From Sulfitobacter noctilucicola (GTDB lineage Bacteria; Pseudomonadota; Alphaproteobacteria; Rhodobacterales; Rhodobacteraceae), in contig NZ_JASD01000008.1 in the NCBI RefSeq assembly GCF_000622385.1, positions 2,418,001 to 2,482,000 of the forward strand: DNA of 64,000 bases, given 5' to 3'. Made by a program: the position numbers and the translations under genes. Below are positions 1 to 64,000 of this stretch, piece by piece (positions within the stretch are counted from its first letter, which is position 1; each line of letters starts with the position of its first letter). The notes beneath the pieces are model-generated. The model had not been told where the DNA came from, ran no database searches, and saw nothing but the letters and a program-made list of their open reading frames with translations.

Positions 1-243
1 GTCATCACCGAACATCACCTCCTCGACCGCGCGTGCGTCGGTCAGGCAACACATGATCACGTCACAGTGCGCCGCCAGTTGGGCAGGGCTTTCGGCGAGC
101 TTTGCACCAGCGGCCACGGCGGCGTCTTTCTTGCCTGCTGAGCGGTTCCAGACCATGACGTCGCATCCTGCGTCCAGCAGCCGCATTACCATCGGCGCGC
201 CCATGAGGCCCAGTCCGATGTATCCCAGTCGAGGATTATTCAT
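1..243 (-). CDS. NAD(P)-dependent beta-hydroxyacid dehydrogenase, N-terminal part (window edge)
   Basis: This is the first 81 residues of a 3-hydroxyisobutyrate / 6-phosphogluconate dehydrogenase-like oxidoreductase; the rest lies beyond base 1. A Rossmann dinucleotide-binding loop, GLGLMGAPM, sits near residues 10-18, followed by VWNRS, where the family usually discriminates NADP from NAD. Such enzymes oxidise beta-hydroxy acids to semialdehydes or reduce them. The ATG at 243 overlaps the stop of the upstream dehydratase gene (ATGATGAATAA), so the two are probably translationally coupled and work on the same hydroxy acid. An ATG one codon upstream (246) is equally possible. The substrate cannot be read from this fragment. 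Confidence 0.85.
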
Positions 244-1963
244 CATCAAGTCCGTCCATTGGCCATTCCGCAGCCCCCGAGTGCGTCACCGCCCCGTAGA
301 AGGCGCTGCCAACCTGCGCTGCATACTTTTCGTGAACCCCGGCCAGACGGCGGGCGGGACGTGCGGCCAATGCTGCACGGCGTTTGTCCAATTCAGCATC
401 ATCCACCAGCAGGTCAATCGCGCGGGCGCTTTCAGTGTCGATGCGGATGATATCCCCATCCTCCACCAATCCAAGCGGCCCGCCGCCATAGGCTTCAGGG
501 GATAGATATCCGATGCACATGCCACGCGTCGCACCGGAGAAGCGTCCGTCCGTAACTAACGCCACCTTTTCGCCCATGCCCTGACCGTAAATCACGGCGG
601 TCGGTCCCAGCATCTCGCGCATGCCCGGCCCGCCAGCAGGGCCTTCGTTACGAATGATGATCACATCGCCTGCCTTATAGGTTTGTTGGCGAATGACACG
701 CATGCAGTCTTCTTCGCTCTCGAAAACCCGCGCAGGCCCCTCGTGGACACGCTTTTTCAGGCCTGCCACTTTGATAAACGCGCCTTCGGGGGCAAGGTTG
801 CCTTTAAGGACAATCACGCCGCCACTGCTGTCAATCGCCTCCGCGACCGGCCGGATAACCTCGCCATCAGGATCAGGCGCGTCTTTCACGGCCTCGGCCA
901 AGGTCTCACCGCTCAAGGTCAGCGTATCGCCGTGCATATGTCCGCTTGAGATAAGCGCTTTCGCGATCATCGGCACGCCGCCCAACCGGTGCACATCGAG
1001 CGCATAGTAAGCGCCGCCCGGACGCAGGTTGCCAATCAGCGGCGTCCGCTCGAACACCGCCCCGACATCGTCCATCGTGAAGGTGATACCGGCCTCGTGG
1101 GCGATGGCAGAGATGTGCATGCCTGCATTGGTTGACCCGCCGGTGGCCGCTACAATCGCACAGGCGTTCTCAAGGCTTTTGCGGGTGATCAGATCACGCG
1201 GGTATGGCCCGCCGCGTTCCAGCACCTGCATGACGAGGTGTCCGGCCTTGCGGCCCAAGGCCATCCGTTCGGAAAACACTGCAGGAATGAGCGCACTGCC
1301 CAAAGGCGCAATGCCGAGGATTTCGGACACCATGCCCATCGTGTTGGCAGTAAATTGACCGGGGCAGGCTCCGACCGTGGGCATCACCGCGCGTTCCATC
1401 CGGTCCAGTGTTTCTTGGGCCATGTCGCCCGCCATTACGGCCCCTGCGCCTTCGTAGGCATCCAGAATGGTTGCGGGCTTACCACCGAACATGCCGGGCA
1501 AGGTGCTGCCGCCAAAAACAAAAACGGACGGGCAATTCAGGCGCACCATCGCCATGATAAGCGCGGGCAGGTTCTTGTCACAGCCGCCATAGGCCACCAG
1601 CCCGTCATAGGCATGACCGCGCATCACAAGCTCAACTGAATCCGCAATCGTTTCGCGCGACATCAGCGAATTCTTCATGCCCTGATGGTTCATGCTGAAC
1701 CCGTCAGAGACAGAGATCGTCGTGAATTCACGCGGCGTGCCGCCCGCTTCTTGAACGCCGCGATAGGCGTGTTCGGCCTGATCGCGCAGGTTCATGTTGC
1801 ACGGTGATGTTTCGCCATGCGTTGACGCGACACCAATCATCGGGCGCGAGATGGCATCATCATCGAGACCCGCACCACGGTAGAACGCGCGGTGCGGGAC
1901 CCTATCGAGCCCATCTGTTGTCACGCGGGAGCGCAGCTTGCGCTTGGGATCAGAGGGGGACAT
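236..1963 (-). CDS. IlvD/Edd family dehydratase (dihydroxy-acid dehydratase-like)
   Basis: A 575-residue Fe-S dehydratase of the IlvD/Edd family, which converts 2,3-dihydroxy acids or sugar acids to 2-keto-3-deoxy acids. The cluster cysteines are visible: C55 (SPCNMNL), C128 (GGCDKN, with the Lys that is carbamylated in the family) and C200 (GACPGQF). The C-terminal [11 protein letters not shown] motif is intact. The start at 1963 is chosen because AGGAG lies six bases upstream; the reading frame is open further but without a site. Its position next to a hydroxyacid dehydrogenase, a keto-acid hydratase and a TRAP transporter suggests a catabolic sugar-acid or hydroxy-acid dehydratase rather than the housekeeping valine/isoleucine enzyme. 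The substrate is inferred only from context. Confidence 0.9.
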
Positions 1964-2048
1964 GGCGTTCTCCTGTGGATTGGGAAAGGACTGGTCTTTG
2001 GGCGGTTGCTGCCGCACAGTCAGGGTAACACTTTTTCAGGAGCCGCAT

Positions 2049-2804
2049 ATGTCCGACGCTATCACCGTAATCGCTCACGCCCGTTCGGGCATCGGTACGT
2101 ATGATCTGTCCGTGCTGCCGGACACGCTTGCGGGCGCTTACGACTTTCAGGACGGGCTTGCTGCTGCTGTAGGCAAAGCAGGTGGTTTCAAGATGGCGGT
2201 GAACGGCGCCCCGCAGATGGCACATTTCGGTGTCGATGAACCTGTCTGGGCGCGCATCTTTGCGGATCAGGTCCATGCCTCCGGCGTAACCTTGCCGCGC
2301 TCCGGTTTTGACGCGGTCAGTGTCGAGCCCGAGATCGCGGCCATCTTGGGTGCAGGTGTCGAAAAACTGACAGGAGCGGTGGACCGCGACACGGCGCTTA
2401 CCCTGATTGACCGGTTCCACCCCGCGATTGAGCTGATCGACCAGCGCGGGTTGTCGGTGCCGCAACTGACCCTCCCGCAGGCTGTTGCGCTTAATGTATT
2501 CAATGCAGGATGTGTGCTGGGGCCGGATCACATCGCGCCCGCCGATTTGGACCTTGAAGCGATGCATGTCACGATACATGACGATAGCGCACTTGTTGGA
2601 GAGGCCACAAACAACGCGCCGCAGCATCCGGTGGATGCGGTGATGTGGTTGGTCAACCAGCTGACTGTCCGTGGAGTAAAGCCGCAGGCGGGAATGGTTG
2701 TGTTGTGCGGGACGCATCTGCCTCTGCGCACGCTTGACGCTTCGGTAGGCCGTGTGGACGTCAGGATGTCCGGCCTTGGCGAGGTGTCTTTCTCGCTGGT
2801 GTGA
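2049..2804 (+). CDS. 2-keto-4-pentenoate hydratase-like protein (MhpD / fumarylacetoacetase-fold family)
   Basis: A 251-residue protein resembling MhpD-type hydratases and decarboxylases that act on 2-oxo-4-enoates in meta-cleavage and sugar-acid pathways. Family signatures are VEPEIAAILG near residue 100 and HPAIELID near residue 137, which normally contribute to metal and substrate binding. The start at 2049 has CAGGAG eight bases upstream; an upstream ATG at 1938 would run into the dehydratase gene. It is divergent from the IlvD-like gene (85 bp gap) and convergent with the TRAP large permease (7 bp gap), so it forms its own transcript. A role in processing a keto acid made by the dehydratase is plausible but unproven. 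Confidence 0.85.
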   Translation: MSDAITVIAHARSGIGTYDLSVLPDTLAGAYDFQDGLAAAVGKAGGFKMAVNGAPQMAHFGVDEPVWARIFADQVHASGVTLPRSGFDAVSVEPEIAAILGAGVEKLTGAVDRDTALTLIDRFHPAIELIDQRGLSVPQLTLPQAVALNVFNAGCVLGPDHIAPADLDLEAMHVTIHDDSALVGEATNNAPQHPVDAVMWLVNQLTVRGVKPQAGMVVLCGTHLPLRTLDASVGRVDVRMSGLGEVSFSLV

Positions 2805-2811
2805 GTGCGAC

Positions 2812-4104
2812 CTAGACAACAAAAGACGGCAACCATAGCGACAGCGCGGGGATGGCCACGATCAGCGCCAGCCGAAAGATATCCGCGACCCAGAAAGGGG
2901 TGACCCCTTTGAAAATCGTGCCGGTGCTGACATCAGGCAGAACCCCACGCAGGACAAATACATTCAGGCCGACAGGGGGCGTAATCAGACTGATCTCGGT
3001 CACAACGACGACGACGATGCCGAACCAGATTGGATCGTAGCCGAGATCGCGCACCAGTGGAAAGAAGATCGGCACTGTCAGCAGGATCATCGACAGGCTT
3101 TCAAAAACGCATCCCAGCAAGACATAGATCGCGAGGATCGCCATGATGACCAGCCACGGCCGGTCGGCGAATTGCGCCGCGAAGGCCAGCAGCGCCTGCG
3201 GGAAGTCGGTGTAGTTGATGAAATTCGCAAACAGCAGCGCACCGATCAGGACCGTAAAGAGCATCGCTGTAGTCTCAACGCTTTCCAGCAGGATGTCCTT
3301 AAGAATGCTCCACGTCAGTGCGCGGCGCAGCAAAGCAAAGGCAAAAGCACCCATCGCGCCGATCCCTGCTGCTTCTGTCGGGCTGAAGACGCCCCCATAG
3401 ATACCACCCATCACGATGGCAAAGAGCAAGATAACACCCCAAACCTGACCAAGGGCACGCATCCGCTCGGACCAATCCGTCCGTTCGCCAGCGGGACCTT
3501 CTTCCGGCCTGCGCCATGTGACAAAGCGCACAGCCGCGAGATACAGCAGGACGCCCAGCAGTCCGGGAATGACACCGGCAGCAAAAAGTTTGCCGATGCT
3601 TTGCTGCGTGAGGATGCCATAAATGACAAGGATCACCGACGGCGGGATCAGGATGCCGAGTGTACCGCCCGCAGCGATAGAACCTGTCGCAAGCCGGTCG
3701 GAATAATTGAACCGCCGCATCGACGGCATTGCGACTTTGGACATCGTGGCGGCAGTTGCCAGTGATGAGCCGCAGATCGCGCTAAACCCGCCGCAGGCGA
3801 CAACGGTTGCCATTGCGAGCCCGCCTTTGCGGTGGCCCAGAAAGGCGTTGGAGGCGGTGTAGAGTTGTCCTGCCAGCCCGGCACGAGCCACAAGATTGCC
3901 CATCAGGACAAAAAGCGGCACCACCGACAGCTCATAATTGATCGCGGCGTCATACGCTGTCTGTCCGACGTTATAAAGCGCGCCTTCGGGATTGAGCACC
4001 CATGCCATTCCGGCAGTGCCCACAAGGATCATAACAATCGCAATTGGAATGCGCAGGAAGGCGAGTATCAGCAATACTGCCAGTCCGGTCAGTGCTTCGA
4101 TCAT
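2812..4104 (-). CDS. dctM: TRAP transporter large permease (DctM family)
   Basis: A 430-residue, very hydrophobic protein matching the TRAP transporter large membrane subunit, which couples Na+ flow to uptake of an organic acid delivered by the periplasmic receptor. About twelve membrane segments can be followed; the N-terminal region (IPIAIVMILVGTAG) and the glycine-rich AICGSSLATAA motif around residue 107 are characteristic of the family. The start at 4104 is one base after the stop of the small subunit, so the two are coupled; an ATG farther upstream would overlap dctQ deeply. The substrate is unknown. It is the last gene of the receptor-small-large permease order. Confidence 0.93.
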   Translation of the reverse strand: MIEALTGLAVLLILAFLRIPIAIVMILVGTAGMAWVLNPEGALYNVGQTAYDAAINYELSVVPLFVLMGNLVARAGLAGQLYTASNAFLGHRKGGLAMATVVACGGFSAICGSSLATAATMSKVAMPSMRRFNYSDRLATGSIAAGGTLGILIPPSVILVIYGILTQQSIGKLFAAGVIPGLLGVLLYLAAVRFVTWRRPEEGPAGERTDWSERMRALGQVWGVILLFAIVMGGIYGGVFSPTEAAGIGAMGAFAFALLRRALTWSILKDILLESVETTAMLFTVLIGALLFANFINYTDFPQALLAFAAQFADRPWLVIMAILAIYVLLGCVFESLSMILLTVPIFFPLVRDLGYDPIWFGIVVVVVTEISLITPPVGLNVFVLRGVLPDVSTGTIFKGVTPFWVADIFRLALIVAIPALSLWLPSFVV

Positions 4105-4105
4105 C

Positions 4106-4627
4106 TCAGCTGGCCTTATGAAGAGGAGGGTTGGTCGCATAGGCCCAAGCATTTGCAAGGGCGGCTAAAGCTGCAATCGCGCACAGCACAACCATCGCGG
4201 CGCCGACGGGCCAGATCAGCAGCAGCAATTCATCCGTGATCGTTTCATAAACATAGTCGTCGCGCGCTTTGACGCCCAGACGCCATGCCAGAAGACCCAA
4301 GGCGCAGGCACTTACGATGTTGACGACGACGCCTTGGATGCGAGCCGTTCCGCGGGACATAAAGCTGTCCAGCAAATCAACTGTGACATGCCCTTCACGC
4401 AAGACCGTGATCGGCATCGCGCAAAAGATAATGGCGGGCATCATCAGCGAGATCATTTCGTAGGCGGCGGGCAGGGGGCTGAGGAAAACATACCGCCCCA
4501 CCACGTCAGCAAAGGTTACAAGCATCATGCCAAACAGCACAATGCAGGCGATCCATGACAGCACCGCGCTGGCGGCGCCTAGGCCGCGGACATTGCCCGC
4601 GACCGGCTGGTTGTGTGAAAGGTCCAT
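4106..4627 (-). CDS. dctQ: TRAP transporter small permease (DctQ family)
   Basis: A 173-residue protein with four predicted membrane helices, the size and pattern of the DctQ subunit that pairs with DctM in the inner membrane. The conserved pattern of a first helix followed by ADVVGRYVF near residue 41 is typical of the family. The gene lies 12 bp after the receptor gene and abuts dctM, giving the classic P-Q-M order. AAGG in the ribosome-binding position is weak, so coupling to dctP is likely. Confidence 0.9.
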   Translation of the reverse strand: MDLSHNQPVAGNVRGLGAASAVLSWIACIVLFGMMLVTFADVVGRYVFLSPLPAAYEMISLMMPAIIFCAMPITVLREGHVTVDLLDSFMSRGTARIQGVVVNIVSACALGLLAWRLGVKARDDYVYETITDELLLLIWPVGAAMVVLCAIAALAALANAWAYATNPPLHKAS

Positions 4628-4639
4628 TCTTGTCGGGCC

Positions 4640-5668
4640 TTACATCGAGCCTGCTTTTTCGGCTTCGGCCTTGAAGTAATCAATGACCTCCTGACCGTTC
4701 AATCCGAAACCCTCTGCTTCCTTGATGTAGTCGGCAACAAAAGTATCGTTCAGCTCGCTCAACGCTGTCTTGAGCTCTTCGCTGGCCTCGACAATGGAGT
4801 TGCCCGCAGCGTTCGCGGCCTCCAGTCCGATCGCGTTGATTTCGTCCCATCCGCCGCCTGCAAGCGCTGCATAGGCTTCGCCCGAGAACTGATCGACCAC
4901 CGCTTTATCCTCATCGGTCAGGCCGTCATAGGCGCGTTTGTTCATCACAAGATAATGGCTGGAGTTGTACCAACCGCCCGGCATTGTGGTAGTGTAAGGG
5001 ACAAGCTCGGTGATCTTGAAGCTTGGCAGGGATTCAAAAGGGAAGGTGATGCCGTCCGCGATGCCCGAAGAAAGAATTTCATAGGATTTTGGCGCTGGCT
5101 GGCGAATAGAAACGCCGCCCCACGCTTCGACAATCGCAAGCGGGACCGGACCACCGGTACGAATTTTCTGACCTTCGAAATCCGCAGGTTTCGTCATGTT
5201 CATCTTTGAGTGGTGGACCTGGCCCGGACCGTGCAGGTTTACCCCGATAAGGTGCACACCTTTATAAAGGTCCATCTCGGACAGGAATTTGTCGTGGGTG
5301 CGTTGGAACGCGATAGAACTTGCCTTGGCGCTGTCACCAAGAAATGGAAATTCCCCGAAGATATAAGGCGTGAACTGGTTGCGGGAATAACCGTGTACCG
5401 CAAAGGCGACATCGGCTTGACCGGTCCTAACGGCGTCCAGATGTGCGGGCGGTGACGCAACCGGTTTGGGCAGGCGTTTGAAGGTGATGCGTCCTTCGCT
5501 TGCGGCCTCGATCCCTTCCATCCATGGGATGTATATCGCTGTGTTCACGGGGTGCGTCCACGGCAACCACGAGGAATATGTCAACACGACATCAGCCCAA
5601 GCGGCAGATGCGGTCATCGCCAGCGCGGCAACGCCTGCACTGAGCGGTTTTGTAAGTGTTTTCAGCAT
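4640..5668 (-). CDS. dctP: TRAP transporter substrate-binding protein (DctP family)
   Basis: A 342-residue periplasmic receptor of a TRAP transporter. It opens with a Sec signal peptide (KTLTKPLSAGVAALAMTASA, probable cleavage after AWA at residue 25). The mature part contains the family pattern GQKIRTGG with the ligand-carboxylate Arg near residue 171. The start at 5668 has a strong AAGGAG seven bases upstream; the open frame extends to 5893 without a site. The 106-bp leader is AT-rich and separates it from the SDR gene upstream, with a weak TTGACT near 5778-5773, so it may have its own promoter or be read through from the oxygenase operon. The ligand is probably a carboxylate but is not determinable here. 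Confidence 0.92.
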   Translation of the reverse strand: MLKTLTKPLSAGVAALAMTASAAWADVVLTYSSWLPWTHPVNTAIYIPWMEGIEAASEGRITFKRLPKPVASPPAHLDAVRTGQADVAFAVHGYSRNQFTPYIFGEFPFLGDSAKASSIAFQRTHDKFLSEMDLYKGVHLIGVNLHGPGQVHHSKMNMTKPADFEGQKIRTGGPVPLAIVEAWGGVSIRQPAPKSYEILSSGIADGITFPFESLPSFKITELVPYTTTMPGGWYNSSHYLVMNKRAYDGLTDEDKAVVDQFSGEAYAALAGGGWDEINAIGLEAANAAGNSIVEASEELKTALSELNDTFVADYIKEAEGFGLNGQEVIDYFKAEAEKAGSM

Positions 5669-5774
5669 GGTGTTTCTCCTTGTTGGTCTTTTTTTATAGT
5701 TTCGTTTTTGTTTCGGCTCTCTCAGCGGACCCGTTTTTAAGTGAAGCGTAGCAAGTGTTTCTCGACATAGGGAG

Positions 5775-6500
5775 TCAAAGTTGCATGGCCCCGACACTCG
5801 CCCCGCCGCAAACATAGAGTGTCTGTCCTGTGATGAAATTGTTGGCAGGTTCGCAGAAGAAGAGAAACGCGTTGGTGACATCACGCACTTCACCTAATCG
5901 TCCAACGGGAATACGCTTGGCCAGTGCTTCCTCCTGCGGGCTGTCTTTCTCTACGATGCCCCAAAAGTTGTCCGTCTTGATCGGTCCGGGAGCGACGACA
6001 TTGACTGTGATGCCGTGGGGGGCAAGCTCCAGTGCCCAAGTGCGGGCCATCCCGATGATACCTGCCTTTGTCGCTGAATAAGCAGTACGCGTTGGCACGC
6101 CCATCGCAGCACGTGAGCCGTTGAACAGAATACGCCCCATGCCGCCTGATTTCATCGCAGGCAGAAACGCCTGGGCAAGGGTGAGGGCGCTGCCAAGATG
6201 GAGCTGGGTCAGACCTGCGAGGTCTGCGGGCGTCGCGTCTTCGATCAGGTTTGGCCAGATTAGCCCTGCATTGTGAATGAGGTGTGTAACTTCGTGCGCA
6301 CGTGCAATCTCGGTCGCGGCCTCGCGGACTGAGGTTTCGTCAAGCAGGTCTGCCTGTACCTCGATCAATCCGTCGGGTGGATTTTCGGAAAGCCCCCGCG
6401 CGATTGAAATGACCTTGTACCCACGTTCCAGCAGGCAAGCGGCCAAATCGGCCCCGATGCCTTTGCTCCCGCCCGTGATGACCGCGCAAAGGTGGCTCAT
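5775..6500 (-). CDS. SDR family oxidoreductase
   Basis: A 241-residue classical short-chain dehydrogenase/reductase. The cofactor loop TGGSKGIG (residues 9-16), HNAG (76-79), Ser129 and the catalytic Tyr141-Lys145 pair (YSATK) are all present, so it should be an active NAD(P)-dependent alcohol/ketone oxidoreductase. The ATG at 6500 overlaps the stop of the cyclase-family gene (ATGA), placing it as the last gene of the oxygenase operon before the TRAP genes. In that setting it may oxidise a hydroxyl introduced by the Rieske oxygenase; this role is inferred. Confidence 0.9.
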   Translation of the reverse strand: MSHLCAVITGGSKGIGADLAACLLERGYKVISIARGLSENPPDGLIEVQADLLDETSVREAATEIARAHEVTHLIHNAGLIWPNLIEDATPADLAGLTQLHLGSALTLAQAFLPAMKSGGMGRILFNGSRAAMGVPTRTAYSATKAGIIGMARTWALELAPHGITVNVVAPGPIKTDNFWGIVEKDSPQEEALAKRIPVGRLGEVRDVTNAFLFFCEPANNFITGQTLYVCGGASVGAMQL

Positions 6501-7276
6501 GTCTCGCGCTCCACCAATGCCAGCACGCGTAACGGGCTGCCGGTGCCGCCTTTGATCTTGAGCGGTGCTGCCATCAATACGGCACCCGTGGGTGGCAAGA
6601 GGTCCAAATTGGCCAGACATTGCAGCCCGTATTTGCCTGCGCCGTGCAACAGATAGTGCGCGGGGTAAGGCGGCGTCAGATGCATGCCTTGGCCTGCGTC
6701 GGTCCCCACCGTCTCGGTGCCAAAACCGCGAATGTTGCGCGTCTCTACCAGATAGCGGATGGCCTCAGCACTCGGCCCCGGCGAATGCGGCCCGTCTTCG
6801 TGCATGTTAAGGTATTCCGCGCCGCTGCGCTTGGACCAATCTGTGCGCATCAGCACCCAAGCGCCTTCAGGGATATCGCCATGGGTGGCTTCCCACGCGA
6901 TAATGTCATCCGGCGTCATGCAGAAATCAGCATCTGCGGCGGCTTGCGTGGAACAGTCGATCACTACAACCGGTCCCACAAACATATCGACGGGTATTTC
7001 ATCAACCGCACCCAAAGGCACATCGCGCCCCGACACCCAATGCGAGGGCGCGTCGAAATGGGTGCCGGTGTGCTCCGACATCGAGATGTTGTGCCACTTC
7101 CACGCAGGGCCGCGGTGGTCATAAGCGCTGACCTCTTCCATGCGGAACCGCGCGCATTGGCCGAACTCCGGCGGCAGGATGATGACGGGAAAATCGGGAT
7201 CGAGGGTGTGGGTCAGGTCGACCACGTCGATCTGGCCGCTAGACAGCGCGGTAGCGAGGGTTTGCAACGTACTCAT
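6497..7276 (-). CDS. Cyclase family protein (kynurenine formamidase-like metal-dependent hydrolase)
   Basis: A 259-residue member of the putative cyclase family that includes KynB-type formamidases and isatin hydrolase. The metal-binding signature HTGTHFDAP (H69, H73, D75) is intact, as is DLTHTL near residue 20. Members hydrolyse amides, lactams or lactones, or help in polyketide cyclisation. It overlaps its neighbours by four bases on both sides (ATGA), so it is firmly part of the Rieske oxygenase operon. A ring-opening hydrolysis step on an oxidised intermediate would fit; no kynurenine pathway genes are nearby. Confidence 0.85.
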   Translation of the reverse strand: MSTLQTLATALSSGQIDVVDLTHTLDPDFPVIILPPEFGQCARFRMEEVSAYDHRGPAWKWHNISMSEHTGTHFDAPSHWVSGRDVPLGAVDEIPVDMFVGPVVVIDCSTQAAADADFCMTPDDIIAWEATHGDIPEGAWVLMRTDWSKRSGAEYLNMHEDGPHSPGPSAEAIRYLVETRNIRGFGTETVGTDAGQGMHLTPPYPAHYLLHGAGKYGLQCLANLDLLPPTGAVLMAAPLKIKGGTGSPLRVLALVERET

Positions 7277-8526
7277 GCGCCGTCCACTCCCATCGTCGTC
7301 TCACGTTCCAGCACCTTGGGACTGCGGTTGAACCGCTCCCATACATCGCGGGCAACATCACCGCAGAACACATCCTCCAAACCGTCCTGCAGGCCCGCAA
7401 CGACAGATTTTGCAAGGGCGTTGTGGCTGACCTTGGGTGGTGGCAGCGCTTGAAACCAGTCGTCCTCCGTCGGTCCGGTAAAGACATTCATCACGCGCAG
7501 GCCGGATGTGCGAAAGTCGGCGCGCAGGTTCTGGCTGAGCGAATAGGCGGCGGCATGGGAGGCCGAGAAACAGCCAAAGCCCGCGTCATTGCTCAGCGCA
7601 TGCACAGACAGCAGGTTCACCCAAGCCACGGCAGAATTTACCCCGTCACCTGTACGCGCGCACATGCCCGGCCCAAAGCCCTGCGCGAGCCGCATCAGCC
7701 CGAGATAGTTCACGTCCATCTCTTGTTGCGCAAAGCTGGTGTCGCCCCGTGCCATCGCGCCGCCGGGGCGCAGGAACATCGCGGTGTTGATCAGGATATC
7801 GACCTTGCCGCCGTATTCTGCCGCCATCCGTTTGACTGATGCGGCATCCGTCACGTCAAGCGGCATAAATTCCACATCCGACGCCTCAAGCGCTGCACGA
7901 TGCGGGTAGGGACGCCAGGTTTCACTTTCGCCGACATAGATTGTCGCTGCACCAGCGCCTTGCAGGGATTTGACCAAGGCAAGTGCATTCGGGTTCCGCC
8001 CGTCAGTGATGAGCACGCGGCGGTGCTTGGGATCAGCGCTCATTGCGCGCAGGATCGGGTCGTCTTGCATCAACGGCGTCCTTTCTGGTGGCACGGCGAT
8101 CAGCACCGCTTGTCCCGACCGGTCTAGTTTGTTCCACAGCGTTACGCGGCCATGGCGGGCGCAATCGCCATGCACGTGGCAGATCACTGTCGGACCCGCA
8201 TCAAGCCGCACCGATCCCGTGCGCCACGGGCTGCGTTCACGGAAAAATTGCTTCGTCGAGGCGCGGATCATCGTATCGGCCAGCAGCTCTCCGTCCGGCG
8301 ACACATCCTGCCATGGCAGATCGGTCCCCAGACATCCGCAGCAGGCGTCGCGCGGGGGATACTGAACAGTACCGCACTCGGCGCAGACTTGCAGGGCAAA
8401 GCGCCCCTCTGCCGCCGCCACTGTCAGACCCATCGCCGCACGGCTGCGCGCTTCGGGCGGACGGGCTGACGCGGGTGTGCGTTTTTGCGGGTCTTTGCGC
8501 GGGGGAGGAGGGAGCGCTTGTGTCAT
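7273..8526 (-). CDS. DUF35 zinc-ribbon/OB-fold domain fused to a degenerate SDR domain
   Basis: A 417-residue two-domain protein. Residues about 30-150 form a DUF35-type acyl-CoA-associated domain: a rubredoxin-like zinc ribbon (C48-x2-C51 and C62-x2-C65) followed by an OB-fold. Residues about 168-400 have an SDR fold, but its key positions are altered: the glycine loop reads TDGRNPNA, the NAG motif is NTA (247-249), and the expected YSASK is FSASH, so catalytic Tyr is F320 and Lys is H324. Ser307 remains. DUF35 proteins usually pair with thiolase-like proteins, and the thiolase gene is directly upstream (ATGA overlap), so a thiolase-partner scaffold is likely. The SDR half is probably catalytically dead or acts differently. 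Confidence 0.8.
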   Translation of the reverse strand: MTQALPPPPRKDPQKRTPASARPPEARSRAAMGLTVAAAEGRFALQVCAECGTVQYPPRDACCGCLGTDLPWQDVSPDGELLADTMIRASTKQFFRERSPWRTGSVRLDAGPTVICHVHGDCARHGRVTLWNKLDRSGQAVLIAVPPERTPLMQDDPILRAMSADPKHRRVLITDGRNPNALALVKSLQGAGAATIYVGESETWRPYPHRAALEASDVEFMPLDVTDAASVKRMAAEYGGKVDILINTAMFLRPGGAMARGDTSFAQQEMDVNYLGLMRLAQGFGPGMCARTGDGVNSAVAWVNLLSVHALSNDAGFGCFSASHAAAYSLSQNLRADFRTSGLRVMNVFTGPTEDDWFQALPPPKVSHNALAKSVVAGLQDGLEDVFCGDVARDVWERFNRSPKVLERETTMGVDGA

Positions 8527-9689
8527 GCGGCCTCCAGAATGGCGGCGGCCGAGCAAACGCCGCGGTCATAGTTAATCATTCCAAAGCCCGAGATCAGCGC
8601 GCGCCGTGCGTCAGCCACCTGAGTGCCTGCCGCTTGGCCTGTGACCTGACGGATGCCTTCGACCAACCCGATGAATCCGCCTGCGGCCCCAGCCTGTCCG
8701 GCGCTTAGCTGGCCACCATTGGTGTTGTGGGGAAAGTCGCCGCCGGTTGTCATATCCTTGTCGCGCAGGAAATCTGCGGCTTGGCCTTTTCCGCAGAACC
8801 CCAAATCCTCGATCTGCATCATCGAGATGACGGGATAATCGTCATAGGTATTCACGAGGTCCATGTCCGCAGGGTCACAGCCGGCCATGCCGTAAAGCGT
8901 GTCGATGTCCACCGTCCATCCGCCACGCAGCTGGATCGGGTCGGCTGCATGGGCGTTGTGCCGCTCGATCGTGCCTGCGATGCGGGCAAAGGGCAAGCCG
9001 CGCTTTACGGCGTTTTCCTCACGCATCACAAGAAACGCTTCGGACCCCGCACAAGGCATGACGCAGTCAAACAGCGCCAGCGGATCGGCGATGGGCCGCG
9101 CCTCCAGATATTGTTCAAGCGTCAGTGGCTTTTTCATAATTGCGTGGCGGTAGTTCAGCGCATTATCGCGCTGGGCCACGCAGATGCGTCCAAAATCGGC
9201 CCGGGTGGCCCCGTATTCATGCATGTAGCGGTCGGTGAGCAGGGCAAAATTCGCGTTCGGCCCGCCGTAGCCGTAGGGATAGGAGGCATCCATCGCAAAG
9301 CGCGAAAAGCCTGAGAGCAACGTGCGAAAACTATCGATCTGGTTCGTGTCACCGGCCACACAGGCCACCACATCCACGTCCCCGCATTGCACTGCTCGGG
9401 CGGCACGGCGCAGGGCGACGACACCGCTGGCCCCGCCCATTGGAATACTGTCGAGCCAGCGGGGCGAGAGGCCAAGATGCTGGGTCAGCGCCACAGGGCT
9501 GTCGGGGAACAGGGTAAAGCTCGCGACGGAAAAACCATCAAGCTCGGCTGGTTTGATCCCCGCAACCTTCAGCGTTTCGCGCAAGGCGGTCGCGATCCAA
9601 AAATGCGCAGTCTCAATGGAATAGCGGGCGTAAGGGATGGACACCGGTGCCGTCACCACGACGCCGTCGTAGGGAAGGGGCAGCGCCAT
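8523..9689 (-). CDS. Thiolase-like protein (SCP2-type thiolase / lipid-transfer protein family)
   Basis: A 388-residue member of the non-decarboxylating thiolase-like family often annotated as lipid-transfer protein or acetyl-CoA acetyltransferase. The domain pattern runs from the N-terminal GxSIPYARYSIETA region through GGASGVVALRRA to a C-terminal NTNGGQLSAGQAGAAG motif. Such proteins commonly act with a DUF35 partner, encoded next here, in thiolytic or retro-aldol cleavage of CoA-linked side chains. The start overlaps the ligase stop (TGATG). Together with the ligase this suggests that the substrate is handled as a CoA thioester. Confidence 0.85.
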   Translation of the reverse strand: MALPLPYDGVVVTAPVSIPYARYSIETAHFWIATALRETLKVAGIKPAELDGFSVASFTLFPDSPVALTQHLGLSPRWLDSIPMGGASGVVALRRAARAVQCGDVDVVACVAGDTNQIDSFRTLLSGFSRFAMDASYPYGYGGPNANFALLTDRYMHEYGATRADFGRICVAQRDNALNYRHAIMKKPLTLEQYLEARPIADPLALFDCVMPCAGSEAFLVMREENAVKRGLPFARIAGTIERHNAHAADPIQLRGGWTVDIDTLYGMAGCDPADMDLVNTYDDYPVISMMQIEDLGFCGKGQAADFLRDKDMTTGGDFPHNTNGGQLSAGQAGAAGGFIGLVEGIRQVTGQAAGTQVADARRALISGFGMINYDRGVCSAAAILEAA

Positions 9690-11311
9690 CAGGCGACCTG
9701 CCGTTTCTTGAGGTGGCCCAGATCAAAGGCGCGGCCCTTTGCCAGCAAATCCTGTGCCATAGCCTTAAGTGTGGCCCGCTGGATTTTCTGGGTCGCGGTC
9801 AGCGGTAGCGCATCCACAAATGCGATGTACCCGGGCACCTTGTAATAGGCCATTTGGCTCAAGGCCCAGTTGGCAATCTCGCGGGCTTTTGCTTCTGATG
9901 GATCGGCGACGGTCAGGCAGGCAAACACCTCGTCTCCGCGCAAGGCATCCGGCACGGGGGCCACTCCGGCGGCGGTAATGTCAGGATGGCGCATCAGCAC
10001 GGATTCCACCTCAACTGCTGCAATGTTTTCGCCAGAGCGGCGGATCACGTTTTTCTTGCGGTCCACAAAAAAGAAACGCCCCTCAGCATCACGCCGGACG
10101 ATGTCGCCGGTGTGGAACCAGCCGCCATCCCATGCCTCTGCGGTGGCGGTGGGGTTCTTGTAGTAGTGGCTGAAAAAACCGTATTTGGGATCGTTGCCCG
10201 CACGGCGGACCAGCAACTCGCCGGGTGTGTCTACATTTGCATCTTGTCCGCTGTCATCGACGATGCGCGTCTCGACGGCTGTGTCAGGTGTGCCCAAGCA
10301 GGCTAGACCCACCAGACGATCCGGGTTTTGCGCTGAAATAACGGCACCAACACCGGTTTCGGTCATTGCCCAAGCCTCGACCAGCGGCAGGTTGAACCGC
10401 GTCTCGAATTCCGCCTGAAGCTTCGGATCGACGCCTGCACCAAAGCCGAAACGGACCTGATGAGTGCCATCTTTTTCATGAGGCGGCGCTTTCATCAGCA
10501 TCGAGGGCATAACACCGAGATAATGCAGGCATGTCGCCTTGGCCGCTCGAACATCATCCCACCAGCTTGACGGGTGAAACCGGTCAAGCGCTGTGAGACA
10601 GCCGCCGACAGTCACCATGCCCATAAAGGAACAGGCCATCGCATTCATATGGAAAATCGGGAGCGGCGTTATCATGCGCTCGCCGCCTTCGGAGAGCGTC
10701 GCGATGCCGCCAAGGTCGCGGTACCAGTCGCCTGCGTGCAGGAAATAGGTGTTCGGCAACACGCAACCCTTGGGCTGGCCCGTTGTGCCGGAAGTATAAA
10801 GCACCGCGGCTTCGCGGTCAGCACCCATTAGAGGCTCCGCGACTTGCGCATCGGAGCGCGGCGGAGGTGGCGTGTCCTCCACCCCAACAACGGCAAGCGC
10901 GATGTTTGCCGCCTTTGCCGCCTGCCGCAACTCTTCCTGGCGGGCGGGTATTGCAATAATCAGCGCAGGTTCGGCATGGCCGATCATATACTCCAGCTCA
11001 GCCGCTCTCAGATCAGGGTTGATCGGCACGACCGAAATGCCCAACTTGTTCAGCGCCAGCCAGATGACAAAGAAATCGGGGCGGTTCTCCAGCAGCAAGG
11101 CCACCCGCATTCCGGCCCCGTATCCTGCTGTGGCAAATCGTTCGGCCAGCGTGTCTGCGCGTTCTAGCGCCTCGCCATAGGTCGTTTCGCCTGGTGGGAT
11201 ACCGTAAATCTCCGCAGTGACCGGCAGGACGTTGAACACAGGCCGCTCGGGCCAGCGCGCCGCTGTCTGTGCAAAGACAGCATAGACCGAAGGGAGAGGA
11301 ATACCCGTCAT
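9689..11311 (-). CDS. AMP-dependent acyl-CoA ligase (ANL superfamily)
   Basis: A 540-residue ANL-superfamily ligase that would adenylate a carboxylic acid and load it onto CoA. The P-loop YTSGTTGQPKG lies at residues 172-182, the adenylate motif WAMTETG near 313, GDIVRRD near 400 and the C-terminal TATQKIQR with the catalytic Lys near 505. Its length is normal. It is coupled to the beta-subunit gene by ATGA overlap, so CoA activation is probably part of the same pathway as ring oxygenation. The acid substrate cannot be deduced; aromatic or phenylpropanoid-like acids are possible. Confidence 0.88.
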   Translation of the reverse strand: MTGIPLPSVYAVFAQTAARWPERPVFNVLPVTAEIYGIPPGETTYGEALERADTLAERFATAGYGAGMRVALLLENRPDFFVIWLALNKLGISVVPINPDLRAAELEYMIGHAEPALIIAIPARQEELRQAAKAANIALAVVGVEDTPPPPRSDAQVAEPLMGADREAAVLYTSGTTGQPKGCVLPNTYFLHAGDWYRDLGGIATLSEGGERMITPLPIFHMNAMACSFMGMVTVGGCLTALDRFHPSSWWDDVRAAKATCLHYLGVMPSMLMKAPPHEKDGTHQVRFGFGAGVDPKLQAEFETRFNLPLVEAWAMTETGVGAVISAQNPDRLVGLACLGTPDTAVETRIVDDSGQDANVDTPGELLVRRAGNDPKYGFFSHYYKNPTATAEAWDGGWFHTGDIVRRDAEGRFFFVDRKKNVIRRSGENIAAVEVESVLMRHPDITAAGVAPVPDALRGDEVFACLTVADPSEAKAREIANWALSQMAYYKVPGYIAFVDALPLTATQKIQRATLKAMAQDLLAKGRAFDLGHLKKRQVA

Positions 11312-11787
11312 GGGAGCAACTGGATGTTGCCGAACGCAGCATCGGAGTTGAGCAAATCTACACGTTTGTTCGCAATCCGCAGGGCTCCGTCCACGACCGT
11401 CAAATCATGTACTGCCGTGAGTGCCAGCAAGAATTGCTCATCCAGTCGCGTCTCTACATAGTGCATCGACGTGTTGGTCTGATACCGGTTCTCCTCCGGC
11501 TCGAACACATCGACGAAGGGACGCTGGATCACGTGGTGACAGCGGCTTTTGGGTTTCTGGCTGAATGTACGCGCACCTTCCAGCCGCTCCACCCGCAGAC
11601 GCAGCATGAACTGGTCTTCGTAGAGCAGGGAGGTGATGCAATCGGGGTCGGTCTGTTTGTAATCAAGCGGCATCCAATAGATGCCATCTGGCTGCCACAG
11701 GTCGAGCCATTGGCTGAAATGCCCCTCGTCAAGCATCCGCGCTTCGGCATAGATGAAATCAATCAGATCATCGCGGGACGGGGTCAT
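11308..11787 (-). CDS. Rieske oxygenase, small (beta) subunit
   Basis: A 159-residue protein with the compact SnoaL/NTF2-like fold and length of aromatic ring-hydroxylating dioxygenase beta subunits. Features are the N-terminal helix RDDLIDFIYAEARMLDE, then DLWQPDGIYWMPL and the C-terminal strand region ending in NIQLLP. It has a structural role in the alpha3-beta3 oxygenase. The start at 11787 overlaps the alpha-subunit stop (ATGA); the open frame upstream would only extend into that gene. Confidence 0.9.
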   Translation of the reverse strand: MTPSRDDLIDFIYAEARMLDEGHFSQWLDLWQPDGIYWMPLDYKQTDPDCITSLLYEDQFMLRLRVERLEGARTFSQKPKSRCHHVIQRPFVDVFEPEENRYQTNTSMHYVETRLDEQFLLALTAVHDLTVVDGALRIANKRVDLLNSDAAFGNIQLLP

Positions 11788-13118
11788 TCTGCGGCCTCTG
11801 CATTTGGAACCGAAGGTTGAGGGGTCATGAATTTGGCCCAAGCGTTGAACTGGTTGCGCATCTGACGCTCGGTCGTACCGTTCTCGACGGCCTCAACGTC
11901 AAAGTCCTCATCCTCTTGATAAAGGCGCTGGACGTTGACCCACTCAAGCCCCTCCGACATCAGCCCTTCCTGCGCGCGTTCGTACATCTCCAGATCATCG
12001 TGCCCGACGATGGAGGTCGGCGCGTTGATCATGCGGTTGTACATGGCGGACCGTGCGACCAGCGCATCGGGTGCGCCAACGGGGCGGTAGACGTAGCTTT
12101 CGACCAGCGTTTTGTCGGCACCCATCGGGATAAAATTACGCAGCTGTCCCAAAGGCGCTTTAACCATGATGTTAGGAAAATAGACGGTGTTGTGGCGGTT
12201 CTCATCCAGAATGGCGCGGGCCATGTCGGCGCCATAAGCCTCGGTCATTGCGTCAAAGTAGCCCGGAATGGAATCGTAGTCGGAATGGATCGACCCCTGC
12301 ACGCCAGTATGGCCATGCCCGTTGGGCCACGTGCGAATACCCATCCCTTCAAAAAAATCATACGCACTCATAAACGGGGCGATGATCTGCATCGCAGCGG
12401 GGCGCGGTTCGGGATTGCCCAGCTCGTCCCAGATTTTTACCGCTGTGCCTGCGCTGCTTTCGTGCGCGACCATGGGATGGCAGGTATCGGTCTGGTTCTC
12501 GACCAACATCTTCCAGTTGCATTTATGCATGTAGCGCAGAGGCGGGCCCGCAACTTCCATGCGTCCCTCTGGTGCGCGGTCAACCATATTGTCGATGGAG
12601 GACAGGCTGTCGCCAAAGAACTCCTCAAAGGAAATTCCCTCATCCGCCAACCGAGCAAAGACGAAGCCGCGGTAGTTGTGCACAGCACCGACGGCCTTCA
12701 TGCCCTTGCCGTTCTCTGTCTCTTTCAGCGTGGTTCCATCATAGCCCTTTTTCAGGGGTATCGCCAAAAGGCAGCCATCCGTCTTGAACGACCATGCGTG
12801 ATAGGGGCAGCGAAAGAACTTCCCGGTGTTGCCCTCCCGGTCGATGGCAATCTTGGTCCCCTTGTGCGGGCAACGGTTGTAAAGTACGTGAATTTCGCCA
12901 TCCGAATGACGCACCTGTATGATCGGCTGATCGGCGATCTGGGTGGTGAAATAGTCGCCCTTGTTCGGCGTCTGGCTGTCGTGCCCGACAAACATCCAGA
13001 CATTGCGAAACAGATGCTGTGTCTCAAGCCGGTAGACCTCGGGCGAGGTATAAAGGTCGCGGTGCACGCGGTGGCCCTGCACCAGATCGGTCACATTTTC
13101 TTGCGTATAGGCAGGCAT
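11784..13118 (-). CDS. Aromatic ring-hydroxylating dioxygenase, Rieske (alpha) subunit
   Basis: A 444-residue catalytic subunit of a Rieske non-heme iron oxygenase. The Rieske [2Fe-2S] ligands are C83-x-H85 and C104-x2-H107. The mononuclear iron site is visible as N208..D211-x2-H214-x4-H219 (ENQTDTCHPMVAHE). It has a strong AAAGGAG site upstream of the ATG. With its own beta subunit and reductase it should insert O2 into a ring or activated carbon, typically making a cis-dihydrodiol or hydroxylated product. The overall pattern is closest to benzoate/anthranilate-type enzymes by eye, but the substrate is not settled. Confidence 0.92.
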   Translation of the reverse strand: MPAYTQENVTDLVQGHRVHRDLYTSPEVYRLETQHLFRNVWMFVGHDSQTPNKGDYFTTQIADQPIIQVRHSDGEIHVLYNRCPHKGTKIAIDREGNTGKFFRCPYHAWSFKTDGCLLAIPLKKGYDGTTLKETENGKGMKAVGAVHNYRGFVFARLADEGISFEEFFGDSLSSIDNMVDRAPEGRMEVAGPPLRYMHKCNWKMLVENQTDTCHPMVAHESSAGTAVKIWDELGNPEPRPAAMQIIAPFMSAYDFFEGMGIRTWPNGHGHTGVQGSIHSDYDSIPGYFDAMTEAYGADMARAILDENRHNTVYFPNIMVKAPLGQLRNFIPMGADKTLVESYVYRPVGAPDALVARSAMYNRMINAPTSIVGHDDLEMYERAQEGLMSEGLEWVNVQRLYQEDEDFDVEAVENGTTERQMRNQFNAWAKFMTPQPSVPNAEAAE

Positions 13119-13133
13119 GGGCAGGCTCCTTTC

Positions 13134-14078
13134 CTAAAGATCCAGAACGAGACGGGCGGACTTGGCGCGGCTCACACAAATCTGCATGACGTCACCGCTG
13201 GCTTTTTCGGCGTCCGACAGTACCACGTCGCGATGATCCGGCGTACCGCTGACCACATCCGTCTGGCAAATCCCGCAATCACCGCGCTGGCAATCGTACA
13301 TCAGATCAAGGCCGTTTTCCTCAAGCACGTCAATGATGCTCTTGCCAGGCGGGATGACATAGACCTCACCGGTCGAGGCGACTTCGACCTCGAATGCTGT
13401 GTCGCCGTCCTCGGCCTGTGGCGTGCTAAATAGCTCCAGATGGACTTGCGCATCGGGCAGGCTTGCGGCGCTCGCTGCATTGCGCGCGGCGTCGATCATG
13501 CCCTTGGGTCCGCATATATAAAGGTGGGTATCGAGGGTGAGCGTCGCCATCAGCGCGGTGAGATCGAGAGGTGTCTCATCGTCGGGGTGGCAGGTGAGTT
13601 GATCGCTGAAATCTTGCGAGAGCGGTTCCAGAAATCCCATCACATCGCGCGACCGGCCCGCGTAGTGTAGCGCGAATGGGCGACCAGTGCGTTGCAGCGT
13701 TGTTGCCATGGAAATCAGCGGGGTGATCCCGATGCCGCCACCGAGCAACACGGCAGGACCGGTGTGGTCTTCTACTCCAAAATCGTTCTTGGGCGGCGTT
13801 GCTGCGATCTTTGTTCCGACGGTCAGTGCGTGCATGGCACGCGATCCACCGGTACCGCCGTCCTCACGCTGAACCGCAATACGGTAGGCCGCGCCAGCAG
13901 CGTCCTGCGCCCAATCAATCAGGGAATAAGATCGTGTTCCTTTGTCACCCAGATCAAAAGTCAGATGCGCTCCTGCTTCATAATCGGGGAGGGGAGAGCC
14001 ATCCGCTGTTGACAGATCGAAGACACGGATGCGGTCCGTCTCGTTGTGCAGTCCGGTGATGATCAGGTCCATGGTCAC
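13134..14078 (-). CDS. Oxidoreductase with FMN/NAD domains and C-terminal 2Fe-2S ferredoxin (VanB/phthalate reductase type)
   Basis: A 314-residue electron-transfer partner for the adjacent Rieske oxygenase. It has the order FMN-binding barrel with RSYSL (near 55), NAD domain (LLGGGIGITPL near 110; ICGPKG near 193) and plant-type ferredoxin at the C-terminus. The ferredoxin ligands sit in the DCQRGDCGIC pattern near residue 270, with the last Cys in MQICVSRA. This is the phthalate dioxygenase reductase / VanB arrangement. GTG at 14078 has GGGAG seven bases upstream and is preferred; ATG at 14072 is the alternative. It is the first gene of the operon, and the palindrome at 14100-14115 lies in its promoter. 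Confidence 0.9.
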   Translation of the reverse strand: MTMDLIITGLHNETDRIRVFDLSTADGSPLPDYEAGAHLTFDLGDKGTRSYSLIDWAQDAAGAAYRIAVQREDGGTGGSRAMHALTVGTKIAATPPKNDFGVEDHTGPAVLLGGGIGITPLISMATTLQRTGRPFALHYAGRSRDVMGFLEPLSQDFSDQLTCHPDDETPLDLTALMATLTLDTHLYICGPKGMIDAARNAASAASLPDAQVHLELFSTPQAEDGDTAFEVEVASTGEVYVIPPGKSIIDVLEENGLDLMYDCQRGDCGICQTDVVSGTPDHRDVVLSDAEKASGDVMQICVSRAKSARLVLDL

Positions 14079-14098
14079 GGCAGCGCTCCCTCGAATTT

Positions 14099-14127
14099 AA
14101 TATGAAATTTCATATACCCTGCGTCAA
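14099..14127 (-). promoter_or_regulatory. Likely sigma-70 promoter of the oxygenase operon
   Basis: On the minus strand TTGACG (14127-14122) is followed after 17 bases by CATATT (14104-14099). The spacer and -10 are overlapped by the 16-bp palindrome, which is where a repressor would block it. The hexamers were matched by eye. Confidence 0.5.
14100..14115. promoter_or_regulatory. Perfect 16-bp palindrome, probable MarR operator
   Basis: ATATGAAATTTCATAT is a perfect inverted repeat between the divergent reductase gene and the marR gene. MarR-family dimers classically bind AT-rich palindromes of this size in such intergenic regions. It lies 22 bp before the reductase start codon and overlaps the predicted promoter elements of the catabolic operon, so de-repression by a pathway aromatic or its CoA ester is a reasonable model. 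Confidence 0.65.
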
Positions 14128-14135
14128 CAGTTTTG

Positions 14136-14164
14136 TTGACCGCCTGGATCGGCTGACCTATCGC
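14136..14164 (+). promoter_or_regulatory. Possible promoter of the marR-like gene
   Basis: TTGACC (14136-14141) and TATCGC (14159-14164) are spaced by 17 bases. If this is the promoter, transcription would begin at about 14170, just past the ATG at 14169, which would make the TTG at 14193 the real start of the regulator gene. Confidence 0.35.
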
Positions 14165-14168
14165 AGCG

Positions 14169-14654
14169 ATGGAGCAGTCGGAGAGAACAGGTTTGAACGA
14201 CAACCGGACAAACACGCAGGACGGCTTTGTTTCGTCTTATTTGCTTTACCTTCTGGCGGCGGTCAGTGATCGCGCCTCTGCGCAGTTTCACACCCATGCG
14301 CGGGCGTATGGACTTCGTGTGCCGGAATGGCGCGTGCTTGCCTGCCTAATGGATGAGGATGGTGCGATGGTGACACGGCTGGCGCATCTGTCGCTGTTGG
14401 AACAATCACGACTGACCAAGATTGTGGACCAGATGGTCGCACGCGGGTTGGTGAGCCGTCGTGCCGATGCCAAAGACAAGCGGCGCGTGCGGGTTTTTCT
14501 AAGTGACGAAGGCCGCAAGCTGGCCACAGGTCTGATCGACGATGCCCGCGCGCACGAAGAGAATCTGCTCGGGCGACTATCCCAGTCAGAGGCGGCGGCG
14601 CTGAAACCGGTGCTGCAAAAGCTGCTGAGGTCGCTTGACCAGACTGACGGATGA
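14169..14654 (+). CDS. MarR family transcriptional regulator
   Basis: A winged-helix MarR regulator of 161 residues from the ATG at 14169, or 153 from the TTG at 14193. The TTG is preceded by GGAGAGAACAGG and fits a possible promoter whose -10 ends at 14164. The winged-helix core is clear: VPEWRVLACLMDEDGAMVTR, LLEQSRLTKIVDQMVARGLV and the DAKDKRRVRVFLSDEG wing. It is divergent from the Rieske/CoA-ligase operon and probably represses that operon and itself through the palindrome at 14100. The selA gene follows 71 bp downstream on the same strand, but a functional link is not evident. Confidence 0.9.
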   Translation: MEQSERTGLNDNRTNTQDGFVSSYLLYLLAAVSDRASAQFHTHARAYGLRVPEWRVLACLMDEDGAMVTRLAHLSLLEQSRLTKIVDQMVARGLVSRRADAKDKRRVRVFLSDEGRKLATGLIDDARAHEENLLGRLSQSEAAALKPVLQKLLRSLDQTDG

Positions 14655-14725
14655 GCGTGTAAGTGGCACCTGACTTTGGCGTTTCTGCCCGTTAGGTTGC
14701 CAACATTCCAGTACTTCGAGGTCCC

Positions 14726-16117
14726 ATGCCGCCACGCTTGCAAGACTTGCCGCAGATCCAAACCCTGCTGGATCAACCCGCAATTGCGGTACTTACAGAA
14801 CGCTACAGTCATGAAGAGACCGCTGTCGCATTGCGTTTGATTGTGGGTGCCCTGCGCGATGCGTTGCGGGGAGGTCGCGAGGTTGTGTGGCCCGATTTCG
14901 AGAGCATGGCTTTTGCAGCAGAGGTGACGGCAAAGATTGAGGCAGGTCGTGCGCCCTCCCTGCGCCCCGTCATCAATGCTACGGGTATCTTGATCCACAC
15001 CAATCTGGGCCGCGCCCGTATGGCACCGCAAGCTGTAGCAGCGATGCAATCCGTCGCCGAAGCTGCCGGTAATCTGGAATTCGATTTGAGCACAGGCAAG
15101 CGCGGCTCGCGTCACTCTCATACCGAACGCCTCATCTGCGAGCTTACAGGGGCAGAGGCCGCAGTGGTCGTTAACAATTGTGCCGCCGCCGTGCTTCTCA
15201 GCCTGATGGCCACTGCTGGCGGGCGCAGTGTTGTTGCATCACGCGGAGAGTTGATCGAGATCGGTGGCTCCTTCCGGTTGCCGGACGTGATTGCACAAAG
15301 TGGTGCGACCCTGCGCGAAGTGGGAACAACAAACAAAACAAGATTGTCTGATTACGCGGATGCAATTGAACCGGATACGGCCGTCCTTTTGAAAAGCCAT
15401 ACCAGCAACTTCAGAATTGTGGGCTTTACCGCAGCGCCCGCACGGCGCGATCTTGCCAAGCTTGCCGCGGAGCGAAATGTTATCCTGATCGAAGATCTCG
15501 GCTCGGGTGTGTTGGTTGATCTATCGCCTTTCGGGCTGCGGGATGAACCTGTGGTGGCGGATATACTCAAGGATGGTGTTGATCTGGTGATGTTCTCTGG
15601 CGACAAGCTGTTGGGTGGGCCGCAGGCCGGTATCATTGCGGGGCGGCGTGATGTGGTGGCCCAACTCAAGGCGCATCCGCTGATGCGGGCGCTGCGCAGT
15701 GACAAGCTGACCTTGGCCGCACTTGAAGCGACCTTGCGGCTGTACCGTGCGCCCCACAACCCGATGAAAGAAGTGCCTGTTCTTGCCATGCTGTCAGAGC
15801 CTTTGGCGTCGGTTCAGGATCGCGCGGACAAACTGGCGCGAGAATTGAGCACTATTGCAAACCTTGATCCAGAGACCGAACAGACTGCGGCCTATGTCGG
15901 CGGTGGTTCCTTGCCTCAGCAGGATTTAGACAGCTTTGCCGTCAGTGTTGCTCTTGACGGCATGTCTCCCGACGATCTGATGACCGCCTTGCGAAGCGCG
16001 GCGACACCTGTGATTGGCCGGATCGAGCGGAACCGTGTGCTGTTGGATATGCGGACCGTGCAGGATTGCGAGACAGCTCTTATCGTTGCCGCATTCACTC
16101 AGATTTCCGCCGCATGA
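14726..16117 (+). CDS. selA: L-seryl-tRNA(Sec) selenium transferase
   Basis: SelA is a PLP enzyme that converts Ser-tRNA(Sec) to Sec-tRNA(Sec) with selenophosphate. The protein has 463 residues, like the enterobacterial enzyme. The conserved N-terminal block RPVINATGILIHTNLGRA and the PLP-lysine motif FSGDKLLGGPQAG (K294) are intact. A GAGG site precedes the ATG. The stop overlaps the selB start (ATGA), and selC follows selB, so the machinery is one transcription unit. The selenophosphate synthetase gene selD is not in this window and must lie elsewhere if the system works. Confidence 0.97.
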   Translation: MPPRLQDLPQIQTLLDQPAIAVLTERYSHEETAVALRLIVGALRDALRGGREVVWPDFESMAFAAEVTAKIEAGRAPSLRPVINATGILIHTNLGRARMAPQAVAAMQSVAEAAGNLEFDLSTGKRGSRHSHTERLICELTGAEAAVVVNNCAAAVLLSLMATAGGRSVVASRGELIEIGGSFRLPDVIAQSGATLREVGTTNKTRLSDYADAIEPDTAVLLKSHTSNFRIVGFTAAPARRDLAKLAAERNVILIEDLGSGVLVDLSPFGLRDEPVVADILKDGVDLVMFSGDKLLGGPQAGIIAGRRDVVAQLKAHPLMRALRSDKLTLAALEATLRLYRAPHNPMKEVPVLAMLSEPLASVQDRADKLARELSTIANLDPETEQTAAYVGGGSLPQQDLDSFAVSVALDGMSPDDLMTALRSAATPVIGRIERNRVLLDMRTVQDCETALIVAAFTQISAA

Positions 16118-18021
16118 CGACCCGCTGCGTTGTTGTCATCGGACATGTCGATCATGGCAAGACCGCGCTCGTGCGCGCTCTGACTGGTACCGAGACTGAC
16201 CGTTTGGCCGAGGAGAAGGAACGCGGGCTGTCGATTACACCCGGTTTCGCATACTGCAAATATGACAGGGGCATCATTGATCTGGTCGATGCGCCGGGTC
16301 ACGCGGATTTTGTTCAGGCGATGGTTGCAGGGGCCAGCGGTGCAAGCGCGGCTTTGCTGGTGGTGTCTGCCACGGATGGTATCGGCGTGCAGACGCAAGA
16401 ACATTTGGCGATTGCCGCCGCACTTGGGATCGACTGCGGCGTGGTGGCAGTCACAAAATCTGATGCTTTGCCCGCGGGTGCGGAGATCAAGGTTCTGCCC
16501 GATCTGAAACAGGCGCTGCGCGGCAGTGCGTTAGAAGACGCGCCCATGATCCTGTGCTCTGCGCTCCGCGGTGATGGCATCGCAAAAATTCATGACGCCC
16601 TCGAAGCGCTTTTGTCGCTCTCGCCTGCAAAGAACGGCCCATTGCACAGTTTCCTGCCGATTGATCGCGCTTTTTCGGTGGAGGGGCGCGGGACAGTTGT
16701 CACCGGTACGCTTTCGGGTGGTGGATTGCGAACGAGCGACACACTGACTGTGCTTCCCGCAGGCCGATCAGTCACGCTTCGGGGGCTGCAATCGCGGGCG
16801 CAGGATCGTAAAGCCGTTCGGCCAGGTGAAAGGGTGGCGGCCAACCTGCGCGGCGTGAGTGTGAGCGAAGTATCTCGTGGTTCGGTGCTTTGCGCTGAGG
16901 GGCAGTTTGTTCCGTCCACCTGCCTGGACGTGCATCTGGCGCTGATACCCGGAACCAAAATTGAGCTGCGTCATATGCAGGACGTGCGCTTGCTGATCGG
17001 AACCCAAAGTGTCACTGCGCAACTTCGCCTTTTCGGTCGGCGAATGTTGGCATCTGGTGAGGCGGGTACGGCACAACTGCGGCTGTCAAAGCCGATAGTC
17101 GGGTTTGCAGGACAACGCGCTGTGCTTCGACGTTTGTCGCCTGCTCAAACGCTTGCCGGGGTCGATGTGCTCGACCCGAATGCAGTGCCAGCGGGCGGCG
17201 GGGACAAAGCCCGGTCGTGTATCCTTGAGGCAGCGTTAGAAGGCCCAGTCACCAGCATCGCGGCAGCACTGGCCGCCGCCAATCGTGGTGCTGTCTCTAT
17301 CGAAGACGTGGCGCGTTTGGCGCGTATGCACATTGCGGATGTTCGTGCGGCTTTGGCTGCGAGTTACGTCGCATTGGATGCCGAAACCTTGGCTGCCCGC
17401 ATAGATGCGGAGGCGTGCCGCACGGCCATCCTCAAAAACCTGTCGTCCTATCACGCCCGACACCCTTTGCGTTCGGTCGCGCCGCTCGCTGACATTTCGC
17501 CGACTGATTTCGCGCCTGCGCTTTTGAACATGGCGTATACCACACTGAAAGAGAGCGGCGAAATTCGCCAGAGGGCCAACAAGGTCGGCCTGCGGAGGCA
17601 TGATCCGACCGCTTTTGCATCAGCCGAACAGCTTGCGCGTATGGATGATTTCGAAATGATCTTCCGGCAAGGCGGGCTTGCCTCTCCGGCTTTCGAGAGC
17701 CTGAGCAAGACGGATGAAGATGCCGAAATTCTGACCCTTCTGCTGGATAGGGGGCAGTTGCTCTCGCTGGAAAATATCGGACTTAAACAAACCGTCATAC
17801 TCCACTGCGATACGGTCTTGCGGTCGGCCAAAACGCTGGATGGGGCATTTCCGAACCAAGGTCGGTTTACAACAGGGGCAGCGCGGGATGCGTTAGGCAC
17901 AAGCCGACGTGTGATCGTGCCGTTGCTTGAATACTTCGACAGCATTGGTGTGACGCAACGGGACGGCGACCTGCGGTGTGTTTCGCGTGTGAACAAGGGT
18001 TTACCCCAAGATACTGATTGA
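16114..18021 (+). CDS. selB: Selenocysteine-specific translation elongation factor
   Basis: SelB (635 residues) carries Sec-tRNA(Sec) to the ribosome at UGA codons that are followed by a SECIS hairpin. The GTPase motifs are visible: GHVDHGK (residues 10-16), DAPGH, and VTKSD in place of the usual NKxD. EF-Tu-like domains II-III follow, and the C-terminal ~250 residues form the winged-helix repeats that bind the SECIS, ending in a typical last wing (GAARDALGTSRRVIVPLLEY). The ATG at 16114 overlaps the selA stop; the longer open frame is ignored. A client with such a hairpin is encoded 1.8 kb downstream. Confidence 0.96.
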   Translation: MTTRCVVVIGHVDHGKTALVRALTGTETDRLAEEKERGLSITPGFAYCKYDRGIIDLVDAPGHADFVQAMVAGASGASAALLVVSATDGIGVQTQEHLAIAAALGIDCGVVAVTKSDALPAGAEIKVLPDLKQALRGSALEDAPMILCSALRGDGIAKIHDALEALLSLSPAKNGPLHSFLPIDRAFSVEGRGTVVTGTLSGGGLRTSDTLTVLPAGRSVTLRGLQSRAQDRKAVRPGERVAANLRGVSVSEVSRGSVLCAEGQFVPSTCLDVHLALIPGTKIELRHMQDVRLLIGTQSVTAQLRLFGRRMLASGEAGTAQLRLSKPIVGFAGQRAVLRRLSPAQTLAGVDVLDPNAVPAGGGDKARSCILEAALEGPVTSIAAALAAANRGAVSIEDVARLARMHIADVRAALAASYVALDAETLAARIDAEACRTAILKNLSSYHARHPLRSVAPLADISPTDFAPALLNMAYTTLKESGEIRQRANKVGLRRHDPTAFASAEQLARMDDFEMIFRQGGLASPAFESLSKTDEDAEILTLLLDRGQLLSLENIGLKQTVILHCDTVLRSAKTLDGAFPNQGRFTTGAARDALGTSRRVIVPLLEYFDSIGVTQRDGDLRCVSRVNKGLPQDTD

Positions 18022-18037
18022 TAGGGTCGCGGGATGT

Positions 18038-18132
18038 GGAGGTGACTGGAGTCTGGTGGCTTCCCTGGTCTTCAAAACCACGGACGCGTCCTTGGGGCGT
18101 GTGGTGGGTTCGATTCCCATCCACCTCCGCCA
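18038..18132 (+). tRNA. selC: tRNA-Sec (anticodon TCA)
   Basis: A 95-nt tRNA with encoded CCA, 16 bp after selB. The anticodon loop is CTTCAAA (anticodon TCA at 18072-18074). The D stem is six base pairs with a four-base loop (GGAGTC / GGCTTC), and the long variable arm has eight pairs (ACGCGTCC with its partner strand); both are hallmarks of tRNA-Sec. The T arm (loop TTCGATT) and the acceptor stem (GGAGGTG / CACCTCC) follow. Folding by hand gives a C.C mismatch in the anticodon stem (18065/18081) and an A.C at the eighth acceptor pair. Confidence 0.96.
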
Positions 18133-18196
18133 CAGCTTATGACTGGACATCAGCCTGCGATCCCGCAGTATGACAGTCCACGCGGGGGAGGGAACG

Positions 18197-19786
18197 ATGA
18201 GCAATGGAACACAGGCGTTCGCGCTGAAGGATTTGGCGGGGAAACGCCACGAATTTTCAAAAGATCGCCCTGCGCTGGTCTGTTTCGTGAAAGAAGATTG
18301 TGACACCTGCAACACTGCCGCACCTGTGCTTGAGGCGATGCACAAGGCTTATGGTGGTGCGTTTGAGATCATGCTGGTCGCGCAATCGGGCGCGCAGAAT
18401 GCGGCCTTCGCTGCGCGACACAACCTGACAATGCCGGTGCTGGACGACAGCGATTGCAAGGCGGCATTCGACTGGGACATCGAGAGCGTACCGTCGGTGC
18501 ATTGGTTGGATGGTGATGGGGACGTGAAGACCGCGTTTGAAGGGTTCATTCGCGCGGACTGGGAAAAACTGGTCGCCGATCTGAGCGTAGCACTTGATCT
18601 GCCTGCTGCGCAGGTCTACTGGGAAAGCTTGCCTGCATGGCGGCCCGGCTGCGGCTCCAAACATCTTGATCCGACGATCTATGACAGGTTGCGCGCGCAA
18701 GCCGATGGCAGCCCTATTCAAGCCCGCAAAATCGAGGTGGCAAGTGATGACGACGTGGCAGAGTTCATGTTCGATCAAGGGTTTTCTGACGGTTTGCCGC
18801 TTGTGCCACCCACACCTGAGCGGGTGATGCGTATGCTGTCTGGCACCCGCCGCGATGCACAGGATGTGGTGGCAGTCGTGCCTCCTAATATGGGCGTGGC
18901 CACCGTTGAAAAGATCGCGATCAACGCGGTTATGGCCGGGTGCAAGCCCGAATACCTTCCCGTTGTCATTGCGGCGGTTGAGGCGGTTTGCACCGATGAG
19001 TTCAATGTCCACGGTGTCACCGCGACCACCATGGGCGCGGCACCTGTTATGATCGTGAATGGGCCTATACGTGACAAGATTGGCATGAATAAGGGGTTGG
19101 GTGCTTTGGGCGCGGGGAACCGAGCGAACGCCACGATCGGGCGGGCCCTGCGGCTGGTGGTGCGAAATGTTGGCGGGGCGTCCACTGGTGGTGTGGAACG
19201 GTCGACCCACGGCAACCCCATGAAATTCACCATGTGCTTTGCGGAGCACGAGGAGCGTTCCCCATGGCCTGCGCTGCACGTAGAGCGAGGGTTTGATCCG
19301 GAGGATTCCGTGGTCACGGTCTTTGCGATGACCGGCGGCCCCGTACATATCGTCGATCAAACCTCGCGCAAACCTGAACAGATCGCGGGCTCTTTGGGGC
19401 TGGGGCTTGAAGGGGTTTTCCTGCCCAAGCTGCGCAATCTGCCAGTGGATGCCGTACTGGTGGTGTGCCCTGAACATATCGACACGCTGATGCGTGACGG
19501 CGACTATTCCAAAGACCGCCTGCGCGACCGTATTCAAGAAGTCACAACGCGTCCGCTTAGCGATATTATCGTAGACGAGAATTCAGGTGCCGGAATATCG
19601 CAGGACGCAGCATACAAGCTGGGGCCTGAAAAGATGGCAGGCTCGGTGCCGAAGTTCGCCAGCAAAGAACACATCCACATTGTCGTTGCCGGATCAGATG
19701 CGGGCAAATTTTCTTCTGCCTTCCACGGCTGGGCGTCAGGGCAGGTCGGCTCGCAATCTGTTTCCAAAAAGATCGACATGGACTAG
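18197..19786 (+). CDS. Thioredoxin-fold domain fused to an uncharacterised ~330-residue domain; selenoprotein partner candidate
   Basis: A 529-residue protein. Residues 1-150 look like a TlpA/thioredoxin fold with a CxxC redox pair, C35-D-T-C38, followed by a cis-Pro-like segment (ESVPSVHW). Residues about 185-529 form a domain I do not recognise. It is rich in conserved-looking glycines (GFSDGLPLVPPTPERV, GGASTGGVERSTHGNP) and ends in VVAGSDAGKFSSAFHGWASG. There is no signal peptide, so it is likely cytoplasmic. The start at 18197 is set by GGGGGAGGGA just upstream. It lies between selC and the UGSC selenoprotein gene (24 bp before it), which suggests that the two proteins act together, perhaps in a thiol/selenol redox reaction. 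Function is unknown. Confidence 0.8.
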   Translation: MSNGTQAFALKDLAGKRHEFSKDRPALVCFVKEDCDTCNTAAPVLEAMHKAYGGAFEIMLVAQSGAQNAAFAARHNLTMPVLDDSDCKAAFDWDIESVPSVHWLDGDGDVKTAFEGFIRADWEKLVADLSVALDLPAAQVYWESLPAWRPGCGSKHLDPTIYDRLRAQADGSPIQARKIEVASDDDVAEFMFDQGFSDGLPLVPPTPERVMRMLSGTRRDAQDVVAVVPPNMGVATVEKIAINAVMAGCKPEYLPVVIAAVEAVCTDEFNVHGVTATTMGAAPVMIVNGPIRDKIGMNKGLGALGAGNRANATIGRALRLVVRNVGGASTGGVERSTHGNPMKFTMCFAEHEERSPWPALHVERGFDPEDSVVTVFAMTGGPVHIVDQTSRKPEQIAGSLGLGLEGVFLPKLRNLPVDAVLVVCPEHIDTLMRDGDYSKDRLRDRIQEVTTRPLSDIIVDENSGAGISQDAAYKLGPEKMAGSVPKFASKEHIHIVVAGSDAGKFSSAFHGWASGQVGSQSVSKKIDMD

Positions 19787-19810
19787 GCTTACCTAACAAG
19801 GAGGGGTTAT

Positions 19811-20332
19811 ATGACAACAATTCTTGATCCCACAGACGAACGCACGCCGGTAGAGCGTCAGATCACCAAACGGTCTGGCGCGTTGGCGGGTGTGATTGGT
19901 CTGTTGGACATCAGTAAACCACGCGGCAACGTGATGCTGGACGAGCTGGAGCGACTTTTGTCCGCCAAGGCACCGGACATCACCGTGCGTCGCTACACCA
20001 AGCCTACGTATACCAAGCCGTGCCCGGATACGCTGCGCCAGCAGATGCGCGATGAATGTGATTTCGTGGTTGAGGGGTTGGCGGACTGAGGGTCCTGTAC
20101 GACGTGCAGTATGCACGACACAGTCTGGTTTGAAATCCAGGGACTTCCCGCAGTTGCCGTTGCCTCAAGCGAATTCGCTCAGGCCGCAGAAGCACAACGC
20201 AAGGCGTTGGGCATGACATCGGCGCGTTACGTATTGGTGCCGCATCCCATTCAGGATGCCACTGATGATGAAATGCGCGAGAAAGCCGCACAAGCGTTGG
20301 CACAGATTACCGACGCTTTGATCGAGGACTGA
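19811..20332 (+). CDS. UGSC-family selenoprotein (in-frame TGA read as selenocysteine)
   Basis: The gene appears as two ORFs (19811-20089 and 20111-20332) in the same frame, separated by a TGA at 20087. Reading that TGA as Sec gives a 173-residue protein with U93 in the motif LAD-U-G-S-C-TTC, the signature for which the UGSC family is named. The downstream part (MHDTVWFEIQGLPAVAVAS, VPHPIQDATDDEM) continues the same fold without a break. A strong AAGGAGGGG site precedes the ATG. The selA, selB and tRNA-Sec genes are immediately upstream, and a hairpin follows the UGA. The family is a known selenoprotein group of undefined activity; a redox role through Sec93 and the nearby cysteines is inferred. 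Automatic annotation would truncate it at residue 92. Confidence 0.92.
20087..20123 (+). promoter_or_regulatory. UGA-Sec codon and bacterial SECIS-like hairpin
   Basis: Starting five bases after the TGA, a stem CTGT/ACAG (20095-20098 with 20120-20123) encloses an internal loop and a second stem CGTGC/GCACG (20103-20107 with 20113-20117), capped by the loop AGTAT. Size and distance suit a bacterial SECIS read by SelB. The apical loop differs from the enterobacterial fdhF loop, as expected across species. Confidence 0.7.
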
Positions 20333-20343
20333 GATCTTTTCAG

Positions 20344-20361
20344 GGGGCGGCAAGCTGCCCC
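20344..20361. terminator. GC-rich hairpin between convergent genes
   Basis: GGGGCGGC and GCTGCCCC can pair in the 39-bp gap between the selenoprotein gene and the convergent DUF6880-like gene. No clear T-run follows on either strand, so it is only a weak terminator candidate. Confidence 0.3.
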
Positions 20362-20371
20362 TTGAACCTTG

Positions 20372-21799
20372 TCAGGGTAGACGGGCCCAGAAGGACGCCT
20401 TGTGTTTGTGGCGCTGCCTTAGACCTTCCATGAACGCATCGTGATCTTGAAACCTGCCGTAGTCGGTGATCTCCATATCAGCGGCGGTGCAATCCATCAC
20501 GTGATCTGCAGTATGGCCGTAACGGGTTGATTTGCCGTCCCAAAGTGCGTGTTCGATCATGGACCGCCACAGCAACACGGCGGCCAGTGGATGCCGCTCG
20601 CGCAACCGCTCGGCGGCTGGGGCGAGAACCTGATACAGATCGCCATCCATCTCTGACGCACGTGCCTCAATCAGCTCGGCCGCCCCGATAAGGTCGGACC
20701 AATCGAGAAAGAACATCAGTGCAGCGATCGCGTTATCGTAGGTTTGGGCAAGGGCCTTGGCGCGGTCTTCGATCTCTATGTCTTCGAAATCCGGGAGGCG
20801 CTTGAGGTGGTCCCGCAGCATTCCGGTATGCAGTGTCGCAGCAAAGACCGCCCAACGATGTTCTTGGGCCGCGTCAATCTGATCCAGCGCCGACAAGCAG
20901 TCGATATAGGCCTGATCCCACTCTATCTGACCTGAGGCGGGATCATCGGGGTTGGCGTCCTCTAGCATCGACAAAGCCTCATCCGTATTGCCCTCCGCCA
21001 TCAGCAAGCGCGCTACCTCCGCCGCAATGATCGGCCGTTTTAGTTCGCTTCGGGTATACTGTGCGATATAGCCTTTGCTATCACCCTGCGCCTCCGCAAT
21101 ATCTTGCAGGACCAACCGTCGCAGGCGTGCCTTGCTGCCTTCGCGCTGGGGGCCACCGGTGCCGCGCAGCTCCCTTAGGAAGCGGAGAGCCGCATGATCC
21201 GGGGCATCCTGCTCGGGGGCACTTTGGTCGGCCTCTATCAGCGTTTTAAGGGTATCGAGACCGCTATCCCCCAAAGTCGGGGCCAGCAGCGGAACAATTC
21301 CGTCGAACTGGCCATATCCGTTGTCTTGCACCGCTTCCCATATTCGGGCGGCAAGCTGTTTTGGCTCTTGCTCCGCACGCGGGCCGATCTGTTCGAATGC
21401 CATCTTGGCTTCGCGGAAAACATCCCCCACTTCACCCCTGCTGTCGTCGACGCGTTCATAGACGGAGGGTGCAAGTTCTATGAACGACCACAGCAGATCA
21501 AACGCCTCGGCGGGCGCGTCGGGTGCTATTTTCTGGGTAATCATGTCGGCCTGCGTGCCCAGATCGCGAATCAGGGATTTCCGCTTGCGCCAGCCGACAA
21601 AGCTCTTGGATTTGCGAATTGCAGCCAAGCGTTTGCGCACATCATGCGCCAGTTCTTGGGGTCCAAGATTATGGCTCAGCTCAAGCCTGAGACGCCGCTT
21701 GATCTCCGCGCTGCCCGTGCTGACTTCCATCAATAGGTCTGCCAACCGGTCGGCCCCGAGATTCTTCAGATTTGCGGCATTGAGGGTCTTCTTTGACAT
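20372..21799 (-). CDS. Conserved hypothetical protein, DUF6880-like
   Basis: A 475-residue, mostly alpha-helical cytoplasmic protein resembling the alphaproteobacterial DUF6880 family. The N-terminal third is basic (KKTLNAANLKNLGADRLADLL, RRLRLELSHNLGP). The middle has TPR-like helices (IIAAEVARLLMAEGNTDEALSMLEDA), and the C-terminal block around LLWRSMIEHALWDGKSTRY and AADHV is the best-conserved-looking part. No catalytic motif is evident. The start at 21799 (MSKKTLN) is used because the frame upstream runs antisense through tRNA-Gly. Function unknown. Confidence 0.7.
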   Translation of the reverse strand: MSKKTLNAANLKNLGADRLADLLMEVSTGSAEIKRRLRLELSHNLGPQELAHDVRKRLAAIRKSKSFVGWRKRKSLIRDLGTQADMITQKIAPDAPAEAFDLLWSFIELAPSVYERVDDSRGEVGDVFREAKMAFEQIGPRAEQEPKQLAARIWEAVQDNGYGQFDGIVPLLAPTLGDSGLDTLKTLIEADQSAPEQDAPDHAALRFLRELRGTGGPQREGSKARLRRLVLQDIAEAQGDSKGYIAQYTRSELKRPIIAAEVARLLMAEGNTDEALSMLEDANPDDPASGQIEWDQAYIDCLSALDQIDAAQEHRWAVFAATLHTGMLRDHLKRLPDFEDIEIEDRAKALAQTYDNAIAALMFFLDWSDLIGAAELIEARASEMDGDLYQVLAPAAERLRERHPLAAVLLWRSMIEHALWDGKSTRYGHTADHVMDCTAADMEITDYGRFQDHDAFMEGLRQRHKHKASFWARLP

Positions 21800-21905
21800 A
21801 AGGCTTTTGTCGCATCGCAGATCAGGGAAGAAAAGGGTGGCCATTTGATACCGCGCATCTCGCTCTTGACCACCCATGGGTGCTGTCATATTGGAAGGGT
21901 GCGCA

Positions 21906-21979
21906 GCGGGCGTTGTGTAATGGTAAGACCTCAGCCTTCCAAGCTGATGACGCGGGTTCGATTCCCGCCGCCCGCTCCA
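21906..21979 (+). tRNA. tRNA-Gly (anticodon TCC)
   Basis: A 74-nt tRNA with encoded CCA. The acceptor stem GCGGGCG/CGCCCGC is perfect. The anticodon loop CTTCCAA carries TCC, flanked by the stem CAGC/GCTG, and the T loop is TTCGATT. It reads GGA/GGG glycine codons. It sits between the divergent DUF6880-like gene and the ABC exporter gene. Confidence 0.95.
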
Positions 21980-22063
21980 AACTTCCCCCACCTTGCGACA
22001 TCCTCAACGCTTGACCCTGCCGCTTAGTCGCGCCATCACGCCTTGACGAAAAAAGGATGACAC

Positions 22064-23866
22064 ATGGCTGCGGCACCGCCCCCTGTATTGAGTGAGAACA
22101 AGGAACGCGAAAAATCGCGTAATTTCGGATCCTTGCGGGCGTTAATGCCTTTTCTGTTGCCCTATCGCGTGCTTATGGCGGCAGCTGGCTTTGCTTTGGT
22201 AAGCACAGCGATGGTGTCTCTGGCGCTGCCATTGGCGGTGCGTCGGGTCGTCGACAATTTCAATTCCGCCGAAGTTGAGCTGCTTGACCAGTATTTTATT
22301 GCCGCTCTTGCGATTGCAGGTCTGCTGGCGCTGGGCACAGCCTTGCGTTTTGCGCTTGTGACCCGCTTGGGTGAGCGCGTTGTGGCGGATATTCGCAAAG
22401 CGGTGTTTGACCGTGTGATCGGTATGAGCCCGGCGTTTTACGAGCGTATCCTGACCGGAGAAGTCCTGAGCCGGATCACAACCGACACAACGCTCATTCA
22501 ATCGGTAATCGGATCCTCTGTCTCAATTGCTTTGCGTAACCTGTTGATTTTTATCGGTGGCCTCGCACTGATGTTGCTGACCTCGGCCAAGCTGGCGGGC
22601 ATGGTCCTTTTGATTGTTCCTGCGGTTGTCATCCCGATTCTGACGCTGGGACGGCGTATGCGTACGCTCAGCCGCGAGACACAGGACTGGATCGCAGCGT
22701 CTTCGGGCAATGCCTCCGAGAGCCTCTCGGCTGTTCAGACTGTGCAGGCATTCACCCACGAAACGGCCAGCCGTGCTTCGTTCGGAAAGATTACCGAAGC
22801 TTCCTTTGATGCGGCCAAGCGGCGCATCAAGGTGCGGGCGTTTATGACTGTTATCGTTATTTTTCTGGCCTTCTCCGGTGTCGTCGGGGTGCTATGGATC
22901 GGCGCACGGGATGTCCGTGCGGGTGACATGACGGCAGGCGCGTTGGTGCAGTTCGTGATCTACGCCGTGATGGTCGCGGGCGCGGTCGCCGCCTTGTCCG
23001 AAATCTGGGGCGAATTGCAACGCGCGGCAGGTGCCACAGAGCGGTTGGTGGAGTTGCTGCAAACAGACGATAGCGTGACGGACCCTGAGGATGGCAAAAC
23101 ACTAACCCAGCCGGTGCGCGGTGAAATCTGCTTTGAGGATGTACAATTCACCTATCCTGCACGACCGGAAACGCTTGCCCTAGATCAGGTATCGCTGTCG
23201 ATCAAACCGGGCGAGACGGTCGCATTCGTCGGCCCGTCGGGTGCGGGAAAGACGACGATTATTCAGCTTATCCTGCGATTTTATGACCCGCAGTCGGGCC
23301 GGATCACGCTGGATGGCGTTGATCTGAAGGATCTTTCGCGGTCAGATTATCGCAGGTCCATCGCACTTGTACCGCAGGATCCCGTTATCTTTGCGACCAG
23401 TGCCGCGGACAACATCCGCTTTGGCAGACCTGATGCGACGGATGCAGAAGTAGAGGCCGCCGCCCGCGCCGCTGCTGCGCATGACTTTATCTCAGCTTTG
23501 CCGCAGGGCTATGAAAGCTATCTGGGTGAGCGCGGCGTTATGCTGTCTGGCGGTCAAAAGCAGCGCATTGCCATTGCACGTGCCATTCTGCGCGATGCGC
23601 CTGTGTTGTTGCTGGACGAAGCGACCAGTGCGCTGGATGCCGAGAGCGAACGCGCGGTGCAGCAGGCGGTTGACCTGCTGAGCCAGAACCGCACGACCTT
23701 GATCGTGGCGCACCGGCTGGCAACGGTAAAGAAAGCCGACCGGATTGTTGTGCTCGAAGCGGGTAGGGTAGTAGCCACGGGCACACATGGCGAACTGGTC
23801 GCCAAGGGGGGGCTTTATGCCCGATTGGCCCGGCTACAATTCACCGATGGGATCGCGGCAGAGTAA
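22064..23866 (+). CDS. ABC transporter, fused permease and ATPase (MsbA-like exporter)
   Basis: A 600-residue half-transporter of the MsbA/ABCB type that works as a homodimer in the inner membrane. Six membrane helices span about residues 25-320. The ATPase has Walker A GPSGAGKTT (about 389-397), signature LSGGQKQR and Walker B LLLDEATSALD, followed by the H-loop VAHRL. The ATG has AAAGGATG upstream. Homologues export lipids, drugs or peptides; the substrate cannot be told here. It appears to be a single-gene unit. Confidence 0.9.
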   Translation: MAAAPPPVLSENKEREKSRNFGSLRALMPFLLPYRVLMAAAGFALVSTAMVSLALPLAVRRVVDNFNSAEVELLDQYFIAALAIAGLLALGTALRFALVTRLGERVVADIRKAVFDRVIGMSPAFYERILTGEVLSRITTDTTLIQSVIGSSVSIALRNLLIFIGGLALMLLTSAKLAGMVLLIVPAVVIPILTLGRRMRTLSRETQDWIAASSGNASESLSAVQTVQAFTHETASRASFGKITEASFDAAKRRIKVRAFMTVIVIFLAFSGVVGVLWIGARDVRAGDMTAGALVQFVIYAVMVAGAVAALSEIWGELQRAAGATERLVELLQTDDSVTDPEDGKTLTQPVRGEICFEDVQFTYPARPETLALDQVSLSIKPGETVAFVGPSGAGKTTIIQLILRFYDPQSGRITLDGVDLKDLSRSDYRRSIALVPQDPVIFATSAADNIRFGRPDATDAEVEAAARAAAAHDFISALPQGYESYLGERGVMLSGGQKQRIAIARAILRDAPVLLLDEATSALDAESERAVQQAVDLLSQNRTTLIVAHRLATVKKADRIVVLEAGRVVATGTHGELVAKGGLYARLARLQFTDGIAAE

Positions 23867-23933
23867 TTCCCCTTTTGTTTCTACATCTCTTAGAGGCATA
23901 GTTGCGCTGAACTTACCAAAGGGGAGATCCAAA

Positions 23934-24365
23934 ATGGGTTTGTGGAGTTTTGTTAAAGGTGCGGGCAAGAAAGTATTCGGTGGCGACGACGACGCCGAGG
24001 TTTCAGGTGCGGCACTTCAGGACGAGCTGAAAGATCTGGGACTGGATGCAGAAGGTCTCGACATCACGGTTGAGGGCGATCAGGTCAAGGTCAGCGGCAA
24101 GGCCGCCAGCCAGGAAATGAAGGAAAAGGTTATTCTGGCCGTGGGCAACGTCGAAGGCGTCGCAGCGGTAGATGACCAGATAGAAGGCGGCGAAGGTGAC
24201 GGCACCTTCCACACCGTCGAAAAGGGCGACACGCTTTGGGCGATTGCCGAGAAGACCATGGGTAACGGCGCGAAATATACAGAGATTTTCGAAGCCAACA
24301 AACCAATGTTGAGCCACCCGGACAAAATCTATCCCGGTCAGGTCTTGCGGATTCCTTCAGCATAA
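23934..24365 (+). CDS. BON and LysM domain protein (Kbp/YgaU-like)
   Basis: A 143-residue protein with a BON domain (about residues 24-85) followed by a LysM domain (about 92-141; HTVEKGDTLWAIAEK and YPGQVLRIP). This is the architecture and length of the enterobacterial potassium-binding protein Kbp (YgaU). There is no signal peptide, which also matches that cytoplasmic protein. The start at 23934 (MGLWSFVKG) follows GGGGAG; an ATG at 23787 lies inside the ABC gene. K+ binding is known for the family and inferred here. A strong terminator follows. Confidence 0.88.
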   Translation: MGLWSFVKGAGKKVFGGDDDAEVSGAALQDELKDLGLDAEGLDITVEGDQVKVSGKAASQEMKEKVILAVGNVEGVAAVDDQIEGGEGDGTFHTVEKGDTLWAIAEKTMGNGAKYTEIFEANKPMLSHPDKIYPGQVLRIPSA

Positions 24366-24391
24366 AAGTCTGACAGACCAAATCAGAACAG

Positions 24392-24422
24392 GGCGCGTGC
24401 AAGTCTTTGCATGCGCCTTTTT
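24392..24422 (+). terminator. Rho-independent terminator after the BON-LysM gene
   Basis: An 11-bp stem (GGCGCGTGCAA / TTGCATGCGCC, one G.T pair) with loop GTCT is followed by TTTTT. Confidence 0.88.
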
Positions 24423-24554
24423 CATATTGTGGTGCGGAATGCTTTACGCCGCGTCCGATACGCCCTGTTTCCCTTGCGTATATCCGCATTTCGCAGCATC
24501 CTTTCGCAAAATCAAAAGAACGAAGGCCGAAACGGCCACTCGGGAGGGAACACT

Positions 24555-26423
24555 ATGAAATACGCCGGTATCGAAGACCGTAATGCGATTGAAGCACAGA
24601 TGCCTTGGGCCGACCGCGACGTCCCCAAAACGCTGTTTGGCCAGCTGACGGAAACAGCAACCAAATTTCCTAATCACAACGCGATCAGTTTCCAGCTTTT
24701 GTCCGGTCCAAAGGACAAGAAAGAAACGTTCACATGGCAGCAATTGCACGGCAAGATTTCACAGGCGGCAAACATGTTCCGCGATCTTGGGATTGGTCCA
24801 AAAGACGTAGTCGCCTATGTCCTGCCGAACTGTAACGAGACGGTTCTGACCTTGTTGGGCGGCGCTGTTGCCGGCATCGCGCAGCCTATCAACCCATTGC
24901 TCAGCCCCGAGCAGATCGGATCGATCCTGCGGGAGACAGGTGCCTCGGTGGTTGTAACGCTGCGGCCTTTCCCCAAAACCGATGTGGCGGAGAAAACGGC
25001 AGAAGCGGTCAAGCTCGCCCCCGGAGTCCACACTGTCCTTGAAGTCGATCTGCTGCGTTACCTCACGCCGCCTAAATCATGGATTGTGCCGCTGATCCGT
25101 CCCAAGAATACCATCGGAAACCAAGCGAAGTATCTCAACTTCAACGCCGAGATGGACAAGCGCAGCACGACCCTCGCTTTCGAAGATATTCAGGAAGACC
25201 GTGTCGGGTTCTATTTCCATACCGGCGGCACGACAGGCATGCCCAAAGTGGCGCAACACCTTTATTCCGGTGCGATCTATAACGGTTGGGTCGGTGCCAC
25301 GACCTTGCTAAGCCCCGATGACGTCATGCTTTGCCCGCTGCCTCTGTTCCACGTCATGGCGTGTCAGGTCATGCTGATGGGCGCGGTTTGCTCGGGCGCG
25401 CATGTGGTCTTCCCGACACCGCAAGGCTATCGCGGGGAAGGTGTTTTTGACAACCTGTGGAAACTGGTTGAGCGCTACAAAGTGACATTCGTAGTGTCTG
25501 TTCCGACCGCACTGGCTGCGACCATGCAGGTGCCGGTCAATGCTGATATATCTTCCGTAAAAACAGCGTTCTCTGGCTCTGCGCCATTGCCGATGGAATT
25601 GTTCAAACGGTTCGAGAAGACGACCGGCATGACCATTGTCGAAGGATACGGGATGACCGAAGCCACCTGTCTGGTGTCGGGCAACCCTGTAGACGGGCTT
25701 AAGAAAGTCGGCTCTATCGGTATTCCGTTCCCTTACACGGACATCAAGATTGTCCACAACGGAAAGGAATGCGAGGTCGACAAGATCGGTGAGATCTGCG
25801 TTTCGAACCCCGGTGTATACGTGGGCAACACCTACACCGAAGCGGACAAGAACAAAGATCTCTACTACGAAGGGACCTATCTTCGTACCGGTGACCTTGG
25901 ACGTGTCGATGAGGACGGATATCTCTGGATCACAGGCCGCTCAAAAGATCTTATCATCCGGGGCGGACACAACATTGATCCCGCAGAGATTGAAGAGGCG
26001 CTTTTGGGCCACCCAGCAGTCAGTTTTGCCGGTGCAATCGGCCAGCCTGATACCCATGCCGGTGAGCTGCCATGCGCCTTTGTAGAACTGGTCGAGGGTG
26101 CCTCTGTCACCGAAGAGGAACTGCTTGCCTATTGCGCCGAGCACGTTCAGGAACGCGCCGCACGTCCAAAACACATCAAGATCATGGAAGAGCTGCCCAA
26201 AACAGCGGTCGGCAAAATCTTCAAACCTGATCTACGCAAAGACGCGATTTCACGCATCTACAACGAAGCGCTGTCAAATGCCGGTGTTGCCGCACGGGTG
26301 GATCATGTGATTGACGACAAGAAGCTTGGTCTGGTCGCCAAGATCTCAATGAACGGTGCCAGCGAGGCGGACGTAAGTAAGGTGCTTGGCGACTTTAACA
26401 ACAACTGGGAAGTCGCTGCTTGA
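24555..26423 (+). CDS. Acyl-CoA synthetase (ANL superfamily)
   Basis: A 622-residue ligase that activates a carboxylic acid via acyl-adenylate to a CoA ester. The motifs are HTGGTTGMPK (near residue 222), the GYGMTEAT adenylate motif (near 363), TGDLGRVDEDGY (near 447) and the C-terminal PKTAVGKIFKP with the catalytic Lys (near 557). The start at 24555 follows GGGAGGGAAC; the frame is open to 24411 without a site and inside the terminator region. The esterase gene follows with a TTGA overlap, so the pair may release and then activate an acyl group. The chain length is unknown. Confidence 0.88.
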   Translation: MKYAGIEDRNAIEAQMPWADRDVPKTLFGQLTETATKFPNHNAISFQLLSGPKDKKETFTWQQLHGKISQAANMFRDLGIGPKDVVAYVLPNCNETVLTLLGGAVAGIAQPINPLLSPEQIGSILRETGASVVVTLRPFPKTDVAEKTAEAVKLAPGVHTVLEVDLLRYLTPPKSWIVPLIRPKNTIGNQAKYLNFNAEMDKRSTTLAFEDIQEDRVGFYFHTGGTTGMPKVAQHLYSGAIYNGWVGATTLLSPDDVMLCPLPLFHVMACQVMLMGAVCSGAHVVFPTPQGYRGEGVFDNLWKLVERYKVTFVVSVPTALAATMQVPVNADISSVKTAFSGSAPLPMELFKRFEKTTGMTIVEGYGMTEATCLVSGNPVDGLKKVGSIGIPFPYTDIKIVHNGKECEVDKIGEICVSNPGVYVGNTYTEADKNKDLYYEGTYLRTGDLGRVDEDGYLWITGRSKDLIIRGGHNIDPAEIEEALLGHPAVSFAGAIGQPDTHAGELPCAFVELVEGASVTEEELLAYCAEHVQERAARPKHIKIMEELPKTAVGKIFKPDLRKDAISRIYNEALSNAGVAARVDHVIDDKKLGLVAKISMNGASEADVSKVLGDFNNNWEVAA

Positions 26424-27361
26424 GCACACCCGATTACGCGACACTGATCGACGATGAGACCTGGGCGTATATCGCCCGGCTTGATGCCAACTATCCGCCT
26501 GACGCGGTAGACATGTCCATCGCCGATCAGCGCGCGGCCTACGATGAAATGTGCGCTGTATTTCACGCGCCGCGTCCCGAAGGGGTCGTGGTGCGTGATG
26601 TGCCTTTTGGGGGCGTCCCGTGCCGGACCTACAGCAGCGGTCCGTCTGAGGTCACGGTAATCTACTACCACGGCGGCGGCTTTGTTGTGGGGGGATTGCA
26701 AAGCCATGACGATATCTGCGCCGAGCTATGTGCGCGCACCGGTCTCGAAGTCATCTCGGTCGATTATGCCCTCGCGCCTGAAACTGTTTTTCCGGGCTGT
26801 TTCAACGATGCGTGGACTGCTTTCAGCGCCATTACGCAGTCGCGTTCAGGGGGGATAGTTCTGTGTGGCGACAGCGCGGGGGGAAATCTTGCAGCGGCAG
26901 TCGCGCATCATGCGCGGGGCCGTGTGGATGGACGGATCGTTGGTCAGGTGCTGATCTATCCCGGATTGGGTGGAGACATGAGCAAAGGGTCCTATGTGAC
27001 CCACGCCAACGCGCCACAGCTGACGATGGCCGACCTCGAATTCTACAAAACCGTGCGGACCGGTGGCGCGCCACCCCCGCAGGATGATCCGCGCTTTGCG
27101 CCTTTGGCGGATAGCGATTTTGAAAGTTTGCCGCCGACGGTCTTGATCACTGCCGAATGTGATCCGCTGGCCAGCGATGGCGAAAGCTACCGTGACGCGC
27201 TGCAGGCAGCAGGTGGCAAGGCAGTCTGGTTCAATGAGCAGGGCATGGTGCATGCCTGCCTCCGTGCCCGCAACATGAGCACTCGGGCCGCAGGTTTCTT
27301 TGACCGTGTGGTAGACGGTGTTGCGCAATTGGGGGCGCGAAACTGGCCCTATGATGACTAG
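26420..27361 (+). CDS. Alpha/beta hydrolase, hormone-sensitive-lipase family esterase
   Basis: A 313-residue esterase of the HSL family. The oxyanion motif HGGG (residues 84-87) and nucleophile elbow GDSAGG (S152) are present, with a likely acid in CDPLASDGE and His in MVHACLR. The start is a TTG at 26420 overlapping the stop of the acyl-CoA synthetase (TTGA), with GGGAAG upstream; an internal ATG at 26513 would cut the cap region. It meets the next gene tail-to-tail, sharing the four bases CTAG with both stop codons. Confidence 0.87.
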   Translation: MSTPDYATLIDDETWAYIARLDANYPPDAVDMSIADQRAAYDEMCAVFHAPRPEGVVVRDVPFGGVPCRTYSSGPSEVTVIYYHGGGFVVGGLQSHDDICAELCARTGLEVISVDYALAPETVFPGCFNDAWTAFSAITQSRSGGIVLCGDSAGGNLAAAVAHHARGRVDGRIVGQVLIYPGLGGDMSKGSYVTHANAPQLTMADLEFYKTVRTGGAPPPQDDPRFAPLADSDFESLPPTVLITAECDPLASDGESYRDALQAAGGKAVWFNEQGMVHACLRARNMSTRAAGFFDRVVDGVAQLGARNWPYDD

Positions 27362-28194
27362 CTAAGAAAGCTCTTCGCTTTCATGGTGCTGGCGGGGGCG
27401 GCAACCAAGCGGTGAAGGATTGTGGGTGCCAGCTGTAACTGATCGATCACGGTATCCTCTGCCGGACCTTCCGCATCGCCGAAATAGTAAAGCGCCGTTT
27501 CCTGTTGCAACTCTCCGCGGCCGCCATGGTGGCCACGCTCGTCCTGTCCGTGATCCGCCGTCACGATGACTTCATATCCGGCAGCCAGCCACTGCGGAAT
27601 GAACGGGGCAAGCATCTCGTCCATAACAGCGCAGGCGTGGTCCATTTCCTGACTCTCGTGAAAGAAACGATGGCCCATACTGTCAAGTGTGCAGGTATGT
27701 AGCATCCCGTAGTTCAGCCCGTTCTTGAGGCAAAGGTTGGTCAGGGTGGCGAACAGGTCCACGTCAGAGGGCGTCATCTGGTTGACCATCCCGTAGCCGG
27801 TCATCGTGTGAAACCGGCCATGGTTGATCGTGGCGCTTTCGGGTTCGTCGTATTCGATATCGCGCACATAGTCGAAAGGCGCACGGTTAAAGAACTCCGA
27901 CCAGAACGAATGGGCGACCGCGCCGGTGATACCACCCGCCTTACGGGTTTGCGCAAAGACATCTTCATGGGTCAGGCGGAAGACATTGCCATTGCCGGTG
28001 CAGCCATGTTCCTGCGGGCTGACGCCTGTGTGGATCGAAGCATAGCAGGAGGCCGAAATAGACGGCAGCACGGCGCGATGCTTCCAGACGCGGGCTGTCC
28101 CTGACTGAACCCACCCTTCCAGATTGCCGAACAAGCGCCGGAAGTTGCGGTATGGGACGCCGTCAAGGATGATCAGCAGTAGTTTCTTGTCCAT
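27358..28194 (-). CDS. Alkaline phosphatase superfamily protein (type I phosphodiesterase/nucleotide pyrophosphatase-like)
   Basis: A 278-residue protein of the alkaline phosphatase/phosphodiesterase superfamily. The N-terminal metal Asp motif (LLLIILDGVPYRNF), a Ser-rich segment at the usual nucleophile region (LPSISASCYASIHTG), and the distal metal ligands TADHGQDERGHHGG are visible. There is no signal peptide, so it is probably cytoplasmic. The ATG is at 28194. It is a stand-alone gene, convergent with the esterase. The substrate (a phosphodiester, pyrophosphate or phosphonate) is unknown. Confidence 0.8.
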   Translation of the reverse strand: MDKKLLLIILDGVPYRNFRRLFGNLEGWVQSGTARVWKHRAVLPSISASCYASIHTGVSPQEHGCTGNGNVFRLTHEDVFAQTRKAGGITGAVAHSFWSEFFNRAPFDYVRDIEYDEPESATINHGRFHTMTGYGMVNQMTPSDVDLFATLTNLCLKNGLNYGMLHTCTLDSMGHRFFHESQEMDHACAVMDEMLAPFIPQWLAAGYEVIVTADHGQDERGHHGGRGELQQETALYYFGDAEGPAEDTVIDQLQLAPTILHRLVAAPASTMKAKSFLS

Positions 28195-28260
28195 GCAGTG
28201 CCTCTAGGTGTTGTTGGCTGCATTGAGCCACAGGGGCCGCGAGGGTGCAACGCTTAAGCC

Positions 28261-29196
28261 TCAGAATACCGCGTGGTCACCGCGCTCGATATGGGCTTCA
28301 CCCGACGCTAGCTTCCGGTAAAAGTCGAAGAGCGTCTCGCTTCCGAATTCAGGCGTAGCGTCAGCATCATATTGCTGGGCTTTCTCGTCCCAAAGCAGCA
28401 TGGACTCGGTCGCATAGTAATGGCCTATACGCGCGAGATCTGCTTTGGCCTGCAATGTGGGGATCACCTTTCCTGCAAGACTAAGGCCTTGTGCGATGCC
28501 GGCGATGATATGCGGGGATACGCTGCGGTACTTCGGTTCGATCTGGAGCACTTCAAAGAGGGCAGCCCCCATATCCAGCGGTGTCAGGGCAGGGCCGGGT
28601 CCACCTATTGGCAAAACAGCGTTTTGCCGCTTTGTATCGGTCAGGGTGCTGGTGATGAAGCTGCCCAGATCACCATCAGAAATCGGTTTGCAAGCGGTAA
28701 GGGTGCCCCCCCCGAACATCAGATAAGGCTTGGCCGCACGCAAGCGATCAAGCTGCCCTGACAGAGATTTGAAATATGCCGTAGGACGCACGATGGAGTA
28801 GGTAAGGCCAGAGCGTTTGAGCGTGTCTTCGAAGGCAAGCTTTGCGTACTGAAAGGCGAGGCGCGGCTTTTGGACACAGATGGCTGACAGCAACACGAAA
28901 TGGCCCGTTCCAGCGCTTTTTGCTGCCTCCAACACCCTTAGATTGGCATCGTGGTCAACTTGCCAAGCATCAGCAGGTGCACCCGTGCGCGAAGCCAGAC
29001 AGGATATCACCACGTCAGACTTGAGCGCCGATAGATCAGGCGCGTGAATATCGGCGGCTTGAAATGCCACACCGTCGATCTTCGGGTCTGTCCGACCCAG
29101 CGCGGTAACATTGTATCCGGCATCGCGAAGCGTCAGCGTTGTTGCGTGTCCGGCCGTGCCTGTGGCCCCGAATATCGCAACCCGCTGCGCGGTCAG
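28261..29196 (-). CDS. bciA: Divinyl (proto)chlorophyllide 8-vinyl reductase, BciA type
   Basis: A 311-residue NADPH-dependent reductase of the atypical SDR type that reduces the C8 vinyl group in bacteriochlorophyll synthesis. The plant DVR/BciA signatures FKSLSGQLDRLRAAKPYLMF and TACKPISDGDLGSFI are recognisable, as is the C-terminal YATESMLLWD. The nucleotide-binding loop FGATGTAG (residues 9-16) lies upstream of the first GTG (29070), so a start there would destroy the fold. No ATG, GTG or TTG exists in frame before an upstream stop; the CTG at 29196, overlapping the stop of the ABC ATPase gene (CTGA), is the best start. It implies an aerobic anoxygenic phototroph, although no other photosynthesis gene is in the window. 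Confidence 0.82.
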   Translation of the reverse strand: MTAQRVAIFGATGTAGHATTLTLRDAGYNVTALGRTDPKIDGVAFQAADIHAPDLSALKSDVVISCLASRTGAPADAWQVDHDANLRVLEAAKSAGTGHFVLLSAICVQKPRLAFQYAKLAFEDTLKRSGLTYSIVRPTAYFKSLSGQLDRLRAAKPYLMFGGGTLTACKPISDGDLGSFITSTLTDTKRQNAVLPIGGPGPALTPLDMGAALFEVLQIEPKYRSVSPHIIAGIAQGLSLAGKVIPTLQAKADLARIGHYYATESMLLWDEKAQQYDADATPEFGSETLFDFYRKLASGEAHIERGDHAVF

Positions 29197-30830
29197 TTGC
29201 CAGCGCTTTCCATTTTGCGATGCGCGAGCACATCTTCAAGCCAGCCCAGTTTCATCTCCGGCACAGAGCTCAGCAACAGATCAGTGTAGTCATCAAATGG
29301 CGGCGACAGCACCTGCGATTTCGGACCGTAGCGGACAACTTCGCCTTGGAACATCACGGCAATACTATCTGCGATCGCTTTCACTGTGGCCAGATCATGG
29401 GTGATGAACAGATAGGATACATCCTCCACCTTCTGTAGTTTCAACAACAGTTTCAGGATGCCATCCGCAACCAACGGGTCAAGCGCCGAGGTTACCTCGT
29501 CACAGATAATCAACTTGGGCTTGGCCGCCAAAGCCCGAGCAATACAGACACGCTGTTTCTGACCGCCCGAAAGCTCTGCTGGATAGCGGTCCTGAAAACC
29601 TTCACCTAACTCGATTTCGTCCAACAGTTCCTGAATGCGGGTCTGTTTGGCTTTGCCTTTAAGACCGAAGTAAAATTCCAGCGGACGTCCGATGATTGTC
29701 CCGACGGTCTGGCGCGGGTTCATTGCCGTGTCCGCCATCTGGTAGATCATCTGCAACTCGCGCAAATCATCTAGTGGCCGTGTTGCCAAATCCGGTGTCA
29801 GGCTGCGCCCGTCAAATGTGATGGAACCGTCGGATGGGGGCAGCAGACCGGTAATAACCCGCGCAAGCGTCGATTTCCCCGACCCGGATTCGCCAACGAT
29901 GGCGAGGGTCTGACCAGGGTGTAGTTCGACGTTTACATCCTTGAGCACGTCAAAGTCTGTGCCGCGGTAGCGCGCGGTGATGTGTTCGACTTTAAGCAAA
30001 GGCGTGTCAGTCGGTTCTTTCTCCACATGCTTGATAGAGCGGACGGAGACGAGCGCCTGAGTGTACTCTTCCTGCGGGTTGTTGATGATCTGATCCGTGG
30101 TGCCATATTCAACCATTGATCCCTGTTGAAGCACCATGATGTGGTCGGAAACCTGTGCCACCACAGCAAGGTCGTGTGTGATGTAGAGGGCTGCAACACC
30201 GGTGTCACGGATCGCTTCCTTGATGGCCGCCAGCACATCGATCTGGGTTGTTACGTCTAGGGCGGTTGTCGGTTCATCAAACACCACAAGATCGGGTTCA
30301 GGACACAGCGCAAGCGCGGTCATGCAGCGTTGAAGCTGGCCACCCGAAACCTGATGTGGATACCGGTCACCGATGTTTTCAGGATCGGGCAGGCCAAGTT
30401 TTGCAAAAAGCTCGACAGCGCGGGCCTCGGCTTCTTTCTTCGAGAATTTGTTCTGAAAGATCGCAGCTTCGGTGACCTGTTCCATGATCTTTTTGGCTGG
30501 GTTGAAGGAGGCGGCGGCGGATTGGCTCACGTAGGTGACTTCGCCGCCACGCAGTTTGCGGACGTCGCGTATCCCGGATTTGAGGATGTCGCGGCCTGAG
30601 ACGTGGACTTCGCCGCCGGTGATTTCCACGCCGCCGCGCCCGTAGGCCATGGCCGCCAGACCGATTGTGGATTTGCCTGCACCGGATTCACCGATAAGGC
30701 CGAGGACTTTGCCGCCTTCCAGATCAAAGTCGACGCCGTGCACGATCTCGATATCGCGGGGGCGTTCTCCGGGGGGATAGATGGTCGCTCCAATCTTGAG
30801 ATTGCGGACCTTCAACAGGGGTTCGGTCAT
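29193..30830 (-). CDS. Peptide-type ABC transporter, fused double ATP-binding protein (DppD-DppF)
   Basis: A 545-residue protein with two complete ABC ATPase domains. The first has GESGAGKST, VSGGQLQR and VVFDEPTTALD; the second has GESGSGKST, LSGGQKQR and IICDEVTSALD. Each is of the oligopeptide/dipeptide importer type. The start at 30830 (MTEPLLK) overlaps the permease stop by ATGA. Fusion of both ATPases into one chain is common in alphaproteobacterial peptide, glutathione or sugar importers. It energises the two permeases encoded just upstream. Confidence 0.92.
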   Translation of the reverse strand: MTEPLLKVRNLKIGATIYPPGERPRDIEIVHGVDFDLEGGKVLGLIGESGAGKSTIGLAAMAYGRGGVEITGGEVHVSGRDILKSGIRDVRKLRGGEVTYVSQSAAASFNPAKKIMEQVTEAAIFQNKFSKKEAEARAVELFAKLGLPDPENIGDRYPHQVSGGQLQRCMTALALCPEPDLVVFDEPTTALDVTTQIDVLAAIKEAIRDTGVAALYITHDLAVVAQVSDHIMVLQQGSMVEYGTTDQIINNPQEEYTQALVSVRSIKHVEKEPTDTPLLKVEHITARYRGTDFDVLKDVNVELHPGQTLAIVGESGSGKSTLARVITGLLPPSDGSITFDGRSLTPDLATRPLDDLRELQMIYQMADTAMNPRQTVGTIIGRPLEFYFGLKGKAKQTRIQELLDEIELGEGFQDRYPAELSGGQKQRVCIARALAAKPKLIICDEVTSALDPLVADGILKLLLKLQKVEDVSYLFITHDLATVKAIADSIAVMFQGEVVRYGPKSQVLSPPFDDYTDLLLSSVPEMKLGWLEDVLAHRKMESAGN

Positions 30831-31642
30831 CCGCGACCTCCTTTCAATGAGGTCGTCCGGTTCAGAATCCAGTCGGCCACGAGGTTGATCGAGATACAAA
30901 GGATCGCGATGGCATAAGCAGGGTAAAGCGCAGCCTGAATGCCATAGTTGATGCCTTCCTTGTTCTCTTTCACGATACCACCCCAGTCAGCGAGCGGGGG
31001 TTGCACCCCAAGACCAAGGAACGAAAGCGTTGAGATAAAGAGCACGGCAAAGATGAAGCGCAGACCCATTTCGGCGACTAGCGGCGACAGGGCGTTTGGC
31101 AGCGTTTCGCGGAAAATGATCCAACCGATCTTTTCACCCCGCAGGCGCGCGGCCTCAACATAGTCCATCACGGTGATGTCCACGGCAACAGCGCGGGCAA
31201 GGCGGTAAACGCGGGTTGAATCCAGTAGACCCATCAAAAGGATCAGGATGAAGGTTGTCGTGGGCATCACCGACAACACGACTAACGCAAAAATCAGCGA
31301 GGGGATCGACATGATTAGGTCAACAAAACGCGATATGACCTGATCAACCCAGCCGCCGGACACAGCGGCAAAGAAGCCCAGTACGGAGCCAAGTGTAAAG
31401 CTGAGCAGGGTGGCCATGGTGGCAATGAAGATTGTCGTGCGTCCGCCATAGATCAAACGGGTCAGCAGATCGCGCCCGATGCTGTCAGTGCCGAGCAGAA
31501 ACTCGCTTGAGGAAGGCTCCCATACATCGCCGACCACTTCGGCCATGCCGTAAGGCGCGATCAAAGGCGCAAAGAGGGCCATCAGGAAGAACAGACCGGT
31601 AAAGAACAGGCCGATAAGGGCAGCAAAAGGAATGTTTTTCAT
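30827..31642 (-). CDS. Peptide-type ABC transporter permease (DppC-like)
   Basis: A 271-residue inner-membrane permease with an N-terminal helix (FAALIGLFFTGLFFLMALFA), the loop typical of DppC (LGTDSIGRDLLTRLIYGGRT), and the EAA-type motif EAARLRGEKIGWIIFRETLP around residue 167 that docks the ATPase. ATGA overlaps on both sides tie it to the operon. Confidence 0.92.
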   Translation of the reverse strand: MKNIPFAALIGLFFTGLFFLMALFAPLIAPYGMAEVVGDVWEPSSSEFLLGTDSIGRDLLTRLIYGGRTTIFIATMATLLSFTLGSVLGFFAAVSGGWVDQVISRFVDLIMSIPSLIFALVVLSVMPTTTFILILLMGLLDSTRVYRLARAVAVDITVMDYVEAARLRGEKIGWIIFRETLPNALSPLVAEMGLRFIFAVLFISTLSFLGLGVQPPLADWGGIVKENKEGINYGIQAALYPAYAIAILCISINLVADWILNRTTSLKGGRG

Positions 31643-32595
31643 TTCGGATGCCTCAACCGCGGATTGGCCAGTATCGAAACGATATCAGCGATCAGGTTCA
31701 AACCGATGTAGACGGCTGCAAAAATCAGACCGCACGCCTGCACCACAGGCACATCGCGTTTGGCAACATGGTCCACAAGGTATTGCCCCATGCCCGGATA
31801 AGCAAAGACAACCTCAACCACCACCACACCGACGACGAGATAGGCGAGGTTGAGCATGACAACATTCACGATCGGTGCAATCGCGTTGGGAAAGGCGTGC
31901 TTGGCGATGATCCGCAGCATGCCCATGCCCTTTAATTCGGCGGTTTCGATATAGGCCGATTGCATCACGTTAAGGATTGCAGCGCGGGTCATCCGCATCA
32001 TATGGGCCAGCACCACAAGGGTCAGGACCATGACGGGGATCGCAATCGCGTTCAGCTTTTGGCCCAGCGTCATGCTGTCGTTGATAATCGCGACAGAGGA
32101 GAACCAGCCGAGCTTGATCGAAATCCAGTAGATCAGGACGTAACCGATCATAAATTCGGGAATCGAGATGGTGGTGAGCGTCACTGCAGAAATAAGCTTG
32201 TCCGGGATGCGGTCCTTGTATCGCACGGCAAGAAGGCCAAGGAAGATCGCCAGAGGCACCGAGATGACGGCGGCCCAGAAGGCAAGGAAAAGGGTGTTGC
32301 CAAGTCGCGCGGAGATGCTTTCGCCGATGTCGCGGCCATTGGTGAGGGCGGTGCCGAGATCGCCTTGAAGAAAACCGCCCAACCAGCTGAAATATCGGGA
32401 GATGGCGGGTTCGTTCAAGCCGAGGCTTTCGCGTAGGTTCGCGAGGCTTTCAGGGGTCGCGGACTGGCCAAGGATTTGCTGGGCCACGTCGCCGGGCAGC
32501 ATCATGGTGCCGCCAAATATAAGGATGGATGCTGCGAAGAGGAGCATCAGGCCCAGCGCAACGCGCTGGGCTATCAGTTTTAAGATGGGATGCAT
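31639..32595 (-). CDS. Peptide-type ABC transporter permease (DppB-like)
   Basis: A 318-residue permease with six membrane helices. The DppB pattern is clear: N-terminal LMLLFAASILIFGGTMMLPGD, then LGLNEPAISRYFSWLGGFLQGDLG, and the EAA-type loop ETAELKGMGMLRIIAKHAFP near residue 217. It lies 13 bp after the binding-protein gene and pairs with the DppC-like permease. Confidence 0.92.
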   Translation of the reverse strand: MHPILKLIAQRVALGLMLLFAASILIFGGTMMLPGDVAQQILGQSATPESLANLRESLGLNEPAISRYFSWLGGFLQGDLGTALTNGRDIGESISARLGNTLFLAFWAAVISVPLAIFLGLLAVRYKDRIPDKLISAVTLTTISIPEFMIGYVLIYWISIKLGWFSSVAIINDSMTLGQKLNAIAIPVMVLTLVVLAHMMRMTRAAILNVMQSAYIETAELKGMGMLRIIAKHAFPNAIAPIVNVVMLNLAYLVVGVVVVEVVFAYPGMGQYLVDHVAKRDVPVVQACGLIFAAVYIGLNLIADIVSILANPRLRHPK

Positions 32596-32608
32596 GTGCT
32601 AGGCGCTC

Positions 32609-34213
32609 TTACGCGTCCTTCACCCAGCATTTGACTGCGGCAAGGTTGCCCATCATGTCGCCACCCGGATCGCTGACCCAGCCGCCGAGGTTGTTGGACA
32701 CACCGGATACAAAGTCGTTGAACATCGGCAGGATCAGCCCGCCTTCTTCGTTCAGCATACGGCCCATTTTGGAGTAGATTTCCTTACGCTTGGCATTGTC
32801 CAGCTCTGACTTGGCTGCGTTCAGCATCTCGTCAAACTCTGGACGCTTCCAGCGTGTGTCGTTCCAGTCGGCGGTGGACAGATACGCGGTCGCATACATC
32901 TGGTCCTGAACAGGACGGCCGGACCAGTAGGACGCACAGAACGGCTGTACGTTCCAAACCTCGGACCAGTAGCCGTCGTTTGGCTCACGCTTGATTTCGA
33001 GTGGAATACCAGCTGCTTGGGCGGACTGCTGGAACAGTGCTGCCGCATCGACCGCACCGGGGAAGGCACCGTCGGCAACGCGCAGAACAATCGGGCTGCC
33101 ATCATGGCCGGACTTCGCGTAATGCTCTTTGGCCTTCTCGATGGAGTGCTCACGCTGCGGGATGGTTTCGTCAAACAGCGGGTAGGCCGCGTTGATGGGC
33201 ATGTCGTTCCCGATGGAGCCATAGCCGCGCAGGATCTTGTCGACCATTTCTTCGCGGTTGATCGCATATTTCAGGGCCAGCATTACATCGTTGTTGTCAA
33301 ACGGTGCTGTGTCCTTGTGCGCGATAAACACATAGTGGCCGCGGCCGGCGATGGATTGAACGCTCAGGTTTGGCGCACGGTCCAGAAGGGCCGCGACTTT
33401 GGGGTCAACGCGGTTGATTGCGTGAACTTGACCGGATTGCAGCGCGGCAGTACGCGCTGTTGCGTCGTTCAATACCAGCTGTTCTACTTCGTCAGCAAAG
33501 CCACGGTTTTCGCTGTCCCAATAGTCATCACGGCGCTTGAACGCGTGACGGACACCCGGCTCGTCGATCTCTAGCGTGTAAGCGCCTGTACCGATTGCGG
33601 CTGTTGGATCATCCATGCCGCCGTTCGGCTGCACGATCAGGTGATAGTCGGCCATCAGATAGGGCAGGTCAGCATTTGCTGTGTCCAGATCAACGATGAA
33701 GTTATCGCCATCCACTTTCATATCCGCGATCCCTTTCATGATGCCGAGGGCACCTGATTTGGAATCTTCGTTCGAGTGGCGCTGCATTGTCTTCATGACA
33801 TCGTCTGGTGTCATGTCTTTGCCGTTCGAAAACGGGATACCTTTGCGGATTTTGAACACCCACTGCTTTGCATCAGCGGACGCTTCTACGCTTTCTGCCA
33901 GACGATAGCTGAGTTCACCGCTTGGATCGACTTCAACAAGGGTTTCACCCCATGCATAGAGGTTGTTGACCGGCACTTCGGACGCGGCCAGTGCGGGATC
34001 TTGGGTGTTTGTGCTTTCACCGCCGGAAGAGCCGATTTTCAGCATGCCGCCACGGACAGGCGTGCCGTGACCATCTGCGCGTGCGGAATCTGCCAGCATG
34101 GTGTTTGCGACGGCGGCTGTGACGCCAAGTGCGGCAGCGCGGCCGACAAATTCGCGGCGTGTCATCACGCCCTTGGCGACGTCAGCCGTCATGGATTTCA
34201 GTTGGTCGTTCAT
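32609..34213 (-). CDS. Peptide-type ABC transporter substrate-binding protein (SBP family 5)
   Basis: A 534-residue periplasmic receptor of solute-binding family 5. It has a twin-arginine signal (MTRREFVGRAAALGVTAAVA; R19-R20, probable cleavage after SARA near 46), so it is probably exported folded by Tat. The body has family features such as WVFKIRKGIPFSNGKDMTPDD and ALKYAINREEMVD. The start at 34213 follows GGGAG; the frame extends to 34375 without a site. Ligands of this family include peptides, opines and glutathione; the neighbouring CocE-type hydrolase suggests an amide or ester compound. Confidence 0.92.
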   Translation of the reverse strand: MNDQLKSMTADVAKGVMTRREFVGRAAALGVTAAVANTMLADSARADGHGTPVRGGMLKIGSSGGESTNTQDPALAASEVPVNNLYAWGETLVEVDPSGELSYRLAESVEASADAKQWVFKIRKGIPFSNGKDMTPDDVMKTMQRHSNEDSKSGALGIMKGIADMKVDGDNFIVDLDTANADLPYLMADYHLIVQPNGGMDDPTAAIGTGAYTLEIDEPGVRHAFKRRDDYWDSENRGFADEVEQLVLNDATARTAALQSGQVHAINRVDPKVAALLDRAPNLSVQSIAGRGHYVFIAHKDTAPFDNNDVMLALKYAINREEMVDKILRGYGSIGNDMPINAAYPLFDETIPQREHSIEKAKEHYAKSGHDGSPIVLRVADGAFPGAVDAAALFQQSAQAAGIPLEIKREPNDGYWSEVWNVQPFCASYWSGRPVQDQMYATAYLSTADWNDTRWKRPEFDEMLNAAKSELDNAKRKEIYSKMGRMLNEEGGLILPMFNDFVSGVSNNLGGWVSDPGGDMMGNLAAVKCWVKDA

Positions 34214-34331
34214 TGGTGGTCTCCCGTGTGGTGATCGCGCTTTTGAGCGCGTTTTATTGATTGATGAATCAAGGTTAAGCATTTCAGGCCTGCTCGCAAG
34301 CGCTAATCCGTCAATGGGAATGACAGTTTCA

Positions 34332-36329
34332 TTACATGTGATTGCGGGGAATGCTGTCTTTGACGTCCCGCTCATAGATCAGCTTGCCGTTCTCATAGGC
34401 TTCGATCCTTGCGGTTAGATAAAAGTGGGTGGCATCGCTGGTCATTTCGCACGTGGCTTCCGTACGCAGTTGGATGTCGTCGCGCTCCAGTTCATCCGTC
34501 CAGTGACAGGAACCCTTGGCGCTAAGCGGATCATCGGGATGGATCGCCCATTCTTCACGCGCAACAGAACCTGCAATCAGACCGTGATCGATGTCGCGTA
34601 TTTTTCCGAAATCATCCTCGATCACCAGCGTCGTGATGCCGCTCACCATATCCATTTCGCGCCGTCTTATGTGGTTTTCAGGGCGCAGTTCTTCGGTTTG
34701 CCACGGGTCAGCGGCTGTTGGTGGGGCAAAGGTATGTTCGTCACTGTCACCTGATGGGCGCTGGGGAATGTCGATATGCCCTGCTGTGAGGCTGAGTGCG
34801 GTGCGACCTGGCGAGGGCCAGATGAGCGGCCAATAGGCATCAGAGATCGAGACCCGCAAACGGTGCCCCGCAGGCACACGGTAAGCGATGTGATCGAGAT
34901 TAAACGTTACGTCAAAAGCCTGATCCGGGATCAACGGTGCGGGGTTGGCCGCACTATCGCGGTGGCTGAGGTTCAATACGCCATAGGTAATACGCGTGGT
35001 GGCACCATCCGGATGCACATGGTTCAGGCGTACGGCGATCTGTGCCTGCGGTTGGTCCGATGCCAACGTCAGCGTGAGCTTTGGCGCGCCGACAATATCC
35101 ATGTCTTCAGTCAGTGGCGCACTGTCGAAGGTTGTAGAAAGCGCATCATCCTGCCTTTGATCGCCAGGCAGTTCGGGGCCAAGCCAGATTGCGCAGTATT
35201 CGCCAGCATCTGCACCAGTATGCGCTGGCGATGAAACCGTGGCAGTCAACGTGCCGACGCTGTCGCGCAACCCGTCATCCGTCAGATGCAGGCGCTGGCT
35301 GGTCAAATGCGAGGTGGTTCCGGTTTGCTCCGCGATCCAGCGGCCTGGACGCTCTGTGTACCATGCGGCCGGGCGCACGCCGTCCATGAGGTAAGCGCGG
35401 TAATCGGGATCATTCTCTACGCCTGTGTCGATGCCTTTGAGCCATCGGTCCCACCAACGCAGTGCTTCTTGTAGAAATCCGATGCGGGGTTCGGGCACGG
35501 CAAAATGCGGGTACTTGTGAACCCACGGGCCCACGATACCCTTTGCGTCCGGCAAAGCGTTGACCAGCTGCGGGACTGTGTTCTTGTAGGCATCTCCCCA
35601 ACCGCCGATCGCAAGTACCTTGGCTTTGATGGCGCTATAGTCCTCGATCACCGAACCGTGCTGCCAATAGGCATCCCGGCTTTGGTGCCGTAGCCAGACG
35701 GAAGGCAGAAACGGCTCCGCCTCCAAGCGCTCCAGCCACATCTCGCGCCAGTCATCGGGCCGAAGGGCAGGGTCGGGCGCTTTTGAGGAAAAGGACCACA
35801 TGGTCGCGCCCCAGCCGAGGTTTTCGTTCAACAGGCAGCCGCCCTTATAATGGATGTCATCTGCAAAACGGTCCACGGTAGAGCATAGCGTGATAACCGC
35901 TTTCAGCGGGTCGGGCGCGAGCGCTGCAACCTGCAATCCGTTGAAACCGCCCCAGCTGATGCCCATCATCCCCACGGTGCCGCTGCACCAGTCCTGTGCT
36001 GCTAGCCAATTAATGACTTCAATACAGTCTGCCTGCTCTTGCGGGGTGTATTCGTCCTCCATCACGCCCTGACTGTCGCCATTCCCACGCATGTCGACGC
36101 GCACGCAGGCATAGCCGCGCGCGGCAAACCACGGATGGGTCAGCGCATCGCGGGCACAGGTACCGTCGCGCTTGCGATAGGGGAGGTATTCAAGGATCAC
36201 CGGTACAGGTTCATCCTTGGCATCTTCTGGCATCCAGACACGGGCCGAAAGCCTGCATCCATCGGACAGAACGATGCCCATGTCAGCGGTTTCCGCGATC
36301 TCTCGCAACGAATTTTGAGGCATTTTCAT
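34332..36329 (-). CDS. CocE/NonD family hydrolase (X-Pro dipeptidyl-peptidase-like)
   Basis: A 665-residue serine hydrolase of the CocE/NonD class: an alpha/beta hydrolase core with nucleophile elbow GISWGG (S125), the VRVDMRGNGDSQG strand-loop near 77-89, and a C-terminal jelly-roll domain from about residue 380. Such enzymes cleave amides or esters, for example glutaryl-acylases and cocaine esterase. There is no signal peptide. MKMPQ at 36329 is taken as the start, but its ribosome site is weak and M at 36323 is equally possible. The peptide ABC operon begins 118 bp downstream on the same strand, so the hydrolase may process what that system imports. Confidence 0.85.
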   Translation of the reverse strand: MKMPQNSLREIAETADMGIVLSDGCRLSARVWMPEDAKDEPVPVILEYLPYRKRDGTCARDALTHPWFAARGYACVRVDMRGNGDSQGVMEDEYTPQEQADCIEVINWLAAQDWCSGTVGMMGISWGGFNGLQVAALAPDPLKAVITLCSTVDRFADDIHYKGGCLLNENLGWGATMWSFSSKAPDPALRPDDWREMWLERLEAEPFLPSVWLRHQSRDAYWQHGSVIEDYSAIKAKVLAIGGWGDAYKNTVPQLVNALPDAKGIVGPWVHKYPHFAVPEPRIGFLQEALRWWDRWLKGIDTGVENDPDYRAYLMDGVRPAAWYTERPGRWIAEQTGTTSHLTSQRLHLTDDGLRDSVGTLTATVSSPAHTGADAGEYCAIWLGPELPGDQRQDDALSTTFDSAPLTEDMDIVGAPKLTLTLASDQPQAQIAVRLNHVHPDGATTRITYGVLNLSHRDSAANPAPLIPDQAFDVTFNLDHIAYRVPAGHRLRVSISDAYWPLIWPSPGRTALSLTAGHIDIPQRPSGDSDEHTFAPPTAADPWQTEELRPENHIRRREMDMVSGITTLVIEDDFGKIRDIDHGLIAGSVAREEWAIHPDDPLSAKGSCHWTDELERDDIQLRTEATCEMTSDATHFYLTARIEAYENGKLIYERDVKDSIPRNHM

Positions 36330-36639
36330 GACGCGGATGGAGCGCAGGTCATCAAATATTGTCAACTGTTGCGAAAATGCATGGCGCACGGAATTCGTTG
36401 CAAAAAGCCAATAAATCAGGCGGGGGTGCCTACAACCATACGTTGGCGTTGCCTGTGTTAGCGCCCCCAACGCAATGAAAATTGGGGAGAATCGCTAAAA
36501 AATCTCTAGGCAAATCACAGGTTACGAGCTAATCAGAAGCAAGAATAATGTTGCACGACGCGCTTGAACGGGTCGGCTTCGCAATAAAACAAAAGAAGGG
36601 CCGCACAGAACGGTTCCTTCGAGGTAGAGTGGTGGTGTT
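36330..36639. other. Intergenic region between divergent CocE and adhesin genes
   Basis: This 310-bp stretch has no convincing gene. It is more AT-rich than its surroundings (for example around 36490-36530) and must hold divergent promoters. TTGAAC at about 36563 with AT-rich sequence 13-17 bases on is a possible promoter for the adhesin, but no clear -10 was found. No strong palindrome or terminator was seen. Confidence 0.4.
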
Positions 36640-39600
36640 ATGAAGGCGATTGAATTCGTCGTCCGCGATGGTGCGGGCGGACTAGAGCGTGGAACTGTGC
36701 CAGGTGGTGCAAAAGAACACGTTATCCAGGCTGGCTCAAACCAGCAGATTTCCCTTAATCTCAGACAGATCGATCTGCAAACGCAGACGCGTGATGGCGA
36801 TAATCTGGTGATCAAGCTCACCGACGGTCGTGAGATTACGATTGATAACTACTTCAATGCTGCAGGCACGCCGAACCGGTTGTTCGTGTCAGCCGACGGT
36901 TTCCTGAACGAGGTTGCATTCGTCGATACGGGCGCGGGCGAGCTTTATGCCCAGTACGGACCGACAGAACAGTGGGGCAAATGGAGCCCATCTGATGATC
37001 TTATCTATCTGGGACGCACAGATCTTGCTGCGACCGGATATGCCGCTGACGAAGTATCGCTCTTTCCTGCACCACTTCTGGGTGCGGCGGGTCTGCTGGG
37101 TGGGAGCGGTGCCGCAGTAGCAGCCGCTGCAGTCGGTGGTGCCGCGGTGATCGGGGCCACAGGTGGAAGCGGAAGTGAAGCATCATCTGAAGAGCCAGTT
37201 GTAGAAGAGCCTCCGGTTGAAGAACCACCAGTCGAAGAGCCTCCCGTTGAGGAGCCGCCGGTTGAAGAGCCTCCTGTAGAAGAGCCCCCCGTGGTAGAGC
37301 CGCCGGTTGTCGAGCCTCCCGTTGAGGAGCCGCCAGTCGAAGAGCCACCCGTTGAAGAACCTCCAGTTGTGGAGCCACCGGTTGTGGAACCTCCAGTTGT
37401 CGAGCCACCGGTCGTTCAACCACCGGTCGTGGAACCGCCTGTGGTTGAGCCTCCTTATGTGGAGCCGCCGTATGTAGAGCCTCCGGTTGTTGTTGTGCCT
37501 TACGTCAACGACGCGGAATTGAGCACAGATATCGGCGGGACCAACCCTGCGCCACAAAGCGCCACGGTTTCAGGTGGCGGTGCGGTAGGTCACTCTGTGA
37601 CAGTCGTGCTGGGCGATCAGCAGATCGATACCGTAATCAACGCAGATGGCGAGTTCTCTGTCACGTTTGAAGGCGAAACCTTCCCTGTCGACGGCACATA
37701 CGAGTCCATCGTGACGTTTAACGGCAACGTAGAACTCGACGGGCCAGGGTTTGTGATCGACACGACGCCACCGATCGTCGAAGTTCTGAACGGCACAGAG
37801 TCTGTAGGCGACTTCTTTAACTCGGTCAGCTTTGCAGATGGTGTGACACTTTCAGGTCTCGGTGAAGCGGGGGCAACACTTGTTGTCACTATTTCCGGGA
37901 TCGAACAGTCCACGACAGTCGGCGAAGACGGGACATGGTCTGTATCTTGGGACGTTGGATCGCTTGAGGGCGGTGAATATTCAACCGGCGCGACAATCGT
38001 CAGCACCGATGCCTTCGGTAATTCCACGACAGTGTCGGAAACTATCGTTATCGACACCATCTCGGATGTGACAATCGCAACCGAAAGCGTTGAGACAGAC
38101 GGGATCGTGAACGCGGTAGAGCGTGAGGACGGCGTTACCCTGACAGGTACAGCACAAGCTGGATCTTCTGTCATGGTCACGTTCGGTACAGGCTCACACC
38201 CGGCAACTGTTGATGCAGACGGCAACTGGTCGGTTGATTTCGCAATGAGCGAAGTGCCGGTGGGCGAGCTGATGGCAGAAGTCACAGCGGTCGCGACCGA
38301 CAGCTTTGGCAATAGCAGTTCTGCATCGGGCATGGTTGATATCGACACGCTGGTCCGCGACTTTGCCTTTACCGGCACAACAGGCGGCGCAGACGGTGTT
38401 GTAAACATCGCCGAAGCGAGCCAGGGTCTTGTGATGACCGGCACGACCGAGCCGGGTTCTACTGTCATGGTGAGCTTCGGTACGGCGACGCAGGCAGCAA
38501 CTGTCGCGGCAGACGGCGCATGGACAGTGACCTTTGCAGAAAGCGTCATCCCGACGGGTGAACAGACCGCAGTCATGACCGCAGTTGCGACAGATATCGC
38601 CGGAAACGTCGATACCATCGCCCGCAACGTCGAAATCGACCGCGATGCAGGTATCCTGACAATCAGCTCCACGCCGGTTGAGACGGATGACATCATCAAC
38701 CAAGTCGAGGCCAGCGATGGTGTGACGCTGACGGGTACATCCAACCCGGGTGCAATTGTCACAGTGGTCATGGACGGTGTGTCCAAGACGGTTACGGCAG
38801 ACGGCTTTGGCAACTGGGAAGCCAGCTACCTCAGCACGGAAATCGCGCCAGGCGTCTACACAGCCGACATCACCGCGCAAACGGTTGATCCGGCAGGCAA
38901 CCCGCTGAACGCGTCGGACAGCGTGGAAGTCGACACACGTGTCGATAACCTCGATATCCGGTCGAATACTGTCGAGACAGACGGCGTCATTAACGGTGCC
39001 GAGCGCCTTGAAGGTGGCGGTGTCCAGATCACAGGTACAACCGAAGTCGGTTCCACCTCTGTGGTTGTGACCATGGACGGCGTGTCTGTGAACGCAAATG
39101 TTATGGCAAACGGCGAATGGACGGCGGACTTTACAACTGCGCAGGTCCAGACCGGCACCTACAACGCGCTGATCACCGCAGAAGCCACGGACCACGCTGG
39201 TAACGTCGCACCGATCACAGCATCTGTGCGGGTTGATACCGAAGTTGTGCCGCTGACAAAGCGCGACGGCGAAGGTGGCGCGGACAATACCGTGAACATC
39301 GCAGAAGCTGCCAATGGCATCGATCTGGGTGGTCAGGTTGAAATCGGGTCGAGCGTTGTCGTCAACTTTGACGGTATCGCCTACACTGCGAACGTCGATG
39401 GGGCAGGCAACTGGAGCCTGACAATTCCGCCATCGGCAATCCGCGCGGGCGAATACAACGCGGCTATCACCGTGATTGCTACCGACAGCGTCGGCAACGT
39501 CGACACGCTGAGCGATACACTGGCGATTGACACGCTGGCCCCCGAGGGTCCGGTCATTCAGAGCTTGATCGAAGACCGTGTTGACGGTTTCCGCGGCATC

Positions 39601-40104
39601 TCGACCGATCTGACGGCCGACGAACTGAACGTCTATCAGGTGAGCGGCAACGGTTCTGTAAATCAGGTGGCTTCGCAGAGCGAAGACAGCACGACACGCA
39701 ACGAGACGGACATCGTGTTCAACTCGAACGTGCCGGATGGTTCACAGCTGATCGTGACCGCAACGGACGCGGCGAACAACACATCAGGTACCTACGTGGT
39801 ACTGGATGACGGTGCGCCGAATTCGACTGTCGACATCACGAACCCGGTGCTTGGCAACTACAACATCGAAATGGTCGACCTCAGCTTTGCCGAGGAAGCG
39901 AACCTCACGGTGGATGAAGCTGCACTGCTGGCGCTTTCAAGCAACTCAAACAGATTGCTGATTGCAGGTGGTTCTGATGACGATGTGTCTATCGTGGGTG
40001 CGGTCCGTCAGGGCTCAAGCATCACACGTCCGGCGGCATCCGACTATACGCTGGGCACCGAAGGTACGATCATCGTCGATGATAACATCGATCTGATCAC
40101 TTAA
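36640..40104 (+). CDS. BapA-like Ig-repeat surface adhesin, type I secretion substrate
   Basis: A 1154-residue surface protein. Residues 1-140 match a BapA prefix-like N-terminal domain (IRxIDLQTQTRDGDNL-type beta region). A Gly/Ala-rich hydrophobic segment follows (about 145-178), then a Pro/Glu spacer of VEEPP units (186-287), seven to eight bacterial Ig-like domains of about 98 residues (288-1060) and a C-terminal ~90-residue region ending in a short hydrophobic tail typical of T1SS signals. There is no Sec signal and no RTX nonapeptides, apart from a GGSDDD stretch near 1110. The three T1SS genes are directly downstream. A role in adhesion or biofilm formation is inferred from the family. 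Confidence 0.87.
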   Translation: MKAIEFVVRDGAGGLERGTVPGGAKEHVIQAGSNQQISLNLRQIDLQTQTRDGDNLVIKLTDGREITIDNYFNAAGTPNRLFVSADGFLNEVAFVDTGAGELYAQYGPTEQWGKWSPSDDLIYLGRTDLAATGYAADEVSLFPAPLLGAAGLLGGSGAAVAAAAVGGAAVIGATGGSGSEASSEEPVVEEPPVEEPPVEEPPVEEPPVEEPPVEEPPVVEPPVVEPPVEEPPVEEPPVEEPPVVEPPVVEPPVVEPPVVQPPVVEPPVVEPPYVEPPYVEPPVVVVPYVNDAELSTDIGGTNPAPQSATVSGGGAVGHSVTVVLGDQQIDTVINADGEFSVTFEGETFPVDGTYESIVTFNGNVELDGPGFVIDTTPPIVEVLNGTESVGDFFNSVSFADGVTLSGLGEAGATLVVTISGIEQSTTVGEDGTWSVSWDVGSLEGGEYSTGATIVSTDAFGNSTTVSETIVIDTISDVTIATESVETDGIVNAVEREDGVTLTGTAQAGSSVMVTFGTGSHPATVDADGNWSVDFAMSEVPVGELMAEVTAVATDSFGNSSSASGMVDIDTLVRDFAFTGTTGGADGVVNIAEASQGLVMTGTTEPGSTVMVSFGTATQAATVAADGAWTVTFAESVIPTGEQTAVMTAVATDIAGNVDTIARNVEIDRDAGILTISSTPVETDDIINQVEASDGVTLTGTSNPGAIVTVVMDGVSKTVTADGFGNWEASYLSTEIAPGVYTADITAQTVDPAGNPLNASDSVEVDTRVDNLDIRSNTVETDGVINGAERLEGGGVQITGTTEVGSTSVVVTMDGVSVNANVMANGEWTADFTTAQVQTGTYNALITAEATDHAGNVAPITASVRVDTEVVPLTKRDGEGGADNTVNIAEAANGIDLGGQVEIGSSVVVNFDGIAYTANVDGAGNWSLTIPPSAIRAGEYNAAITVIATDSVGNVDTLSDTLAIDTLAPEGPVIQSLIEDRVDGFRGISTDLTADELNVYQVSGNGSVNQVASQSEDSTTRNETDIVFNSNVPDGSQLIVTATDAANNTSGTYVVLDDGAPNSTVDITNPVLGNYNIEMVDLSFAEEANLTVDEAALLALSSNSNRLLIAGGSDDDVSIVGAVRQGSSITRPAASDYTLGTEGTIIVDDNIDLIT
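37195..37500 (+). repeat. 15-bp tandem repeats encoding VEEPP/VVEPP spacer
   Basis: About 20 imperfect 15-bp units encode PVEEP or PVVEP repeats. Third-base variation between units (gag/gaa, ccg/cca/cct) shows that the array is held at protein level and is not freshly expanded. It forms a stiff, acidic linker between the N-terminal anchor and the Ig repeats. Confidence 0.9.
37759..39528 (+). repeat. Six ~295-bp repeats encoding bacterial Ig-like domains
   Basis: Each unit of about 98 codons follows the pattern D-T/R ... ETDGIVN.AE...GV.LTGT...GS.V.V.....T....G.W...F....P.G......TA.ATD..GN......V.ID. Units are diverged in DNA but aligned in protein. A partly similar domain precedes the block and another follows it. 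Confidence 0.88.
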
Positions 40105-40126
40105 GACGAAGCCAAAAACAAAGAGA

Positions 40127-40152
40127 GGCGCGGGCGGCAAATGATCCGCGCC
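40127..40152. other. Hairpin between the adhesin and T1SS genes
   Basis: GGCGCGG and CCGCGCC (40127-40133, 40146-40152) pair across a 12-base loop. It is followed by an A-run rather than a T-run, so it is not a standard terminator. It could slow RNA decay or limit read-through, keeping adhesin mRNA above that of the transporter genes. Confidence 0.4.
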
Positions 40153-40186
40153 CTCAAAAAAAATACCGAGGCGGTAAGGGCAGGCT

Positions 40187-41503
40187 ATGGGGCATGGTGT
40201 AAAAAGGGCAATCGTGGTGTGTGCATCGGCATTCACACTTGCGGGATGTCTCTCTGATGCAGGTGGGGGCGCTGGCGATTTCGTGGCGCGGCTCAAATCA
40301 CCTGATGCGAATTCTGTTGCACGGCCCAGCCATGCGGAAAAGGTAAATTCCGAAAGCGTTATCATTCAAGGGCTTATGGGCCGCCGCTCTGCTTTGCCAT
40401 CGGGCAGCAGTTTTGATCGTGTCGCAAGCGCGGTACTCGCCGCGAATTCCCGCACAGCCGAAGCAGAATTGCGTTCGGCGCGCTTGCGTGCCGAGGCTGC
40501 ATCAAAGAACTGGCTGCCCAAGATCGGCCCAAGCATCAGCCTGACTTCCCTGGGATCGCTGGTCGCCAATCTGGTTGTTGATCAGGTGCTGTTCGACAAT
40601 GGCCGCAAGAAGGGCGAACGCGAGTTTGCTGTGGCGGATGTCGAAGTGGCTGCTGTGAACCTCGCTCAGGATACCAACGACCGTGTTCATACAGCGCTGC
40701 AGCTCTACGTGATGGCTGCTGAGGGGCGCGAGAAGGCCGTGCTGGCAGACGCGTCGCTGCGCGACATGAGCCATTTCGAATACATTATGTCAGAGCGCGT
40801 GCGCGGTGGGGTGTCGGATATGTCCGATGTCCAGATCCTGCGCCAGAAGTTGGGCGAGATCCGCGCCGATCGTGCTGCAAACATCGAAACCGCGAACACA
40901 GCTGTTGCCGAATTGAACGCCATGTCCGTCGAGCCCTTGCAGGGTTTGCGCGGCGTTCCGGCGTTCAGCGTGTCCTCATCATCTGCGCAACCGCTTGATG
41001 TTGTGCTTGCCGAGGCCGAAAAAACCCGCGCGATCGCGGCCGCCAAGATCGAGCGTGCCGACCAGTTGCCGGGCCTGACCGCAGGCGGCACAATCGGTGA
41101 AAATTCGGACATCGGTTTGCGGGTCAGCTCTGACACTCTGTTAGGATTTGGCACAGGTGCGTCCTTGCGTGCCATTGAGGCTGCAAAAGAAGCAGCGGGC
41201 CGCCGAGTGGCGCAGGCCAACGAGGACGCGAACCGCAAGCTGCGCAAGCTTGAGGGACAAATCGCCGCCAAGTCACGGCAGGCCGCAGAGGCCGCTACGC
41301 TGACAAAGCAGGCCAAGCGGAACCTCGATATCTTTCAGGAACAATACGATGCAGGCCAGCGCCAAGTGCTGGATGTCGTCGGTGTGTACGAGACTTTTGC
41401 CCGCCAGCAGCAGGCAGAGGTTTCTTTAAAGTATGAAACTGCACAGTTGCAGATTGATTTGGCGCGACTGCTGGGCGTTTTGGCCAACGGGGACGACATT
41501 TGA
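40187..41503 (+). CDS. TolC-family outer membrane channel of the type I secretion system
   Basis: A 438-residue TolC-like protein. It starts with a lipoprotein signal (FTLAGC, lipid-modified C21). The body has the long alternating Ala/Glu/Arg/Lys-rich helices of the periplasmic tunnel in two repeats (about 85-215 and 255-425), including SRTAEAELRSARLRAEAA and DAGQRQVLDVVGVYETFAR. This is the LapE/AgeD-like member of the adhesin export system. It lies 82 bp after the adhesin gene and overlaps the ABC gene (TTGA). Confidence 0.88.
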   Translation: MGHGVKRAIVVCASAFTLAGCLSDAGGGAGDFVARLKSPDANSVARPSHAEKVNSESVIIQGLMGRRSALPSGSSFDRVASAVLAANSRTAEAELRSARLRAEAASKNWLPKIGPSISLTSLGSLVANLVVDQVLFDNGRKKGEREFAVADVEVAAVNLAQDTNDRVHTALQLYVMAAEGREKAVLADASLRDMSHFEYIMSERVRGGVSDMSDVQILRQKLGEIRADRAANIETANTAVAELNAMSVEPLQGLRGVPAFSVSSSSAQPLDVVLAEAEKTRAIAAAKIERADQLPGLTAGGTIGENSDIGLRVSSDTLLGFGTGASLRAIEAAKEAAGRRVAQANEDANRKLRKLEGQIAAKSRQAAEAATLTKQAKRNLDIFQEQYDAGQRQVLDVVGVYETFARQQQAEVSLKYETAQLQIDLARLLGVLANGDDI

Positions 41504-43728
41504 CCCAGAAACGCGCCTTTACGCTTACCATTTCGAACGGAAATCAGGGTCGTATCGCTGCGGCGAATGCTTCTGAGCAACCAGTAGAGACAGGGTCGGA
41601 CGCCGGCTTTGCCGACCGGATCGGGGTGCGTGCGCAGCTCGCATCGGTCTATGCAGGATTGCTCGGTGTTGAAGCCGTTTCACGGGACCTGTTTGAAGCC
41701 ATCGGTGGCGCGACCCGCGAGGGTGCGGCAGCTAAGGATGAAGCCACAGCCATCGCACATGGTCTGCGGTCCTTGGGGCTTTTGGCGCAGGTCACGAAAG
41801 TATCATCGCTGTCCGCAGATGTCTGGCCCGCTCTGGCTTATATGACTTCTGGTCAGGTTTTGTTGGTCATGGGGCAGTCGCGCGGCGATCTGATTATTTA
41901 CGACACAACTTGCCCGGACAACCGCGCTTATGTGGCCCTCAGCGATTTCAAACCCTTCTTTGACGGCATGCTGGTCCGCGCCGAGGCACCTTTGTCCAAA
42001 GTGGCAGAAACGCATAAGACCGAGAGCGCCAAACCGCACTGGTTCTGGAGCCAGTTCGGTCGCTTCAAGCGTCAAATGGGCGAGATTGCTTTGGGGTCTT
42101 TCGTTGCGAATCTGCTCGCGGTGGCCGTGGCGCTGTTTTCCTTGCAGGTCTATGACCGCGTGATCCCGCACCAGTCCGAGGCAACGCTTTGGGTATTGGC
42201 AGGCGGTGCAGCACTCGCCCTGTTGATGGAAGCCTTCATCAAAGTAGCACGTGCACGTCTGATGGACGGTGCCGGTCGCCAGATTGAAGTGTCTGTTTTG
42301 CAAATCCTGATGAACCGCATTCTCGGGATGCGGTCCGATTTGAAAGGGCAAGCTCCCAATCAGGTCTTCTCTTCCATGCGCGAATTCGGGTCTGTTCGCG
42401 AATTCTTTACCGCCTCCACCATCGGCACGATTGCCGATATCCCGTTTATCTTTGTGTTCCTGTTCCTCGTGGCCAGCATCGCGGGCAACGTGGTCTGGGT
42501 CTTGATCGCAGGCGGTATCTTGATGGTGATCCCCGGTTTCATCCTCCAGAAGAAGATGATCCGCCTGACGCAGGAAACCCAAGGTGCGTCAGCCAAATCC
42601 TCGCGCCTGTTGCACGAAACTATTTTCGAACTCGATACGCTCAAGACCCAACGCGGCGAAGATCGTGTGGCGCGTCTTTGGCAGGAACTGAACACGCTTC
42701 AGGCGATGAAATCGTCAGAGCAGCGTAAACTGGCGTCGACACTTACTTTCTGGTCGCAAGGCGTCCAGCAGGGTACGTATGTTGCCGCAGTTATCACCGG
42801 TACATATCTGGTCTTTGCGGGACAGTTTACTGTCGGCTCCATCATCGCGGTCGGTATCCTGACGGGGCGCACCCTGTCACCCCTGACACAACTTGCCGGT
42901 ACGCTGGCGCGTTGGGGTAATGTGAAGTCCGCACTGGATGGGCTGGAGATGATCGCACAGGCCGAGCAGGACGCGGGCGAGGGGCGTACCTATTTGCGTC
43001 GTGAAACTCTTAACGGTCATTTCGAGCTGCGCGATGTGAGCTTCCGCTACGAAGAGGACGGCGCGCCGACGCTCGACATCAAGGGCCTTGCGATCCTGCC
43101 GGGTCAGAAGCTGGCGGTGCTGGGTGCCAACGGATCGGGCAAGTCTTCGCTGCTCAAACTTCTTAGCGGTCTTTATGCCCCAGAAGCAGGGCGCGTCATG
43201 ATCGACGGCACTGAGATGAACCAGATCGAGCCGCGCGATCTACGCCGTCTGATCGGCTATCTGGGTCAGGACGTGCGCCTTTTTGCGGGCACGTTGCGCG
43301 ATAACCTGAACCTTACAATGCTGGAGCGTGACGATGCGCGGCTGTTGGCGGCATTGGACTTTGCGGGCCTTGGCCCCTTTGTTCAGGCGCATCACAAGGG
43401 TCTGGATCTTGAAATCAAGGATAACGGTGCGGGCCTCTCTATCGGGCAACGCCAATCGATCGGGTGGGCGCGTCTGTGGCTTCAAGATCCCAAGATCTGC
43501 TTGCTGGATGAACCCACCGCGGCCCTTGACCAGACGCTGGAGCGCACCTTGGTCAGCCGTTTGGAAAAATGGATGGAAGGTCGTACTGCCGTGATCGCAA
43601 CGCACCGTGCGCCGATCCTTGCACTGACCGAGCGGACACTGGTCCTGCAGAACGGTCGTATGACGATTGACGGTCCAAAAGAAAAAGTACTGAGCCATCT
43701 GGCCAGCATGAAAGGGCAGGCGGCATGA
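41500..43728 (+). CDS. Type I secretion ABC transporter (LapB/HlyB-like)
   Basis: A 742-residue inner-membrane exporter ATPase. Residues about 35-150 form a C39-peptidase-like domain without the catalytic Cys, so it should only bind cargo. The membrane domain spans about 185-460. The ATPase carries GANGSGKSS (about 541-549), signature LSIGQRQS and Walker B ICLLDEPTAALD. The start is a TTG at 41500 overlapping the TolC-like gene stop, preceded by GGGGA. It exports the adhesin encoded upstream, by context. Confidence 0.9.
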   Translation: MTQKRAFTLTISNGNQGRIAAANASEQPVETGSDAGFADRIGVRAQLASVYAGLLGVEAVSRDLFEAIGGATREGAAAKDEATAIAHGLRSLGLLAQVTKVSSLSADVWPALAYMTSGQVLLVMGQSRGDLIIYDTTCPDNRAYVALSDFKPFFDGMLVRAEAPLSKVAETHKTESAKPHWFWSQFGRFKRQMGEIALGSFVANLLAVAVALFSLQVYDRVIPHQSEATLWVLAGGAALALLMEAFIKVARARLMDGAGRQIEVSVLQILMNRILGMRSDLKGQAPNQVFSSMREFGSVREFFTASTIGTIADIPFIFVFLFLVASIAGNVVWVLIAGGILMVIPGFILQKKMIRLTQETQGASAKSSRLLHETIFELDTLKTQRGEDRVARLWQELNTLQAMKSSEQRKLASTLTFWSQGVQQGTYVAAVITGTYLVFAGQFTVGSIIAVGILTGRTLSPLTQLAGTLARWGNVKSALDGLEMIAQAEQDAGEGRTYLRRETLNGHFELRDVSFRYEEDGAPTLDIKGLAILPGQKLAVLGANGSGKSSLLKLLSGLYAPEAGRVMIDGTEMNQIEPRDLRRLIGYLGQDVRLFAGTLRDNLNLTMLERDDARLLAALDFAGLGPFVQAHHKGLDLEIKDNGAGLSIGQRQSIGWARLWLQDPKICLLDEPTAALDQTLERTLVSRLEKWMEGRTAVIATHRAPILALTERTLVLQNGRMTIDGPKEKVLSHLASMKGQAA

Positions 43729-44915
43729 CCTTTATCAACCCTAACAGCCTCGACGCCCAAATGGGTCGCCAGATGCGCGGTCCTTCCGCTGTCATCTGGC
43801 TTTGCGGCGCGACCCTTTTGTTGTTTCTTATCTGGGCCACATTCGCCTGGGTGGATGAGATCGTGCGCGCTGAAGGCTCGATGATTTCCAGCTCGCGTCC
43901 GCAGATTATCCAGAATCTTGAGGGCGGTATTCTGGCCGAGCTTGAAGTCGGCGAGGGGGATATCGTCGAGAAGGGCACAGTTCTTGCCCGCCTGCATGGC
44001 ACGCAATTCCAGTCATCCGTAGACGACCTTCGCGATCAGATTTCCGCCTTTGAAATCCGCCGCCTGCGGCTTGAAGCAGAGCTTGCAGGACAATTTGATT
44101 TTGCGGTCCCCAATGAATGGGCCGGTCGCACGCCAAGCATCGTCGAGAGTGAGCGCGCGCTGTTGTTGGCGCGGCAGTCGGACTTTGTTTCCCGCTCTGA
44201 TGGCGCGATGCGTGTCCTGACCGAAGCCAAACGTGAACGCGACCTGATGAACGATCTGCTTGAGCGCAATATCGTGTCGCTGATCGAGGCGACCCGCGCG
44301 CGCAAGGCCTATGCCGACGCCCGCATCCGCCACGACGAAATCACGACACAGACCGAGCTGGACCGTGCACAGGAATATTCCGATGTGCTGAAAGAGCTTT
44401 CGACGCTGCGCCAAAACCTGAAGGCATCGACCGATCAATTGAACCGCACAGTTCTGACCAGCCCGATGCGCGGCATTGTGAACAACCTATCCGTCACGAC
44501 CATCGGTGGCGTTGTGCGTCCGGGCGAGGAGATCCTACAGATTATTCCGCTGGATGAAGAGCTGTTTGTCGAGGCACGCGTCCAGCCTGAAGACATCGCC
44601 GGTCTACGCCCCGGTCAGGATGCGACTGTGAAATTGTCGGCTTATGACTACACCATTTACGGGACGCTCAAAGGCAAGGTGGTTCTGATCTCTGCGGATA
44701 CCTACAAGGACAAGAACGCACGCGATCCTGATGGCAACCCGCACTATAAGGTGACTTTGCAAGTAGATACCGAACATCTGACAGCGCGTCAGGCATCCTT
44801 GCAAATCCGCCCCGGTATGCAGGCAAGCGTTGAATTGCACACCGGTGCCAAGACGGTTTTGCAGTATCTGCTGAAGCCTCTGTACAAATCCAAAGAGGCG
44901 TTTAGAGAACCCTAG
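43725..44915 (+). CDS. Type I secretion membrane-fusion protein (HlyD/LapC-like)
   Basis: A 396-residue adaptor: a cytoplasmic N-terminus, one membrane helix (about 22-42), a lipoyl half-motif (IIQNLEGGILAELEVGEGD), a long coiled coil (about 95-250) and a beta-barrel domain after LTSPMRGIVNNL. It bridges the ABC protein and the TolC-like channel. ATGA overlap with the ABC gene. It ends the secretion operon and is convergent with dtd, with a 19-bp gap and no obvious terminator. Confidence 0.92.
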   Translation: MTFINPNSLDAQMGRQMRGPSAVIWLCGATLLLFLIWATFAWVDEIVRAEGSMISSSRPQIIQNLEGGILAELEVGEGDIVEKGTVLARLHGTQFQSSVDDLRDQISAFEIRRLRLEAELAGQFDFAVPNEWAGRTPSIVESERALLLARQSDFVSRSDGAMRVLTEAKRERDLMNDLLERNIVSLIEATRARKAYADARIRHDEITTQTELDRAQEYSDVLKELSTLRQNLKASTDQLNRTVLTSPMRGIVNNLSVTTIGGVVRPGEEILQIIPLDEELFVEARVQPEDIAGLRPGQDATVKLSAYDYTIYGTLKGKVVLISADTYKDKNARDPDGNPHYKVTLQVDTEHLTARQASLQIRPGMQASVELHTGAKTVLQYLLKPLYKSKEAFREP

Positions 44916-44934
44916 AGCCGGTCGCGGCCAACGG

Positions 44935-45378
44935 TCATGAGTCAGTATCAAGCCAGATGGTGACGGGCCCGTCGTTGGTGATGTCCACGGACATGTCCGC
45001 ACCGAACTTGCCGGTCTGAACGGCAACACCGCAATCCGACAGAGCCTGTGCAAAGGCTTGATAAAGCACTTCGGCGATGTCCGGTTTGGCAGCATAAGAG
45101 AATCCCGGTCGCGTACCGCGAGAGGTATCGGCTGCCAGCGTGAACTGACTGACGACCAGAGCCTCGCCTTCGGCCTGCAGAATGTTGAGGTTCATCTTTC
45201 CGTCGGCATCCTTGAACAGACGTAACTTGGCGACCTTTTGCGCAAGGGCCTCTGCTGTTTGCGCGCTGTCGTCGGGCATGGCGCAGACAAATATCATATA
45301 GCCTTTGTCAATTTCGGATATTTTGTCACCGTCGACTGTAACTGCGCCGTGCGTGACCCTTTGCAACAGCGCTCTCAT
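44935..45378 (-). CDS. dtd: D-aminoacyl-tRNA deacylase
   Basis: A 147-residue DTD enzyme that hydrolyses D-amino acids (and Gly from mischarged tRNA-Ala) off tRNA. The two cross-subunit active-site motifs SQFTLAAD (near 80) and the C-terminal [10 protein letters not shown] (near 133) are intact, and the N-terminal MRALLQRV is typical. It directly abuts the nitroreductase gene (one-base junction), so the two are probably co-transcribed. Confidence 0.95.
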
Positions 45379-46053
45379 TCAGGATTTCCAGTCGATGATC
45401 TGTTCCGGCGATGCTCTTTCCGTGCGGAAAGCGTTGGCTGGTGCGGTTTCATCTGCATACCCGAACGAGATCGCACAAAGGATCATGCGGTCATCCGCGA
45501 TACCAAGATGCTCCCTCACCTGAGGTGCATAAGCTGCAATTGCGGCCTGCGGAATTGTGGCAACACCCAATGCGGTCGCGGCCAGCGTGAAGGCGGTCAC
45601 GAACCCTCCGGTATCCATCGCCCCATATGGTCCAAGCTCTGACGGAGAGTGGATCATTGCGACGTGAGGCGCATCGAACAATGCGTAGTTTCGCAGCATT
45701 TGGGCAGCGCGCTCCGCACGGTCGGATTTCTCGATACCCACCGCATCGTATAGCTGGAAACCGCAGGTGCGGCGGCGCTCACTATAGTCACCGGAATACT
45801 TTGTCGGCCACTCCAGATCAGGCGCGGGCAGGGTGCCTTTGGTCGCTGTTTCAATCATGAGTGCGCGGAATGCGTCCGTCGCCTCGCCCTTGGTGATGGT
45901 CACCTGCCAAGGCTGGGCATTGCACCATGACGGAACGTGGCGGGCTGCGTCGACGATTTGCGTGATTGTGTCGTCCGGGACCGGATCGGGTTTGAACGCC
46001 CGACAGGAATAGCGCGAAGTCAGCGTTTGGGTCAGTGTGTCGTATGAGGTCAT
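45379..46053 (-). CDS. Nitroreductase family protein
   Basis: A 224-residue FMN-dependent oxidoreductase. The N-terminal SRYSCRAF FMN-phosphate motif (near 14-21), RHVPSWCNAQPW (near 38-49) and the C-terminal GYADETAPANAFR pattern fit the NfsB-like family. The ATG overlaps the stop of the zinc-ribbon gene (ATGA). The substrate is unknown; family members reduce quinones, nitro compounds or enones with NAD(P)H. Confidence 0.88.
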   Translation of the reverse strand: MTSYDTLTQTLTSRYSCRAFKPDPVPDDTITQIVDAARHVPSWCNAQPWQVTITKGEATDAFRALMIETATKGTLPAPDLEWPTKYSGDYSERRRTCGFQLYDAVGIEKSDRAERAAQMLRNYALFDAPHVAMIHSPSELGPYGAMDTGGFVTAFTLAATALGVATIPQAAIAAYAPQVREHLGIADDRMILCAISFGYADETAPANAFRTERASPEQIIDWKS

Positions 46054-47180
46054 TGGTTCAGTGCCACGAAATAGCCGATGATGCCTGCGGCGATCGCGCC
46101 GAGGATCACCGCGATGGTGATTTTGATGGCCGAGAAGGGGCGTTCGCCCTGCACCCGACCGGTGCGTCCGTTCACGACGAAACGATATGTTTTGCCACGG
46201 TATTTGTAAGCCGCGAGCCAGACCGGCAGCAGAACATGCTTGAAGGTCAGGTTACTGAGCGTTGTGTCAATGTTGTGAACCCGCTGGCGGTCCCCGCCGA
46301 TATCAAACTTTACATCCCGTTCGATCACGCGGTCCATATGGGCACGGGCCTCTCCAAAACCTTCTTCCAGCGAAACAGCATAGGCTTCGGCGCGAAAACC
46401 GGCGAGGTACTCGGGCGCATAGGGTTCGAGCGCGGAAAGATCCCATGGCTCAAGGGCATCCGTGTACTTCTTGGGGAGCGACTTTGACGCCAGCACCAAC
46501 ACGTCATCAAAGAACCGCGCCACGCGGCCAGATGCGCTGCGCCACCGCACTTTGGCGACCTGCCGTTGCTGGCGCTTGCCATTCACCGTCACGGTTTTCG
46601 TGACATAGTAGATCGTGCCACGCTGACCGGTATAGCTTGAGCGGGTATCGGCGTCATAGGTCCAGTAGGGGACGTAGATGCCGTCCATGCGCCGCCCCTT
46701 GCGGGCATAGTTCTGCAATCCATTCGGGGCGAACCACAAAGAGCCAAGCCAGTCTTTCATCGCATCGCGGGCGACCTCTTCTGTCAGGGAGAAGGGCAAG
46801 ACGGCCCGCGGTTTGATGTGGCGGTTTGTGCCGGTGTCCACCACCACAGGGGTTGCGCAAAACGGGCATTCTGTGGCGTGCTTGCCTGCGTCGAACTCCA
46901 CCTGAGCGGCGCAATTGGGGCATTGCGTGACGCGGGTTTCCTCCATCTGCTCGGCTGGCAAATCGGCGCGCAGGCCTTTGCGCAAATCCAGCTCTGCGAT
47001 GGGTTGAAACCGGAAACCGCTTCCCTCGATGGGTTGAGTATTGCCGCAATGATCGCAAACGAGCTGCGCCGCACCGGGCGCATAGCGCAGATCAGAGCCG
47101 CAAGTGTCGCAAGGAAAGCGATGCTCCACCAGCGGCTGGTCGATGTCGAAATAGGCGTCGGGGTGCGATGTGTCAGACAT
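46050..47180 (-). CDS. Zinc-ribbon membrane protein (replication factor Y-like annotation family)
   Basis: A 376-residue protein with four CxxC pairs in its first 110 residues (C24/C27, C42/C45, C87/C90, C105/C108), forming two zinc ribbons. A beta-rich middle follows (PYWTYDADTRSSYTG, YVTKTVTVNGKRQQRQVAKVRW), with a KHVLLPVWLAAYKYRGKTY segment and a single C-terminal membrane helix (about 353-372). Proteins of this kind are sometimes labelled PriA/replication factor Y-like helicases, but no helicase motif is present. A membrane-tethered metal-binding role is all that can be inferred. The start at 47180 has a weak ribosome site. Confidence 0.75.
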   Translation of the reverse strand: MSDTSHPDAYFDIDQPLVEHRFPCDTCGSDLRYAPGAAQLVCDHCGNTQPIEGSGFRFQPIAELDLRKGLRADLPAEQMEETRVTQCPNCAAQVEFDAGKHATECPFCATPVVVDTGTNRHIKPRAVLPFSLTEEVARDAMKDWLGSLWFAPNGLQNYARKGRRMDGIYVPYWTYDADTRSSYTGQRGTIYYVTKTVTVNGKRQQRQVAKVRWRSASGRVARFFDDVLVLASKSLPKKYTDALEPWDLSALEPYAPEYLAGFRAEAYAVSLEEGFGEARAHMDRVIERDVKFDIGGDRQRVHNIDTTLSNLTFKHVLLPVWLAAYKYRGKTYRFVVNGRTGRVQGERPFSAIKITIAVILGAIAAGIIGYFVALNQ

Positions 47181-47324
47181 AGCCAAGACATAGCGTTGAA
47201 TGCCCGCGTGTGCCACTAGCAGGACGGGGAAGAAGGCAGTCTTTTCGCAACCGGGGCCGAATTCTATTGCATTGTGCGCCCAGGCTACCTTTGCTGGGGA
47301 AGCCTGCATCAAGGAGGGGCATGG

Positions 47325-47957
47325 ATGGACCACCGGCGCTGCCTCAAGAGCCACACGCCAATGGACGGCCTGCCGCTGAACGATCATGCACAGTATATTT
47401 GTGTTTTCCGGCATCCGATCGATGCGCATTTTTCCTACCGCAAACATCTGCGCAACATGCAGATGCATTTTTTCAATCTCTGGTATCCGGAGGAGGACAC
47501 GGAGGGCGTCACCTTCAGGCGCTTTCTGGACGGCGGGCCGGAGGGGTTTGACGGTGATGCCATGCCGCTGGCTCATATTCTGCGCCACTACAGCGCAGCG
47601 CTGGCACTGGCGGATCGCCCGAACGTTGCGCTGTTTCACTATGCGGATATGTGTCGTGATTTGCCGGGGACATTTGAGAGGGTGGCGGCACTTTTGGGGG
47701 CATCCTATGGGGCGGACGTGATGGCGCGTCTGGTAGAGGCGGCTGGCTTCGACCACATGAAAGCCAATGCGGCGCGTTATGCGCCAGGGGGCGGGACGGG
47801 GTTCATGAAATCCGACGCAGATTTCTTTGACAGTGGCACCAGTGGGAAATGGCGCGGTGGGCTGAGTGAGGATGAAATCGCCAAGTACAATGCCGTGATA
47901 GAAGCGCATCTTGGCCCCGAAGAACGGGCATGGCTGGAATTCGGGACGCCGCAATAG
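47325..47957 (+). CDS. Sulfotransferase domain protein, N-terminally truncated
   Basis: A 210-residue protein with the C-terminal two thirds of a PAPS-dependent sulfotransferase: the entry CLKSHTPMDG, the 3'-phosphate-binding motif YICVFRHPIDAHFSYRKH and the C-terminal block FFDSGTSGKWRGGLS. The 5'-phosphosulfate loop (PKSGTTW type), normally about 60 residues before KSHTP, is absent. The frame is open upstream only to a TAG near 47217, and neither that stretch nor the other forward frames contain the loop. AAGGAGG at 47311 fits the ATG at 47325. It is either a decayed copy or a divergent protein that no longer binds PAPS normally. Confidence 0.6.
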   Translation: MDHRRCLKSHTPMDGLPLNDHAQYICVFRHPIDAHFSYRKHLRNMQMHFFNLWYPEEDTEGVTFRRFLDGGPEGFDGDAMPLAHILRHYSAALALADRPNVALFHYADMCRDLPGTFERVAALLGASYGADVMARLVEAAGFDHMKANAARYAPGGGTGFMKSDADFFDSGTSGKWRGGLSEDEIAKYNAVIEAHLGPEERAWLEFGTPQ

Positions 47958-47960
47958 CGG

Positions 47961-48491
47961 CTACAGAAATCTGTGAAACACCTTGGGTGCCATGATGCGC
48001 AGGGCGTTGTCGCGCAGGTAAATATGTCGCCAGCAATGAAACACGGCGTGACCCGCTGCAATGACCCCGACCAGATAGAATTCAAAGATATGGATCTGGC
48101 CGATGATGTGATTGGCCTGCTGGAGGTTCAGCGGCGGTGCAATTGGGAGGAAACCACCGGCTTTCAAAAGGATGGGCGAGGTCAGGCCCAAAAGAAACCC
48201 ACCCAGCGCAATACCGAACAATCCCCAGATCAAAGCCTTGTGCATCAGCTGATGCGCGATCCGCGCACGGGGGCCAAGCTTTGGTCCCGGTCGGCCTGCC
48301 AAACCTTTGCGAAGATAATCGGCGGTCCATAGCAAACAGAGCGTCACAAATATCAGCGCAAGAATGGAATGTGCCTGAAAGGCGCGGGGGCCGAATGGCA
48401 AAACATCGTCCGGTGTCACGAGGATGAACCACACAAACAAAGGCAGAAGCGCCCAGTGGAGTATCTTGAGGAAGCTGCGGCGCGTTTGCAT
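47961..48491 (-). CDS. Cytochrome b561-like membrane protein
   Basis: A 176-residue protein with four membrane helices and histidines placed as heme ligands (H12 in LHW, H41 in QAHS, H134 and H148 in later helices). It fits the bacterial cytochrome b561/Ni-hydrogenase b-type family, which moves electrons across the inner membrane, for instance from quinol. The gene converges on the sulfotransferase gene (3-bp gap) and is 65 bp downstream of the SPFH gene. The electron partner is unknown. Confidence 0.82.
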   Translation of the reverse strand: MQTRRSFLKILHWALLPLFVWFILVTPDDVLPFGPRAFQAHSILALIFVTLCLLWTADYLRKGLAGRPGPKLGPRARIAHQLMHKALIWGLFGIALGGFLLGLTSPILLKAGGFLPIAPPLNLQQANHIIGQIHIFEFYLVGVIAAGHAVFHCWRHIYLRDNALRIMAPKVFHRFL

Positions 48492-48556
48492 GACTTTAGT
48501 AACGAAAAGCGCGGCCCGAAAGTTTCATACCGCGCAAATGCCGTACCAATCGTGCC

Positions 48557-49672
48557 TTAGGCACCGGGAGGGGGCGGTGGCAGTACAGTGAAGAGCTGTG
48601 CCAGTTCCTGAACATCTTCGGCGCGCTGCCATCCGTCCTGACCGGGCGTCCAGACAAAGGTGTCACGGCCTAGTTTGCCTTCTGCGGCCATGCGGCCCAT
48701 CGCGGCTTTGGAAAAGGGGCCTGAGGTCTCGCCATCTGTTGCGATATGCCAGACGTGCTCCACCGGCGGGAGAGGAGGTATCATCTGCGCTTGGGTGCTG
48801 GCCGCAGGGCGTGCGCCCCATGGTCCTGCTGTGGCAGCCGCAGCCTGACCGATCTGCATACCCAGACCTGCACCCAGCCCTGCCTGAATGGCAGCGGCTC
48901 CGCCACCATCGCGGCCCAAAGCTTCGGCTGCCTGAAACTGCATGTATTCGTTGAGGTTTCCGATCACGCCCATGGAAGACCGTTTATCCATGACTTCCTC
49001 AACCGCGGGTGGCAGCGAGATATTCTCGATGTAGAGCTCAGGCATTGCCAGACCGTATTCGGCAAGCTGCGCCGCGATTTCTTTGCCCACAAGTGTGCTG
49101 AGCTCGCGGGTGTTTGCGGCCATGTCGAGCACCGGTATTTGTGCCCGGGCGATGGTTCGGGAAAACTCTTGTACGATGATGTTACGGATCTGGTAGCTGA
49201 TCTCGTCCATCGTAAACTCGCCGTCGGTGCCGACAATCTCTGTCAGGAACCGCGCAGGATCGGATACCTTGACGGAATAGGTGCCAAAGGCGCGCAGGCG
49301 GACCGGGCCGAATTCGGGGTCACGCACGATAATAGGGTTCTTGGTACCCCATTTCAGATCGTTGAAGCGCGTTGTATTGACGTAATAGATCTCGGATTTG
49401 AACGGTGACCGGAAGCCGTGGTCCCAGTGCTGGAGCGTCGTGAGGATCGGCATGTTATTGGTCTCAAGCATGTAGAGACCTGGGGTGAAGACATCAGCCA
49501 GCTGGCCTTCATGCACAAAGACGGCTGCCTGCCCTTCGCGTACGGTCAGTTTGGCACCGTATTTGATGGCATGGCCCTCACGCTCAAACCGCCAGACCAT
49601 CGTGTCGCGGGTGTCATCCGTCCAATGGATAACGTCGATGAATTCACCGGAGAGGAAATCGAAAATGCCCAT
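48557..49672 (-). CDS. SPFH (stomatin/flotillin-like) protein with C-terminal GYF_2 domain (YdjI-like)
   Basis: A 371-residue protein of the YdjI/virion-core-like SPFH family. The N-terminus MGIFDFLSGEFIDVIHW and TLQHWDHGF (near 95) are typical. The SPFH core spans about 25-240, then a Gly/Ala-rich segment and a GYF_2 domain (about 310-357; HIATDGETSGPFSKAAMGRM). SPFH proteins assemble membrane rafts and scaffolds. The ATG at 49672 follows AAGGG. In Bacillus the YdjI-type protein is linked to membrane stress; here a similar role with the TelA/XpaC/TerC genes is inferred. Confidence 0.88.
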   Translation of the reverse strand: MGIFDFLSGEFIDVIHWTDDTRDTMVWRFEREGHAIKYGAKLTVREGQAAVFVHEGQLADVFTPGLYMLETNNMPILTTLQHWDHGFRSPFKSEIYYVNTTRFNDLKWGTKNPIIVRDPEFGPVRLRAFGTYSVKVSDPARFLTEIVGTDGEFTMDEISYQIRNIIVQEFSRTIARAQIPVLDMAANTRELSTLVGKEIAAQLAEYGLAMPELYIENISLPPAVEEVMDKRSSMGVIGNLNEYMQFQAAEALGRDGGGAAAIQAGLGAGLGMQIGQAAAATAGPWGARPAASTQAQMIPPLPPVEHVWHIATDGETSGPFSKAAMGRMAAEGKLGRDTFVWTPGQDGWQRAEDVQELAQLFTVLPPPPPGA

Positions 49673-49742
49673 TGCGCAGCCCTTTGTAATGTACCCGCCC
49701 GCACTATAACGGGCAGGTCCGGTGAAGGCGATGGCGATTTCG

Positions 49743-50222
49743 CTATACTGTCGCTGTGGTCGGTCTTGCGAGGGTGACACGCAGCACAAGAGCCATGAGA
49801 ATGCACATGCCCACGTGACCGACAAAGGACGACTGCGTGTAGGGACCGAAACCCATCATGAAGTCACGCCCGACGATCGGGGCCAGAATGCCCTGCGCGA
49901 CGAACCACAGGATTACTCCGGCTAAGGCCCCTGAAAGGATCAGTCCAAGACCCGTTAGGCGATAGACGATCCATAAAAAGAATGAGAACCCCACAGCTCC
50001 GATGACAAAATGAACCGGAAAAGCGACACCATAGGACAGTTCCATCCCCGTTGTCAGACGGGTCAGAGCAATTACCAAATTGGCGGGCTCAAGGCTTGGG
50101 CCAAACAGCGCTGGCGATAGCAGCCACGCGTAAAGTTCAAAGGCGACTTCGCCGATCACGCCGGCAATCAGCAGAGGGATGATCGGAAAGGCAGGTCGTT
50201 TGGTCGAAAGCGTATCGTTCAT
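49743..50222 (-). CDS. Small multi-helix membrane protein, unknown
   Basis: A 159-residue protein with four predicted membrane helices (about 15-37, 62-85, 90-115 and 130-152). I do not recognise the family. The start at 50222 (MNDTLSTK) follows AGGATACAT; an earlier ATG at 50294 adds an unlikely charged leader. It lies between the DUF2927 lipoprotein and the SPFH gene on the same strand. Function unknown. Confidence 0.7.
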   Translation of the reverse strand: MNDTLSTKRPAFPIIPLLIAGVIGEVAFELYAWLLSPALFGPSLEPANLVIALTRLTTGMELSYGVAFPVHFVIGAVGFSFFLWIVYRLTGLGLILSGALAGVILWFVAQGILAPIVGRDFMMGFGPYTQSSFVGHVGMCILMALVLRVTLARPTTATV

Positions 50223-50363
50223 TTTTATGTATCCTGTAGGCGTGTTTCTACAGGGCGAGGTAACCGTTTGCCGTGATTGCACAATGATGATCACGCGAAC
50301 GTGCCAGCGCAGTGTGTCGGGCGCAATTAACCGTGAAGTTTCTGTAAGATAGCGAAGGAGGCG

Positions 50364-51329
50364 CTAGAGCGGCCCTGCTATCATTTCGCGTGCGATGATG
50401 CGCGTTATCGGTGCAGCCTCAATGGCGTGCATACCGGCCCGCAGGCGTTTGTCGTAAAGCATTTTAAGCAGCAACTCGTCGTGTGTGGTGAGCAATGCAA
50501 ATTCATCGTCGTCATTGAAAATCGAAGGCCGTGCGGCAGGGCTGTCGTTGGCAAGGCCCAAACCTTGCGCCAGTTCCTCATGAATACACGACAGTCGCAG
50601 AAGGTCGGGGTTTTCTGCGCGGATCACGGCAACGGCAGCGGTATAGGTGCTGGCGTCAGGCCCTGCCGCATAAGCTGCGACAGCGCAGTATGTATCTCGG
50701 CGCAGGTTGCGCAGGGCGTTCAGAGAAGACAGCGAAATCCCCGGTACGCGTCCGGCAGCATCGGCCAGCGCATCGGCACGGTCATCTTCTGACGCGATGA
50801 TCACCAGAAAATTGGGGGCACCGATGGCGGAGATCGGATGGCCAGTGGCGCGGGCCAGACGCCGCGAATAGCGGTTAACGGTGTCGGTGTCGGACTTGCG
50901 TTGTGAAGGGGGCACGCCAGCGCCGAAAATGACCTCCATGCGTACCGGTTCCGCCCACCGGCGCAGCGGGCTTGCACCACCGCGTCCGGAAAGGGCGCTG
51001 TCGTATTCATTGAAGAACGCGATTTGTTCGAAGTTCCGCGCCAGCATATCGGCGGTGAAGGGCGTATCGGCGCCTCCGCCGTCCTTGCGCAACAAGCCCT
51101 GACTAAGCTGCGCGCTTTCCACTTGATGCAGATACTGGCGCAGCATCGCGCTTTTCTGCGATGTTGGCTTGGCGACCACGGGCGGCGCGGGCGGCTTTAC
51201 CACCGCTGGGCGCGCCTGTGGTTTGAGGGACGGGGTCACAGGAGCCGGCGCGGCACAGCCGACCAGCACCAGCGCGCCGAGCGCGGCAGCGACTGCTTTG
51301 AAAGACCTGATCTGTTTCCGCCCCGTCAT
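50364..51329 (-). CDS. DUF2927 family lipoprotein
   Basis: A 321-residue predicted lipoprotein: signal ALGALVLVGC with lipid Cys C25, a Pro/Lys-rich linker (about 27-60), then a DUF2927 domain (about 100-310). The domain includes RWAEPVRMEVIFGAGVPP and the LSCIHEELAQGLGLANDSP segment, whose HEELAQ resembles a zinc-protease helix. A metallopeptidase-like fold is therefore possible but unproven. The start at 51329 is just 7 bp from the telA-like stop, indicating one transcript. Confidence 0.78.
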   Translation of the reverse strand: MTGRKQIRSFKAVAAALGALVLVGCAAPAPVTPSLKPQARPAVVKPPAPPVVAKPTSQKSAMLRQYLHQVESAQLSQGLLRKDGGGADTPFTADMLARNFEQIAFFNEYDSALSGRGGASPLRRWAEPVRMEVIFGAGVPPSQRKSDTDTVNRYSRRLARATGHPISAIGAPNFLVIIASEDDRADALADAAGRVPGISLSSLNALRNLRRDTYCAVAAYAAGPDASTYTAAVAVIRAENPDLLRLSCIHEELAQGLGLANDSPAARPSIFNDDDEFALLTTHDELLLKMLYDKRLRAGMHAIEAAPITRIIAREMIAGPL

Positions 51330-51336
51330 CGTTGGA

Positions 51337-52533
51337 TCAGCCCGGTACTGCGCCGGATGCGGTTTCCCCCAATCCGGTTTTCTTGGCTTTTGCAGCGGCA
51401 AGCGTGTCGCGCAGCTTGGCTTCCATCTCTTTCAGCTCCACTTCTGCGGCAGCGCGCTTGGCTTTGCCTTCATCCGCGATTTGCAGCGATTCTTCGATGG
51501 TTCCGATAAGATCGGCATTGGCCTGCTTGACGGCTTCGATGTCAAAGACGCCGCGCTCCATCTCTTGGCGGATGATCTTGTTGCTGTCACGCAGGTTTTT
51601 GGCGTTGGACGTGAGCAGCTCGTTCGTCAGATCATTGGCCTCGCGCACGGCGGTCGCCGCTTCTGCTGAACGCTGGATGGTGACCGCTTGGGCCAATTGG
51701 GTTTCCCACAGCGGCACAGTGTTGACGAGTGTGGAGTTGATCTTGGTGACAAGGCTCTTGTCATTTTCCTGTACCAGACGGATCGAGGGCAGGGATTGCA
51801 TCGTGACCTGACGGGTCAGTTTGAGATCATGAACACGACGTTCCAGATCGTCACGGGCCGCACGCATATCGCGCAATTCCTGTGCAACCATCACCGCATC
51901 GTTTTCAGCGGCCGCCTGAACCTGTTTTTCTTTGGCTGGAATTACAGTGCCGTCAAGTTCGGCCAGCTTTGCCTCGCCCGCCGAGATGTAGAGCGCCAGT
52001 TCATCATAAAACTGGAGCGTCTTTTCATAGAGCATGTCGAGCGATTTGATGTCCTTGAGCAGCGTGTGCTCATGGCTCAGCAGATTGTCGGTGATCCGGT
52101 CGATCTGACCCTGAACCTGCTCGAACTTGGCCGTGAACTTTGCAAAAGGTGCTGCGCGGCCAAGCAGCTTTTCCCACCAGCTGCGCTCGCGGCGCACATC
52201 CAGCTCCGAGACTGAGAAGCCGCGAATGGTAGTGACAATGCTGCGCAGGCTGTCGCCCGCTGGACCTACGTCCTTGTTACGTACATCCGCCAGCATGGAC
52301 TGGCTGATTTCTTGCAATTCGGCCTGTGCCGCAGAACCGAAAGAGACGATGGACTGGGTGTCTTCCATGTCGATCTCCGCCATGCGGCGCTTGATCTCGT
52401 CACCCAACGGCTTGTCGGCCTGATCCAGCGGCACAATCGCATTGGCTTCGGTCGGTTCAGCCAGAACAACGGCTGTTACTTCTTCGACCATCGCAAGCGA
52501 TTGGGTGGCTTTTTCACGTACAGTATCAGACAT
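51337..52533 (-). CDS. Toxic anion resistance protein (TelA family)
   Basis: A 398-residue TelA-family protein, almost entirely alpha-helical with coiled coils (about 60-380). Conserved pieces include LGRAAPFAKFTAKFEQVQGQ, LLSHEHTLLKDIKSLDMLYE and PSIRLVQENDKSLVTKINS. The family is linked to tellurite and antimicrobial tolerance and to Ter-type stress modules; its mechanism is unclear. It follows the XpaC-like gene by 36 bp, the standard TelA-XpaC pairing. Confidence 0.92.
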   Translation of the reverse strand: MSDTVREKATQSLAMVEEVTAVVLAEPTEANAIVPLDQADKPLGDEIKRRMAEIDMEDTQSIVSFGSAAQAELQEISQSMLADVRNKDVGPAGDSLRSIVTTIRGFSVSELDVRRERSWWEKLLGRAAPFAKFTAKFEQVQGQIDRITDNLLSHEHTLLKDIKSLDMLYEKTLQFYDELALYISAGEAKLAELDGTVIPAKEKQVQAAAENDAVMVAQELRDMRAARDDLERRVHDLKLTRQVTMQSLPSIRLVQENDKSLVTKINSTLVNTVPLWETQLAQAVTIQRSAEAATAVREANDLTNELLTSNAKNLRDSNKIIRQEMERGVFDIEAVKQANADLIGTIEESLQIADEGKAKRAAAEVELKEMEAKLRDTLAAAKAKKTGLGETASGAVPG

Positions 52534-52569
52534 TTCTATTGGTTCCCTAAAGTGTTTGTTGATCTGCGC

Positions 52570-53460
52570 TTACCGGTCTAGGCGCACGCCTTCTCGTGCC
52601 AGACGGTCGCGCAGCACATCGATTTCAATTGTCAGGTCACTGCGGTCATCCAGCAGCGATTTGCGGGTGCGGGCGGCAAAGTTGTCTTCCAGATCATCAA
52701 GCAGCGCGAAGTAGTCGTCGCGCGCTTCCTTGTCGCCGGTGCGGGCGTAGATGTCAGCGAACTTGATGGTCGCATCGCGCGCCCCTTGCAAGTAGACGCC
52801 CAAGTACTTGCGGGCCGCAGTCAGGTCGCGGGGATCTTCTTCAACCGTGCGGATAAGCGTGCGTGCGGCTTCCTGAAAATCTTCAAGTTTGGCACGGGCC
52901 TGACGGTCTTTGGCACGCATGATCGCATCGGTCATAGCACTTAGATGCTTTTCGGCCTCATCCACAACGCGGGCAACGCGGTCCTGCTGAAAGGTATCGA
53001 CGCCTTCCATCCCCTTGGATTTCATCGGATCAATACCGAACGCCGCCAGATGCAGCGCACCGGTGCAAAGACCAAACAGAAGCGGAGACAGAATTCCGGG
53101 AGCATTCAGATGCGCGGCCACGGCCAGTCCGGCACCGATCCCCATGCCCACGGCGGCCAATATTTTCCGCGGCAGGGCAGGGCGGCGTGCAATTTTGCGA
53201 TCATTGAATGCCGCTTCCGCCTGCAACCCTTCACGCAGTAGCCACGCAGAGAGGGTCCAGATAGCAGCACCGGCCAATCCCAGTGTCATCGGTATCGCGC
53301 CATCACCAAGGGTGGTCGCCACAAGGGGGATCGCGGGAATGAACATTACATTGCTGCGCCCGCCAGCAGGGTTCACCTGTTTGCGCCGCCGCTCACTGCG
53401 GGGCGCACCATCGGATGCCGTCGGGTCCGGGCTGAATTTGCCGCCATAGCGTTGCGCCAT
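52570..53460 (-). CDS. XpaC-like membrane protein (5-bromo-4-chloroindolyl phosphate hydrolysis family)
   Basis: A 296-residue protein with two hydrophobic hairpins (about 40-75 and 95-137) and a helical C-terminal domain (about 150-296; RARAKLEDFQEAARTLIRTV, DYFALLDDLEDNFAARTR). It fits the XpaC family, routinely encoded next to TelA. The name comes from an old phenotypic assay and does not prove phosphatase activity. It starts 3 bp after the small membrane protein stop. Confidence 0.85.
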   Translation of the reverse strand: MAQRYGGKFSPDPTASDGAPRSERRRKQVNPAGGRSNVMFIPAIPLVATTLGDGAIPMTLGLAGAAIWTLSAWLLREGLQAEAAFNDRKIARRPALPRKILAAVGMGIGAGLAVAAHLNAPGILSPLLFGLCTGALHLAAFGIDPMKSKGMEGVDTFQQDRVARVVDEAEKHLSAMTDAIMRAKDRQARAKLEDFQEAARTLIRTVEEDPRDLTAARKYLGVYLQGARDATIKFADIYARTGDKEARDDYFALLDDLEDNFAARTRKSLLDDRSDLTIEIDVLRDRLAREGVRLDR

Positions 53461-53463
53461 CGC

Positions 53464-53694
53464 TTAAAGCCCCCCGAGCCAGCCTGTGGCCACACCGAAC
53501 AGCACGGTGATCAGCGCAATATAGGCGGCTTTCTGGATGCCCGTTGATCCCATTTCATATTCTCCGTTTGGCCCGCGGCCTCCACGCAAGGTTTGCGTGC
53601 CGGCCTGAACAATGTTGGTCCAGATCGAATAGAACAGCGCTGCGATCGCGATGCAGACTGCTACTACAATCAATGCAAGTATTAAACGGGCCAT
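53464..53694 (-). CDS. Small two-helix membrane protein
   Basis: A 76-residue protein with helices at about 4-26 and 53-73 and a polar loop (GGRGPNGEYEMGSTG). Not recognised as a named family. It is tightly linked to the XpaC-like gene (3-bp gap), so it is likely a small membrane partner of that protein. Confidence 0.75.
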   Translation of the reverse strand: MARLILALIVVAVCIAIAALFYSIWTNIVQAGTQTLRGGRGPNGEYEMGSTGIQKAAYIALITVLFGVATGWLGGL

Positions 53695-53737
53695 CCCACC
53701 TCTCTGGCATTAACATATGCGTTCTGTCGCGGTTGCG

Positions 53738-54556
53738 CTAGTGACGCGCCGATGTACGGCGTTCCGCATTCAGCTTGCGGGTATAGCCCGACTGGATGAT
53801 TTCGACCGCAACCAGAACTAGAACCGAGAAGTAGAAGGTCGTTTTGGACATCGGTATGACCTCGTATCCGAAGAACCGCAGCGCCAGTTCTGGATCATGC
53901 ATCGCGTGTGCGGCAGCTTGGCCCGCTTCGCCCAGTAGAACAATGCCCACGATCAACAGGATGAACAGGCCCAGAACTTCGTACATCCGGTTCGCCTCAA
54001 GAAAGCGCGTGACGCTGTCGGCCAGTACGAGCATGGCAATGCCTGACAGGATGATCGCGGTGGCAAGAATGATGAATACGTCTGTGATGGCTAGAGCGGA
54101 AAGCACTGAATCAAAAGAGAAAATCAAGTTCATGATTACAATCAGCATAACCACCTGAGCCGCCGACTTGCCTGATTTTCCGGATACATCGGTGTCCAGA
54201 TGTTCAATCGCAAGCATGTGCCCGATTTCCTTGACCGCGGTATACATAATAAACGCGCCACCGATGATGAACACCAGCGTGGCAAAGTTCACGCCGCCGG
54301 TTAGCACGCCTTCCCAGTTTAGGATAAAGAAGGGTTCGGCCATCGCATCGATGAGCTGGATCATCGTGAACAGAAGGATAATCCGCAACGCCACGGCGAT
54401 AATGATACCCCAACGGCGTACAGCAGCCTGCTGTGCCACAGGGGCACGCTGGCTTTCGATGGAGATATAAAGGAGGTTATCAAATCCGAGCACGGCTTGC
54501 AGGAAACAGAGCATTACCAGATTGCCGAGATTTTCGATTGTCAGTAGATCGGTCAT
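53738..54556 (-). CDS. TerC family integral membrane protein
   Basis: A 272-residue TerC/Alx-type protein with seven or so membrane helices. Acidic intramembrane motifs typical of the family are present: LGFDNLLYISI (near 24) and FSFDSVLSALAITD (near 138). Relatives export manganese or take part in tellurite and metal stress. The start at 54556 has AAGGGG upstream. It lies 43 bp before the small protein-XpaC-TelA run on the same strand, linking metal-ion handling to that module. Confidence 0.9.
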   Translation of the reverse strand: MTDLLTIENLGNLVMLCFLQAVLGFDNLLYISIESQRAPVAQQAAVRRWGIIIAVALRIILLFTMIQLIDAMAEPFFILNWEGVLTGGVNFATLVFIIGGAFIMYTAVKEIGHMLAIEHLDTDVSGKSGKSAAQVVMLIVIMNLIFSFDSVLSALAITDVFIILATAIILSGIAMLVLADSVTRFLEANRMYEVLGLFILLIVGIVLLGEAGQAAAHAMHDPELALRFFGYEVIPMSKTTFYFSVLVLVAVEIIQSGYTRKLNAERRTSARH

Positions 54557-54706
54557 GGTGTCCCCTTTTTCAACATGGTTGCTATCGCGTTTAGGGGCAT
54601 ACGGGGTCAATGTGAATTGGCTGTGACGGGGAAATTTATCTCTGTGATGTCCTTAGGCACCGAAAGATTCCGCAATTCGAACGCAATTGGTTTGCAGTAG
54701 ACTTCG

Positions 54707-55534
54707 TTAGCGACGCGGGCGCGGAGCCGGCTTTCGGGGGCTGCGCTTGACCGACTTGGGCTTTTTCGCAGCCGTGCCGCTGTCGTCTTCCAGCACCAGA
54801 CCCAATTGATCACGCACAACTTTGCGACGTAATTCTTCGACTTCGCCCTGCTTCAGCTCGCCCAGTTGAAACGGGCCATAGCTCACGCGGATCAGGCGGT
54901 TCACACTCAGGCCTACAGCTTCCATCGCACGACGGATTTCGCGGTTCTTGCCTTCCCGAAGCCCGATGGTCAGCCATGCGTTTGCACCTTGCTGGCGGTC
55001 CAGTGTGACCTCCATCGGTTGAAAGCGTTCCCCTTCAATGGTGATTCCCTTGCGCAAGGGTTCAAGTGCCACGTCAGAGGGGCGGCCGTTCACGCGCACA
55101 CGGTACCGGCGCAGCCATCCCGTGCTTGGCAGCTCCAACTGGCGTTTGATGCCGCCATCGTTGGTCAACAGCAGCAGACCTTCGGAATTGAGGTCGAGCC
55201 GTCCTACGGACATCACGCGCGGCATCTCGGCAGGCAGATCATCGTAAATCGTCGCACGGCCTTTCTCGTCGCGGGTCGTTGTCACCAGACCGGTGGGCTT
55301 GTGATAAAGCCACAAGCGCGGCGGTTCCGGCTCTGATATTTCCTTGCCGTCGACGGCGATGCGATCCGATGGTGTGACGTTGAGTGCAGGCGAGGTAATT
55401 TGCGCGCCGTTCACCCGCACGCGGCCAGCTTCGATCATCCGCTCGGCTTCGCGACGGCTGGCGATGCCTGCGCGTGAAAGAACCTTGGCGATACGGTCGC
55501 CGTCCGGTCTGTCTGTATCTGGCTTTTGTGTCAT
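54707..55534 (-). CDS. rluB: 23S rRNA pseudouridine synthase (RluB type)
   Basis: A 275-residue enzyme that isomerises a specific uridine in 23S rRNA. An S4 RNA-binding domain covers about 12-60 (IAKVLSRAGIASRREAERMI), followed by the RsuA/RluB catalytic domain with GRLDLNSEGLLLLTNDG (catalytic D114). The C-terminus is a basic Pro/Arg-rich tail (KSVKRSPRKPAPRPRR). The ATG follows AAGGCAGGGG. It is divergent from tadA. RluB is favoured over RluE/RluF by overall similarity, without alignment. Confidence 0.9.
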   Translation of the reverse strand: MTQKPDTDRPDGDRIAKVLSRAGIASRREAERMIEAGRVRVNGAQITSPALNVTPSDRIAVDGKEISEPEPPRLWLYHKPTGLVTTTRDEKGRATIYDDLPAEMPRVMSVGRLDLNSEGLLLLTNDGGIKRQLELPSTGWLRRYRVRVNGRPSDVALEPLRKGITIEGERFQPMEVTLDRQQGANAWLTIGLREGKNREIRRAMEAVGLSVNRLIRVSYGPFQLGELKQGEVEELRRKVVRDQLGLVLEDDSGTAAKKPKSVKRSPRKPAPRPRR

Positions 55535-55596
55535 GCCCCTGCCTTAGCGGGTTTGCGCACCTTGCGAAAGGGCGGCAATTGCGGTCCTGTAGCGGG

Positions 55597-56046
55597 ATGG
55601 TTTTTCGATCTTTCATGGATGTAGCGCTTGAAGAAGCGCGGGCGGCAGGTGCACGCGGAGAAGTCCCTGTCGGGGCTGTGGTGGTGGATGCTGGTGGCGT
55701 GGTCGTCGCGCAAGCGGGAAATCGGACCCGTGAATTGCATGACCCTACCGCTCATGCGGAAATTCTTGCGGTGCGTGATGCCTGTCAGAGGGTCGGTAGC
55801 GAACGTTTGCTGGGGCACGATCTATATGTGACGCTAGAACCCTGTGCGATGTGCGCGGCGGCTATCGCGGCGGCGCGTATTGGTCGGTTATACTACGGGG
55901 CATCAGACCCGAAATCTGGTGGGGTGGCTCAAGGCGCGCGCGTATTCTCACATCTTCAATCCCACCATGCTCCAGAAGTTTTCGACGGCATTTCAGCACA
56001 GGAAAGCGAAACCTTGCTGAAAGCGTTCTTCGCGGCGAAGCGTTAG
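55597..56046 (+). CDS. tadA: tRNA-specific adenosine deaminase
   Basis: A 149-residue deaminase that makes inosine at position 34 of tRNA-Arg. The zinc site is complete: H53-A-E55 (catalytic Glu) and P82-C83-x2-C86. MVFRSFMDVALEEA at 55597 is taken as the start because it gives the usual family length; an internal ATG (55615) is possible and the longer frame overlaps rluB. It is divergent from rluB by 62 bp. Confidence 0.95.
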   Translation: MVFRSFMDVALEEARAAGARGEVPVGAVVVDAGGVVVAQAGNRTRELHDPTAHAEILAVRDACQRVGSERLLGHDLYVTLEPCAMCAAAIAAARIGRLYYGASDPKSGGVAQGARVFSHLQSHHAPEVFDGISAQESETLLKAFFAAKR

Positions 56047-56063
56047 GGCCATTCCCGGGCCGG

Positions 56064-56780
56064 TCAGTTGCCAACCATTTCCGTAAGGACCGCAGCGGGC
56101 GACGATTCCTTTTCGTCTTCATGGCGGGCAATGGCCGGTGTGCCGCGCACCCAATCGTCAGACGCTGCCAACGTCACCATAAAGGCACCAAGATCGGCGT
56201 GGCGTGTGCGGATCATGTTTTCGGGTATGACGTCAGCTTGTACAGTGTAATCTTCTGTAGCGTCGCCATCCATCAACCAACCGGGACGCACGGCGGTCCA
56301 GTCAATGGATCGGCGCTCGGCAAGCTGCTTTTCCATCTTTGCCATCTGCGCAAAGACATTGTTCAGCGCGACCATGGCAGGCAGTTTAAACCAGATCGGG
56401 CCACGGTTCTTTTCTTCAACAAAGCTGGCCGAGATAACGACGAGCCGCTTCAGGCCGTGCGTTTGCATCCCGTCACAGATCGCACTGGTCCCTTTGGTGT
56501 AAAGGGGAGGCGGATCAAGTAGGGTTTGCGGATCGTTCCCCACGCCAAGGCAGGAGATCACCGCATCAACGCCGCTCAGATGAGGGGCGAGATCGTCATT
56601 GAGCACATCCACCGTGACATGGGTGATCAGGGGGTCCTGTTCGGGATTGTCCGGCGCGGAGTGATCGAACGCGATGACACGATACCCTTTTTCGCGGGCC
56701 GCGCGCAGGGCTGCCCGTCCTGTTGCGCCGCCCGCACCAAAAAGTCCGATGGTGAAGGGGGATGCTTTAACGTCTGACAT
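56064..56780 (-). CDS. NAD(P)H-binding protein (atypical SDR, NmrA-like)
   Basis: A 238-residue Rossmann-fold protein with the atypical SDR glycine motif GAGGATG (15-21), and ISCLG and VVISASF segments in the expected strands. No YxxxK is visible, so it may be a reductase of the flavin-reductase (BLVRB-like) group or a redox-sensing protein. The start at 56780 follows GAGGAG. It is convergent with tadA and not obviously coupled to a pathway. Confidence 0.8.
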   Translation of the reverse strand: MSDVKASPFTIGLFGAGGATGRAALRAAREKGYRVIAFDHSAPDNPEQDPLITHVTVDVLNDDLAPHLSGVDAVISCLGVGNDPQTLLDPPPLYTKGTSAICDGMQTHGLKRLVVISASFVEEKNRGPIWFKLPAMVALNNVFAQMAKMEKQLAERRSIDWTAVRPGWLMDGDATEDYTVQADVIPENMIRTRHADLGAFMVTLAASDDWVRGTPAIARHEDEKESSPAAVLTEMVGN

Positions 56781-56856
56781 GTTTGGGCTCCTCTGAACAC
56801 TCAAAGGCTAACCACGAGCGGCGCGCGCTGTTCCCGCCATTAGGGGAACTGCGACA

Positions 56857-57552
56857 TCACAGCGCAATAGGCTCCATTACCTGCGGTTCCACTACAGATA
56901 CGCCGGGCAGACCGTCGGCCAGCACTTGTGCTGATTGCTCCAGAAGCGGGAAGGTGCGGTAGTGACAGGGAATAACTGTGCTGAAATCAAAGTACCGTTT
57001 TGCAGCATAGGCGGCCTCGGCCATTCCCATCGTGAAATGCCCGCCTGCAGACAGAATACCGATGTCGGGCTTGTAATAATCTGCGATCCAATCCATGTCC
57101 GCCATGATCCCAGTATCGCCTGAGGCATAGATCGTATGACCTTCACCGCGCAGGATAAAACCGCTTTCATTGCCCATATAGCGGCGGATTTCTCCGACGT
57201 CGGCGCTTGAGGAGTGCGAGGCAGGGACCATGCTGGCCGTGACATTCTCTCCCAGCGCAATCGTGCCGCCCATGTTGAAGGGTGACCCTTCTACGGCACC
57301 TTCGGCATGCAGGTACTGCGCGAGCTCATACATACCCGACACCGGCGCACCGGTTTTCTTGGAAATGGCGACGACATCTGTGATGTGGTCAAAATGCGCA
57401 TGGGTCACCAGGATTTGCGTGGCCCCATTAACGGCCGCTTCATGCTGGTCTTCGCCAAGCATCGGATTCCCGTTCAGCCAAGGGTCGAGCAGGATCACCT
57501 GATCTTCGATTTCAAAACGGAATGAGCCGTGGCCAAGCCAGATGATGTTCAT
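56857..57552 (-). CDS. Metal-dependent hydrolase, metallo-beta-lactamase fold (UPF0173)
   Basis: A 231-residue MBL-fold hydrolase of the UPF0173 type. The zinc motif HAHFDH (H51, H53, D55, H56) and later metal ligands in ASHSSS (near 113) and SGDTG (near 147) are visible. The ATG follows GGAGACACC. Divergent from gatC. The substrate is unknown. Confidence 0.88.
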   Translation of the reverse strand: MNIIWLGHGSFRFEIEDQVILLDPWLNGNPMLGEDQHEAAVNGATQILVTHAHFDHITDVVAISKKTGAPVSGMYELAQYLHAEGAVEGSPFNMGGTIALGENVTASMVPASHSSSADVGEIRRYMGNESGFILRGEGHTIYASGDTGIMADMDWIADYYKPDIGILSAGGHFTMGMAEAAYAAKRYFDFSTVIPCHYRTFPLLEQSAQVLADGLPGVSVVEPQVMEPIAL

Positions 57553-57752
57553 TGGGGGTGTCTCCTTTGATCTGTCGGGCGGAGTTTAGAGAACGTGCGC
57601 GCAAGTGGTACCCCCTTTGTATGCGCTGCCTTGATGGAGGCTTGCGCAAAGGTATTTTTAGAAGCGAGAAGCTGAGGGGCGTGCGCACCCTTGCTTGGCG
57701 CGGCGCAGGGCGGTATTGGCAGGGCAAACGTGATCACCGTGAGGGAAGCCCC

Positions 57753-58040
57753 ATGTCCATTGACGAAAATACCGCCGCCCGGGTGGCGAAACTGGCCCGT
57801 ATCAAGGTCGAGCCCGACGCGCTGCCTGCGCTGGCACAGGAATTCAACGGTATCTTGGGGTTTATCGAGCAACTGAGCGAAGTCGATGTTGAGGGCGTGG
57901 AGCCCATGACATCGGTCACCCCACAGCGTCTCAAGCGCCGTGAGGATGTCGTGACCGACGGTGATCAGCAGGAGAAGGTGCTGAAAAACGCACCCGATGC
58001 CCGTGAAGGATTTTTTGCCGTGCCTAAGGTGGTTGAATAA
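57753..58040 (+). CDS. gatC: Aspartyl/glutamyl-tRNA(Asn/Gln) amidotransferase subunit C
   Basis: A 95-residue GatC, which wraps around GatA and stabilises the amidotransferase that makes Gln-tRNA(Gln) and Asn-tRNA(Asn). The typical [13 protein letters not shown] start, the middle [17 protein letters not shown] and the FFAVPKVV C-terminus are present. The start at 57753 follows GAGGGAAG. Stop and gatA start overlap (TAATG). gatB is not in the window. Confidence 0.95.
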
Positions 58041-59527
58041 TGACTGATCTGAACAAACTGGGCCTGGCGGATGCGCGTGATGCGCTGCGCGCGGGCGAGA
58101 CGACCTCCAAAGAACTGACCGAAGCCTGCCTTAAAGCCATTGAGGGTGCAGGGGCGTTGAACGCATTCGTTCATAATACGGCAGACATCGCGCTGGCGCA
58201 GGCAAAGGCGGCAGATGCCCGCATCGCGCAGGGGGATGCGCCCGCAATGTGCGGATTGCCCATCGGGATCAAGGACCTGTTCTGCACCAAAGGTGTGCCT
58301 AGTCAGGCAGGTAGCCGCATCCTCGAAGGGTTTCTGCCTGAATATGAAAGCACCGTGAGCCAGAACCTTTTTGACGCAGGCTCCGTCATGCTGGGCAAGC
58401 TGAACATGGACGAATTTGCCATGGGCTCCTCTAACGAAACATCGGTTTATGGCAACGCGGTCAATCCATGGCGGCGCGGCAATGACGATGCACAGCTAAC
58501 GCCGGGTGGCTCTTCCGGCGGGTCTGCCGCAGCGGTGGCCGCTGATCTTTGTCTTGCTGCTACTGGTACTGACACCGGCGGCTCCATCCGCCAGCCTGCG
58601 GCTTTCACCGGCATTACCGGCATTAAACCAACCTACGGTCGCTGCTCGCGCTGGGGTATTGTGGCATTTGCGTCCTCGCTTGATCAGGCGGGGCCAATGA
58701 CCAAATCGGTGCGTGATGCCGCAATCATGCTTGAAGCGATGTGTGGCCATGATCCCAAAGATTCCACCTCGGCCGATCTGGCTGTGCCGGATTTTGAAGC
58801 TGCACTCACAGGCGATATTCGCGGTAAGAAAATCGGTATTCCCAAAGAGTACCGCATGGACGGCATGCCCGAAGAAATCGACGCGCTTTGGCAGGATGGC
58901 ATTGCGATGATGAAAGACGCCGGTGCCGAGATCGTCGATATCTCGCTGCCGCACACCAAATACGCGCTGCCTGCCTACTATGTGATTGCTCCCGCCGAGG
59001 CATCCTCGAACCTCGCGCGGTATGACGGTGTGCGTTATGGCCACCGTGCCAAGCTGGATCAGGGCGATGGCATCACGGAGATGTACGAAAAGACCCGCGC
59101 CGAAGGCTTTGGTTCAGAAGTGCAGCGCCGCGTGATGGTCGGGACCTATGTGCTTTCGGCGGGTTTCTATGACGCCTATTACAACCGCGCGCGTAAAGTA
59201 CGCACACTGATCAAGAAAGACTTCGAAGACGTGTTTGCGCAAGGGATAGACAGCATCCTGACGCCGGCCACGCCTTCTGCTGCCTTTGGTCTGGGTGAGA
59301 TGGCGGATGCCGATCCGGTGCAGATGTATCTGAACGATGTCTTCACGGTCACTGTGAACCTTGCCGGATTGCCCGGCATTGCTGTGCCGACAGGCACGGA
59401 CCGCACAGGTCTGCCACTGGGCCTTCAGCTGATTGGCCGCCCTTGGGAAGAAGCTGAATTGCTGTCCACCGCCTATGCGCTGGAACAGGCGGCGGGGTTT
59501 GTAGCCAAGCCTGAGAAATGGTGGTAA
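58040..59527 (+). CDS. gatA: Aspartyl/glutamyl-tRNA(Asn/Gln) amidotransferase subunit A
   Basis: A 495-residue amidase-signature enzyme that supplies ammonia from glutamine. The Ser-cisSer-Lys triad is K78 (GLPIGIKD), S158 (GGSSGGS) and S182 ([10 protein letters not shown]). The length is standard. It works in complex with GatC, encoded just upstream, and GatB elsewhere. Confidence 0.97.
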
Positions 59528-59568
59528 GAAAAGGCCAATAAAGCAGTCAAAAAGACAAAGCAGGACCT

Positions 59569-60294
59569 ATGATTATACGCTCTCTTCTCGTTCTCGCCGC
59601 AGGCGTGACGCTTGCAGCTTGCCAGCCCGCGATACCGGATTCCGGTCGTGGTGCCGGTTTTGGTGATGACTTTGTGGAACGCCAGAGGGCGCGTGACGCA
59701 GCGCTTGCGGGCGTGCCTGCACCGGCAACCGTTACGGCAGCACCTTTGAGCGCAACAACACCGGTTCCCGGTAGCGCAGAAGCGACAGCGGCTGAGACAG
59801 CGCAAATTCTGGCGGCAACCCGTCAAGGTGCCGCTGCGAACTCAGGTGTAGAGCCAGTGAATGCGAGCCCTTCCAATGCGCCACCGCCGGTGGTGAACTC
59901 GGCAGGTATTTCCAACGAGAATAATTTTGATGCGGTCTCGGGACAGCGCAGCATTGATGCCGATGCGGCACGTTTGGCTTCCAACCGGTCCCAGTATCAG
60001 GTCATTCAACCCGAAGCCTTGCCTGACCGTATCGATTCCGGTCCGAACGTTGTCGCCTATGCTTTGCAGACATCCCATCCGCGCGGCAGCCAGCGCTATC
60101 GCCGCACAGGGTTTAACAAACAGGCGAAGTTCGTGCGCGCCTGCGCCGAGTTTGCGACAGCGAACGAAGCGCAGATTGATTTCCTGAGCCGTGGCGGACC
60201 CGAGAAAGATCGCAAAGGCATGGACCCTGACGGGGACGGTTACGCCTGCGCATGGGATCCTGCACCGTTCCGGCGGGCTGCCCAGCAGGGCTGA
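59569..60294 (+). CDS. Lipoprotein with C-terminal Excalibur-like calcium-binding motif
   Basis: A 241-residue predicted lipoprotein: signal SLLVLAAGVTLAAC (lipid C18), a low-complexity Ala/Pro/Thr-rich stretch (about 45-115), and a folded C-terminus (about 165-235) ending in DPDGDGYACAWDP, an Excalibur-type DxDxDG calcium loop with its Cys. It lies 42 bp after gatA and 3 bp before the amidase gene, so it may act with that enzyme at the cell wall. The specific function is unknown. Confidence 0.82.
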   Translation: MIIRSLLVLAAGVTLAACQPAIPDSGRGAGFGDDFVERQRARDAALAGVPAPATVTAAPLSATTPVPGSAEATAAETAQILAATRQGAAANSGVEPVNASPSNAPPPVVNSAGISNENNFDAVSGQRSIDADAARLASNRSQYQVIQPEALPDRIDSGPNVVAYALQTSHPRGSQRYRRTGFNKQAKFVRACAEFATANEAQIDFLSRGGPEKDRKGMDPDGDGYACAWDPAPFRRAAQQG

Positions 60295-60297
60295 TCC

Positions 60298-60960
60298 ATG
60301 CCGGACGGGATTGTCGATCATCCGTCGCCCAATTGCGGACCGCGGCGAAATGGCCTGACGCCGTCACTGATTGTGATACACTATACAGCCATGGAAAGTG
60401 CGGACGCTGCGCTGAACCGTTTGTGCGATCCGGCAGCGGAAGTTTCTGCGCATTATCTGATTTCGAACCGGGGGCGGGTCACGCAGATGGTGGACGAGAA
60501 CCAGCGCGCTTGGCATGCCGGTGCGGGATCGTGGCGGGGCGTTGACGACATCAATTCACGCTCCGTCGGGATTGAGCTGGACAACACCGGTAAACATCCG
60601 TTTTCCGAACCGCAGATGACAGCGCTGGAAGAATTGCTGCGCAGTATCATGGAACGGTGGGCCATTCTGCCATCTGGTGTGATTGGTCATTCCGATATGG
60701 CACCAGGCCGCAAATCCGATCCGGGGCTGCACTTTGATTGGGCAAGGCTGGCGCGTCAGGGGCTGGCGGCTCCGGTTGTGACGCAGGCCGTCACCGACTG
60801 CGACCCCGACAGCTTTGTCCAAGCTGCGATGGATGCAGGATATCCGGCAGGGTCAGACTTTGACGATCTTCTGGCCTGCGTCCGCTTGCGCAGTGCCCCT
60901 TGGCGCAGCGGGGCTTTAACGCGGGATGATTATGCCTTTCCCGAAATTCCGTCAGACTGA
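60298..60960 (+). CDS. N-acetylmuramoyl-L-alanine amidase (AmpD-like)
   Basis: A 220-residue amidase_2 domain protein that cleaves muramoyl-L-alanine bonds. Zinc and catalytic motifs are seen: VIHYTAM (H28), the substrate loop QRAWHAGAGSWRG and IGHSDMAPGRKSDPG near 138-152, where the His and Asp complete the site. No signal peptide is present, so a cytoplasmic AmpD role in anhydro-muropeptide recycling is likely. Confidence 0.92.
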   Translation: MPDGIVDHPSPNCGPRRNGLTPSLIVIHYTAMESADAALNRLCDPAAEVSAHYLISNRGRVTQMVDENQRAWHAGAGSWRGVDDINSRSVGIELDNTGKHPFSEPQMTALEELLRSIMERWAILPSGVIGHSDMAPGRKSDPGLHFDWARLARQGLAAPVVTQAVTDCDPDSFVQAAMDAGYPAGSDFDDLLACVRLRSAPWRSGALTRDDYAFPEIPSD

Positions 60961-60972
60961 ACATCGCGTGCA

Positions 60973-61002
60973 TTGACCTTCGTACACTTGACGCGGTACC
61001 TG
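60973..61002 (+). promoter_or_regulatory. Probable promoter of rnpB
   Basis: TTGACC (60973-60978) and TACCTG (60997-61002) are separated by 18 bases and end a few bases before the mature RNase P RNA. A second TTGACG lies at 60988 but is too close to the -10. Confidence 0.5.
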
Positions 61003-61008
61003 CAAAAC

Positions 61009-61389
61009 ACGCGCGGAAGGCTGGATGATCGCGGTCCCTTTATCGGGGTCGAGGAAAGTCCGGACTCCCAAAAGGAACGGTGCCGGGTAACGCCCGGGCG
61101 GGGTAACCCGACGGACAGCGCCACAGAAATGAAACCGCTTCGGGCTTTCCGGAGTAAGGGTGAAACGGTGGGGTAAGAGCCCACCGCGTCCTTGGCAACA
61201 AGGGTGGCACGGCAAGCCCCACCGGGAGCAATGCCAAATAGGGACCGCGCGTCGCAAGACAGGGCTTCTTTTGCCCGAGCAGGTCCGGGTTGGCAGCTAT
61301 AGCCGTCGCGGCAACGTGACGGTCAGAGGAATGATCATCCAGAGGCATCACGCCTTGGACAGAATCCGGCTTACAGGCCTTCCGCGCGT
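61009..61389 (+). ncRNA. rnpB: RNase P RNA (class A)
   Basis: A ~380-nt catalytic RNA that trims tRNA 5' ends. The ends pair as helix P1: CGCGCGGAAGGC at 61010 with GCCTTCCGCGCG at 61377. Universal core elements are present: GAGGAAAGTCCGGACTCC near 61049, GAGCAATGCCAAATAGG-like P9-P10 sequence near 61225, and the 3' ACAGAATCCGGCTTACAGG near 61360. A TTTTTT run follows P1, which can serve as terminator. Ends are accurate to a few bases. Confidence 0.95.
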
Positions 61390-61459
61390 CTTTTTTCTGA
61401 CTTCCATTGGGCGGATCGTCAGAGGATCGAGTTAACACCAAAGGTCGGAGAAAAGGTTC

Positions 61460-62167
61460 ATGGAACTCAATGGAAAGACCGTATTGGTCACAGGCGGCAG
61501 CGATGGCATCGGGCGTCATATCTGCCTTAAACTGGCGGCCGCTGGCTGCAACATCGCTGTGTTGGGGCGTAGTGAGAGCCGGTTGCGAGACGTCGCAGGT
61601 GAATGCCGCGCTGCGGGCGCGGGGCGGGCTGTAGGTTACGCTTGTGACATGCGCGACAGCGATGCGATTGTCGCCACGGTCGAGCGCATTGCCAAGGAAT
61701 TGCCCCCGCTAGATATTGTCATCAATAACGCCGGCATCTGGCACAAGACCGGGCCCTTGGACGATATTCCAGCGCAGATGGTCGAAGATACGATAGCCAC
61801 AAACATGACCGGAGCGATCCAGCTGACGCGTGCAGTCTTGCCGGGTTTGCGGACCCGTCCTGACGCTGCTGTGCTGAATGTCATCTCTAAATCCGGCATT
61901 CTGGCGCAAGCGGGACAGTCCGTTTACACCGCGACCAAATACGGCATGCGCGGCTTTACCGATGTGCTGAAAGAGGACGAGGCACAAAGCGGTGTGCGCG
62001 TCGCGGGCCTTTATCAAAGTGGCACCAACACTGGCATGTTCGCCAAGGCCGGCGAAGAGGTTCCGAACCATATCTTCACCGAACCCGATGATCTTGCAGA
62101 TGTGGTGGTTTTCATGCTTTCACGCCCGCCAAAGCTCTGGATGCACGATGTTCGGATAGAGTTGTGA
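61460..62167 (+). CDS. SDR family oxidoreductase
   Basis: A 235-residue classical SDR. TGGSDGIG (11-18), NNAG (89-92), S143 and Y156-x3-K160 (YTATK) are intact. The ATG follows GGAGAAAAGG. It lies between rnpB and rpmG and is not part of a visible pathway; the substrate is unknown. Confidence 0.9.
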   Translation: MELNGKTVLVTGGSDGIGRHICLKLAAAGCNIAVLGRSESRLRDVAGECRAAGAGRAVGYACDMRDSDAIVATVERIAKELPPLDIVINNAGIWHKTGPLDDIPAQMVEDTIATNMTGAIQLTRAVLPGLRTRPDAAVLNVISKSGILAQAGQSVYTATKYGMRGFTDVLKEDEAQSGVRVAGLYQSGTNTGMFAKAGEEVPNHIFTEPDDLADVVVFMLSRPPKLWMHDVRIEL

Positions 62168-62186
62168 CGAAATACAGCTTTTGGTG

Positions 62187-62214
62187 TTGACTCGGTCCAT
62201 GTGCAGGTTAAAAG
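62187..62214 (+). promoter_or_regulatory. Possible promoter of rpmG
   Basis: TTGACT (62187-62192) is followed after 16 bases by TAAAAG (62209-62214), about 58 bp before the start codon. Confidence 0.4.
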
Positions 62215-62271
62215 CCGACATCTGGATTTCACGCACCCGCTTTGCGCCGTGGTGCAGCAGGAGAAGATAAG

Positions 62272-62439
62272 ATGGCAAAGCCAACCACGATCAAGATCCG
62301 TCTGAACTCGTCCGCGGGCACAGGCCATTTCTACGTGACAAAGAAGAACGCCCGTACAATGACGGAAAAAATGGTGATCAAAAAGTATGATCCCGTTGCG
62401 CGTAAGCACGTTGAATACAAAGAAGGTAAGATCAAGTAA
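62272..62439 (+). CDS. rpmG: 50S ribosomal protein L33
   Basis: A 55-residue L33: [19 protein letters not shown] and the basic [17 protein letters not shown] end are typical. It is the zinc-free (C-) form, lacking the CxxC pairs. The start at 62272 follows AGGAGAAG. A strong terminator lies 27 bp after the stop. Confidence 0.97.
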
Positions 62440-62465
62440 GATCTTTCTCTTTGACGGAATGCAGG

Positions 62466-62489
62466 GCCGCGCAGTTTGCGCGGCTTTTT
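62466..62489 (+). terminator. Rho-independent terminator of rpmG
   Basis: A perfect 8-bp stem (GCCGCGCA / TGCGCGGC) with loop GTT is followed by TTTTT. Confidence 0.92.
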
Positions 62490-62851
62490 GCATTCGGAGT
62501 GGCCTGTTTTCCGCAAGGCGATGTTTGTCGACGCATCCGGTTCATGGAGCGTGCTGTCAAAGCTCAGGGATATTAAGTGTTGGAAGGCAACATATCGGCA
62601 ACCATGGAAAGTCGCTCGTCCCGCGTTGACACCGCTGCTCTTTGCCCGCGGTAACGATTTAGAAATCATCCGAATGCAATGCAGGGCCGACGTTTCACAG
62701 TTTTTGAGTGCGATGGAGCAGAGGCACTGAGGCTAGCTCAGAATGATCTGCAATATTCCGAAAATCAGCCATATTGAATCGAGCGGTCCTCTTGTGAACC
62801 CTTAGGGTTACAGCAATAGTAGAAGTGTCCCAATCTGCCAAGGAACACAAC
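62490..62851. other. Intergenic stretch with one doubtful small ORF
   Basis: An ORF at 62521-62730 (+, 69 codons, starting MFVDASGSWSVL) could encode a small basic protein. Its codon use is unremarkable and nothing in it is recognised. The remainder shows no gene. Treated as mostly non-coding. Confidence 0.3.
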
Positions 62852-63004
62852 ATGCTGCGTCACTCTTTGATTGCTCTGTGCTGCGCAGGGCTTTTGTCCG
62901 CCTGCACCGATATTGTCGTACAACCGACACCACCCCAACCGATGATGGACCCGAACTATAGCTATAGCGCAGGTTTCACGAGCATCGGGTACGAACCTTT
63001 CTGA
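62852..63004 (+). CDS. Very small lipoprotein (50 residues)
   Basis: A 50-residue predicted lipoprotein with signal LIALCCAGLLSAC (lipid Cys near residue 18) followed by only about 32 residues (TDIVVQPTPPQP, DPNYSYSAGFTSIGYEPF). AAGGAA lies eight bases before the ATG. Such tiny lipoproteins are easily missed by gene finders. The lipobox and ribosome site support it, but the function is unknown; an envelope role is inferred from the lipobox only. Confidence 0.6.
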   Translation: MLRHSLIALCCAGLLSACTDIVVQPTPPQPMMDPNYSYSAGFTSIGYEPF

Positions 63005-63345
63005 TCTCACCTCTCTGGTGGCGGTATGTTTCTGACTGCGGTGACCAATTGGACGATGTCATCTATTGAATAGTTAAGGCTGCGTCGCTAGGTGCCCGCC
63101 GGCTTGTGATTGAGACTTGTTTTGTGGCACCTTTTTACCGAGGGGCGTATGACGCGCGGGGCGAACCCGCCGGCACAGTTCGGGCAGACTTTGTGCAGTA
63201 GCTTCTCCAGGCATTCGGCGCACAACGTACATTCAGCAGAACGTACATTCATAGGAGCATATCAGCGCCTTTGTTGAATGCGGTGGAAGGCCCGTGCCAC
63301 ACATTTCATTGTGGGGGTCCAATTTCAGCATTCGATCTTTCCAAT
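63005..63345. other. Intergenic region with a 12-bp direct repeat
   Basis: No convincing gene. AACGTACATTCA occurs twice with a 16-bp period (63224-63235 and 63240-63251). The flanking sequence is less coding-like than its neighbours, so this may be the remnant of a lost gene or element; no inverted terminal repeats were identified. Confidence 0.35.
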
Positions 63346-63376
63346 AAAAAAGGCCGGTCCAATCTGGACCGGCCTT
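63346..63376 (-). terminator. Rho-independent terminator of the Bax-inhibitor-1 family gene
   Basis: An 11-bp perfect stem (AAGGCCGGTCC / GGACCGGCCTT) with a five-base loop is followed on the minus strand by a T-run, 24 bp after the stop codon. Confidence 0.9.
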
Positions 63377-63400
63377 CCTGTTTGTTCAAATATGTTTGAT

Positions 63401-64000
63401 TTACTCGCGGCTGCCAAAGAGCTGCAGAAGCATCATGAACATGTTGATGAAGTTCAGGTAGAGGCTCAGCGCTCCCATAATGGCAGCTTTGCCCAACCAC
63501 TCTGTGTCGCCGTGGTGCGCGTGCGCGATATACTCGGTCTTGATGCGCTGGGTGTCATACGCTGTCAGACCCGCAAAAATCAGCACGCCGATTGCGGAAA
63601 TCGCAAACATCAGGGCAGGGGAGCCGAGGAAGATGTTGACGACTGATGCAACGATCAAACCAATCACACCCATGATAAGGAAGCTACCCCAGCCGGATAT
63701 GTCCTTCTTGGTCGTGTAGCCGTACAGCGACAGTCCCGCGAAAGCGATCGATGTGATCAAGAAGATCTGGGCGATCGAGTAACCGGTGAAGACCAGAAAG
63801 ATCGAGCTGATGGAGACACCCATTACAGCAGCGAAAACATAGAACACAGTCTGTGCCGTCGCGGCGGACATGCGGTTGATTGCGGCACCGAAGCCGAAAA
63901 CAAAGGCAAGCGGTGCGAACATGACAACCCATTTAAGGGGGGATGCATAAAGCGCGTAACCGATGCTTGTCAGATACTGGTCCGGCCCGATCTGTGCGGA
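63401..64000 (-). CDS. Bax inhibitor-1 / YccA family membrane protein (5' end beyond the window)
   Basis: The last 199 residues of a BI-1/YccA-family protein; its start lies past base 64000. Six membrane helices can be followed. The family signature near the end is present: FAGLTAYDTQRIKTEY, whose Asp belongs to the di-aspartyl pH-sensing site of BI-1 relatives, and the tail SLYLNFINMFMMLLQLFG. The frame is open to the window edge, so the ATG at 63922 is internal. The family modulates membrane proteases or ion leak; the role here is inferred. Confidence 0.92.
   Translation of the reverse strand, partial: SAQIGPDQYLTSIGYALYASPLKWVVMFAPLAFVFGFGAAINRMSAATAQTVFYVFAAVMGVSISSIFLVFTGYSIAQIFLITSIAFAGLSLYGYTTKKDISGWGSFLIMGVIGLIVASVVNIFLGSPALMFAISAIGVLIFAGLTAYDTQRIKTEYIAHAHHGDTEWLGKAAIMGALSLYLNFINMFMMLLQLFGSRE

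Follow-up and report, generated by a model that had tools for sequence, protein, structure and literature searches.

Positions 19811 to 20332 of this DNA raise a question about a single codon: does the TGA that parts two short open reading frames there end a protein, or is it read as selenocysteine (Sec), and, if so, what does the resulting protein do? Here, "the window" denotes the whole 64,000-nucleotide stretch of Sulfitobacter noctilucicola DNA that was analyzed. The original prediction was a UGSC-family selenoprotein with a Sec-based redox or group-transfer center. The reading that we favor, with a probability of roughly 0.55 for the whole, is that the gene encodes a selenoprotein decoded by an adjacent gene set and related to glycine reductase selenoprotein B (GrdB); this protein would form an enzyme with a U1-domain partner and act as a thioredoxin-driven reductase. 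The gene and its nearest signals are as follows.

19811..20332, + strand: UGSC-family selenoprotein gene, Sec93, 173 residues (NF041046 and PF24696 matches crossing the TGA)
20087..20089, + strand: Sec codon TGA (TGA in 80/80 relatives, the best 80 of 222)
19799..19804, + strand: Shine-Dalgarno sequence AGGAGG 5' of the UGSC gene (from the sequence)

The open reading frames at 19811-20089 (92 aa) and 20111-20332 (73 aa) lie in the same frame, as had been claimed, and the TGA at 20087-20089 is the sole stop before the final one. Reading it as Sec gives a 173-residue product with the motif U93-G-S-C-T-T-C, so that the U/C-G-S-C motif of the family is present as U93-G94-S95-C96. The proposed family identity was borne out by NF041046 (172.3 bits; cut-off, 125) and PF24696 (167.6 bits; cut-off, 25), the alignments to both of which span the TGA. 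The first ATG is preceded by AGGAGG; by eye, the ATG of the second open reading frame has no Shine-Dalgarno sequence. Of the 222 relatives that a scan of genome contigs turned up, the best 80 were retained, and every one of these has TGA at the Sec site. Through codon 168, the 80 loci and the window itself (81 sequences) are free of any other in-frame stop. Relative to the window, differences at the first, second, and third codon positions were 0.26, 0.16, and 0.57 over codons 1 to 92 and 0.22, 0.17, and 0.56 over codons 107 to 170. This similarity on both sides of the TGA indicates that coding selection continues past it.

Homologues outside this close set mostly carry cysteine. Motifs were counted in 43 of 46 proteins, those of at least 150 aa, with three shorter ones left out; 40 of these 43 further full-length homologues have Cys at the Sec93 site, and the site reads CGSC in 29, CGSS in 11, and G, W, or R before GSC in one each. 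Cys96 is present in 81/81 close Sec forms and in the 20 Sec forms of loci selected by the partner gene described below. The U-G-S-C-x-x-C arrangement, which had been called conserved, is not universal: 11 of 43 homologues have CGSS, and many CGSC proteins continue with TSW rather than TxC.

The RNA 3' of the TGA contains the following elements.

20103..20117, + strand: SECIS apical hairpin CGUGCA-GUA-UGCACG (six pairs kept in 36/36 distinct sequences)
20095..20123, + strand: possible SECIS lower stem, 20095-20098 with 20120-20123 (minimum-energy fold; weak)

A bistem hairpin had been predicted five bases 3' of the TGA. It occurs in the minimum-energy fold, in which 20103-20108 and 20112-20117 make up the upper stem. 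Each of the six upper pairs forms in all 36 distinct sequences (81 sequences in all), one of them occurring as G-C, G-U, and A-U, and the loop is GUN in 81/81. With the U of UGA as base 1, the G and U of the loop fall at bases 23 and 24, which correspond to the SelB contact bases in E. coli fdhF numbering. When synonymous variation was ranked over the 88 degenerate codons whose residue is at least 90% conserved, the lowest four entropies belonged to codons 98, 99, 100, and 102, all of which lie in the hairpin; codons 94 to 97, also 3' of the UGA, vary freely at synonymous sites. Ser100 is AGT in 81/81 sequences, and Ser95 is TCN in 81/81. The lower stem is weak, since its four pairs form in only 18, 14, 29, and 15 of the 36 distinct sequences, and the fold energy in the window is unremarkable (z, 0.44; 126 of 200 shuffles fold equally well or better). 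No SECIS family in Rfam matched at gathering scores. Thus, a SECIS-like fold is present as a conserved upper hairpin with a GUN loop, whereas the lower half of the predicted bistem is not conserved and its energy is ordinary.

The genes for Sec incorporation stand directly upstream.

14726..16117, + strand: selA, L-seryl-tRNA(Sec) selenium transferase (TIGR00474, 576 bits; cut-off, 267.9)
16066..18021, + strand: selB, Sec-specific elongation factor, longest open reading frame (TIGR00475, 290 bits; cut-off, 242.25)
18038..18132, + strand: tRNA-Sec, anticodon UCA (ARAGORN; RF01852, 73.1 bits; gathering score, 47)

By eye, the likely start of selB is the ATG at 16114. The statement that the Sec machinery is adjacent is correct for selA, selB, and tRNA-Sec; selD lies elsewhere, at C8:557760-558644, far from the cassette. 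The genome accordingly has selD and, with it, the complete set of selA, selB, selC (tRNA-Sec), and selD. Among the 80 loci (the best 80 of 222), selB was found in 69 and selA in 64, and tRNA-Sec was found in 56 of 60 loci scanned. Just upstream of selA (11784-14654), genes for a Rieske-type oxygenase and its reductase are divergent from that for a MarR regulator; these genes are not conserved with the cassette, giving two weak matches among the 80 loci. Elsewhere in the window is a class A bacterial RNase P RNA (61013-61389; RF00010, 303 bits). The family models, the relatives, the synonymous conservation of the SECIS stem-loop, and the complete Sec pathway support the reading of 19811-20332 as a UGSC-family selenoprotein gene in which UGA is decoded as Sec.

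Two readings of the TGA without Sec were weighed against this one. Gene callers stop at the TGA, and, as anticipated, many database copies end at residue 92, including entry P0159 from the window's own contig, which would fit two small genes or a protein that truly ends there. Such an end is exceedingly improbable, given that the TGA is uniform in the 80 of 80 relatives (the best 80 of 222), that homologues run past residue 92 and the Cys forms pass straight through the site, that purifying selection is similar on the two sides, that the SECIS stem is conserved, and that tRNA-Sec lies two genes upstream. A changed code, in which UGA would stand for Trp, Gly, or some other amino acid, would agree with the database entries that show W (P0003 and P0006), G (P0002), or R (P0004) at the Sec site; we give it next to no credence, because tRNA-Sec, SelA, and SelB are adjacent and because the W and G entries look like products of gene callers' tables 4 or 25 and the R entry like a one-base difference.

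The gene just upstream of the UGSC gene encodes a candidate partner.

18197..19786, + strand: partner protein of 529 aa, a thioredoxin/AhpC-TSA-like domain followed by U1 (PF00578, 30.5 bits; cut-off, 26)

The partner open reading frame could also start at 18170, giving a longer form; most relatives listed have 529 aa. Its thioredoxin-like N-terminal domain carries CDTC (Cys35 and Cys38), and both cysteines are invariant (29/29). U1 is the name given here to the uncharacterized domain at residues 170 to 529, and the corresponding region, 18698-19783, had no Pfam or NCBIfam match at E values up to 10. The U1 family is large, with 7,999 of 8,000 scored candidates matching, and a NAVMAGC-P stretch is strongly conserved. 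Cys249 is kept in 13/13 broad U1 domains; the profile built from these 13 left out L113, in which a frame break divides U1 and Ala stands at the Cys249 position. U1 merits a family of its own.

The pairing of this protein with UGSC is constant. The partner gene lies less than 100 bases upstream of the UGSC gene in 78/78 loci having upstream sequence (2 of the 80 loci lack it), and U1 adjoins or is fused to UGSC in all 11 plasmid loci fetched (of 21 hit), which come from proteobacteria, an actinobacterium, and haloarchaea. The converse search found the partner in 14 of 142 genomes of the class, its own included (E up to 1e-20), and a UGSC gene within the fetched stretch in 21 of 25 partner-selected loci, the window's own locus among them; these 25 were drawn from 36 matches, and some overlap or share one contig. 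UGA stands at the site in 20 of the 21, and the remaining one, L154, is cut before the site. The part of PMC2398784 available to us describes UGSC fused to a domain that it names Unknown_1, which is likely U1. Several loci (L114, L115, L141, L147, and L151-L153) have two U1 genes beside a single UGSC gene, which suggests that two U1 subunits assemble with one UGSC into a hetero-oligomer. At L107 (Acidovorax sp. T1 plasmid p2-T1) and L112 (Paracoccus ferrooxidans pFER4), the UGSC genes have TGA in the motif and appear in the annotation as short hypotheticals; the annotation listed for L107 lacks its U1 gene, and L112 has selB nearby. At L090/L092, a Cys-type UGSC gene beside U1 appears broken between two frames.

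The AlphaFold2 model of UGSC has a mean pLDDT of 93.8 and five alternating strand-helix units in the order b-a-b-a-b-[Sec]-a-b-a-b-a, with Sec93 after strand 3 and just before helix 94-109. This predicted model does not have the thioredoxin order of strands and helices, and so the modeled fold would be five-strand alpha/beta rather than thioredoxin.

Family models pointed to a relative of this protein. An alignment of 61 UGSC members, consisting of the window, 19 of the 80 loci, and 41 of 230 UGSC proteins listed (these 230 include 120 listed of 1,966), was scanned member by member against 18,950 NCBIfam models at E values up to 1. TIGR01917 (GrdB) was matched by 21 of the 61, with a best E value of 1.5e-5; because the members are related, these are not 21 independent results. 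Other reductase models were matched by 19 (GrdF), 11 (GrdH), 11 (general selenoprotein-B), and 2 (PrdB) members, and the GrdA model was matched by 4 (best, 0.066). Each family outside the reductase group, UGSC itself apart, was matched by at most 3 of the 61. The window protein alone matched no GrdB-type model at E values up to 1, and its genome has no match to PF07355, the Pfam model of the GrdB family. All GrdB matches lie far below the curated cut-offs (17 to 19 bits for UGSC members with bits shown, against a GrdB cut-off of 602), and so the window protein is not filed as GrdB.

With hhalign, UGSC matched a set of 12 GrdB/PrdB-type proteins, from which L085 was left out, at a probability of 91.1 and a score of 53.2; the best of 100 column-shuffled controls, an easy control, scored 19.4. 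The alignment to GrdB alone places Sec on Sec. With the motif masked, the register was kept at scores of 32.9 (seven columns masked) and 34.4 (a further three columns masked at either end), whereas 100 shuffles of the wider-masked alignment reached at most 16.6; the probability fell to 20 to 27% for the set of 12 and to 5 to 7% for GrdB alone, which indicates that much of the GrdB signal is the short motif. UGSC scored 51.6% against PrdB alone and 2.7% against three proteobacterial GrdB-like proteins. Runs with a mistaken option ("-glob 0") against GrdB and the pooled sets gave 6 to 22% for a Sec-only and 83 to 87% for a Cys-only alignment, figures that are not to be over-read. In sequence comparisons by hhalign, U1 showed no kinship to GrdE, PrdA, or both (0.1 to 0.3%). 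UGSC has both the Sec site at a strand end and the downstream pattern of GrdB-type proteins. Together, these comparisons argue, with weak to moderate strength, that UGSC is a small protein of one domain, related to the Sec domain at the C terminus of GrdB and its kin. Two other loci came to light alongside: a GrdB-like gene beside a SelO gene in Roseomonas haemaphysalidis (L093:2468-4853) and, on a Peptoclostridium acidaminophilum plasmid (L104/L122), PrdA-type and PrdB-type matches in one frame that stays open for 594 codons until the Sec TGA, which gives the appearance of a prdA-prdB fusion.

A link to thioredoxin recurs beyond the window. Among the 11 plasmid loci, thioredoxin reductase is over its cut-off in 3, one of which also has TrxA over cut-off, and a TrxB-like flavoprotein lies below cut-off in 2 more; 6 of the 11 have no thioredoxin gene annotated within 6 kb. 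According to the available portion of the review PMC10298544, the reductant of glycine reductase is a thioredoxin dithiol, its carboxymethyl selenoether is broken to a selenenylsulfide, and thioredoxin has been ruled out as the partner of D-proline reductase; the last point means that the reductant is not constant across the GrdB/PrdB group. Among the neighbors of UGSC on the plasmids are CoA-transferases, lyases, and carboxylate transporters, which hint at an organic acid as the substrate. Because these neighbors vary and the window cassette has none of them, we name no substrate.

Established at the level of sequence are the Sec codon, the SECIS hairpin, the constant pairing, and the CxxC thioredoxin domain. 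The proposed mechanism is modeled on glycine reductase. The UGA would be decoded by the adjacent selA-selB-tRNA-Sec set and the distant selD, directed by the compact SECIS hairpin. From the constant pairing, we infer that UGSC and the product of the gene just upstream form one enzyme, in which U1 would bind or activate the substrate. The Sec93 selenolate, at the N terminus of helix 94-109, would attack the U1-bound substrate; Cys96 would then resolve the selenium adduct to a selenenylsulfide with release of the reduced product, and the enzyme would be re-reduced by the CxxC of the thioredoxin domain fused to U1 or, in other lineages, by a separate TrxA/TrxB. Attack, resolution, and re-reduction of this kind would make the system a thioredoxin-driven reductase, which, by analogy with GrdB and PrdB, probably cleaves a carbon-heteroatom bond. 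We infer that the redox or group-transfer center of the original prediction can be narrowed to a Sec site like that of GrdB, with thioredoxin serving it.

Two other accounts of the Sec center compete with this mechanism. The UxxC motif and the thioredoxin domain next door would suit a thioredoxin-fold Sec thiol-disulfide or peroxide oxidoreductase with the Trx-U1 neighbor as its redox partner, as supposed in the marine metagenome literature. The AlphaFold2 model, with its alternating alpha/beta fold of five strands and Sec before the helix that follows strand 3, speaks against it, as does an hhalign probability of 0.8% against the neighbor's thioredoxin domain; moreover, none of the 22 families to which the 61 members matched is a thioredoxin family. 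This evidence counts against the thioredoxin fold and less against disulfide or peroxide reductase activity, and we regard this account as unlikely. The other account has the Sec/U1 center carry out group transfer or release without net reduction, or handle a metal or metalloid, with thioredoxin only keeping Sec reduced. The CGSS homologues (11 of 43 full-length) lack the second Cys wanted for resolving, which both favors this account and tells against a resolving Cys96, and the CoA-transferases, lyases, and carboxylate transporters on plasmids are in keeping with it. Against it stand the retention of Cys96 in every close Sec form and in the 20 partner-selected ones and the occurrence of thioredoxin or thioredoxin reductase, fused or nearby, in several lineages, which points to net consumption of electrons. 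We judge it improbable as well, and the thioredoxin-driven reductase remains the preferred reading.

A broader and more tentative proposal, to which we give less than even odds as a whole, is that UGSC and U1 may constitute a third branch of the glycine/proline reductases, one that would carry out thioredoxin-powered reductive carbon-heteroatom cleavage without a GrdE-type pyruvoyl subunit. It would be distributed in alphaproteobacteria and other proteobacteria, with Cys forms in actinobacteria and haloarchaea, and selB and tRNA-Sec would often be packaged as a cassette mainly for this enzyme. If that were true, the selenium-based reductive bond cleavage of amino-acid-fermenting anaerobes would extend to common proteobacteria.

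The UGSC family has been in the literature since 2008 and is represented in both NCBIfam and Pfam (NF041046 and PF24696), and the gene itself is therefore ordinary. In the part of PMC2398784 that includes table 2, UGSC is among the more abundant selenoprotein families of marine metagenomes (255 Sec and 21 Cys), and such functions were called largely uncharacterized in 2026 in the accessible text of PMC13188914. Neither a UGSC-GrdB link nor a UGSC function was found in the accessible portions of the non-subscription selenium and trace-element literature naming UGSC, and no title among the paper matches listed linked UGSC with glycine reductase or GrdB. New for the family are the candidate GrdB kinship, the modeled fold, the constant partner, and the thioredoxin link. 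The kinship, the fixed partner, and the thioredoxin link would turn an orphan into an enzyme assayable with defined components.

At the family level, the window protein does not differ from the UGSC-containing protein of PMC2398784. It resembles GrdB, which with GrdF and GrdH represents selenoprotein B of the glycine, sarcosine, and betaine reductases (PF07355 and TIGR01917), in the motif U-G-[ST]-C-T-x-C, which is in register (U-G-S-C-T-T-C in UGSC and U-G-T-C-T-R-C in GrdB), in a downstream pattern of E, G-[IL]-P, and a P-[HY]-P strand recognized by eye, in the position of the TGA, which the Acetoanaerobium noterae and Peptoclostridium acidaminophilum GrdB genes share, and, as in glycine reductase, in the proposed use of thioredoxin as the reductant. 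It differs in length (173 residues against 436 in three of four GrdB proteins), in partner, since GrdB is paired with GrdE and UGSC has no GrdE-like partner by sequence, and in distribution, as UGSC is seen here mainly in alphaproteobacteria and GrdB in amino-acid-fermenting anaerobes. PrdB of D-proline reductase (TIGR04483) is likewise a small Sec subunit (about 241 aa) with U-G-T-C that is paired with another subunit; its partner PrdA, however, is a pyruvoyl proprotein with no sequence kinship to U1, and according to the available portion of PMC10298544, PrdB does not have thioredoxin as its reductant. A third comparison is FarB/FarE of Cloacibacillus porcorum MFA1, proposed from expression evidence to be a GrdB-type fluoroacetate reductase (PMC10838667, in part). 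FarB and FarE are homologues of GrdB and GrdE, and the available part of that source describes no U1 partner; the substrate, which undergoes C-F cleavage, is not an amino acid. This fluoroacetate reductase suggests that the substrates of GrdB-type proteins may not be confined to amino acids.
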